Source: Xestospongia muta (taxonomy: Eukaryota > Porifera > Demospongiae > Haplosclerida > Petrosiidae). Taken from it: a DNA stretch of 64,000 nucleotides. Position numbers and translations under genes: made by a program. Within the stretch, counting starts at the first letter, position 1. The number at the start of each line of letters is the position of its first letter. A model generated the notes under the pieces. It saw only the letters and a list, made by a program, of their open reading frames with translations, was not told the origin of the DNA and searched no databases. Positions 1 to 64,000 of this stretch are shown here, one piece after another. The stretch lies in contig OY848922.1 in assembly GCA_963693285.1 (NCBI GenBank), forward strand, positions 749,001 through 813,000. Reading direction: 5' to 3'.

Positions 1-628
1 GTGTGGTGTGGATGCGACAAGGCAGCCATTGAAGTGTGGGATTTTCCATTAAGCAGTCAGATGCATTGGCGCCAGACTACAGTAAAACGTACTGCACATC
101 TTGTTAAACTTGAGAATATGATGTATACTCCGCCAACATCTGCTGTGTCCAAGATGACTTTATCTTCTGATGAATCAACTGTGTTTGTATTGATCAGAGA
201 CAAAATGAGGCATAGTGCCTCTGTGTGTCAGATAGATGTGGCTAAAAGACAACCTTTGAAATATTGGCAGAGTAATAGAGATGGTACGTATATTCATACG
301 TGTAGTTGACCCCTAGATTACTTTGACCTTTGAACTTTAGTGATTTGAAAATCAAAATGATCCACTAATAATCCTGTCTGTGTAGTTCAAGTCAATATCA
401 TAGCTGTATTATATACACTTATTAAAGTAGTGTCATAAGAAGACATATAAATTTGTGTGTATTGCACAATGAGCTATAATATATTGAAATGGTTTACAAA
501 GTCAGTTTATGCAGACTTAGACACTATAGTGATTGGTACTTGGCTCTGTAAGTAGTCTATATTGTTTAGTGGCCTAATTATGTCATGTGACAGTTAATAA
601 TCACATATTATTTGGAGCAACTGTTTTC

Positions 629-673
<45 letters not shown>

Positions 674-1038
674 GTACAGTCTCTTCTTTTAATATGACAT
701 CAAATGAGCTCTTGATAGGGACAGAGACTGGTCATTCTGTTCTCGTGCCATTAGACTCATTAAAGAGCGTAAACCAGGTTGTTACGGATACCCCCAGCAA
801 CTTAATCACACACCTCAGCAATGTATCTGGTATATTTGTGATGAGTGGAGAGATAAAACAAAATGGCTACAGTTCTATTTTCCCAACTTACTTTGGACAG
901 TACAAGAAGACGATTCCTTGTCGTTTTATGGTATCAATTGGACAAGGGTGTTTAGACTTTCAGAAATTTAGTCAAAAGGCTTCGAAAAATTTAGTAACTT
1001 TGAGAAATGGTACTTATCTTAGTGTGTGGTTGGTTTAA
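1..1038 (+). CDS. C-terminal two exons of a WD40-type protein (partial)
   Basis: Two exons join in frame: the first runs from the window edge to about 283 (donor gtacgt), the second from 680 (acceptor after catgtacag) to the stop at 1038. The splice is phase 1 and gives a continuous reading. The peptide has beta-propeller blade features: an early IEVWDF, a middle LLIGTETGHSVLVPL and a final LVTLRNGTYLSVWLV. The C-terminal order (threshold phrase MVSIGQG, then a last blade) resembles the WD40 end of LRRK/Roco kinases, but this family call is weak. Upstream exons lie outside the window. The 396-bp intron ends in a (CT)n tract just before the acceptor. Confidence 0.55.
634..670. repeat. (CT)n microsatellite
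   Basis: A pure CT run ends 10 bp before a splice acceptor, so it may double as the polypyrimidine tract of this intron. Confidence 0.9.
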
Positions 1039-2955
1039 CTGGTAATCATATTATTATTTTTCTTACCTAGTATGTAATAATAATGATTATTATTATGTTA
1101 TTGTTATCTATTGTTGATTTTAGTATGATTTATAACTTATCATATAAAATGTGTTTATAAGTTTAATAATAAATTATATTTTAGTTAATTAATTATTAAG
1201 TTAATTTTGTAACAATTAACAAACATATCATAGGAATATATTCTATTTGATTATGATAGTAGAATTATTCCTATTTGTGGAAACAGGGAAGAATAAGTGG
1301 TTATATAAGTGAGGTCATGTTATATGGATAACCACACTAATATACATGTACATGTAATTATACATGTATATGTACTCTTTAATAATAATAATAATTATAA
1401 ACAATAATATAATTATTATTATTTACATGTACATGTTCTCTATAATAATAATAATTATTATAAACAATAATAATTATATTATTATTGTTTACATGTACAT
1501 GTAATTGTACATGTACTTTAATGTTTGTTCAAGAACAGAGAGAGATAGAGTACTTGTGGACATAGATGATGTCGTAAGAAGTTTTCTACCACGCTAGAAA
1601 GCAACAGTATTTCAATTATTATGCTAATGACTACAATCTTGTATAGTTCATGATTATCATTGATATGATCACACAAATCATTGATATGATCACACAAATC
1701 ATTAACATGATTTAAACAAACTATATTGTGTCTTAAGATCTATTAATTTAAGAGTGACTAACTAGATGGAGTTTGTCACTATAACCTTATCAATTAGATA
1801 TTGTTCAGGTTAGAACAATGATGTTCTATTGTGGATTATAACAAATTAGTTTATTGCTAGACAAAAGAGAAGAACAACAGAAGTGTCATGTTAAGTATTA
1901 ATTCATTGTTAGTTATTAATGATATACATTCTATTATTGTCATAAGGTGTAACATTATCTCGTTAGTCATTAATTGATGTTAATTATATTCTATTGTACT
2001 AAGTGATATTTGTATATTGTGTAAATGATTATTTTTATTGCGTGTTACATTCTTTCATATTAATTTAGCTCACACCTTTTGTTGTTTTTAAACAAGTTAA
2101 CATTATTTCCATCAATTAATAACTAGTTTTTGTCATTAAAACTATCATAAGATAAAGTACTTGTTTAGGATTTGATCTCCTCTATAATACAAATCATTGA
2201 GATATATTACTAAGTCTATTAATGGATACCATTTGAGCCAACATTCAAATTATTAACAATGTTTATTCTAAACTCGGCAGTCATTTCCTCTACAACTTAT
2301 TTGAGTGTTTATCTAGGGTTTGTGACAGAGACGGGAGTCTCTAGCTAAGAGAAAATTGTCTCTCATTAAACAGGACATTCATTGTGTACCTTGGATGTTA
2401 ATATCTAACTATAGAGGATATTGTATGTATCAAAAGGATATTACTAAGATGTCTTACTCACTTGTATCACAACATACAAATTGGAAGGTATCAGTTTACT
2501 TTCAAAGAGTCATGTTTGCCAAATTGCTAACATAAAAATGTGAAATGACTTGGCTTTGTTTACAAAATAGCATACGTAGTATACTCCTCATGCTGTGACA
2601 CCAAGTGATACATTTAATGAAATTATTATTTTTATACATATTGTTATACAGTAATTGAATGGTGATGAATTAAAGAATATTTCAAGGGATATTACCACAA
2701 CCTTGTTTACTTATTATATAACATACAAATTAGGAGGTATGAAAAGCTTGCTAAATTACTCAAAGAATTGTAATGACTCAAAATTTCCCTGAAATTGTAG
2801 ATGATTTGGCTTTGTTGACAAAATAACACATGTCATAACGTATGTTGGTGACTTAACCATTCATTATACAAGTACTTGATGTATTCATATAAATATTAAA
2901 CAGAAACATTAAACAATAATTAATTATACCAGTAATAACATAGTTAGCTTGTTAG
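1039..2955. other. AT-rich intergenic region between convergent genes
   Basis: No supportable coding exon on either strand. It contains palindromic ACATGT-rich repeats (1342-1518), two tandem 21-bp repeats (1656-1697) and a degenerate direct repeat: about 2430-2570 and 2690-2830 share phrases such as aacatacaaatt and gacttggctttgtt in the same order. The WD40 gene ends at 1038 and DRC11 ends at 2956, so both 3' UTRs should lie here. Confidence 0.6.
1342..1518. repeat. Nested palindromes of ACATGTAC and AATAAT units
   Basis: Blocks of tacatgtacatg flank runs of aataataataatt and ttattattatt in alternating orientation, making at least two large self-complementary segments side by side. The ACATGT motif recurs in other non-coding parts of the window (43945-43980, 48885-49060). 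Confidence 0.7.
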
Positions 2956-14637
<11,682 letters not shown>

Positions 14638-14749
14638 CTTGTCTTGCAATGGCTATGTATATTTATTGCTATAGCAACAAGTAGCTCACGTGATCTTATA
14701 CAGGCCTTGCGTCAGCCATCTTGTCTGCACTAAAGAAGATTTGGTTATA
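14638..14749. promoter_or_regulatory. Shared bidirectional promoter interval of DRC11 and GHITM
   Basis: Only 112 bp separate the start codons of the two divergent genes, so 5' UTRs and core promoters must be packed or overlap here. No TATA box is evident. Confidence 0.6.
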
Positions 14750-16224
14750 ATGGCATCATTGGGACGTATTCTCTTTGTGTATAATCCATCCATAAGGTTG
14801 ATATCATCAGTACGGAGAGGATTTACGAGTTCTAGTAACACATTCAAAGGGGTACGACTGCAGGGAAGAAAATATTCTAATCAGTCGAGAGTGGAAACTT
14901 GGGAGAGTACTGTAGCTGATACTGGGGCAGTGACTAAACCTGGAACATGGACTGGTAACAATTTTGGAAATCTAATAGATGGATGGACAAGTGAAATGGA
15001 TGGGTAGGTGGTGGATAAATGGAGAACTAGTCAAATAATTGGGTAGATCATTAGTTATATTATAATATATTTACTGTCCATTCTTACATGTAGGTGATCG
15101 TGTTGGTCGAGCATTTCTAGCTGGTGGTTCTCTAATTGCAATCGGTAGTCTCTGTTATTATGGGTTGGGTTTATCCAATGAAACAGGTGCTATTGACAGA
15201 GCTAAGTAAGTTCCTATATCCTCTATAATCATTGACTGTTCTCATAGATTTTGGCCAACAGAGATACGTCAGCGTATTAATAAGACTTATACTTACTTTG
15301 CCTCTGGTCTTGGAGTAACAGCACTGGCTGCCTATGGAGCATCAAGAGCTCAGCCTGTGATGAGGTTTATGATTACTAGACCAATTCTAGTGAGTAGTAG
15401 TTTAATAACACGGTGTCCATATTATTTGCTCATATCTTAAACCTTTACTAAGCATATATACGACTTTGATTTATTGTGACATTATATTTTTTATCTTTCT
15501 AACTTATAGTCTAGTGTGACTTTCTTGGTCAGTACTATTGGTTCTGCTATGCTCTGTTACGCCATCCCATACACACCAGAATCATTGCCAGCAAAATTAG
15601 GAGCATTTACTTTATTCTCATCTATTATGGGGGCTACCCTCGCTCCAGTTGCTCTCATGGCAGGTATCCCTCATTCAATTATTAGTCAACCAATTCACTC
15701 GTTTTCAAATGTCCATTGATGCGTTATCTATCCATCTGTTTATTCACTAGGTCCACTTGTAGCTCGTGCTGCACTCTATACAGCAGGAGTAGTAGGAGGA
15801 CTTAGTCTCACAGCAGCATGTGCACCCAGTCAAAAGTACCTCTATATGAGTGGACCCCTATCATTAGGACTGGGTGTGGTCTTTGTGGCCTCCATCGGTA
15901 AGTAGAGTAGGCAGTAATTATGTAAGCCTGTACATGTATCTAAATATTCCTTGTCCTTCATCATGTACCTGTCCTCCTTTAGGTGGTCTTTTCGCAGCTC
16001 CTGGTACTGCATTATTTTCAGGATTACATACTATTTACATGTATGGAGGTTTAGTTCTCTTTGGTGGCTATTTACTATACGATACACAGAAGATTATTCA
16101 TCATGCAGAGAACATGCCATATTATGATCCAGTCAATATGTCTATTGGTATCTATCTTGATACCATCAACATCTTTATCAGAATTCTTTACTTGTTAGCT
16201 GGTTCTAATAACAGAAAACGATGA
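14750..16224 (+). CDS. GHITM: Growth hormone-inducible transmembrane protein, Bax inhibitor-1 family (TMBIM5/MICS1)
   Basis: Known as a multi-pass inner mitochondrial membrane protein of the BI-1 superfamily, implicated in cristae organisation and ion exchange. The start at 14750 gives an Arg/Ser-rich, acid-poor mitochondrial presequence. Exons join in frame: 14750-14990 (donor gtgaaa, phase 1), 15094-15205, about 15247-15390, about 15511-15662, about 15752-15896 and 15983-16224. Family motifs include CYYGLGLSNETGAI, AALYTAGVVGGLS, MYGGLVLFGGYLLYDTQKII and the C-terminal YDPVNMSIGIYLDTINIFIR ending in NNRKR. The first donor was chosen because the more obvious gtaggt site would hit a stop. The last exon is duplicated twice downstream. 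Confidence 0.92.
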
Positions 16225-16889
16225 CCAGATGAAGTCTTTTTCATATAATTCAACACTTTGTTATAATTGTTACCCAGTAACTTATAATGATAAATATATC
16301 AGACTTTGTTGTATATATTATTATTATGATATCTTTATAATAATGTCTGTGTTATTATAAAACAAGGAATCATTAATTAATTATATTTTGTGATGTATTG
16401 TGTATTACTTTAATATCTGCTTCAATTCTATCATCTGAAATATATATAGGTAGTCAATGTAAATTGAAATTAAAAGAGACGTGATAAATTATGAACATTT
16501 GGTGTTTTAATTGCTTTGTTTATTTTCTTGTCTTCATTTATTACCTAAAAAATCATGTTATATTAATTGCTACGACTATTAGCAAGGCCATGTCAATGAT
16601 GACTAGTTTAGTCACAATTAATAATATTGATTATTCAAGGCTTTCTCCACTAAAATCAGTATAATATTATTGTATGTTACTATAATTTAAGATGCTTCAG
16701 TTATATTGTGTGAAATGTAATTATAATGCAAGGTAAAGTCAATGTAAATTAAATTAGTATAGTATTTAGTGCTTTAATTAATTTTGTTCTATTGTGTTAT
16801 CTCCATTATTACCTAATAGTTATATTCTATTAATAGCAGCATTCTATTTTTAGAACTCATGGCATTTCTTGTATTCATTTCACAATAAA
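16225..16889. other. GHITM 3' flank, start of the duplicated unit
   Basis: AT-rich non-coding sequence. Blocks from here recur after 18772 and after 23756, in the same order, showing that the 3' UTR of GHITM was copied with its last exon. Confidence 0.7.
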
Positions 16890-16960
16890 TAGTGCTGTCC
16901 ACACTCACAAAGGAACAGATTTCTCTAGTCCTGCTATCAATCTCATCATCATGAAACAGA
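16890..16960 (+). pseudogene. Promoter and start-codon stub of a deleted MACPF-ApeC gene
   Basis: The run from aataaatagtgctgtcc to the ATG at 16951 matches the promoter and 5' UTR of the genes at 19313 and 24215 nearly base for base. A few codons after the ATG the match stops and the sequence jumps to the region that lies about 570 bp downstream of the other two genes (cacctcatgtttggatcac at 16982, compare 26847). The whole coding body was therefore lost by one deletion. The TATA box is also altered (aataaatag rather than tataaatag). Confidence 0.8.
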
Positions 16961-18049
16961 TGCTTTTATAGTTATATACTTCACCTCATGTTTGGATCAC
17001 AGAAGTACATGTCACTAGGTTAGGAACATACCAAAATTTCTAAAAGGTGTTAATGAAACTGAAAAGGATGTTGTGGTTATTTGTTTACAGGATTACTGCA
17101 TCATCTTTATTAGTAACACTTGTAGTACAAGATCTTTTCACACATGTCCAGTACTTTTTGTTAGTATTCATGTTTAGAGTGAACATTGTCTTAATCCAGA
17201 TAAATGCTTCTCCATCTTTCTATGTTTTAATAGTCTTCATTCTCTGTTCTTTAATTTAATATAGTACCAGTGTCAACAAAACCTAACTTTTATAGCAGTA
17301 GCAACATTATAAGTACATTCTCTGTAAATAAACACTGTTGTATTTAACATTTTCAACACTAAGCTAATCTTGGGATTAGACTATATGACATTTTGGATTA
17401 CACAAATGCAATCTGGGATTCATATCATTTGGTCTACCCACCTCTCCACTCTGTCTCATACCTCTTTGGATATGACTACAGACATTAGACAGCTGTATGC
17501 TTCCATTTCATTACTGGTCATTACTATCATATCAAACAAATTAATTTGTCAGTGGGTACTTATAACTTCTTTCATTATTATAAATCCCATTTTGTTGTAA
17601 TATTTATGGAACAGTGTCTCTGTGTGTAAACAACAAAAGTATTTGCTGTAACTGCACCACACCAACAAAAACTCACTAACAGAAGCTGTCCAAGGTGTGT
17701 TGTTAGTGAGTTATAACGGAAAGAAAACCCAAGAGGTATTAAAAGGAACCATTTGTTAATCAATCCAATTACCCATTAAGGAATATATTAAATTCACTAG
17801 ATACTTTTTGGGACATCCACTCCTTATCTAGCAGTAAACACTGCACTATAAATTCTTAGAGAACAGATGGTGCAGCTGTCACATTTTTTTAATAACAAAA
17901 TTAACCTTTGAAACTATAAACGGATACCAAAATGTACAGGAAGACCAATACCATTAATTATCTGCAAACAACATTGCCTTGTATGACAATTCTGTACTTA
18001 ATTTTTGGCAGGTGTAACTTACATCATAATCAGATGTCTTAGTAAGTAA
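16961..18049. other. Non-coding part of duplicated unit 1
   Basis: Collinear with 21940-22990 and 26850-27850: shared phrases include cagaagtacatgtcactagg, a stem formed by actcactaac and gttagtgagtt (17670-17715), and actagatactttttgggacat. No coding potential supported. Confidence 0.7.
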
Positions 18050-18180
18050 GAAAAATCTGTGATTAATCCCAAATGAATTGTCCTCTGTCTTCCTATCAGT
18101 ATCACTAACCAAATAGGTTGTAGTAACAGGTTTTTCACAAGGCAGAGAAACATCTCTTACAGTCTCTAATATTATTCATG
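18050..18180 (-). pseudogene. Relic copy 1 of the 3' end of the 32-34 kb gene
   Basis: The reverse strand matches the last coding exon of the gene ending at 32017 (the DTDGKTEDN-coding region) but is frame-broken and short. It marks the right end of duplicated unit 1. Confidence 0.7.
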
Positions 18181-18640
18181 TCTTCATATGGATAATTATA
18201 ACATTCCAGATTGATTACTTAACTTGTAGTTTGTCAGTTTTCAATACAAATTCTCATAGAGAATATGATATTTATAAATACAACAAATTTAAACCATCTC
18301 AATTTATTGAAATTGTACTATTAGTTGACATAATCTTCATTAGATAAACATGTCCTTCACATGAGAGGTTTATAATACTAACAGTAAATATGACCTTTAT
18401 GATTACTACATTGTGAAGGCCACATCAACACCTTTGAAAACACTTTCAATAACAACAATAACCTTAACAATTACCATCAGATACCAAAATATACAGTTTA
18501 TTGATTTGCTGCAAGTAACATTACATTGTGTGACAATTTTGTACTTACTTTTCAACAAATGCTTCTTAAGAGATACTTTTGTAAGTAGATTGAGTTTGAT
18601 GATTAAATTTATCTTTGATTTACGTATATCTGTGTATTAT

Positions 18641-18772
18641 TTGTCCTTCATTATGTACCTGTCCTCCTTTAGGTGGTCAGTTAATATGTCTATTGGTATC
18701 TGTCTTGATACCATCAACATTTTTATCAGAATTCTTTACTTGTTAGCTGGTTCTAATAACAGAAAACGATGA
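18641..18772 (+). pseudogene. GHITM last-exon copy B, internally deleted
   Basis: Matches the end of the last GHITM intron and the start of the exon (acceptor at 18672), then jumps inside the exon to the VNMSIG coding region. The deletion puts the remainder out of frame if the authentic phase-1 splice is used. The true GHITM C-terminal reading NIFIRILYLLAGSNNRKR is kept only in another frame. Confidence 0.85.
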
Positions 18773-19245
18773 CCAAATGAAGTCTTTTTCATATAATTCA
18801 ACACTTTGCTATAATTGTTACTCAGTAACTTATAATGATAATTATATCAGACTTTGTTGTATATATTATTATTATGATATCTTTATAATAATGTCTGTGT
18901 TATTATATTATAAGGAATCATTAATTATTTTGTGATGTATTGTGTATTACTTTAATATCTGCTTCAATTCTATCATCTGAAATATATATAGGTAGTCAAT
19001 GTAAATTGAAATTAAAAGAGACACAATAAATTATGAACATTTGGTGTTTTAATTGCTTTGTTCATTTTGTTGTCTTCATTATTACCTAAAAAATCATGTT
19101 CTATTAATTGCTATGGCTATTAGCATTTAGTGCTTTAATTAATTTTATTCCATTGTGTTATCTCAATTATTACCAAAAAGGTTATATTCTATTAATAGCA
19201 GCATTCTATTTTTAGAACTTATGGCATTTGTTGCATTCACTTCAC

Positions 19246-19254
19246 TATAAATAG
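19246..19254 (+). promoter_or_regulatory. TATA box, MACPF-ApeC gene 1
   Basis: tataaatag 67 bp upstream of the ATG, within a block conserved with the gene at 24215. Confidence 0.65.
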
Positions 19255-19312
19255 TGCTGTCCACACTCACAAAGGAACAGATTTCTCTAATCCTGCTATC
19301 AATCTCATCATC

Positions 19313-21371
19313 ATGAAGCATTACACTGTAGCCATTGCCTTTGTTATGGCAGTGGCCATTGGACTATTATTGACTGCTTCAACAACAAATGCAAATTGTC
19401 TCAAACAACCAGTATTTGTTGGAATGGGTTACAAGCTCCTTCATGGTAACCCTGATGGAGGAGACAATGGACTTGATCCTGGACTGACGTTTCGCAACAT
19501 ACTTCAAATAGACTTTGATGAAGGCAAGACAAGAAAGATACGAGGAAATAGCATATGTGTACCTGACCAGGTGAATATGATACCTCTGTCATCTTGCACA
19601 TACAAAGAAACAGCACAAATATTTGTTGGAACACAGACTTATCAAAAAAAACTGTCAGCATCTGTGGATGCCAATGCTAATGCAAGTTAGTTTTGACAAT
19701 AATTTTAAATGATATTTTCTTTTAATTTATTACAGAATTTGGACTTGTAAAATTTGCTTTCAGTCTGAGTCATGGTCAGTAATTAATATACTTTTCATGT
19801 ATAAAATAATAAGATGATGTAATTATGTTATAGACTATCAAAGCATCAAAGAACAGACACAAAAGAGTGAGCAAGTTTTCCTTGACAAGGATGCAAAGTG
19901 TATTCTCAGTTCTGTACAGTACATGACAGAATATATAAGAAGAAACGACAAGTTCGGAGTGTCAAAACGTTTCTGTGATGCCTTCAAAGGTTTGCCTAAA
20001 AAATGGGATCCTGGAGAGTACTATAAGTTTCTGGACAAGTGGGGAACGGTATAGGACTGTGCCTTTAACAATATTTCATGATATATTTATTTTTAATATT
20101 TGTAGCATATTATTGTTGATGCTAAATTGGGAGGACGATATGTTGAACGTTTCAGGTCATCACGTAAGGATCTCTTTGACTTTGCAGAGAGAGAGGTAAT
20201 TACACTTAGAATCTACATGTTATGATGTGTTCGGTTTAGGATAAAACATCTGTGTCTTTGAAAGGTGGGAAGAAGATCATTGGTGGTGCTGTTAGTTTAG
20301 ATCTCCAACGATTGAATCGGAATCTTAATTCTGAGACTAAATTTGGGAAGATTTATAGGAAAATTGCAGTTGGATCAACAGTAATCAAGAATGATAGAGG
20401 AAGGTGGCACATACCTCAAAATGATAAAGAAATCCCCAAACCTGCTAATATTAAGCTAATTCCCATCACTGAGGTCTGCAGTAATCCGGGATATTGGAAA
20501 AAATGTTTAGATAATAACACAGGATCAAATGACACTAGAAGAAATATTACTCAACAACAGTTACCAGCTTCTTTGGAAGAAAAGTGCAAGAACCTGGAAA
20601 ATGCATTAAAGACCTATGCCCAACATCTCCAACTGAAACAAGGTACGTACTTTTAACATAATTAAAATTATAATCACTGAATAATCATATTGATTTACAG
20701 ATAAAGATCCAGCATTACTGATCCAATTAATATGGCCTGATGGTACATATGGACTTCCTCAACCAAAAACTGGCTGTCCAAAAGGAGCAGGATTTGATTT
20801 CGATAATGGATGGAGAAGACATGATACTGAAAATGACAAGGGAGCAAGAAACCGTTTTTCTTATTCAATAAGAAGACATCTTCGTAGCATCATCTTCACT
20901 TTTTCCATCAGACATTATTTTTGCATTAAACAATTATCTGAAGCAAACAGACGTTTACGCCGACCTAACTGGCCAAGGGGTCGTTACTGCCTCTATAAGA
21001 AAGGGGACTGCCCACAAGGTTTTAAAGCAGGGTTTCTTAAGTGGGATGATGAAGACAAACGTAATACTAATAATGCTGATGGTGTGCTTCCTGATGGTGT
21101 CTATAATCGTGATACCAGAATTGATTATTGTTGTCGTAGTGATGGCAGTTATCGAGACCCCATTCTTCTTCCGATTACAGATCCTTTCTATCTCATTCGC
21201 ATAGGAGGAAACTGTCAGAAAGTCTTTGGCATGAGTGTGATCGATGAATGGTTGCAGTGGGATGATGAGAATTATAAGAACAGAGACAGTCGTGGACCTC
21301 GTGGTGGTCTATTTCCTGACACTCGTGTACCAGATCATCGTGTCCACTTTTGCTACTACTTCAAACCATAA
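19313..21371 (+). CDS. Secreted MACPF-ApeC (apextrin-type) protein 1
   Basis: Six exons with consistent phases: 19313 to about 19686, about 19737-19775, about 19834-20048, about 20106-20195, about 20240-20641, about 20701-21371. A signal peptide (MKHYTVAIAFVMAVAIGLLL) precedes a MACPF domain: GNPDGG near its start and the signature WGTHIIV...LGG across the exon 3/4 junction. The C-terminal exon encodes an ApeC domain beginning WPDGTYGLP, with ordered Cys motifs (GCPKG, YCLYKK, YCCRSDGS, CQKVFGM, HFCYY). MACPF proteins insert into membranes as pore-forming assemblies, and ApeC domains of apextrins bind bacterial wall components in other invertebrates. Here an extracellular defence or lytic role is inferred. 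No stops or frame breaks seen; nearly a twin of the gene at 24215. Confidence 0.88.
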
Positions 21372-23019
21372 ATCTCAGCAGTTTGAACTATAGACAGTTA
21401 ATTATATACATTCAGTTTTATATATATAGTTTGAATAGAATATTGAAGTATATAATTTTATAGGTCTTTTAAATTAAAAATAAAAAAAATTTTCTGAAGA
21501 ATTAATTTATCCTTTAAAATTATATAATTTTTAAGAAATTCTAAACTCTAAGTACTAGCAAATGAATTACAATGTAACAAAAATAAGGTCAGCTATACAT
21601 TTAGGGTATAAAATGGAGAGATCTTGAAAGATGTTAAAGACTGGTGCTAGGAAACCAACAGGACAAACCAAAAGAGGCACTAAGATTTGCCCTTTCTCTC
21701 CCTCAACCAGTCAGTATGAAAGTGTTTTGGCACAAGTAAACAATAGCTATTAGCAAGGTCATGTCAATGATGATGTTGATCACAATTAATAATGCTGATT
21801 ATTCAGGCATTTCTCCACATAGCCGTGCATTTATTAAAAATAGTAACACATGATTGCATGTTACTATATTTAGGAATGTTTGGTGTCTAGGGAGTAGAGT
21901 TGATGACACAATTCTGATAATGGTTAGTTTCATCTTATGCATGCATCACAGAAGTACATGTCACTAGGTCAGGAACATCCCAGATTGCCCAATAACAAAA
22001 TGTCTAATCTCAAAATGTCTAAAAGGCGTGAAAAAGATGATTACAGTTATTGTTTACAGGGTTACTACATTACCTTCATTAGTAACTCTTGTAGGACAAG
22101 ATATTTTCACACATGTCCAGTACTTCTTTGCCAGTATCCATGTTTAAACTGAACTTTGCTTCAAGCCAAACAAGTGTCTCCATCTTTCTATGTTTTGATA
22201 GTCTTCATTCTCTGTTCTTTAAGTTAATATAGTACCAGTGTCAGGAAAACATACTTTATAGCAGCGACATTATCAGTATATTCCCTGTCGTGTGCTAAAT
22301 TAACACTAACTGCATTCCCAGCATTATCCTAACCCTGGTATTAGACTATATCAGATATTGGGTTTAGACAATCTGGGATACATATCACTTGGTCCCCCTC
22401 ATTCTGTCTCATATCTCTTTGGATACGACTACAGAAATTAGACAGGTGTATGGTTGTATTTCATTACTGATTATTACTATCACATCAAACAAATTATTTT
22501 GTCAGTAGGTACTTACAATTCATTCATTATTATAAATGCAATTTTATTTTTATTGTAATTTTTATAGAACAGTGTCTCTGTGTGTAAACAACACAAATAT
22601 TTACTGTAGCTGCACCACATCAACAAAAAATCACTAACAGAAGCTATCCAAGGTGTGTTGTTAGTGAGTTATAACGGAAAGAAGACCCAAGAGGTATTAA
22701 AAGGAACCATTTGTTAATCAATCCAATTACCCACTAAGGAATATATTAAATTCACTAGATACTTTTTGGGACATCTACTCCTTATCTAGCTGTAAACACT
22801 GGGCTATAAATTTTTAGAGAACGGATGGTGCAGCTGTCAAATGTTTTTAATAACAAAATTAACCTTTGAAACTATAAACAGATACCAAAATGTACAGGAA
22901 AAGCAACACCATTAATTAGCTGCAAATAACATTGTACAATTTTGTACTTAATTTTTGACAGGTGTGGTTTATGTAACAATTGGATGCCTAGTAAGTAGAT
23001 TGATTAAGAAAATCTGTGA
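21372..23019. other. Non-coding part of duplicated unit 2
   Basis: 3' UTR and flank of MACPF-ApeC gene 1, collinear with 26276-27850. No coding exons are supported; small open frames here (for example near 21937) match non-coding parts of the other units. Confidence 0.7.
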
Positions 23020-23215
23020 ATAGGTTGTCCTTTGTCTTCCCATCAGTATCACAAACCAAACAGGTTGTACAAACAGGTTATTCACAAGGCAGAGAATCAT
23101 CTATTACAGGCTCAGATAGCAACTCTGTTTTCAGTTGAGGAATCTGAGATGTGAGAGGTAATGAAGTTACAATGTCATCAGCTTTATCCATTTCATATAA
23201 CATTATTGAGAATAA
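23020..23215 (-). pseudogene. Relic copy 2 of the 3' end of the 32-34 kb gene
   Basis: The reverse strand shows a decayed version of the terminal exon seen at 27850-28116 and 32017-32236, with substitutions and small indels. It ends duplicated unit 2. Confidence 0.72.
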
Positions 23216-23483
23216 AAATGACATTGAATTGCTAATTAATGGTATTGTTCAGTGTTTTATCTAGGATTTCAGCGTAGGGGGAGGAAATAAAGATTCTAGG
23301 GGCGTGTTCTTTTATTATGGCCTTAATATTGATGTACACATGACACCCATGCACTTTAATTCCCCTGAGTGGTGCTATGCATTAATATTGCTAAATGAAA
23401 AGTAACATAATACATTTAATTAATTATTAATTAATTAACATTTAACATTAATTAACATTTAACATAATATATCTATATGTTAT

Positions 23484-23756
23484 TTGTCCTTCATTTTATA
23501 CTGTCCTCCTTTAGGTGGTCTTTTTGTAGCTCCTGGTACTGCATTATTTTCAGGATTACATACTATTTACATGTATGGAGGTTTAGTTCTCTTTGGTGGC
23601 TATTTACTATATGATACACAGAAGATTATTCATCATGCAGAGAACATGTCATATTATGATCCAGTCAATATGTCTATTGGTATCTATCTTGATACCATCA
23701 ACATCTTTATCAGAATTCTTTATTTGTTAGCTGGTTCTAATAACAGAAAACGATGA
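23484..23756 (+). pseudogene. GHITM last-exon copy C, open frame intact
   Basis: Complete copy of the GHITM terminal exon with its acceptor (cctcctttag at 23505-23514), phase-1 reading frame and stop. Only two amino-acid changes from the real exon are visible (an Ala to Val near the start and a Pro to Ser in AENMSYYD). It has no upstream exons. It could serve as an alternative last exon for GHITM by long-range splicing, though being an unused duplicate is simpler. Confidence 0.8.
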
Positions 23757-24147
23757 CCAAATGAAGTCTTTTCATATAATTCAACAATTTGCTATAATTG
23801 TTACTCAGTAACATATGATGATAAATATATCAGACTTTGTTGTATATATTATTATTATGATATCTTTATAATAATGTCTATATTATTATAAAACAAGGAA
23901 TCATTAGTTATATTTTGCAATGTCATTGTGTATTACTTACTCCAACACCTGCTTCAATTATATCATCTGATATATAAGGTAAAGTCAATGTAAATTGAAA
24001 TTAAAAGAGACATGATAAATTATGAACATTTGGTGCTTTAATTACTTTGTTCCATTTTGTTGTTTTCATTTACTACCTAAAAGGTTATATTCTATTAATA
24101 GCATCATTCTATTTTTAGAACAATGCCATTTGTTGTATTCACTTCAC

Positions 24148-24156
24148 TATAAATAG
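24148..24156 (+). promoter_or_regulatory. TATA box, MACPF-ApeC gene 2
   Basis: tataaatag 67 bp upstream of the ATG at 24215, the same spacing as in gene 1. Confidence 0.65.
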
Positions 24157-24214
24157 TGCTGTCCACACTCACAAAGGAACAGAACTCTCTAGTCCTGCTA
24201 TCAACTTCATCATC

Positions 24215-26275
24215 ATGAAGCATTACACTGTAGCCATTGCCTTTGTTATGGCAGTGGCAATTGGACTATTATTGACTGCTTCAACAGCAAATGCAAAGTG
24301 CATAAAACGACCTGAATTTGTTGGATTGGGTTACAATCTCTTTCATGGTAACCCTGATGGAGGAAACATTGGAATTGATCCTGGAATACTATTTCATAAT
24401 AATGTACTTCAAATAGACTTTGATGAAGGCAAGACAAGAAACATACGAGGAAATAACTTATGTGTACCTGACCAGGTGGATATGATACCTCTGTCATCTT
24501 GCACACACAGAGAAACAGCACAAATATTTGTTGGAACACAGACTTATCAAAAAAAACTGTCAGCATCTGTGGATGGCAATGTTAATGGAAGTTAGTTTTG
24601 ACAATAATTTTAAATGATGTTTTCTTTTAATTTATTACAGAATTTGGACTTGCAAAATTTGCTTTCAGTCTGAGTCATGGTCAGTAATTAATATACTTTT
24701 CACGTATAAAATAATAACATGATATAATTATATTATAGACTATCAAAGCATCAAAGAACAGACACAAATGAGAAAGCAAGTTTTCCTCGACAAGGATGTA
24801 AAGTGTGTTCTCAGTTCTGTACTGTACACAACAGAATATATAAAAAGAAACGACAAGTTTGGAGTGTCAAAACGCTTCTGTTATGACTTCAAAGATTTGA
24901 CTAAAAAATGGGATCCAAGAGAGTACTACAAGTTTCTGGACAAGTGGGGAACGGTATGGGACTGTGCCTTCAATAATATTTTATAATCTATCTAATTTTT
25001 AATATTTGTAGCATATAATTGTTTATGCTAAACTGGGAGGACGACTTGGTGAGCGTTTTATATCATCACGTGAGGATCTCCTTCACTACGTAGAGAAAAA
25101 CGTAATTAGACTTAGAAGCTACATGTTATGATGTGTTTGGTTTATATAGGATAAAGGTTCTTTGTCTTTCAAAGGTGGGAAGAAGATCATTGGTGGTGTA
25201 TATAGCTTGGATCTCCAACAATTGAATCGAAATCTCAAATCTGAGACTGACTTTGGGACATTTTACAAGAAAATTAAAGTTGGATCAACAGTAACCAAGA
25301 ATGATAGAGGAAGTTGGCACATCCCTCAAAATGATAAAGAAGTCCCAAAACCTATCAATATTAGGCTAATTCCCATCACTGAGGTCTGCAGTAATCCAGG
25401 ATATTGGAAAAAATGTTTAGATGATAGCTATGGCACAGGATCAAATGACACTAGTAGAAATGGTACTCAGCAGGTACCAGTTTCTTTGAAAGAACAATGC
25501 AAGAACCTGGAAAATGCATTAAAGACCTATGCCAAACATCTCCAACTGAAACAAGGTACGTACTTTTAACTTTATTAAAATTATAATCATGATCACTAAA
25601 CATTATTGATTTATAGCTAAAGATTTACCACTAGAGTTCCCATTAGTATGGCCTGATGGTACATATGGACTTCCTCAGCCAAAAACAGGCTGTCCAAAAG
25701 GAGCAGGATTTAATTTTAATATAGGATGGAGGAGACATGATACTGAAGAGGGCAATGATCACTCCCGTGATATAAGAAGACATCTTCGTATCCTACTTCA
25801 AGATGTTTCCATTACACAATATTTTTGCATGAAAGAAACATCCAAAGCAAACAGCCGTTTCCACGAATCTGATTGGCCAGAGGGAAAGTACTGCATCTAT
25901 AAGAAAGGGAAATGTCCAAAAGGTTTTAATGAAGGGTTTCTTTTTTGGGATGATAAAAATGAGCAAAGAGAAACAGAAGAAAATAATTCTAATGGTGCAC
26001 TTCCTGATGGTATCTATAATTGTGACACCAAAATTTATTATTGTTGTCGTCGTGACGGCCGTCATGACCAACCCATTCGACTTCCAATTACACATCCTTT
26101 CTATCTCATTCGTATGGATGGAAAGTGTCAGCAAGTCTATGGTATGAGTGTGATTGATGAATGGGTACGCTGGAATGATGAGAATGACGACAATAAGGAT
26201 AGTCGTGGTGGTTTATTTCCTGATAATCTTATACCAGATCATCGTGTCAACTTCTGCTACTACTACAAACCGTAA
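24215..26275 (+). CDS. Secreted MACPF-ApeC (apextrin-type) protein 2
   Basis: Same six-exon structure and phases as the gene at 19313, with the last exon ending at 26275. The signal peptide is nearly identical. The MACPF signature is WGT at the exon 3 end and HIIVYAKLGG at the exon 4 start; the ApeC domain starts WPDGTYGLP and ends NFCYYYKP. Divergence from gene 1 concentrates in the surface-like parts of the MACPF domain and in the linker of the last exon, where several residues are missing or changed. No frame breaks seen. Role as for gene 1, inferred from the domains only. Confidence 0.88.
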
Positions 26276-27849
26276 ACCTCAGCAGTTTGAACTATAGACA
26301 GTTAATTATATACATTCAGTTTTATACATGTAGTTTGAATAGAATATTAAAACATAAAATTTTATTTGTCTTTAAGATGTTTTAAAGCAAATTTAAACTA
26401 AAAGTTTTACTGAAGAATTGAACTTATCCTTTAAATTTTATCATTTTAAAGAAATTTAAACTCTAAGTAGTAGCAAATAAAGTATAAATGTGATAAAAAT
26501 AAGGTCAGCTATACATTTAGGATATATAATGTAGAGATCTTGAGAGATGATAAAGATCAGTACTGGGTAACCAACAGGTCAGAAGAGAGGCATTAGCATT
26601 TGCCCCTTCTCTCCCTCAACCAGTCAGTATGAAAGTGTTTTGGCACAAGTAAGCAATAGCTATTAGCAAGGTCATGTCAATGATAACATTGATCACAATT
26701 AATAATACTGATTATTCAGGCATTTCTCCATGTAGCTATGCATTTACTAAAAATAGTAACACACGATTGCGTGTTACTATATTAGGATGGTTTAGAGTCT
26801 AGTGAAAAGAGACTTTATGATGTAATCCTGATGCTAGTTAGCTTCACCTCATGTTTGGATCACAGAAGTACATGTCACTAGGTCAGGAACATACCAAAAT
26901 TTCTAAAAGGTGTTAATGAAAGTGAAAAGGTTGTGATTGTGGTTGTTTGTTTAATACATCATCTTTATTACTAACTCTTGTAGGACAAGATCTTTTCACA
27001 CATGTCCAGTACTTCTTTATCAATATTCATGTCTCTGTTTAGAGTGAACTTTGTCTTAGCCTAGATAAATGTTTTCTATGTTTTGACAGTCTTCATTCTC
27101 TGTTCTTTAAGTTAATATAGTACCCATGTCAACAAAACATACTTTATAGCACCAACATTATCAGTACATTCCCTGTAAATAAACACTAATTGTTGTATTT
27201 AACATTTTCAACACTAAGCTAACCTTGGGATTAGACTATATGACATTTTGGGATTACACAACCTGGGATACATGTCATTTAGTTCCCCACCTCCATTCTG
27301 TTTCATATCTCTTTGGATGTGACTACTGACATTAAACAGATGTATTTCAATAATGATTATTACTATCACATCAAACAAATTAATTTGTCAGTGGGTACTT
27401 ATAACAATTCATTTATTATTATAAATGCCATTTTGTTTTTATTGTAATATTTTTAGAACAGTGTCTCTGTGTGTAAACAACAAAAGTATTTGCTGTAACT
27501 GGACCACACCAACAATAGTTCACTAACAGAAGCTATCCAAGGTGTGTTGTTAGTGAGTTATAAAGGAAAGAAGACCCAAGAGGTATTAAAAGGAACCCAT
27601 TTGTTAATCAATCCCATTACCCATTAAGGAATATATTAAATTCACTAGATACTTTTTGGGACATCCACTCCTTATTTAGCTGTAAAGACTGAGCTATAAG
27701 TTCTTAAAGAACGGATGGTGCAGCTGTCACATTTTTTTAATAATAAAATTAACCTTTGGAACTATAAACAAATACCAAAATGTACAGGAAGACCAATACC
27801 ATTAATTAGCTGCAAACAACATTGCCTTGTATGACAATTTTGTACTTAA
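26276..27849. other. Non-coding part of duplicated unit 3
   Basis: 3' flank of MACPF-ApeC gene 2. It is collinear with units 1 and 2, and it is the unit that best matches the deletion junction of unit 1. No gene seen. Confidence 0.7.
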
Positions 27850-28116
27850 TTTTTGGCAAGTGTAGCTTATGTCATAATCAGATGCCTTGGTAAGTAAGAA
27901 AAATCTGTGATTAATCCCAAATGAATTGTCCTCTGTCTTTCCATCAGTATCACTAACCAAACAGGTTGTAATAACTTGTTTTTTACAAGGCAGAGAAACA
28001 TCTCTTATACACTCAGATAATGGCTCTGTTTTCAGTTGAGGAATCTGAGATGTGAGAGGTAATGAAGATACAATATCACCAGCTTTATCCATTTCATATA
28101 ACATTATTGATGACAT
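27850..28116 (-). pseudogene. Relic copy 3 of the 3' end of the 32-34 kb gene
   Basis: The best preserved relic: the minus frame contains LPLTSQIPQ, a Ser/Leu-rich spacer and VSDTDGKTEDN, matching the authentic C-terminus (LPLASQIPQ, VSDTDGKTEDNEFWD). The authentic stop is replaced and the frame runs on, and no upstream exons are present. Confidence 0.78.
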
Positions 28117-28459
28117 TATATTGCTAATTAATGGTGTTGTACTTCCTGTACATTTTGGTATCTGTTGACAGTTTCAAAGGTTAATTTTATTATTCCTGTA
28201 CATTTGACAGTTGTACCATCTGTTTTCTAAGAACTTATAGTTGTTGTAAATTCTTTAATAATTTTGGATAACCTCTCATTTATTAATAAGACACTAACTT
28301 GATGTGGCTGGTTAGATAAACTCCTAATGAGTGGTATTTACTAATAGTTGATATGAACTTTATAATAGGGTTCAACAAAATATCACATCCTTTATCCTTT
28401 CTGAAAATATCATATACAAAGTAAAGAAAAATTCCTTAGATCTATATGACACACTAAAG

Positions 28460-28468
28460 TATAAAAGG
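28460..28468 (+). promoter_or_regulatory. TATA box of the MACPF-ApeC pseudogene
   Basis: tataaaagg 46 bp upstream of the ATG at 28506. It matches the promoter of the gene at 29897, a different promoter class from genes 1 and 2. Confidence 0.6.
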
Positions 28469-28505
28469 ACTTGGTTATGAAGAGAGAGACATTCATCTCT
28501 TTACT

Positions 28506-29216
28506 ATGGGTCAATTTACCATTTTTCTGACGGTAGTATATGGACTACCTTTGACTGCTACAATACGTTCTGCTTGCACTGAAGAGTTGTTAGTTGGAGT
28601 TGGTTACAATTTGATTTTTGGCAATCTTGATGGATCAACCACAATATGCTGGACGTGATCCGGGGCTCAAATGAACACATAGGATACTTCGACTCTCAGA
28701 TAATCATGGAAGCAAGTGTCCCTAAACAAGTAAAAGTACTACCACTTACATCATGTTCTTCCAAAGAAACAGATAAACTATTTGCAGGGATGGAAAGCTA
28801 CCAGAGTAGGTTATCCCTGTCTGTTGATACATCAAATGGAAAAGGTTTGTTTGTTATAATTATAGTCTCTCTAGTCTCTATCTTTATCAGACTTTGGGCT
28901 TACTTCTTTCTCTTTCAGTGCGAGTCAAAGTTAGTTGTATATGTTATATGACTTTAATCATAATCTTGTGTATAGATTACGAAGAGATGAGAAAAAACCA
29001 ATTAAACATACACATCAAGTCTATTTTGACAAGGAAGCTTTCTGTCATAGCAGTGAAGTATGATATCTCACTGAACGTATACCATATGATGATGGATTTG
29101 GGGTTTCAGAAAACTTCTATTATAAAACTTCCTCTTCGATGGTACATATGGACTTCATTGACCAAACAGTGGCTGTCCAAAAGGAGAAGGTTTGATTTTG
29201 TTACTACTACAAGTGA
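28506..29216 (+). pseudogene. Broken MACPF-ApeC gene 3
   Basis: Closest to the gene at 29897. The signal-peptide region and first MACPF part are recognisable, but there is a one-base insertion near 28637 that shifts the frame, followed by other small indels. Around 29131 the sequence jumps from the third MACPF exon directly into the start of the ApeC region, and near 29203 it jumps again to the last few codons. Most of both domains, including the MACPF signature, is missing, so a functional protein is very unlikely. Confidence 0.85.
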
Positions 29217-29389
29217 ACTATACAAAGTGTTTAGTACTTTTGATTGTTCATATGTTTTAATACTTAAATAGTTGTTACTAGGACACTTGATTTTGTAACA
29301 ATTATGATTGTATGGAGTAACATTTTCATATTTGATTGTTTGGATAAAATACATTAGATTTCAGAGTTGTATGATTAAAAATATTAATT

Positions 29390-29440
29390 TAATCCCAAAA
29401 CTGATTGTCTCCTGTCTTTCCATTAGTATCACTTTCTTGG
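29390..29440 (-). pseudogene. Short relic of the 3' end of the 32-34 kb gene
   Basis: About 45 bp (from taatcccaaaactgattgtc) match the authentic last exon at 32020-32065. It follows pseudogene 3, showing that this unit was also copied with the neighbour's tail. Confidence 0.6.
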
Positions 29441-29489
29441 TTCTTTACATGTTCATATTATATTTTCACAAAGGTTATGATATTTTGTT

Positions 29490-29740
29490 GACTTTAGTGA
29501 TGCCAAATTATTGAAAAGTAGTTGATGAGACATTTACAATGTTTTTTGATGAATTTAGTGATGCCAAATTATTGAAAAGTAGTTGACAAAACCTTCACAG
29601 TTTTTTGATGACTTTAGCGATGCCAAATCATTGAAAGGTAGTTGACAAAACCTTCACAGTTTTTTGATGACTTTAGTGATGCCAAATTATTGAAAAGTAT
29701 TTACAATGCTTTTGTTGACTTAGTGATAGCAAACTTACTG
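29490..29740. repeat. About 60-bp tandem repeat, four copies
   Basis: The phrase agtgatgccaaattattgaa recurs at about 29498, 29559, 29618 and 29677 (spacing 59-61 bp), each followed by a gttgacaaaacc-like segment. It lies just upstream of the promoter of MACPF-ApeC gene 4. Confidence 0.82.
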
Positions 29741-29846
29741 AAAGATAGTCAACATCAGTATAGTTGAACAAAATATCATAGCCTCTGTGAAAATATCATA
29801 TGAAAACTTAAAGAACCACTCCTTAGATCTGTATGAGACACAAAAG

Positions 29847-29855
29847 TATAAAAGG
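29847..29855 (+). promoter_or_regulatory. TATA box, MACPF-ApeC gene 4
   Basis: tataaaagg 50 bp upstream of the ATG at 29897. Confidence 0.6.
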
Positions 29856-29896
29856 ACTTGGTTATATATGAAGAGAAAGACATTCATCTCTTCACT

Positions 29897-31854
29897 ATGG
29901 GTCAATTTACCATTTTTCTGACGGTATTATGTGGACTGTTGTTGACTGCTACAGTATGTTCTGCTTGCAAGAAAAAGGAACTTTTAGTTGGAGTTGGCTA
30001 CAATTTGATTTTTGGTAATCCTGATGGATCACCACAATATGCTGGACGTGACCCAGGGCTCAAACGAACACACAGGATACTTCGAATCTCACATAATAAT
30101 GGAAGCAAAAGGGTCCCTAAGCAAATAAAAGTTGTACCACTTACATCGTGTTCTTCCAAAGAAACAGCCAAGCTATTTGCAGGGATGGTAAGCTATCAGA
30201 GAAGGCTATCTTTGTCTGTTGATGCATCAGCTGGAAAAAGTTAGTTTTGTTATAATTATAGTCTCTGTCTTTATCTCATCTATATTCTCAGACTTTGGGC
30301 TTGCTTCTTTCTCTTTCAGTGCGAGTCTAAGTTAGTTGTATATGTTATATGACTTTAATCATAATCTTGTGTATAGAATTCAAGGAGATGAGAAAAACAA
30401 TCAAACATACACGTCAAGTCTATTTTGACAAAGAAGCTTTCTGCCACAGCAGTGAAGTACGATATCTCACTGAACGTATACCATATGATGATGGATTTGG
30501 GGTTTCAGAAAACTTCTATTATGCTTTTAAACGATTACCTGAGACTTGGAACTCCAGAAAATATTATCAGTTTTTAAATGAGTGGGGAACGGTATGTTCT
30601 ATATTGTTGTACTTGTGTGAGTTTCTCTTTTACAGCATATAGTTGTTAAAGCTACAATGGGAGGTCGCTTTATCAAACGATTCAGGTCTACACTTTCAGA
30701 TCTGTATGCTTTTGCAGAACGAACGGTACAATTAGAGCTGTTACAAATGATACATGATAGTTCTGTAATTTTAATAGGATAGTAGCAGTGTGTCAGTGGG
30801 AGGCAGTTACGCAGGGTTTCATGCATCTTTGAACTTGAATCTTCAAAGATTGAACACCAAGGTCTCTAGTAGCTCTACATTTGGAAGTCTCCTTACAGAG
30901 ATTACAGTGGGATCAAAGGTCATAAAGGACAACAATGGACGATGGCACATACCTTCAAATGATAACAACATTCCTGAACCTACCAATATCAAATTATATT
31001 CTATCTCTATTGTCTGTAATAATATCGGATTTTGGAAAAATATAGCTAATAATTTACGTAACACCCACCAGATACAAAGATTTATGCAAAACAGATGTAG
31101 ACATTTGAAGAATGCTTTAAGGACATATGCAAAGCATTTATCTTTATCAATTACACCAGGTATGTATAATGTTTTGTTAAGTGTATAACTTGTTATAATT
31201 ATTCTCAATACAGATGATCTAAAAGTCCCTCTTACATGGCCAGATGGTACATATGGACTTCCTCGAGCAAAGAGTGGCTGTCCAAAAGGAGAAGGATTTG
31301 ATTTTGTGACTGGACGTAGGAAACACGACACTGAAGATTCTCGTTCAAACAACAAATGGTCTAATCCACTTCATCTTGCAGGCTGGTTTCGCAAAAACAA
31401 TCTTCAACATGAATTTTGTATGAAAATAACTTCCAAAGCTAATCGTTCTTATCGCAGAGCAACTTGGCCAAAGGGGCATTACTGTATTTATAAGAAATCA
31501 TCTTGTCCCTCTGGTTTTTCAGTTGGTTCTATCTTTTGGGATGATGAAGATAAACGTAATGCTAATTCACGTGGAGGAACTCTTCCTGATGGCAACTATG
31601 GTCGTAATACAAGGATATATTATTGCTGTCGTACTGATGGAAGTTACAATGATCCAATTGCCCTACCAACTTCTCACCCATTCTTTCTTCTTCGTAAAGG
31701 TGGAAAATGTCAAAAGGTCCTTGGTATGAATGTGAGAGACGAATGGGTGCGCTGGGACGATGAAAATAGTAGGAATATTGATTCTAATTCTGGGATGCAT
31801 CCTGATGACACTTACCCAAATCATCTAATTCACTTTTGTTACTACTACAAGTGA
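29897..31854 (+). CDS. Secreted MACPF-ApeC (apextrin-type) protein 4, diverged member
   Basis: Starts MGQFTIFLTVLCGLLLTA, a signal peptide; the in-frame ATG at 29858 is upstream of it and would mask it. The exon layout is that of genes 1 and 2: small second exon near 30294-30335, third exon from about 30377, MACPF signature WGT/HIVV...MGG across the 30591/30636 junction, and a terminal ApeC exon from about 31214 to 31854. ApeC hallmarks WPDGTYGLP, GCPKGEG, YCIYKK, YCCRTDGS, CQKVLGM and HFCYYYK are present. The protein is clearly diverged from genes 1 and 2 throughout, so it represents an older duplication. No frame breaks seen. Confidence 0.86.
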
Positions 31855-32016
31855 ACTATACAAAGTGTTTAGTATTTTTGATTGTTAATACTGAATAGCT
31901 GTTACTAGGACACTTGACTTTTATAACAATTATGATTGCATTGAGTAACATTTTCATATTTGATTGTTTGGATAAAATACATTAGATTTCAGAGTTGTAT
32001 GATTAAAAATATTAAT

Positions 32017-33841
32017 TTAATCCCAAAACTCATTGTCCTCTGTCTTTCCATCAGTATCACTAACTAAAGAGGTTGTAGTAACTGGTTTTTCAGTTTTATG
32101 AGATGGAGAAAGATCTGTTACAGGCTCAGATAATGACTTAGTTTTAACTTGAGGAATCTGAGATGCAAGAGGCAATGAAGTGGATGACTCAAATATAATG
32201 TTATCATCATCAACTTTATCCTTCTCATTTAGTACTGCAGATAATAGGATCAAATAAACAGAATTGACTTATTTATAATATTGACTTTACCTTCATTTAT
32301 TTTTGTTTGCTCTTCTTCCTGTTCCCTCCACAGTGGTGGTTTTTTTCCAGCTAACTAAAGAAATATATTACAGAATATAATATCTGAGCTTTAATTCTCA
32401 GAATATATAATATCTATATTATAATTTCTTTATTTTAAAGCTGTATTATAGCCCCTCATCATTTAAAGTAATTAATGTAATATGAAACAGTTCAGACATT
32501 TTTACTTACGTAAGAGACATCAGTTTGGGTCCCAATGGTAATTGGTGTTTGAGTAGTTTTGTTAACTGTAATAACATCAGTATTGGTACTGTTTTCATTG
32601 TATTGCATGGAAACATCATTAGCGGGAGATAATGAAGGCAAAGGGAACTGAGAACGAGGATTAACACTTCGTACTGGAGGGATATAGACTGGAGAAAGTC
32701 CACATTTTTTTGAAACAGATTCTCTTCTTGATGAACGAGAGTAGCCATATTGAACAAGTTCTTCCACTTTAACAGGTTTTCTACTACCAGTTTGACTGTT
32801 TTTTAACGGTGTGTTTGGGTAGGAAGTACTTCTGGAAGTAGACGAGGCAGAACAGCTACGTCTTCGATTATGAGCTGTACTGGGTCTTTTAGATGACAAA
32901 GACTGACTAATAGTCTATACTTAATGAAGTAACACTTTGTATTATATGATTCTTTTTTAGTAACCTTTCTATGATTTGGTGTTGCGTTTATAAGTGAAGG
33001 CAGTGACTCACTCAATGGTATACCACACTATAAAATACACATATAATTTATTATCTATTAATCTATCAGTCTGTCCATTTATCTATTAATCCATCAATCC
33101 ATTGTTTTATTTATCTGTTTTTCAGTCCATTCATTGACAATTCATTCATCAATCTGTCTCTCTGTCTGTCCTTACTCACTTCTTCCAGTAACAATTGAGC
33201 TATTGTTACAACTAAACGTTCTGACTCATTCTGCACACTCTGTTGAATCTCTTTCAAAGTCCCTAAATCTGAAGCTCCTTTCATCCTTAAAATTAGGACA
33301 TAACATTTACTAATAACCTATTCATAGACGCACCTTCCCAATGTTGGCCTCGAGGAGAGGAGGTTCCCTATATAACCACACTCCTTATAATGCAAACAAT
33401 GGGAGATGATGAGAGCAATGATCTTAAAGCCACACAACTAACTTTGCCTTCTCTGTGTTTTGCATAAGAGTCTAGTATACACTGGAGTTGTCTATCTTGT
33501 TGATAGTTAAAATAGTGAGAACCCTATAATTAAATAAAGGACATTTGCATGTAGATCTTTTACAATGAAATAGACGAAAACTTGTGTAAATGAAGCTGAA
33601 ATCCCATCCACCTTTCTTCGTACCCCTTTGAACACTGTGTATTCACCCCAAGGTTTCTCTGGACCAGAAAGATCAAACCCATCTTCCTGTCTTTTCCTGG
33701 ACAAGTAACGTCTCCTAGAAAAATCGAATATTACGGCATGTGCAGTCACTCAGTACGCTTCATAGCTGCAAAAGTCTATCTACCTACGACTTACAATTGC
33801 TTCAGTACAGCATCTAAACTTGCAGACTGATCGGAATCCAT
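32017..33841 (-). CDS. Unidentified Ser-rich protein, source of the duplicated tails
   Basis: Start ATG at 33839-33841 (MDSDQSASLDAVLKQL); stop at 32017. Exons joined by short introns encode RRRYLSRKRQEDGFDLSG then KPWGEYTVFKGVRRK (33610-33715), a stretch around 33200-33290 with a predicted helix (ESERLVVTIAQLLLEE), a Ser/Arg/Pro-rich exon (32510-32899) with KTTQTPITIGTQTD, a short charged segment (KKPPLWREQEEE) and the C-terminus LPLASQIPQ...DTDGKTEDNEFWD. No family was recognised; TQT/GTQTD motifs recall light-chain-binding or microtubule-associated linkers but are not diagnostic. It starts only 214 bp from the POLRMT stop. Confidence 0.72.
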
Positions 33842-34054
33842 TTTCACAAGTATTATGAATAAAAGTGTTTCCGTTGGCATGGTAACAACGAGCCCACCCA
33901 CGCAATCGAAGTATAATAATTTTTTACATTTTTGTTGATTTTCATCAACTAAAAAAATCAACTAAAAAAATAAGTTGATTCATTAACACAATTCAATTGT
34001 AAGTCTCCTAAAGAGTAATACAACATTTAATTTGTAAGCCATTATATTTAATAA

Positions 34055-37000
34055 CTAACCTCTAGAAGGCAAGTCCGCTTTGAAACTACAGCTTTTCGTC
34101 CCAGGTTTACCTTTAGTCCACTTACTACCACCATCATAAAAACTAACAACAAAATTATCAGCTTTCTAAAAGTGTCCTTAAACTTACGAAAGACCTCCAA
34201 ATTTCTTTTCAAAGAATGCAGCAAGATCTTCTAATATAGGCCCACTGTGAAGTGCAACAAACTGGTCTCTACATATCTATAAAAATAACAAGGTAACTGA
34301 ATGTCTGTTGGTACTTTATTAACAGTAAGGTCACCTTGTTCATTTGGTCAACAAATGGAGCATGAGTCCAATAGCTGTCATGAACTGCAACAAATGGAAC
34401 TCCAGATCTAAAAGATTTACAAAACTTTAGAGTCTTTCCAAATGTTCTTACCTCTGACAGTGTAGAGCTGTGAGCATCATGTGTGTCGAGTCTAGAGAGT
34501 GGACAAAATTAGGAGGCATTGCGCTCTTTTGTTTTGCAGGATTTGGTGGCCGAGTAAAGTCAGCATTGTTAGTACGTTGTATACTTTGTAATCTTGTTTT
34601 GAGCTGTAGAGAAGAATGTTTTGTTTACAAGAACCGTCTATCTATCCATTCATTTATTTGTTGATTCGTACATCCATCCAATGACTGACCTCTTTAGAAA
34701 TAGATTTATGATAAGGTTGTACAACAGGCATACCCAGTGGTGTCACCCACTCAACAGGATGGCCAGCCAGGGCAATCATACGAGCAGAACTGGTGAGCCA
34801 ATCCTAGATAAGAAAGCCAAAATATACTAAAGAAATTGGTTGTTATACTTGTATCATTCTAGCATTAGAGAACATTTCTCTGAGACTGGAGAAGACCAGA
34901 TCAACTAAATAGCTACTTGATTTGTAGAGGGCATCATCAGGAATATTTCCTTTAAGTTGTTTCTAGATATATATATATATATATAACACAAAGAATTAGA
35001 CAACACACCTCAATCTGTTGTCTTCCCCCAACCCAAGTAACTCCATAGACAACAGTCATGACAGTTTGTTTCACAACCTACGCAGAGTTAACATAACAAC
35101 ACCAAACATTTATTTTAACCTTTCGTGACACTTTCCCTTCAAGAAGCTGTGCAACTTCATGGCCTTCTTTAGCAGCCTGTGATCTCATTTTATCAACCTA
35201 CCATTTAAATACAAAACATTGTATTTAATACAACAAGCATGACATACTAGTGATGCTACTCCAGAGTAGAGATCAAAGGGTTTCTCTGCAGGAACTAAGT
35301 TGACCTTTACAGAGATTTATATCAATCAGAGTGGATTATTTTATCACATACTTGTTTAGCTCCATATAAATCTCTACCTAATGCAGCATAGTGTTGTAAG
35401 CCATTGCATGAGCCATCCTATACGAAACAAAATGAAAACTGGTTATGGAACTTGTTTGTCCAGTTTTATCAACCTGATGAACTGGTATATGAGAGATAAA
35501 ATTTTCTGGATCTTTGGATCTCAAAGCATTTGTCAATTCCATACAGCAGGCCAACGTCTGCCAGGGTTCATCAGCATTTTTCCACCATTGGTTACCCTGA
35601 AAGGAAAATGAATATAAAATAAAATCTCTCTTCTACAAAAACCTCAAATGGCTTGTCACTGGAATTAAAAATCTCTGGAAGCATTTCCTCAGTAAATTTT
35701 ATTCTCTCTGATAGAGAAGCTCTAACAATGTTTGTGAAAAAAAACATTTTCTTTATATCTTACTTGCTCTTGGCACCATGTAAATTTGCCAGATGAATCT
35801 TCAACCATTCTAACCCTCTTTTACCAAGTGGGTATCCAACACCAAACTGGATCAGAGCTCGTCCGATATCACTAGCTATAGAGATAAAATCAATAATGCC
35901 TTTATTACCTAATAGAAGTCACTAACACAAGTGAGTAATATGAGGAGGAATAGGATAGACCCTACTTCTAAAGTCCATGTTGTGAGGTAACCAAAATATA
36001 GTATCTCTGTACTGTGAAATGAAATGGACACATAGAGAGCTGAGCAGATAAATGGATCCATAATTATAAAATGAATGGATGAATGACCAGATCAACTGAC
36101 ATGATGGCTCATAGAAAGTTTGTACAACATGTCCATTCTCAATGAGAAAGCTTCGTTGTGTAATTTTTTAACTGCCTTCCTTTGCTTGGTGATCTCTTTT
36201 CTTGTCTCCTCATCACATTCTCTATGAAGACATGGACAGACAAATAAATGTATGGACAGATAGAAGAATGAATGGATACATGAAGCAATAAATGGACGAA
36301 TAGTTGAATAGTAAATTAACATAAATACACACTGAGGAAAATCTGGAATTTCTGGCATATCTGATGATGGTATATCAAGTGCTTCATTTCCTCCTTTATT
36401 GAATACATCAATAACAAGATCTAGTATCTATGAATTAATCAATAAATGTAATAATATTAAATTTAATATCGCATACTCTTGTATTGACTGTCCAAGGACA
36501 AGAGCCAAGGTAGTTAAGTGAGTCTAATACAGGGGTCATGGTGTCTGTAGCTTCAAGTAACAACTGGTGTTGATATGTATCGTCATAGCAACGAACAATG
36601 GATGCTATAGATAAAGGTGTAAGATATAATTAAGTAGAACAATGATCAGATGGCATTGTCTGTCTGTCTACTTGTCATTCTCTTACAAGGGGTTACTAGG
36701 TATCCTCCTTCAGTCACTGATGACCACGGTTGAGGAGGTACCAACATTGGAAGTTCAGATGACTCCATTTTAAAGCTCATAGCTTCAGCCTTTGAGTGTA
36801 GTTGTTTAACGAGTGAGTAAAGAGATGGATGTGGTCTGACAAAACCTGTTTTCTTGTCGTCACGGAACTCATAAACATGTTCAAAAGCAGGTACATCATC
36901 ACTGGAGTTAAAATATATACAACCAGTCTACAAAATCTGTTGTTATGCTTTCTTACTTAAATTCATTATTCTTTAAATCTTTTAGATTGTTTGGTAGTTT

Positions 37001-37798
37001 TAGTGTTTGCAACAAAATATCAACCAATGTAGAACCAACCTAAGTAAGCAGTCACATGACAATCACATGACATTTAATATTTACATAAATTCCAACTGTG
37101 TACGGCCAGGAAGGGATGTTGCATTCCTTATTGGTATGACAAGTTATGAATAATTTATGAGGGACTTACAAGAGTTCCATTTCCAAAGTCTTTATTTTGT
37201 AGTTGGCTCCAAAATTCTCGTGAGTTCAAGTGGGTGTGGCGACTGTGGTCTTGAGGAGAACTAATAAACTTGATGTAATCACGATATAACAAGTCAACCT
37301 GAAAATAATTACTTTTGTCAAAAATATTAGCAGTATTAATAAAACTTGAAAAGTTTAATTTTTTTTATTTTTTAATTCATTTACTTTATTTATAATTCCT
37401 CTTTCCTTTTTCTGAGCAATGACATATTTTCTCCAAGCAGGTCCTAGAATTGATTTACACAGATAGAACACTGGCTGACCATCAGGTTGTACAACAAGTT
37501 TAGCTATCATCTGTAATTATGTAATAACCAGCTGTACAAATAATGTGCAGCTGTACTTCATCCATTATAATTTGTGTCCATTGTTTAGATGTAAGTGTAG
37601 CAAGAAATGGCAAATGTTTTGGCAGAAAATGAAGACTATCTGTAATAAGAATAAATTTCTCTGAATATCTATCTGTCTATCTTACACCAACTCTCTTCCA
37701 TAGTTTGCAAACACATGTCATAGTCTTCAAGTTCTGATCCTATAGCAGCTTCTAGGTTTCTCCCACTTTGAATATAACTTGTTAAGCATATCTGATAC

Positions 37799-37846
<48 letters not shown>

Positions 37847-39209
37847 AGTGAGTTAACAAACACCAACTTCTAATTACAACCTTGCAGGGTTTATTTTCAT
37901 CAACAAGTGGTCTTGCTACTGATTTGATGGTTTCATATCCCTTAAAAACATAACAGAGATAGCTATACAACAAAGTTCTTCACTCACTCTTTGTTCAACT
38001 TCTAGCTGGGACTGAATCCTATTCTGAAGGGTCTGGGAATCAAATAATGTGGAGATTTGTGAGCTCAACTATACAATCAAGAGATATAGTCAACAGCTGC
38101 CACAACAGAACAATATAGTTACTGGATTATTGGTAGATGACCACTCAGTATGGTAGGCTGACAGTGCAAGAGAAGGATACTGGACTTTCTGTCTTGGAGG
38201 TAAAGTTGATTTTATTTTCAACTTCTTAAATAGCTACAATAAAGAATTAAGAAGAAATTGATGCATGTAATTAGACTAACAATTATAGGGACTGACTCAT
38301 TTAAGAAGCAGCTGACCTTAACTAGACTGGAAATTATGTTTTTAGGAAGGTTCACCTGATGTAATAGATGTGATACAACATAGCCCTATATAATGTACTT
38401 GTCACATGACAGTCACATGATTGACGTAAACTGAACCTGTTTTTTCATGTCTTTGAGAAGCTTACGGACTTGAGGATTGTCATTATTTCTACAATAGATC
38501 TTTCATAGTGTTTTTTTATAGGGTGTGTGTCTTACTTGGAATAAAGATACAAGAGAGCAGTATATGTGTGATGATTAGGGACAATACTGTCATCTAACAT
38601 AGTACGATAAAGTATGGTTGTCTTCAAATAATTTTCCTGAGAGGAGAGAGAGAGAGAGAGATGCAGACATGGATAAGGTAAACAAACCTGCTCTGCCCAG
38701 CCAAACAGCAGTTGATTATAAACTTCTACATCAAATTGGTGACCTTCACGACGATAAATATTAAACAATGGTTCAGCATGTTCCACCTAGAGACTTTTAT
38801 TAATTATTACAACAAATTAAGGGGCATCCTTTACCTTTCCTTGACTTATTAATACATCAATCATTGACACTATGAAATATTCATCGTGGAGTGACGAGAG
38901 TCTCTCGCAACGATTTCGTCTACCAAGAATTTTCTCTGATGTTTTAAGGGAAGAGGTTTCATTAAAATGAGCTATAGACTTAGGAGAATTTTGTCTAGAT
39001 TGTTTGTGGACTTTGACTGGAGTCTTTGACACGACTGCAGCTGGGTTTATACTAAAACATCTTACTGTTTGACATATAATAAAGAATAACAGCTGTTATA
39101 TAATAATACCTTTAATAATTTGGCGATATAACAGGTTAGTATAACACCACTGAACAGCTGGAGACCCTCTTACAAGACTGAACAGAGAACGGTAAGTTAA
39201 CTTAAGCAT
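34055..39209 (-). CDS. POLRMT: Mitochondrial DNA-directed RNA polymerase
   Basis: Single-subunit T7-type polymerase that transcribes mitochondrial DNA and makes replication primers. Start at 39209 gives an Arg-containing presequence ([17 protein letters not shown]). A PPR-like region follows ([11 protein letters not shown], 38532-38786). The central PMLVPPQPW motif (about 36750) marks the start of the polymerase domain. Motif A is [20 protein letters not shown] (about 35350-35410), with the catalytic Asp; the motif B region reads [15 protein letters not shown] (about 35010-35060), and motif C is [13 protein letters not shown] (about 34370), with the second Asp. The tail ends [18 protein letters not shown]. 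All introns are short, and one has a (GA)n tract at 37802-37843. It looks complete. Confidence 0.93.
37802..37843. repeat. (GA)n microsatellite in a POLRMT intron
   Basis: An unbroken GA run; other (GA) runs occur at 38642-38661 and 40466-40491. Confidence 0.9.
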
Positions 39210-39374
39210 CTTGCTAAGACATATTATAACATGCTGGTGGGTGTGGCCAAGTTGTGAGTTTACGGAGATGATTTTAATTCTCTATAAATATAAATAATAT
39301 TTTATAACTTCCTTTAAACAATTATAGTACAAAAATTCATGTACAATGCACACTTTATAATATCACACACACAA

Positions 39375-42300
39375 CTATAACTTGGATAAGTCTTTGAGAA
39401 ATCCTTCATCCATTGTACTACCGTCTAGTATCCCTGTGACATCGTGAAGACCTAGCTGATGAACAAGTTTGTGTTTTAAAGTGAGACTTGTGCAATATGT
39501 AAGAACTCTCTTCATATTATTAACCGAGTCAGGAGGGCGTGTCTTATCAAGCAAGTACCTAGAAAAACAGAGGAATACATTGAAATATTTGCTATGTTTC
39601 TTATCTCTGTATACACGTACCTGCTTGCTAGCTCTTGGATGATACTTGGTGACAATGAGAATACTGAACGGAACTCATTTAGGTATCTTGTGTCTCCTGA
39701 TAAGATTACTCTTCTATATAAAGGATTGACCCAGTCAGCTAGTAATGTCTGTTTATAAGCATCAGCTACAATCAGAGCCTGGGTAGAATATTATAAGATA
39801 ATTCATTATTCCATTCCTATTATTCCATTCCTATTCTTCATCCTTATTCCAAGTTTATAAATGCATTCCATCTATATTTCACAATTCCTAATTCAATAGT
39901 AATGCAAAAATATTCATTCCCATCATCCCATAAATTGATATTCTTATTCTCATACATTCATTCCCATACCTCAGTAAAAGGTTGTTCTTCCATAAATTTG
40001 TGTACTGCTTTTGTGTCCATATTAAGAATTTGTTTACCAGATTGTAAAAGAGACAGCTGGAGGGCTACTAACCTCGCCTGAGACAGACAGTGCTCAGCAC
40101 TTGATAGACAATTGTTCTGTAGAGAGACTCATTGTTATGTTATTACTGATTGAGGTACCTGAGCATATATTTTAGAAGCGTCTCTTAAATCAGCAAAAAT
40201 TCGCTTCAAAATTTGAATACTATCTGAGCCTAGAGAGAACAAAAATGTATATATATATATGTATATATAATTTTTTTTCTTACTCAAACTTTTGTGTTCT
40301 AATTTCTTAATATCTCTCATAGCTTGGTCTTCTCTTGTTTTTGCTAATTCTCGAAACATTCCAAATTTTAGAGCAACCATTTGTCTCTTTTCATGATCAT
40401 GTTTACAGTGTTTACGAAGATAATCCATTAAAGCAACACGTAGCTGCTCCACCTACACAAACAGAGGGAGAGAGAGAGAGAGAGAGAGAGTTAAAAGAAA
40501 GAAGAAAGGATGACTTACCTTTTCAACTCCATGATGAACTAAAGATTCAAATTCATCACATTCTAAAAGAAGATGAATAATATATGACATCTCATGAAAT
40601 CGACCAACACCAGTTAAAAGTCGAACCTACAATGTAAAAAATAAACACAAATCCTTTTTGCAGCCATTAATTCCTTCCATCTGTTCATCCATCCATCCAT
40701 TCGTCTATCCATTCATCTATCCATCCATTCATCTATCCACCCATCTATCCATCCATCCATCCATTCATCTATCCATCCATCCTTCCATCCATCCATCCAT
40801 TCGTCTATCCATCCATCTATCCATCCATCCATTACCATCAACTTGTAATGTTTTCCTTGGTAAAGAGAGGTAGTGATATCACGAGCAACCTTTAACACTT
40901 CTCCTATACCATCAACAGAACAACACAACGAGTAACAATCGTGTGCCCGAATTAACATCTCAACTTGCATCGATAAACCTAAAGTCAACTCATTGAAATA
41001 TACATACAAGAAATGGTCATTTCTTCTTACAAGCTTCTGAAGGATGTTCTGAACTAGCCAAAGATTTGGTCATAGAGAGGAGATGAGATCCAAAGAGGGC
41101 ATGGTCTTGACATAATTGCGCCAGTGACATAAAGTTACTTGTTGACATATGAGGCTCATAGACTTTCACACGAGCATATTCGTGTTCTTCACCTAATGAT
41201 AAATAAACAATAAGAGAAAGAGAGAGAAATATGCCTTGATACCTCCCATGTAAGACTGCAAAGAAGCTGCAATGCACTCACTAAGAAAACCAGCCAACTA
41301 CACAAGATGACAATAATACACATCGTGCACACTTTTGTGCTGACCTCTTTAGGTTGTATGTTAGAGGACTCCACAAAGGATTTAGCGAGAGTATATTTGT
41401 CAGTATTTAAACTTGATAACAGTTCTGCCAATGTATCGAAAACATCAGAGGCAACAACTGAGCTGTATGATTTCTTTAGTGTCTACAGTAAGAGAATAAA
41501 AAGAGTCTCTCTCTCACTCTCTCTCTCAACTTACTGCAGCAATCTTGAAACAACTGATAATGCATTGACAACACTTGTGAGCATGAGTAGCTCGATCAGA
41601 CAATTGCTGTAACATTTTTATAATCTCTATGGAAACCTTATTTTTAATTCCACTTTCATCAGAGACATATATAGGACTAGAATAACGACAAGGAGATCGA
41701 TTGGCCAAGAGTTCAAGAACTTCTTGAGTGAGATGATCTGGGGAGAGTTTGCCTTGAGCCAGCTGTATACAGCACTAAGGAACCAGATAATACAATATAT
41801 AGTGGTTTCTTTACTTACCAAGACAATAGTGAGATCAGGAGAATCATGCTCAAACAAAATGGCCAAATCTCTGGCTTGAGAGAGCCACCCAGCATTAAGT
41901 AGTCGACCAATTACTGTATCGAGAACATCAGATTCCTAAACATGAGATTAAAAAGTAGCAAAGATGTAGTGATGAGTTTGTAGCCATTACAACAATGTTG
42001 TTTAATATTTAAAATTGATGTAGTGTTTTATTATTCTGTTATTAATCTGTTTGTTTATTCTGTTATTAATCTGTTTGTTTATTCTGTTATTAATCTGTTT
42101 GTTTATTCTGTTATTAATTTGTTTTATTATTCTGTTATTAATCTGTTTGTTTATTCTGTTATTAATCTGTTTGTTTATTCTCTTATGTTCATCACATTAT
42201 CCCTTCATATAAAAACAGTCTCAGTTTGTTCAAAGACTCAAAAGAACAAGAACAAACAAGACGAAGGAGAAAAAGAAAGAAAAAAAATAGTTACTCTTAC

Positions 42301-45300
42301 CTCTTGGTTAAGTCTAGATTTTCCAACTTTCTCTTGTACAAATGGAACTGTGTCTGTCAGAATTAATTGGTTTACTTGTGAACATTGTGACCATTCAGGT
42401 GAGGATGCTACAGCTAATGATGACAAGATAGGTAAAAAAGTTGCTGGCTGTTGTTTCGGATGTAATTTAGGACTTAATGACGGATCAGTGATTAGTTCCG
42501 GCAAGGATGGTTGATGTCCCTATAACAAAACAGTTATTAAGGAACAGATAAGAAGGTTAATCAGACTAACCTTGCTCTTAAGTTGTCCTGAGACAGCTCT
42601 CAAATGGGATAACCAAATTTCTCGTTCATTCTCTTTTTCTTGTTCAGGAGAAATCAGGCCCATCTCTTTCCTCCATATTAAAGCTAAAACTAATAGTAGT
42701 GTTCTCTCATTGGGACTTATGGACGGAGAGGATTTTACTACAGACTGGATATGAAAGGATCAAGAGATTTCTCATGTCAAGAGGGGTACATACCTCAAAG
42801 AACTCAGCAGCTGATTCAGAGCTTACATGATCAATTATAAATGATCTGTGACATTGCTGCCAGAAACTAATACGAGCAGGTTGATACTGCCAGTAGCTCG
42901 TACCAATTAATTTACGATGTTTAGACTCCACCTACCAATTAAACACAATATAGCATACTTCATCAAATCCTTCTACCATCACTCTAGTTATCCATGTACC
43001 TCTTTCAATGTAACCTCTGCTACTGATACTTCAGCAACTTTAGCATATTCTCGAGCAGCTGTAAATTGTCCTTTATCAACTAGCTCTCCTAATATGTTCT
43101 CAGAATCTACCCTTACTCTCACATTGTACATCTCAAGAAGAGATGGAGATGAAGACGATGGTGAGGGAGAGAAGGTATCAGTAATTTTAAATGCTGGCAC
43201 AGAAGATAGACCAGCCTTGTTTAAGATGGAGGAGATTTGATAGAGCTGAGAGAAATCAAGAGCTAAGAAAAAACGGAATCATTTAAACAATATATCTGCT
43301 CATCCATCCATCCATCTCTCTGATGCATTCATCCTTACTTTGACACACAAAATTCTGGCCAAATCCATTTTCGGCTAATAACTTTAAAAGTTGTGTCCTT
43401 TCAAAAGGAGTTGGACATGTGACAAGCATGTGATTAGCAAATGTCGTTGCAACCTCTTCCACCCACTGACTATCACCAACCAAAGCAGGATAATAACCAA
43501 GACGACCACACTACAAAGAAAATGACCACACCCATTACCACACCCACAGAGATACCTTATCAATTTGTAGTGCAAATTCACTGAGTTGTTTTCTACATTC
43601 TGAGAGATCACAACGTAGGATAAACTCTTCATGGAACCTCATGAATGGGATGAGAGGATTTTTCTATGAAGAAAACAATGATCAGCTGCTAAAAAGTATG
43701 ATCGTAAGTTGCCTTACATCATCAAAGTACTGGAACATGAGTGGAAACTGACCAGCAGGACAGGGTGTCTCCAAAATGGCCGCCAAAAATAGAAGCCCGA
43801 GATCATCTACTGTCCAACTTCTCCATTGTAAAGCTGATAAAAGAGAGTCAAGCTTAGCTATCTATCCATACAAACTTACCAGCTGAGAAATGAAGTTCTT
43901 GTTCAGTTGTCTTGGACACTAAAGGACAAAGCAATATTGTTACACATGTACATGTACACGACTACATGTACATGTACGTGTATGAGTTTCTTACTATTTA
44001 AAGACTCAGCTACTTTTTGTAACATTTGAGAACCTACTGTAGCACACAACCAAACACACATACAATCCAAAATACAGGCATCCTTCATGATGGGTTAAAA
44101 AAGAAACAATTTATAAATTAAGAAGTTGCTGATCCACTTGTATATCCATTCATCCATTTATCTGTACACTTACAGTGTAACAAGCCGCTAAAAGTGCTAA
44201 TAAAGGTCGCTGTAGGACAATACTATTGGCCAGTAAAGCACGCCAAGGTTGAGTGTGATCCTGACATTGAAACAAAACAGATAAAAGATCCTCTGGTAAT
44301 TCCTTCTCAGTAATTGGAAGAGGAAGAGGAGCTGAAAAAAGGAAACGAGTTAAATTATCTCCACCCACTATTATAAAAATGTATGTACCTTCTGTTACAG
44401 GAGACATCAAACCAAGAGGCAATGAGTCCATTGGATTAGGCTCTACCCTAATTAGAGGAGAGGGCGTGGTTTCTTGTGGTTTGGTACTCTTTTGTTGACT
44501 CGCAAGACCGACCTGAGCAGTAACAAAACTCATATTATACAAGCTAAAAGAACTGTCCTTACTTTACTATAGAAATTAGCCCGTACATCACGTGGTGTTA
44601 ACCCATCACTCTCATTTTTCTGTCCACTTGTTGAAGGAAGCCCCCCAATAAATTTCCGTTTAGATCGAGGACGTCCACGCCCACTTCCACTCTTGTCCGA
44701 AAGGGCTGGAGATTGAGGAGGGGGTGTGGTTTCTATTGTGGAGATAGCCAGCTGAAGATGTTCTTTTATTCTAGGGTCAGAAAAATATTTCTCGACAACA
44801 AAAAGAACCTAAAATACAAAATATTGATTTTTACAATAAGGGTTTCTCAAGTACCTCAGTTGTCGCAATCCCATATAATTGGGAATGGCAAAGAAGAGAA
44901 AGCCACTCCCCCTCTTTGGCACATTCAACAAGGTATGCAGTCGTGGGAGGGAGAGAATGGCATTGACAGAACATTTGAACAAGAACCCAAAAATTTTCTG
45001 CTTCAACTCCACAACTATAACACAACTTGTGAATACAATAACTAAACTAGTTTTCCTAACCTGTTTAGAGCATTTGACATCACTTCGTGTGCTGTGGCTT
45101 TCTCCAGTTTGTGCAACAGTGAGCCAGCGAGAGTGTGATTATCAGGTGATTGGTATAACTGAAGGAACTGAGTTGCTATGGAAACATACCAGTTATAAAT
45201 GTTTAAAATATTTCATATTCCTTTACCAATCTTGTTTTTAATGGTTGCCTTTTGTTCATTGGGATCAATGACCACGTCTTTAACTCCACCCATATTTTGA

Positions 45301-45496
45301 GACCCATCTAAGTCCAATCTAGAATCTAAATAATTACAAATTCTCATAGCAGCCTGGGTATCTAAACGAAGGTTGGCAGAGTCTCGACTGAGCATCTCAA
45401 TGAAAGCAACACAAGATGAGATAAGGCGAGAATTTGAGAAATCACAAATGGCAATACGGTAGACTTTTGCAATAGCTTTATCGATTCTGCGTGTGT

Positions 45497-45541
<45 letters not shown>

Positions 45542-48500
45542 TATACATATAAATAACCTTAAGTACAATTTTTACCTCTTGTTTAAATTAGAATGATTAG
45601 CTAATTTTGCTGCTACAAAGTTAGCAAAAGCAAACGATGGCTGTCCTTCATACAAGTAGTAAATGTATGTCAGTTTGTCTGTCTGTGCATACTGGTGACA
45701 GAGAACTGATTGAGAGAAATGTGGTGGTTCTTGTGGAGCTACAAGATACAAGACAGATGAATATACAGATAACATATAGACAGACAGAATAGATCAATAG
45801 TACCTTCAATATCTTCATCAGCAGCTGCTATTTTGTTAGTTCTTTGCCACTTGAAGAGACGAGATATATCAAACGAGACAGTACCCTAAAATGGATGGAT
45901 AAAAGCAATAATGAATACATAATAAATATAATAGAGATTTCCTAAAAATTTACGGAAATAAATTAATGGAAAGTATTATGATCAATGATTTTTACAATTA
46001 CTTTTAATAGCTCATAGACAGTGACATCCTGTGACTGAGCAGGAGTCAATTTGGTAGGACGAGAAGGAAAAACGGCTGCTTGGAGAGTGGGATAAGCTCC
46101 TAGAACTTGTCGCAAAGTATTCTCATCAACAAACCACGCCTCATGTGCATTAGATGAGTCCATTGCCTATAAAAATTAATGAATTGTTATGAATTTAATG
46201 AGCTACTGTTGTCATTGGTCATGTGACTCTCTTTTTCCTTACATCAGTTAACGATACAGGAGCATACATTAATAGGGCCAATGACATCAGGAGGTGACCA
46301 TTTTTTAACCCATCATTCACTGAAGAACAATTAAAGAGCAGTTGACTACATGACAAACTGGTTAAAAATACATTTTCTGGTTCTAGAGAGAAATCAATGT
46401 CATTTCCAGTGATTATAAAATATTACAATCAATCTAACCTGTGGGGTTCTGTCCTGTCAGCCGACATTGTACTAACAGCTGTACCCACGGAGGTATATCT
46501 GACGAATTAAGTCCCAACTGATGCATACTCTTTCTGTCCAGAGCAAGCCTATATATGGATAAAAAATACTGAAATATACTGAAGTATACAAGAATAGGTG
46601 AGTATACCATCACCAATTCAATGCATATGATCAGTAATACAATATTATGTAGTGATATGGTATATATATATTGAAGTGGTTGGTGGGTTTGTTAAGAGGG
46701 TATGTGTGTCATATTACTTGAAGTAGTCCAGATATAAATACAATAACCCAATAAATTGCATGTTAATCAGATAACCAACAAAGGCACGATGAAATTTGCC
46801 CACCAAAGCATCTGATTGGTCAGTAGCTATATGGGTGGAGTTATAATTACTTATACATTAATTAAATAAGACTCACAATGTAAGGGGTGTGGTTGTGAGA
46901 AAAGGTTATGTAGTCGACCTAACTGGTATAACAGGTTTGTCAGGTGCTCATCATTTGGAAAGTAGTAAAATCCGTGCCTATAATGTGTGTAGTAAAGAGA
47001 GTATAATAATTTTTTTATAACAATAACTATTAATTTTAATTATGTTATTAATATTCATAGCTATTTAAATAGTTGGGCGCACCCACTAATTAGTTGATTA
47101 TGGGTGGAACCCCAGATAAGATGGCAGAAGAAAAGGTTGAGGAGGAACCAACCCCTAAGAAAGCTATAGTCAGTGAAGTACAATTTGCTTATCAACCTGG
47201 AGGACCTTACCCGAGTCACTGCGGTTACTGCCACAGTGAGAATGAACAATTCCTTCTAGAAGGGGTCTGGGCAAAACAAATGTCTGCTCAAGATTTTCAA
47301 GACTTAGTGGACAGAGGGTGTCAAAGATCTGGTAAATTCGTCTATCTCCCCGCGAATAAGATCACGTGCTGTCCACAATATGTACTGAGATTAGATTGTA
47401 AAACATTTCGTATCTCCAAACAGCAGAGGCGAGTTGTACGACGCTTGAACGACTACCTTTTAAATGGCTTACCAGATGGAGCTGTTCTTACTCCAGAAGG
47501 AGTCATTTTGCCGCAGGACAATAAAGATCAATCTACTGGTATAGAGTCTTCATTACCAACTGATACAGAGGAGAAAGCGTCGTCAGATGAAACAGGTGCG
47601 GTCATAGCCGAGGGTGCAACCTCTACTGACATGGAAAAAGGATCACAAGAGTCAGGAAGGAAAACAAAGAAAGTAATCACTCCGGGAGCTGGTCCTGATC
47701 CTAATAAACCTCCTTGTCGGAAAGCAAAAGAAGTACGTCGAGAAAAAAAGGCCATGAAACAAGCCAAGAAAGAGTCAACCACTCTTGAAGTTAATAAGAC
47801 AGAGAAACCAACGAATCGTTTGTCCTCAAGTCCTCTTCCTATGGAAACTGATGCAAACGAGAGAGAAATAGAAGGAACTAACCTAGTGGAGGTAATAAAA
47901 CCACCTGACCCTAAAGATTGTAAACACAAGCTAGAGGTCAAACTGGTCTGTGTTAATCCCATTGGTCAGGATTTCTGGGATACCTACAACAAAAGTTATG
48001 AAGTATTTCGTAAGTTCCAAATGATTATCCACAAAGAACCAGAAGAAAAATGTGCTGAGGACCAATTCCAGCAGTTTTGTGTGGAGACTCCTCTCTTGCC
48101 AGAGGACAGTCCCCCGGGGATAGATATCGCTTATGGCTCGTATCACCAACAATACTGGATAGATGACAATCTTGTTATGGTAGGTGTCGTGGACATCATC
48201 CCCAAAGGAGTTTTGTGTAATTACCTGTACTACGATCCCAAGTATCGTTTCATAGCACCTGGTGTCTACTCTGCTGTTCATGAGATAGGTATGAATCAAG
48301 AACTCTACCGTAAGAACCTGGCACTACAATATTACTACATGGGATATTACGTCCATGACTGTCCCAAGATGAACTATAAGAGACACTATCACTCATCTTA
48401 TCTTCTCTGTCCGGAGACGCTAGTCTATGTGCCTTTAGAAACTGCTCGGACAAAACTAGACGGAGCTAAATATTGTAAGTTTTCAGACGAACCAGATCTG

Positions 48501-51500
48501 GAGACACAGCCACCTGGAGAGGAAGCTCTGGGGGAAATAATGGTCGTGGGTCCACGTTCAACAATACCAGTAAAATACTCTGAATTACGTTTGAAATTCG
48601 GTAGTCGTCTTGATGACTTGATGAAGTGTTACGTCAAGACAGTAGGGATAAATTTGGCGCAAAGAATGATCCTGTATCTAGCTGGTTTAGTTCAACCAGA
48701 ACCACAGTAACAATAGTAGTCATTATAATAGCGAGTGGTTTTTGAAATATCTCAGTTGTAAGAGATAAGATATTGTTTTGTGCCATTTTTTTTACATTTT
48801 CCTTTACCATTTATTTTAACAATTAACAAAAAATAAAACTGTCATAACTTGTGCATACGCATACATTGCTTGTATCTACATGTACATCTAAACATGTTTA
48901 CATGTACCTCTAATATCATGTTTACATGTACATAACTATACATCTAAACAAGTATACATGTACATCTAAACATGTTTACATGTACATTTAAACAAGTTTA
49001 CATGTACATCTAACATCATGTACTACATGTATACTTGTACATGTATAAGTGTATACATTTACATGTAAACAACTGACCTTGCTAGTTCATCCAGTATGAT
49101 GTCCTTGCTATACTGATCACAGTGAGATTCAGGTAGTGATCTTACCAGCTGGTTGACTACCTCTGGTTCTAAATGAGGTACTAATTGAAGGGATGCCCCC
49201 AAATTATGATGAGTTAATTGATAGAGCAGCTGCTCATTAGGATAGACAAGTTTACTGCTATGAGAAAAATCTGAAAAATTATTACAATAACCTGACAAGA
49301 TATTTCTTAGGAAATTGACATACCTTTAGAAGCTCCTGATAGAACTAATGCATCAAAAAGAACTCTTTGACGAGTCTCTGAGTCCCATTCCAATACCACA
49401 TACATGGGAACTTGGATATATAACCCATGTTGTTGTGCACTAATAGGAGATAAGGGACTAGTTGATAAGTCTGGTTCCCATACTACTGCTTGGTCCTGAA
49501 TGGAAATAAAGTACACTAATATTAATTATTTGTGACATCATAGTTACTAAAAATAGATTGACTCCTCCTACTCACCCCTCCAAAATATTCCGGATATAAC
49601 TCTATCACATTACCAGTATTGTTAGAAAAAGCCACACCCTCTGAGGAACCACTAAAAGGCATACCAGATTGTTTATTTTTCATGTCGTAAGTAACTTTAG
49701 CATTTTCATAACAATCCATTGGATAGTATGACTCTAATATATGAAGATAATCTAGAGCATCTGACTCTACTGGACTCAACCATCCTTCACTAACTAACTC
49801 CTCTGCCTGTGGAACAAAATATGATCAAATTATTTTATGAGATGAAGTATTGATTAGCAACTATATTACAACTGTCAATGCTTTGTGTATTATCTAGCAG
49901 TAATAGTTCAAAAGGTCATACTCCAATATTAACTGTACCATATTTCTAGAAGTAATAGTTCAAAGGTCATACTCCAATCCTAACTGTACCATTACTATTG
50001 TACTATTATTGTTGGTACTTACTAAGAAGTCACGAAGTTGTCTCTGTACTGTGTGAAGGAAAATAAAATGTAAGCTGTCTTTTACGTCAGCACCCTGAAC
50101 AAGAGAAGAGGAGACATATCTAACTATTGCTAAACAAGATTTACACAATTAGGTTTATTGTGTGCATTTCAAGTAACATTGTTCTATTAATAGTCAATGA
50201 AATAACTATTATTACAATTAATAAAGTATTATTATAATTAAGTAACTATTAATACAATTAATTAACTATTATTGCAATTAAGGTTATCGTTATACCATTT
50301 GACTGATGTAAGATCTAGCAAGTTTTATGTTCTCTGCTGACAGAGCTTTCATAACTAGCCCCACCCCCACACTAGTTAAATTGTTCAGAGTGACATCATC
50401 TAAGAGGGTGTGGCTTTGATCCTATGGGGAAAATGAAATACATTCATGCTTGATAATGTTAACTTTACCTCTTGATCCTGGGGGTGTGGTGACTCCTCCC
50501 ACTCCATTGCTTTCTGCACTAAGTAGGCTTGCGCTAAAGGTAAGTTACCAGTTGTTAATGCTCGCTGAATTATTTCCTAGAGAGAAAGAGAGAGAGAGAG
50601 AGAAGTCTAAGTTAAACTCTATAATTTGTTTACCTTAGCAGATTGCAGTTGCCATGATTCCTTTCGTACCATTGCCTGTAAAACTGTACTAAACTCTCCA
50701 CTTTTTTCCTCACTCATCTTATTCTCTCTCTCCTCTAAATCTCCTTGAACTGATGATGATGTCCCTCGTGGTAAATACTGGCGAAGATGATGCATATATG
50801 AGGTTATATCAGCTGGAGAGATTATTACATCAGATAAAGGTATCTGACAAGTGCTACCAGACTCGTCACTAACAAGGCGTTGACGAAGATTAGGCGGATG
50901 GTCTGTATCAGCAGTTCCTTCTTCATAGCTATCACTGGAGAGTAATTCCATTCCATGTTTCAAATGAAGTTGATTAGTTTGGGAATGAGACTTGATGATT
51001 CTCAATAGGAAGTTTAAAGCCATGCCCAAGAGTTGACCAGCATATTGACGATTGTGTTCGCTATTGTGGTTACGTCTGTGAGGAATGGACGGATAGTTCA
51101 ATAATGGATGGAAAATGGATACATGGATAAACAAAATGGACATGTAGCTAACAATGCATGGAGAAATGGACAGATGGTTGGAAGAAATGGATCGATAGCT
51201 GAATGATGGATGTATGAATTTACTTGATGGATGTTGTCAATAGTTCTACAGCTGCATCCAATTGTTCAGGAGGAAGAGGAAGTGGAGAGACAGATGAAGT
51301 AGACGCAGGAAGAGAGGAATCCTTCCCTCTATCATCAGATTTATCAGCTGCTTGTAAAGATGAATTCAAAAGTGAAAAAAAGTAAGTTCTACCTCTATTT
51401 CTGAGGAAGAAGGACACAATGTCCAGCTGTCTAAGTTGTAATGCAGTCTCTAGAGCATTGAGAGGTAATGAGCATTGATCCCAATGGTTGAGGTGACACA

Positions 51501-53826
51501 CCTCCTCCGCTACTGCAGCACTGCCATACATTAAAACCTAGAGTGTGTCCATAAGAGGATGAATGTGTCCATACATTCATCCATCTATCTGTCCATCCAT
51601 CTATTCATTCAATTACCCATCCATCAGTCCATTCATTCATCCATTCATCATCCTTACTTTAGCTACAAACTCCTCTTGTGACATAGTAAATGCAGCTAGA
51701 GAAAGCGATGACTCAGAAACTAGATAAACTGGTTTGTCAGGTTTAACAGGAAGAACCAACCAATTAAGACGAGGTAATCTTGAAAAAGAAACAATCATCT
51801 GATTATCTAAGCCACACCCACTTACTTAGCTATTGTATGCACTTGTTGTGGTACTTTATAGACTACAATAACAGACACACTCAGGCCAGATTCCTGTACC
51901 ATAGGACTCATACTGGTAACACAGTCTGTATCCTGGTTACCATTCTCATTATAATAAGCCACAACTATACTGTTGTTATAATGTAAATGTAAGAGGGTGG
52001 AGTTAGCAGTCACATGACTGTCAGGTGATGGCAGTATACAATGAATAGGATAAGTCATATGAGAGAGGGAGGAGCCAGAGGTGTGGCTAAGTGCATTGAT
52101 TCCACTAGAGGGAGAGGTACCAAATTTCTTCATACTTGTAACATAAGGTACTTCATAGCCATGATCTTCTGATAAACTCCCTAGCAATGAAGATCCATCG
52201 TCAGACATGTACCATTTCCGTTCTTCAAGCTGTTTTACAAGTTTTTCACCACCAGTTTGAAGTTTTGAACATCCTGCAAAACTAATGTATTTCCTCTTAG
52301 AAGATAAGTCTAACTGCTCCACATGAGACGACAATTGTTTAAAACGTTTCCTAACAGCATATTGACCAGCAAAGGAACCCAAATAATTAACTCCAAGTGC
52401 TTTGTGTCGTTTGGTAATACCGCCATATTGAAATCTCTCATGCTCTTCTTCTTGTGCCATAGAGGTGTTTTGAAAGACACGATGAGATTGTGGTGAGCGT
52501 TTAGCAGGTTTGTGACAATGGGTCTTTGAGTAATGATCAGGGAATGATGTAAAATAGATGGGTAGGTTGACTGTTAGTACGTGGTAGGTATCCGTGGCAA
52601 CTGCTAACTTCATGAGATCAGGGGTAACAGCAAGATTTTTGAAAGTGGAGGAAGAAAGAGTTTGTAGCAAATTGTCCACTTCTGTAGAAGTATGAAGTAA
52701 TAACACCTTTTATATAGATAGTATGATATAATATCAATACCTGGTTGATGTGGACAATACATACGACAATATTCCAACGGATTTACAGCTGCTATACATT
52801 TAGCATTGACTACATTATATATCACTGTATATTAGGGGGTGGAGTCAAGGAACATAGACAATGGTACAATAGAATTTAGCATGCATTTACAAAGATTGTT
52901 TAAGCTCCGCCCACTATGAATATATAATAAGTACTCTCAAATGGATACATACTATACCATCTTCAGTGACTGTAAATAAAAGCGGCCATCTAAGGCAGAC
53001 AGCTGAGACTCCACCCACATAATGAGGTAATAGATCATCTTGAAACTCCTCCATGTTTGGTTCAATACTAAAGACAGCTGACAAATTAAGTTGATGAGAT
53101 GTAGGATGAGAGAGAAGTCTAAGTATGGCACTGTTATTAGCTAAAAGAACAATGTCCACTTCACAGGACCCTATATGAGAAAGGGTCTCAACACTAGTAC
53201 CTATAAAAAAGAAAGAGAAACATCATGTCACATGACTAAACGCATTATATTGTACATATATGTTATCTTAAATCATGAGCGACAAGCCATAGATCCATGT
53301 GACTGGTGTGATTTGATTGGTTACTTACCAAGCTGAGCTTTTGACAACATATTAGTAATCTGTCGTTTGCTCATTGATGAAAGTTGTTTAAAAGGTAACA
53401 GTGCTAATTTATCTCCATCCTCTCCCTCTCCCTCACTTTCATACAGAGCTGGGACATGTTGTATGGAGTAAAGATGGATGTCTCGAGATGACGTGACTGC
53501 AAGAAGAAAGCTCTCTTGAGGAGAATGAGAGGAGAGCTCTGAAGTAGTGGAACTAGTCTTGTTAATCCAGACACAACTATAGAACAATAATAACCAATGT
53601 ACCATCAGTATACTAACCAATGTACTACTCACCTGGTATAACGGTGGATATCAATGGTACATTGGATACCAGGACTACATAGATCATGGACTCTAAGAGC
53701 TCCTCGAGAGTCAACAAACGTTAGTAGTTTACCATGTGGACATAACCAACGTTGTTGACAATCTGCCTTAGCTAGATCTTCTAACTGATGTCTGCCTTTC
53801 TTTACAACAACTGGAAGAGTGTCCAT
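39375..53826 (-). CDS. SPG11: Spatacsin
   Basis: Very large many-exon gene, start 53826 ([14 protein letters not shown]), stop 39375-39377. In other animals spatacsin works with spastizin and the AP-5 adaptor in lysosome and autophagic lysosome reformation. The N-terminal part resembles a degenerate beta-propeller ([20 protein letters not shown] near 52940). The C-terminal spatacsin domain is recognisable: an early AHDCYS (about 40950), then [12 protein letters not shown] (40590), LMDYLRKHC (40430), [14 protein letters not shown] (40350) and [15 protein letters not shown] (39460). Its stop is 166 bp from the POLRMT start. Introns hold many simple repeats, and the 46979-49078 intron contains antisense ATE1. 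Exons in the middle were assigned from short open segments and are less certain than the two ends. Confidence 0.87.
40680..40835. repeat. (ATCC)n-type tetranucleotide tract in an SPG11 intron
   Basis: Imperfect ccatccat/tcatctat runs. Long open frames over it are low-complexity artefacts. Confidence 0.88.
42028..42182. repeat. 24-bp tandem repeat in an SPG11 intron
   Basis: ctgttattaatctgtttgtt plus tatt recurs about six times, with a shortened unit near 42115. A 24-bp period keeps a repeating 8-residue open frame, which should not be read as a protein. Confidence 0.88.
45487..45541. repeat. (GT)n/(GA)n compound microsatellite in an SPG11 intron
   Basis: GT dinucleotides switch to GA near 45530. 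Confidence 0.88.
47094..48710 (+). CDS. ATE1: Arginyl-tRNA--protein transferase 1, intronless, nested antisense in SPG11
   Basis: One uninterrupted 538-codon frame, close to the usual length of animal ATE1. The enzyme transfers Arg from Arg-tRNA to N-terminal Asp, Glu or oxidised Cys, creating an Arg/N-degron for ubiquitin-dependent degradation. The N-terminal ATE domain shows [21 protein letters not shown] and TCCPQY, including the Cys residues conserved in the family. The C-terminal transferase domain shows [23 protein letters not shown] and [14 protein letters not shown] Lys-rich linker joins them. The first ATG (47094) and a second in-frame Met ten codons in are both possible starts. Lack of introns in an intron-dense region suggests origin by retroposition, but loss of introns is also possible. 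Confidence 0.93.
   Translation: MIMGGTPDKMAEEKVEEEPTPKKAIVSEVQFAYQPGGPYPSHCGYCHSENEQFLLEGVWAKQMSAQDFQDLVDRGCQRSGKFVYLPANKITCCPQYVLRLDCKTFRISKQQRRVVRRLNDYLLNGLPDGAVLTPEGVILPQDNKDQSTGIESSLPTDTEEKASSDETGAVIAEGATSTDMEKGSQESGRKTKKVITPGAGPDPNKPPCRKAKEVRREKKAMKQAKKESTTLEVNKTEKPTNRLSSSPLPMETDANEREIEGTNLVEVIKPPDPKDCKHKLEVKLVCVNPIGQDFWDTYNKSYEVFRKFQMIIHKEPEEKCAEDQFQQFCVETPLLPEDSPPGIDIAYGSYHQQYWIDDNLVMVGVVDIIPKGVLCNYLYYDPKYRFIAPGVYSAVHEIGMNQELYRKNLALQYYYMGYYVHDCPKMNYKRHYHSSYLLCPETLVYVPLETARTKLDGAKYCKFSDEPDLETQPPGEEALGEIMVVGPRSTIPVKYSELRLKFGSRLDDLMKCYVKTVGINLAQRMILYLAGLVQPEPQ
48885..49065. repeat. Tandem ACATGTACATCTAA(A)C-type repeat in an SPG11 intron
   Basis: Short units of tacatgtacatctaaacatgt and variants occur in a row just downstream of ATE1. 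The core ACATGT is self-complementary, so the run can fold into many hairpins. Confidence 0.75.
51555..51655. repeat. CATC-rich low-complexity tract in an SPG11 intron
   Basis: Degenerate runs of ccatccat, cattcatt and related tetramers. Confidence 0.75.
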
Positions 53827-53882
53827 GATAAAGTGGGCGTGGTATCTGGTGATTAAAGTTAAGATTCATTAGCTCATTAGTT
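53827..53882. promoter_or_regulatory. 56-bp divergent promoter interval of SPG11 and the CAP-Gly/caspase-like gene
   Basis: Start codons face away from each other only 56 bp apart. No TATA box is seen. The second copy of the CAP-Gly gene (61479) shares homology only from its ATG onward, so its promoter is different. Confidence 0.55.
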
Positions 53883-54155
53883 ATGGCTGTAGCAAGCGAA
53901 GTAGCAAGGGCTGCAGGACAAGAGAGATCCGTACCCGTCTCTCTAACTTACGTTGATGAATCTATCCTCCTCTCTGTAGGAGATAGAGTTACTATACCAA
54001 CTGAATTTTGGAACTTTGCAGCTGGCTATGCTAATAAAAGAAAAGGTCAGACCTGGTTATCAGATGTCTCAGATCCTACTATCACTGGTGTTGTAAGATG
54101 GTTAGGAACATTACCTCCTATTGGTGGTACACAATTATTTGCTGGAATACAAACA

Positions 54156-54522
54156 GTAAGTGTATATAGATCTACATTAATACAGCTGTTCTAGTGTTGT
54201 TGTAGTTAACTATAACTAATATTAAAATTTTTTAGTAGGGAGTAAAAATTTTAGTTAACTATATTGAAAAAAATCTTAGTTATAGTCTATAGCTAATATT
54301 TTTTCAAATGTTACTATAACCATAACTAAAACTAAAACTCCTTATGTCTACTAAAATAACACTAAGCTGTTCAATTCAGTATTATGCATTTACATTTTAC
54401 AGTAGCTACTTATTGAGCTGTGATTCTAATACAGCACTTTTATGTGAAATTAATACTATATTAATATAATATAAGTAACCAGCACCATATATTAATAATG
54501 AACTTTCACATCACTTTTACAG
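54156..54522. other. First intron of copy 1
   Basis: 367 bp, against 59 bp for the same intron in copy 2. It contains repeated taactaaa/ttagttata phrases and no exon. Confidence 0.6.
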
Positions 54523-55445
54523 GATACTCCTATCTCTACTGATAAGCGTTATCCTAGTGGTTCTTATGCTGATAAAATTTATTTTACTTGTCCTAAGGGA
54601 CATGGAGTCTTCCTTCCAGTGGAATATGTAGTTCGTCGTTCTAAAGATATAAAAGAGACACCAACACCAGCTTATCCTATGAATTCCAGACCACATGGTA
54701 TTGCATTAGTTATGGTGATGGAAGAATACCTTGATGGTGAGCGGCGTAAAGGAGCTGAATATGATACTCAGAATTTTGCCTCTATATTTGAGCACTTACA
54801 ATACACAGTTCAATCTTATACCAAATTTACTAGTTCACAGATGATACAACTAGTAGAAAAGATAGCTAGTATGGATCACACAGCTTATGATAGCTTTGTC
54901 TGTTGTATATCAGCACCTGGAGACGATGACCACTATATACAATGTAGTGATGACAATAATGTTAATATCTATGAACTAGTAGACAAAATACAACAGTGTT
55001 CTACCCTTCAAGAAAAACCAAAGATTTTTATTATTAACTGTAATCGTCAAGACAGTCAACACACACCTCCAAGTATTCCATATAAGATTGGATCTGATAC
55101 ACTCATCATGTGGGGAACTCAAAAGGGACATACCATTATGAATTCAGCTACTATTGGATCCTATTTTGTATTTTATTTAGAAAAGGTTATCAAATTAAAA
55201 TCAAAGACTGCTAACCTCCTTTCAATGACAAATGAAGTATCTGCAATGGTGAGCATGTTCCCTCCATATATATCTCATCATAGTGAGAAATATGTAGGAC
55301 AATGTCCTGAAATTGAGTCACAATTAAAAAGTAAAGTCTACTTTTTCTATGAAGATGAATTACCTGGTAAGTATATTAATGTTATAATAATAGAAACTTA
55401 TATTATTATTTTTATTAGATTATTCTGATTTACTGGACAAAGCTC

Positions 55446-55467
55446 ATGGAAGATGTATTTATCATTG
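55446..55467 (+). other. Templated filler at the deletion junction in copy 1
   Basis: The 22 bases starting atggaagatgtatttatc are identical to 56247-56268, within the same exon about 800 bp downstream, and are absent from the corresponding place in copy 2. Copy 2 instead has about 668 bp here (62770-63437). The right edge shares attg microhomology. Confidence 0.88.
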
Positions 55468-57599
55468 GTGAGCCAGTGGAACGACAGATGACACACCTCC
55501 AACTTCTTGAAGCATCATTTCGTTCACTATCATCTGTAAATCCACCTAATCTTCGTAACATTTACAGCAAATTTTCCCACACTGAGCCTCACCATATAGT
55601 ACTGGGGACATACTATGATAAGATTAGTGAGTGTAGTGAGTCTCTGGATGATAAAGATGCTACCCTTTGGTCCACTCTGAAGCAATTTGATGAGGTACGA
55701 CTAAACTATCGTGAAGGCAGAGAGAAGGTCATCTTTCCAGTCAATGCAATTGGTAGAGGAGATAATGAAGTTAAAATGGCCAATATAATTCGTAACAGAA
55801 TATGTCAGTTTTACATTGAAGCAGAAATCCCAGCTCGGTGGTTCTTGTTCCAGTTAGATTTAGATCAGCTACACAAGACCCATAATACCACAATCATCAG
55901 CAAATCTAAATGTTTGGAGATTGGTGCACCATTGAAGATGGATGGTAACGATATTGAAGCAGCCCTGAAGTATTACCATGATCTGACCATCTTCCTTTAC
56001 TTTCACAAAGTCCTCCCTAATGTTGTATTCCTCCATCCACAGCCACTTTTTGATAAACTCTCTGAGTTGATCAGTATCTCTTTTGCTGATGCTGTGGATC
56101 ATTTAGAGGAGGAGTGTGATACCTGTCTTCCTCCAGGAGCTCACAAACAACTCAAGAATGAAGGAACCTTTGAAAAGAGATTGCTGGAATCATGCTTATC
56201 ACAAGGATTTTCTGCTGAATTTTCGATCAACGATTTTCTAAAGCTAATGGAAGATGTATTTATCATTGCATCACTACCTCAGCCAGGAAAGTATTTTCTT
56301 CCAAGTGTCCTCCCTACTGCTACTCTCTCAGAATGTTCTAAAGCCATCTTTACATCTAATACAGACCCTCTCATTTTGACGTGGGATATGAAATCACTTC
56401 CTCAAGGTCTCTTTCCTGCTTTGGTTGTCAATCTCCTCAATCGCAAATCTTCACCACAATTTGATCTTGCATCTGGCAATCCACAATATCGTAATGCTAT
56501 CCAGTTAGACTGTATTGGTCCAGGAGGTGCTGTTCTATTAGTTGATGCTATTTACTGGTTAGAGATATATTACTCTGGCCTTTCTTCTGAATGCTGTGTT
56601 ATTCGACATTCTGTTAAAGAAGGAGTCAAAGCTGTTGTGAAGAAGTTCCGATACAAACTTACTCTATCAATACCTCAAGAGTGTTTTCATTGTACAATAC
56701 ATAAAACAAGTGATCATCTTTGTCGTCCTAATGAACCTCAAAAGAAGCTAACATGTTGTGAGAAAGGTGCATTAATGGTTGATATTAACCAGTCACGTCA
56801 GGCACCATGGCTTGTAGAGATGACTAGTTCAGATAAACCTATTGAACAACAAGGTTAGTAAGTCAATATCTAGTAATAAGATGATATGTATTCAGTCTTT
56901 GTAACTTAGTTATTTTAATTTATTTATGGTACATTAGTTGTAGACAATTAGTATTTCCTTGTTTTAACAAATCCCCAATATTAATGATAACACCATATAT
57001 GGAGATAATAAAATTCCCTCATACTCATCACACTTCATGTACTCACTCCATTACTCATACCACAAGTTTATCAAAGAATAACAATTTTGTTATTAGTCAA
57101 TACACATATGAAGTCTTTATAGAGTAACATTTAACACTAATAGTGGTCACTGATGTACTATGATACTTGTAATAGAGTATGTTAATACTTTAGTCATTGA
57201 TATAATAGTTGTAGGTAGACTTGAGAAAATTATTAATATTAGTTGTTTTTTTCTAACTACAAAATTCATAGTTATATATTGACATGTAAGAAAGTAGAAA
57301 AATATAATTAAACTAGTAGCACTTTAGTCAGTGAACTTATGACTTATTAATAATCGTCTTTTACATGAACTTGGTATAATAATTGCAATTGCTTTGTCAA
57401 GTATTACATCTGTAAATTGATTTCACTAGTTATGTGTTAATCCTTGAGAATATCATATATAGTTTTAACAACAATAATTTAAATAAGATAGTCATGTTGT
57501 CGTGTTAATTGTTTATAGGATCCAAGTTAACTTAGTTAAAACAGAGCACTAGCTCATGAACATTGTACATAGCAAGTTCACTTATCATTATCCTTGTAG

Positions 57600-57884
57600 G
57601 TCGTTCACTTGACTCAGCACCAGGTGCACATGAACTTCTTGAACTATTAGCTGGTATCAAACATCTGTGGTGTGAAATAGGATTAGCACTGAGAATTTCT
57701 GATGCAGAGCTTGAAGGTCTACGACAAGACCGTGTAGATAATATTGTACGATTGTCTAAAGTATTGCAATGTTGGATTAATCAAAACAAAGACGTGACTT
57801 GGAATAGTATCATTACTGCTTTGAGGAGTAAAATTGTTGGACAGACTCAAGTCGGTCAAGAAATTGAGTCATATGTTTTAAAAG
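57600..57884 (+). other. Death-domain exon
   Basis: The frame reads HLWCEIGLALRISDAELEGL, then a Leu-rich helix VLQCWINQNK and ITALRSKIVG. This matches the spacing of helices in death domains (Trp in helix 1, ALGLSDAEL-like turn, Trp before the loop, and final ALR helix). It is a separate phase-1 exon on both sides, so it can be shuffled or skipped without shifting frame. Confidence 0.75.
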
Positions 57885-58527
57885 GTAGTACATGTCACAT
57901 GACAAGGGACATTCACTTGTCATAGGAGATAAAACTTGATCAATAACATTATCATTTCTTTCATTTAAACAGACAAATTGCCCTCTCAAGCTCGTCAAGT
58001 GTCACAGGAATGTTTACACAACCCTTCATCAGTACCTCGCTCAAAAAATGAAGATGAGAGACCAGGAGGTTTAGAAACTGATGGTTCATTGATAGCACCA
58101 TCTAATACTTCACCTCATACTCAATTAGGTATGTATACATGTAATAGATATGACAGTCATACGTAACCTTAATAACATGTATCTCTCAGGTTTTGTATCT
58201 GTGAAGTAAGTATGAATACTAAAGTTAGACCAACACTATTAAATTCTAATATTGGTACTAAAGCACTAATTCTCAACAATAAAATGTCAACATAGCAGTC
58301 TGTATCAGACATACTTGGATTTGATCCAGACTATTGAGAGTTTGTTCACTGGTACATTATAAACCATTAATAATAATGAATTATTGTGCTTGAGAACAGG
58401 TTCATCATAACTCAAAATTATTTGCAGAGTCAGTTTCAGTCTGCAGTTTAGCAACATTTATTTAATTATCCTTGATAATTGTTCATTAGCAAAATAAATT
58501 TATTAGAATTAATAGAATTAATTAATA

Positions 58528-58640
58528 GTCCAAGAGGTCTAGAAACTGATGGTCCATTGATCATGAGAGCACCATCAAATAAATTAAATAAATTACTATA
58601 GTAAATAGTACTTCACCTCAAATATATTCAGGTATGCAAC
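58528..58640 (+). pseudogene. Degenerate copy of the linker exon, in the last intron
   Basis: Phrases such as aggtctagaaactgatgg, tccattgat and agcaccatc repeat the exon at 57973-58128 in the same order, interrupted by an AT-rich insertion and followed by a similar ttcaggtatg donor. Its frame is broken. Confidence 0.65.
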
Positions 58641-59115
58641 ATGCAATAGATATGACATAGTACATGGGGCTGACACAGTAACTATTGATTAATTTATATT
58701 ATTGCCAAATGTTTTTTCTATAATTAGTTTATTTTTTTATATTTGAAAGCTATATTTTACTGAATTATGAATACAATTCCTTAAACAAAATTCTCAATTT
58801 CTATCTAACTGAACAGTCTTACTTTAGACTTCTTATGCCTCATATAATTGTTTCAACAAAGCATTATGCACTTAATATTGTGGCTACTCTGTAGGGATGT
58901 CCATACTACCATCCCTACTTTGGGCTTGTTTGAGATCTTTTTAACTCCATCCCTACTTTTAATCAATTTTTTAGAATTTTTATTTACTGCTGTTTTATAG
59001 TCTGATAACATAATAATATTATTTTTAAACGCAGTTTATAATAAATCTATAATTATATATAGGTTGGTGTGCAGTGTCATTCATTGTAGCAATTTTCGCT
59101 GTAATGATATGGTAA

Positions 59116-60061
59116 GACTCATTCAAATAAAGTAATTCTTTGTGTCTATAGTAGTTATGTACATGATTCTATGGAAGCCGCAGAAGGACATTTCAATTCC
59201 TATTTCCTATATCTTCCATGGACCTTTGCATATTAAAAAAATTCCAATTAACAACCCAGTTGATGAGCTCCAATTTGTTATTCCTAATTCCATGTTTGGC
59301 ATGTACACCATTTCTAGGCTTTTGTTGTTATTTAATAAAATGTGGAGCACGAGTACCATGTGCTGTCTCTTAGAATCAAGCAACAGCAAGATGTTTCCAG
59401 TTGGGTTGGGTTCCTGATTTTGGTTGTATATTGGAATTGGAACCCATCAACTGCATCTTTAATTGGAATATAAGGTGCCCAGAAGAAATTGGAAATAGGA
59501 ATAGGAATGTCCGTCTGCAGCTTCTGTATGATTCCTATGAATGATTGTTGCATTCTCTTGATATACAGTAGATATTATTTGTGTATTATAAACTGTAGTT
59601 TATAACTTTAGTCATCAGAATGATGATTCAATTGATCTATCATTTTTCATAGGTACATCATGAGTAATATGCTTTGAACAATGTTGGTGTCCATCATGTA
59701 TCAAATCTTTTTATGTTGCATGATGCTAGGCTATTAATATTGTTAATGTTCTTTTGATATAATCCTCTCTTTTCCATTTTGTTACATTTGCTGTTAATTA
59801 CCTAATACCTTACCTAAGATTGTATAGGTATCTGTATTTTTGTCACTGCATTTTATTATTTTTAATATATAGATATTAATAAACTTTTAAAATTTTCTAA
59901 AACTGTATGTACTTTAAATGTATGGCTGCATGTGGTCAAATAAGAACAATTTAAAAATGAATATTTTATAACCATCAATTAATTTTTATTTCAGAAAATA
60001 ACAAGTAATTTTCTATAACACATTTACTAACAGCAGTGAATAGTTATCTAATGTAGTGTCT
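59116..60061. other. Intergenic region between copy 1 and truncated gene tails
   Basis: Includes an inverted-repeat element at 59160-59555. The rest is AT-rich with no exon supported. Confidence 0.6.
59160..59555. mobile_element. Imperfect inverted-repeat element
   Basis: The left arm (about 59165-59290: gaagccgcagaaggacatt, cctatttcc, ccaatta, ccagttgatg) is the reverse complement, with changes, of the right arm (about 59415-59545). Two small open frames on opposite strands arise from this symmetry. Likely an old foldback or MITE; no coding function. Confidence 0.7.
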
Positions 60062-60345
60062 TTATTGATGAGTAGATTGATCAACAAGATGTTTAAAGAG
60101 TTGAACTAGTTGGTCAAGTTTATCTTGTACATCCTACAATAGTGACATATAACTAGAATATATAAAACAGTACTGACTTGACTAGCTAAGTATTGTCTTG
60201 TTTGTAGTATTACTTCCACTATTTTCAAGTCATTAGTCTCTCCAGGAGACACACCCTGAAGATTAAAATGAAAGAAAAGAATAAGATCACTATATTTCTG
60301 ACATGAGGCAATCAATTTGTTAGCAGTTGCCTCCAACTCACTAAT
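60062..60345 (-). pseudogene. Isolated last three exons of an unidentified helical protein
   Basis: Minus-strand exons with good splice sites read ISELEATANKLIASCQKY, GVSPGETNDLKIVEVI and KLDQLVQLFKHLVDQSTHQ, then stop at 60062. The first exon has an acceptor (ctgcag) but no upstream exon is found before the next gene fragment at 60569. A coiled-coil-like protein, family not recognised. Probably a truncated 3' end. Confidence 0.55.
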
Positions 60346-60568
60346 CTGCAGGAAATAGATCATGTAATATATATATTAACAATGTGTGGACATAACTGAA
60401 CACTGTTTACATAGTCTAAAATTTCTAAGTAGGAGGGAACTATTTTAAGCTCACTTTACTTAGTTCAATCACTTAATATATTATTTTAATATCTATTACC
60501 TATCATTGCCAGTATTTTAACCATATCATGTCACTCATGATCTGTCTTTGTGTGTGTAGATGATATCT

Positions 60569-61370
60569 CTAATACCATGAACTTGATGTAGAATGTTGTG
60601 TACTATTATAAGTTTGTCCACTATAAACTCCTCCTCCTTGTTGACCATATTGTTGTTGAGTAGAATAGTTCATTGTACCACTACTACTAGTACCATAAGG
60701 GACTGGAGCTGGATAACTAGTGGATTGGGTATGAGGATATGAAGAAAAGGATTGAGGTCTAGACTGGTGTTAGTACAAGGATCCTACATAAAGAGATATA
60801 GTTCTTTTTGATGTCATTAGTATATGTGACCTGATTTGCAAAAAGGGACCACTTCTGTCAAAACATTTGTGACCTGATTTGTGAAAAAAACACTGTCAAA
60901 ACATTTCAAAAACAGTTTTGCATACATATAGAATAGTTATGCATATATAGCAACTTTATGTATACAAAACTGAGATGTTTGAGATGTTTTAAAGTGGTTT
61001 GTTCACAAAACAGATCACAAATATTTTGAAAGAAGTTTTCCCTTTTTGCAAATCAAGTCACATATATTAACATACTGGAGTTATAGATTGATAGCCATAT
61101 AGATCATTACCACTACTAGTAGTAGATGTAGACCAGTTATTATAATAAGACTGTTGTGATGAGGAGTGGTGTTGAACAGGAGATGACTTAGAGTGAAGAA
61201 ATAACTCAACATATCTTGATCCTATATAATAGATCATCTTATACTGTAGATTGTACTACAATATTACCTATATGACTTCTGTCTTTCTTCATGGCTGTTA
61301 TAGCATCTTCATGACTGTTGAGCCATACCTCTCCTTCTTCAGAGGTTTGGTCACAAGAATCATGAACTGA
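60569..61370 (-). pseudogene. Truncated 3' end of an hnRNP H/F-like quasi-RRM gene
   Basis: Three minus-strand segments splice in frame. The first reads VWLNSHEDAITAMKKDRSHI and the second SRYVELFLHS, the hallmark end of the last quasi-RRM of hnRNP H/F proteins. A Ser/Gln/Tyr/Gly-rich tail (YGQQGGGVYSGQTY) then ends at a stop (60569-60571). The 5'-most exon begins at an acceptor near 61370, and only about 110 bp separate it from the start codon of the divergent gene at 61479, so the other RRMs are missing. hnRNP H/F binds G-rich RNA in splicing; this piece could not do so alone. Confidence 0.72.
60821..61067. mobile_element. Foldback (MITE-like) element filling the hnRNP H/F intron
   Basis: Starts tatatgtgacctgatttgca and ends with the complement (tgcaaatcaagtcacatata). 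The arms of about 105 bp are complementary with scattered mismatches, around a short centre (agaatagttatgcatat). Non-coding. It occupies nearly the whole intron between the exon ending near 60763 and that beginning near 61076. Confidence 0.82.
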
Positions 61371-61478
61371 AAGAAGAAAGTTCTTTTTGAATTGAGAGAG
61401 AAAATATGCACCTACCTAGATAATAAATGAGTAATTACATTATTATAGATAATTACATTCTATTATAATAATAGTGAT

Positions 61479-64000
61479 ATGGCTGTAGCGAGCGAGGTAG
61501 TAAGGGCTGCAGGACAGGAGAGTCTATTATCTGTACCTGTCTCTCTACCTTATGTTGATGAACCTATCCTGCTCTCTGTAGGAGATAGAGTTACTATACC
61601 AACTGAATTTTGGAACTATACAGCTGATAGTGTTAACACGATTAGTAAGGATGATATAAATTTGAAAACGAGAGGTCAGCCTTGGATATCAGATGTCTCA
61701 GATCCTACTATCACTGGTGTTGTAAGATGGTTAGGAACATTACCTCCTAGTGGTAATACACAATTATTTGCTGGAATACAAACAGTAAGTTTGATCAATT
61801 ATGTAAAGGAAGTATACTATTATACAAATTCTCGTTTACACAGGACACTCCTGTCTCTACTGACAACCATGGTCCTAGTGGTACTTATGCTGATCAAACA
61901 TATTTTATTTGTCCTAAGAGACATGGAATCTTCCTTCCAGTGGAGTATGTAGTCCGTCACTCTAAAGATATAAAAGAGAAACCAACACCAGCTTATCCTA
62001 TGAATGCCAGACCACATGGTATTGCATTGGTTATGGTGATTGAAGAATACTCAGACGGCGAACAGTGTAATGGAGGTAAACTTGATTCTCAGACCTTCAT
62101 CACTACTTTCAACTACTTACAATACACAGTTCGATCTTATAACAAATTTACTAGTTCACAGATGATACAACTAGTAGAAGAGATAGCTAGTATGGATCAC
62201 ACAGCTTATGACAGCTTTGTCTGTTGTATATCATCCGCTGGAAGTAATGACCACTATGTAGTATGTAGTGATCGCAAACGTGTTAATGTGTATGAATTAG
62301 TGGACAAAGTACAACTTTGTTCTACCCTTCAAGGAAAACCAAAGATTTTTTTTATTAGTTGTGGTCGTTTAGAAAATCCACGTGTACCTTCAAGTATTCC
62401 ATACATAGTTGGATCTGATACACTTATCATGTGGCCAACTCAAAAGAGACATACTTTTGGTAAAAATTCAAGTACCATTGGGTGCTATTTCTTGTTTCAC
62501 TTAAAGAAGGTTATCAAATTAAAATCAAAGACCACTGACCTCCTTTCAATGACAAATGAAGTATCTGCAATTGTGAGCATTATCCCTCCATTTATATCTC
62601 GTCGTATTGGAAGATATAGAGGACAATGTCCTGAAGTCGAGTCACAATTAAAATGTAAAGTCTACTTTTTCTATGAAGATGAATTACCTGGTAAGCATAT
62701 TAATGTTATGATAATAGAAACTTATATTATTATTTTCATTAGATTATTCTGGTTTACTGGACAAAGCTCTTGATGAAGGCTATGTCACTGTTAAGTGGAC
62801 CAAACTCACCTTGTCTGGTGCACCAGCTACTGGAAAGTCCTCCATTATCAAGTTACTACTCAATGAACCTCCACCTGACAACCATCATAGTACTCCTGTC
62901 ATCAAAGCACCTGAAGTAAGGAAGGTAGAGATTGCTGGTCTCATAGCAGGAGGAGAACCAACTGGTTCATCTAGTATCCAGTGTTGGGGTAAAGTAGACT
63001 ATGAGTCTCTAAAAGCTATGGTTACTAGAACCATGAAAGGAGGTATCAAGTCTAAACCATCAATGTCAGAAGGAGAAGATGTAGACAACAGTATACAGGG
63101 TGATGAATCTGGTGATAATGACACTGATGATGACGATATAGGTCGTGAAAATCCTGCATCGACCACACCTACCAAAGAAAGCCCTGAAGTTACTTCCTTA
63201 CCTAGTCCACTTTCTCCAGCAAGAGAAGAGGTGGCTCGACTATTACCTACTGTATCAAAGTCTGATGAGCTTTATAACACTCACTGGATATATGTTATAG
63301 ATTCTGGGGGTCAGGCTGCATTCTTAGATATTGCTCCTGCTCTGCTACATTATAATCCAGTCAACATTCTTACACTCAAGTTAAATGAGAAACTTGAAGA
63401 TCAACCCAAATTTTACTTCAGTGTTAGAGGAAAACAAATTGGTGAGCCAGTGGAACGACAGATGACACACCTCCAACTTCTTGAAGCATCATTTCGTTCA
63501 CTATCATCTGTAAATCCACCTAATCTTCGTAACATTTACAGCAAATTTTCCCACACTGAGCCTCACCATATAGTACTGGGGACATACTATGATAAGATTA
63601 GTGAGTGTAGTGAGTCTCTGGATGATAAAGATGCTACCCTTTGGTCCACTTTGAAGCGATTTGATGAGGTACGACTAAACTATCGTGAATCCAGAGAGAA
63701 GGTCATCTTTCCAGTCAATGCAATTGGTAGAGGAGATAATGAGGTTAAAATGGCCAATAAGATTCGTAACAGAATATGTCAGTTTTACATTGAAGCAGAA
63801 ATCCCAGCTCGATGGTTCTTGTTCCAGTTAGATTTAGACCAGCTACACAAGACCCATAATACCACAATCATCAGCAAATCTAAATGTTTGGAGATTGGTG
63901 CACCATTGAAGATGGATGGTAACGATATTGAAGCAGCCCTGAAGTATTACCATGATCTGACCATCTTCCTTTACTTTCACAAAGTCCTCCCTAATGTTGT
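61479..64000 (+). CDS. CAP-Gly, caspase-like, Roc-COR GTPase gene, copy 2 (partial, runs off the window)
   Basis: Exons 61479-61784, 61844-62690 and 62743 to the window end join in frame with no break seen. Exon 1 and the exon 2 start encode a CAP-Gly-like domain (GVVRWLGTLPP; YFICPKRHGIFLP). Exon 2 encodes a caspase-like fold (YDSFVCCISSAG, KPKIFFISCGR, GSDTLIMW) without the usual His and Cys positions. Exon 3 has a P-loop (SGAPATGKSS, about 62815), HSTPVI as a likely G2 Thr, an acidic insert, a G3-like VIDSGGQAAF (63300), a G4-like LGTYYDK and the COR domain start. The Asp-x-Gly-Gly-Gln motif is typical of Roc GTPases. By analogy with copy 1, a death domain and a membrane helix should follow beyond 64000. 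Its cellular role is not known; a regulated death or immune signalling scaffold is inferred. Confidence 0.8.

Follow-up and report, generated by a model that had tools for sequence, protein, structure and literature searches.

The final ten kilobases of a 64,000-nucleotide stretch of DNA from the sponge Xestospongia muta (hereafter 'the window', lying on contig C6) raise the question of whether two neighbouring gene copies encode a single protein in which a CAP-Gly domain, a caspase-like fold, a Roc-COR GTPase and a death domain are joined in this order, how widely such a gene is repeated, and what a protein of this kind might do.

Two tandem copies and a larger gene family

Two tandem copies are found on the plus strand: copy 1 at 53883-59677 and copy 2 from 61479, running past the end of the window to C6:814855. 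Copy 2 is intact, and its spliced model of four exons encodes 1,189 residues containing the CAP-Gly, caspase-like, Roc-COR and death domains. Exon 1 (61479..61784) is defined by the spliced model, Pfam and conserved splice signals; exon 2 (61844..62690) holds the rest of the CAP-Gly domain and a dead caspase fold, exon 3 (62743..64000, on to C6:813818 outside the window) encodes the Roc-COR region, and a class B death exon (C6:814515-814855, also outside the window) follows it. The initial annotation had pieced its full architecture together from both copies; this composite protein is unneeded, as copy 2 is complete by itself, without a membrane helix.

Copy 1 is broken, as had been stated. 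Its exon 1 (53883..54155) carries the start codon and the first part of CAP-Gly, shares 84% identity with exon 1 of copy 2 and ends at the donor GTAAGT, whilst exon 2 (54523..55366) supplies the rest of CAP-Gly and a dead caspase fold (Pfam C14, 99.1 bits) from which the catalytic His and Cys positions have been lost. Comparison with copy 2 revealed that exon 3 (55419..56853) is missing ~670-680 bp holding the Roc motifs, and that the junction carries a 21-bp sequence found a second time at 56247; the COR region remains, out of frame with the preceding part. Downstream lie a class A death exon (57600..57884; Pfam Death 23.3 bits, cut-off 22.6), the nearest other full-length relatives of which are on C3 (66-71%), and a linker exon (57973..58128) that is in phase by inspection; the linker region has 77-78% DNA identity to three C3 loci and 93% to C6:883922-885621. 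Between the two copies, gene pieces on the minus strand look RNA-binding protein-like by eye, an identity left unsupported by a Pfam scan of two of the pieces, which gave no match.

The initial annotation had proposed a genome-wide count of members as a check, and this yielded 27 distinct genes, located on contigs C6 and C10, that repeat the exon order CAP-Gly/caspase/Roc-COR/death. There are 34 matches to exon 1, and 38 of the 63 matches to exon 2 were taken as family; chance is excluded because of this repetition. Splice signals and phases are kept in all 13 copies checked, including those of the ~50 bp intron between exons 2 and 3, and the CAP-Gly match spans the exon 1/2 junction, in line with the claim that exon phases join the modules. 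That the CAP-Gly/caspase part and the Roc-COR-death part are instead separate neighbouring genes is highly improbable: it would agree with loci L014-L016 (C1 and C2), where Roc-COR-death occurs and CAP-Gly/caspase exons were not found within the stretches examined, but it is contradicted by the conserved short intron, by the match crossing the junction, and by two sister copies in which open frames run through introns (a single 438-aa frame spanning exons 1 and 2 in one, and a 987-aa frame reported for both exon 2 and exon 3 in the other). The observation made in the initial annotation is partly confirmed, its core being real.

Domain assignments and the membrane tail

The CAP-Gly and death domains, whose failure to appear in HMM searches had been named as a refutation, were both detected by Pfam in spliced copy 2 (CAP_GLY 38.2 bits, cut-off 26.5; Death 22.7 bits, cut-off 22.6), alongside Peptidase_C14 (77.1 bits, cut-off 21.4). 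This model and the 27 ordered genes support the proposed sequence of domains, from CAP-Gly through a non-catalytic caspase fold and Roc-COR to death. The CAP-Gly domain had been described as CYLD-like. CYLD combines a CAP-Gly with a ubiquitin-specific protease domain; its CAP-Gly is indeed of similar sequence (PDB 7owd, E 0.003), but those of CLIP-115 and CEP350 score better, and copy 2 differs in having no ubiquitin-protease match in Pfam.

The Pfam Roc model matched neither copy 1 nor spliced copy 2, and the Roc assignment rests on GxxxxGKS, DSGGQ and LGTxxDK, which we take to be Roc motifs and which all 11 copies examined contain (nine of these copies belong to the caspase type). A COR-A match stands directly after these motifs, as in ROCO proteins; it scores just below the cut-off of 35.3 bits in copy 2 (33.3) and above it in sister copies and on the remaining frame of copy 1 (37.6). 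The GTPase is presumably kin to the LRRK2/DAPK class, and it seems fair to infer that the protein may act as a GTPase-gated scaffold. ROCO proteins with a death domain include DAPK1 and MFHAS1, with which the family shares P-loop GTPase motifs, the COR-A match and a C-terminal death domain; it differs from them in its front CAP-Gly and dead caspase, in forming arrays of near-identical copies and in the lack, in copy 2, of Pfam matches to a kinase or leucine-rich repeats.

A final single membrane helix had also been described, and with it a membrane-tethered design. Copy 1 does contain a hydrophobic, tail-anchor-like exon (59063..59111; once spliced to the following exon, 19 residues average 2.32 on the Kyte-Doolittle scale), which is also present in locus L040, and a putative last exon with a stop codon (59653..59677), the acceptor and phase of which were judged by inspection and which has the same sequence context in L040. 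The helix is not general to the family. Spliced copy 2 has no clear transmembrane segment (best 19-residue mean 1.47), the tail of copy 1 had no match in any of 12 ten-kilobase loci examined, and a genome DNA search in which 40 of 665 candidates were scored placed it in two damaged copies only, copy 1 and C6:883922-885621, both times behind death class A, with a TGA in the death match at the second place. Neither general membrane tethering nor a single-pass receptor is therefore supported, and the initial interpretation as a whole is partly supported.

A dead caspase fold with a variable groove

The caspase fold is assigned by sequence (Pfam 77-99 bits; PDB caspase-3 match to copy 2 exon 2, E 8e-18); for exon 2 by itself, structure prediction reached a pLDDT of 35 and did not confirm the fold. 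Among the 29 caspase domains read from the 38 family matches, none keeps H121, a Cys at the C163 position or R207, and an active protease is ruled out because these domains have lost the catalytic His, the Cys at its position and the Arg that binds substrate. In many C6 copies a Cys sits one residue ahead of the C163 column; G122 is kept in 27/29 domains and R164 in 26/29.

Variation between copies concentrates around the former active site and not in the other loops. With assumed loop boundaries, groove-loop entropy was 1.23 bits versus 0.33 in other loops for 15 C6 copies, and 0.93 versus 0.14 for eight C10 copies (0/5000 permutations in each cluster); the notion that caspase loops always vary was rejected on these grounds. 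The groove dN/dS is ~0.95 with bootstrap ranges that span 1 and, with both clusters pooled, P(beta>alpha) exceeds 0.9 at two groove sites and one core site, recombination being ignored in both estimates. Fourfold silent sites, too, differ more in the groove (0.181 versus 0.101 in C6; 0.163 versus 0.034 in C10). A phage search with exon 2 gave no match.

Relaxed constraint on the dead active site is a possible alternative to selection for variation, and the groove dN/dS counts against a sensor reading because drift on such a site predicts the same value. One form of this alternative is a regulatory scaffold like cFLIP, a pseudocaspase that is known to pair with caspase-8 and, like other pseudocaspases, has the caspase fold with its catalytic residues lost (PMC11121540, in the part consulted). 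The dead fold would then only dimerise with or modulate active caspases, and its loops would vary through lost constraint, in keeping with a dN/dS near 1 and with catalytic residues gone from all 29 domains. We consider this unlikely, since plain relaxed constraint does not predict the raised fourfold differences, groove variation recurs independently in two clusters, G122 and R164 are kept in most domains, and a regulator has no obvious need of 27 copies. The array family further differs from cFLIP in having no death-effector domain match (copy 2, Pfam), in its fusion to CAP-Gly and Roc-COR-death, and in loops that vary among many copies.

Independent variation of the proposed reader, switch and output

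The caspase and Roc-COR exons have diverged to different degrees, silent-site divergence of the former being ~3.5 times that of the latter, which is nearly uniform (dS 0.255 for exon 2 in nine copies; dS 0.072 and dN/dS 0.24 for exon 3 in six copies; recombination ignored). The terminal death exons fall into at least four classes shuffled along the array: the copies at 877 and 904 kb are 97% identical in exon 2 and carry deaths A versus B+D, and those at 865 and 887 kb, again 97% identical, carry B versus C. Several death exons stand in the genes at C6:904 kb and C6:947 kb, which might use alternative ends. A largely non-functional expansion, in which recent tandem duplication and gene conversion left most copies decaying, could explain the Roc deletion in copy 1, the disrupted class A death of the 877-kb copy, the decayed death remnants and the partial copies (C6:847 kb, C10:1765 kb and C10:1879 kb). 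It is improbable given the low dN/dS of exon 3, the absence of stops from 98/98 scored exon 3 matches, and their absence from 33/33 prepared exon 2 translations (for 20, the longest open frame in the stretch was used) and all 38 family exon 2 rows.

The preferred reading, to which we give a probability of roughly one half, is that the genes form a multi-copy family whose products are cytosolic sensors resembling NLRs, with a variable pseudo-caspase as reader, Roc-COR as switch and death domains as interchangeable outputs. The variable surface would bind a varied or fast-changing partner, which might be a self/non-self ligand or, with the dead caspase as decoy, a caspase inhibitor or protease of microbial origin; on binding, Roc-COR would change its GTP state or its dimerisation, and the death domain would then recruit a class-matched adaptor or protease. 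More tentatively, at somewhat under even odds, the genes may form a germline-diversified recognition system, in which diversity of the dead-caspase groove as binding surface would be kept against gene conversion that homogenises Roc-COR, and interchangeable death exons would couple one and the same reader to differing outputs in death or immunity. The new elements here are the catalytic loss in all domains read, the groove-centred variation, the near-uniform Roc-COR against the diverged caspase exon, and the shuffled death classes. If the sensor reading is true, a receptor design would be added to animal innate immunity or self-recognition, with the caspase fold reused as a GTPase-gated variable reader; reader, switch and output sit in separate exons that vary independently, and the groove residues are named targets for tests.

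The resemblance to NLRs would lie in this logic of variable reader, nucleotide switch, death-fold output and tandem expansion. Neither NACHT nor LRR is among the Pfam matches of spliced copy 2 (E up to 1), and the switch would be Roc-COR and the reader the caspase fold. Sponge NLR expansions have been described (PMC12909245, consulted in part). In Amphimedon, hundreds of lineage-specific death-domain proteins are built around TRADD-N, with death domains in front and variable C-termini that include caspase and ankyrin; CAP-Gly has 0 occurrences in that account (PMC8195603). Actiniarian novel gene 3 unites Roc/COR and death in one protein, with lineage-specific shuffling, but has kinase, SH3 and TIR where the array family has CAP-Gly and caspase (PMC5094078, in the excerpt consulted).

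Close relatives of death class D also lie elsewhere in the genome, in front of caspase-like ORFs whose His and Cys motifs are intact. Among three C4 loci read, two have a class D death preceding a caspase-like ORF; for the C4 caspase-like ORF of L042, no PDB match fell below E 0.3. These class D death-caspase-like proteins are possible partners of the array proteins.

A four-domain gene at the head of a tandem array

The succession of CAP-Gly domain, caspase fold, Roc-COR unit and death domain is a real architecture, repeated in the genome and intact in copy 2. Copies 1 and 2 are the beginning of a forward array on contig C6 that reaches ~C6:914 kb (genome searched: 158 Mb, 28 contigs), on which the window occupies C6:749001-813000. 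Copy 2 has four exons on the forward strand: exon 1 (window 61479-61784) starts the CAP-Gly domain, exon 2 (window 61844-62690) completes it and encodes the caspase fold, exon 3 (window 62743 to C6:813818) encodes Roc-COR, and the death exon lies at C6:814515-814855, the end being taken from fetched DNA (L005). The spliced model gives 1,189 residues without an internal stop, so that the full architecture need not be a composite of two copies, as the initial annotation had it. The proposed CAP-Gly and death domains were both recovered in Pfam searches of this model (CAP_GLY, 38.2 bits; Death, 22.7 bits against a cut-off of 22.6), alongside caspase (77.1 bits) and COR-A just below its cut-off (33.3 against 35.3 bits). 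The CAP-Gly domain scores 18.8 bits, below cut-off, from exon 2 alone and passes only once exon 1 is joined to it, an argument in favour of this splice. Splice signals were found in 13/13 copies checked, with GTRAGT after exon 1 and AG before exon 2, and again with G/GTAAG at the end of exon 2 and AG before exon 3. One sister copy carries a 438-aa open frame through the exon 1/2 intron, and an identical frame length (987 aa) was reported for exons 2 and 3 of one gene on contig C10. The label ‘CYLD-like’ is not specific, since a PDB sequence search placed CLIP-115 nearest (E 0.00016), then CEP350, with CYLD third (0.003). Structure prediction of exon 2 alone reached a pLDDT of only 35, and the caspase fold therefore rests on sequence.

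Copy 1 is indeed broken: exons 1 and 2 are open, exon 3 lacks ~670-680 bp bearing the Roc motifs relative to copy 2, and the frame from exon 2 runs into a stop past the deletion, at whose junction 21 bp are identical to window 56247-56267. Among full-length matches, its class A death exon (classes A to D are distinguished) is nearest to seven loci on contig C3 (66-71%). For the region of the linker exon, the nearest are three loci on that contig (77-78% in DNA). The hydrophobic exon at window 59063-59111 (forward strand) forms, with a short last exon, a plausible tail anchor by phase. Between the two lies a MITE-like repeat with inverted ends and many genomic matches (window 59169-59529). This tail had no match in 12 fetched loci; a DNA search, in which 40 of 665 candidates were scored, many of them a repeat inside the query and further copies being possible, found it at one other place, C6:883922-885621, with a class A match that is incomplete and contains a TGA. 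The predicted membrane helix is a putative feature of copy 1 and is not supported as a general feature of the family.

Family size and exchange of death exons

The genome-wide count proposed initially gave 27 distinct ordered genes. Exon 1 has 34 matches (all 35 candidates scored) and exon 2 has 63 (all 67 scored), 38 of which were taken as family and 25 as other caspases or weak matches. Exon 1 lies upstream of 35 of these 38, exon 3 is also present in 33, and a death match too in 28, leaving 5/33 without a death match of the classes entered. The 28 reduce to 27 because a gene whose exon 2 is split was counted twice, and are distributed as 14 in the C6 forward array, 2 on the C6 reverse strand (one with exon 3 ~3 kb from exon 2) and 11 on C10; the count is of exon matches, with class C deaths positioned approximately and part of the genes read end to end. 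The death exon of the 877-kb gene is disrupted, and a gene on C13 combines exons 1 and 2 with a COR match and two death matches. The Roc-COR exon is far more widespread, with at least 98 matches (98/98 scored, of 801 candidates), or at least 65 with a query from contig C2 (65/65 scored, of 991 candidates). C2 holds a large Roc-COR expansion; in one member (L015, C2:18983 kb), ankyrin repeats (L015:1143-1364; Pfam Ank, 39.9 bits) precede the Roc-COR exon, which is a relative of exon 3.

Among C6 copies for which the respective exon was complete, dS/dN is 0.072/0.018 for exon 3 (n=6), 0.255/0.150 for exon 2 (n=9) and 0.086/0.081 for exon 1 (n=5). In four fetched loci a near-identical block (94-96%) also takes in the first ~430-470 bp of the following intron, and in a fifth the first ~200 bp, copy 2 having only 70% identity over that stretch; past the block, the genes end in different death exons. 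Read in order along the forward array, the classes are A, B, D, C (with a decayed B), B, B, B, B, D, A (disrupted), C, D, D, B+D, B, and class B matches split into groups of 96-100% (3) and 61-63% (4). Genes at 877 and 904 kb, 97% identical in exon 2, carry A versus B+D, and those at 865 and 887 kb, also 97% identical, B versus C; those at 872 and 893 kb (86%) both carry D. Behind one reverse-strand family gene stand seven death exons in tandem (L041, C6:941116-944936); they alternate between two types and each ends in a stop, which suggests alternative ends of the gene.

Minus-strand gene pieces between copies (window 60569-61413; L005:5060-5224) also occur behind further copies, a pattern suggestive of duplication together with the unit, and Pfam found nothing in the two pieces scanned. 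An arginyl-tRNA-protein transferase lies at window 47097-48707 (Pfam ATE_N, 68.1 bits; ATE_C, 119.7 bits).

A dead caspase fold with a variable groove rim

The caspase fold is non-catalytic, as had been proposed. When 29 of the 38 family domains were aligned with human caspase-3 and three catalytic caspases of the same genome, H121, C163 and R207 (caspase-3 numbering) were kept in 0/29 versus 4/4 catalytic proteins. Elsewhere, R64 is kept in 11/29, Q161 in 3/29, G122 in 27/29 and R164 in 26/29; the H121 column is gapped in two C13 domains. In many C6 copies a Cys sits immediately ahead of the C163 column, where the alignment may be shifted, and the loss of His holds regardless. Two caspases whose His and Cys motifs are intact lie ~165-180 kb before the window (L026, C6:567300-568950; L027, C6:583000-584450), and in the genome search no catalytic caspase came closer to exon 2 than the former (38% identity); a fourth catalytic caspase, with both motifs (C11:5937 kb), stood outside the alignment.

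Variation concentrates in the groove, the loops around the former active site, which we take to be L1, His, L2, L3 and L4 by caspase-3 numbers; the boundaries of the other loops used for comparison are likewise presumed. Across 15 C6 and 8 C10 copies (the outliers C6_976, C6_947, C6_985, C6_951 and two C13 copies being left out), mean entropy was 1.23 bits in the groove versus 0.50 elsewhere (C6) and 0.90 versus 0.21 (C10), a difference reached by 0/228 and 2/228 circular shifts, respectively. Against other loops the values were 1.23 versus 0.33 (C6) and 0.93 versus 0.14 (C10; 0/5000 permutations each), and strands and helices gave 0.55 and 0.23. Variable positions also exist outside the named loops, for example 132-133 (caspase-3 numbering) and exon 2 position 38.

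Groove dN/dS was 0.95 in both C6 (bootstrap 0.62-1.32) and C10 (0.67-1.38), versus 0.45 (0.33-0.59) and 0.52 (0.32-0.84), respectively, for the remainder of the fold. Drift on a dead active site would also give a ratio near 1. When only the closest fifth of pairs was considered, groove values were 1.16 in C6 (dN>dS in 14/21) and 1.27 in C10 (4/5), versus 0.51 (0/21) and 0.86 (2/5) in the core. Using our own FUBAR-like grid on a single tree (threshold P 0.9), 6/68 groove, 2/165 core and 1/45 N-terminal sites were found in C6, and 3, 1 and 0 in C10; pooling the two left only 2, 1 and 1. The groove also shows more silent fourfold differences (0.181 versus 0.101 in C6; 0.163 versus 0.034 in C10). 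The pattern is consistent with diversity maintained against gene conversion, and does not itself prove positive selection.

Possible output of the family

Related designs include a set of 357 TRADD-N proteins in Amphimedon, which carry death-like units and have variable C-termini (PMC8195603), and a sea-anemone protein with kinase, Roc/COR, death and TIR domains (PMC5094078). Pseudocaspases are treated in PMC11121540, and sponge NLRs in PMC12909245, where, in the part available to us, COR is mentioned once, in a legend. Among the matches listed, in a search of mainly non-subscription literature, no publication joined CAP-Gly, caspase, Roc and death. Of 29 papers with four of the five elements CAP-Gly, caspase, Roc, death domain and sponge, none of the 10 listed contained them all.

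The reading that fits the family best is a variable sensor whose reader is a dead caspase, with no general membrane helix; any mechanism beyond this anatomy is our inference. Outside the family, class D deaths come closest at C6:1571 kb (78%) and on contig C4, among the 150 candidates scored out of 446. Three C4 loci were read, and at two of them (L042, C4:7562400-7565000; L043, C4:6289500-6292300) a class D death stands 1.1-1.3 kb ahead of a caspase-like ORF bearing His-Gly and Cys-Cys motifs. If death and caspase-like ORFs there formed one putative protein, homotypic death contacts could couple a protease to a class D sensor, in the manner of MALT1-type proteins. Pfam found both Death and caspase in L042, whose caspase-like ORF had no PDB match better than E 0.3, and at the third locus (L044) the order is reversed, with the caspase-like ORF first.
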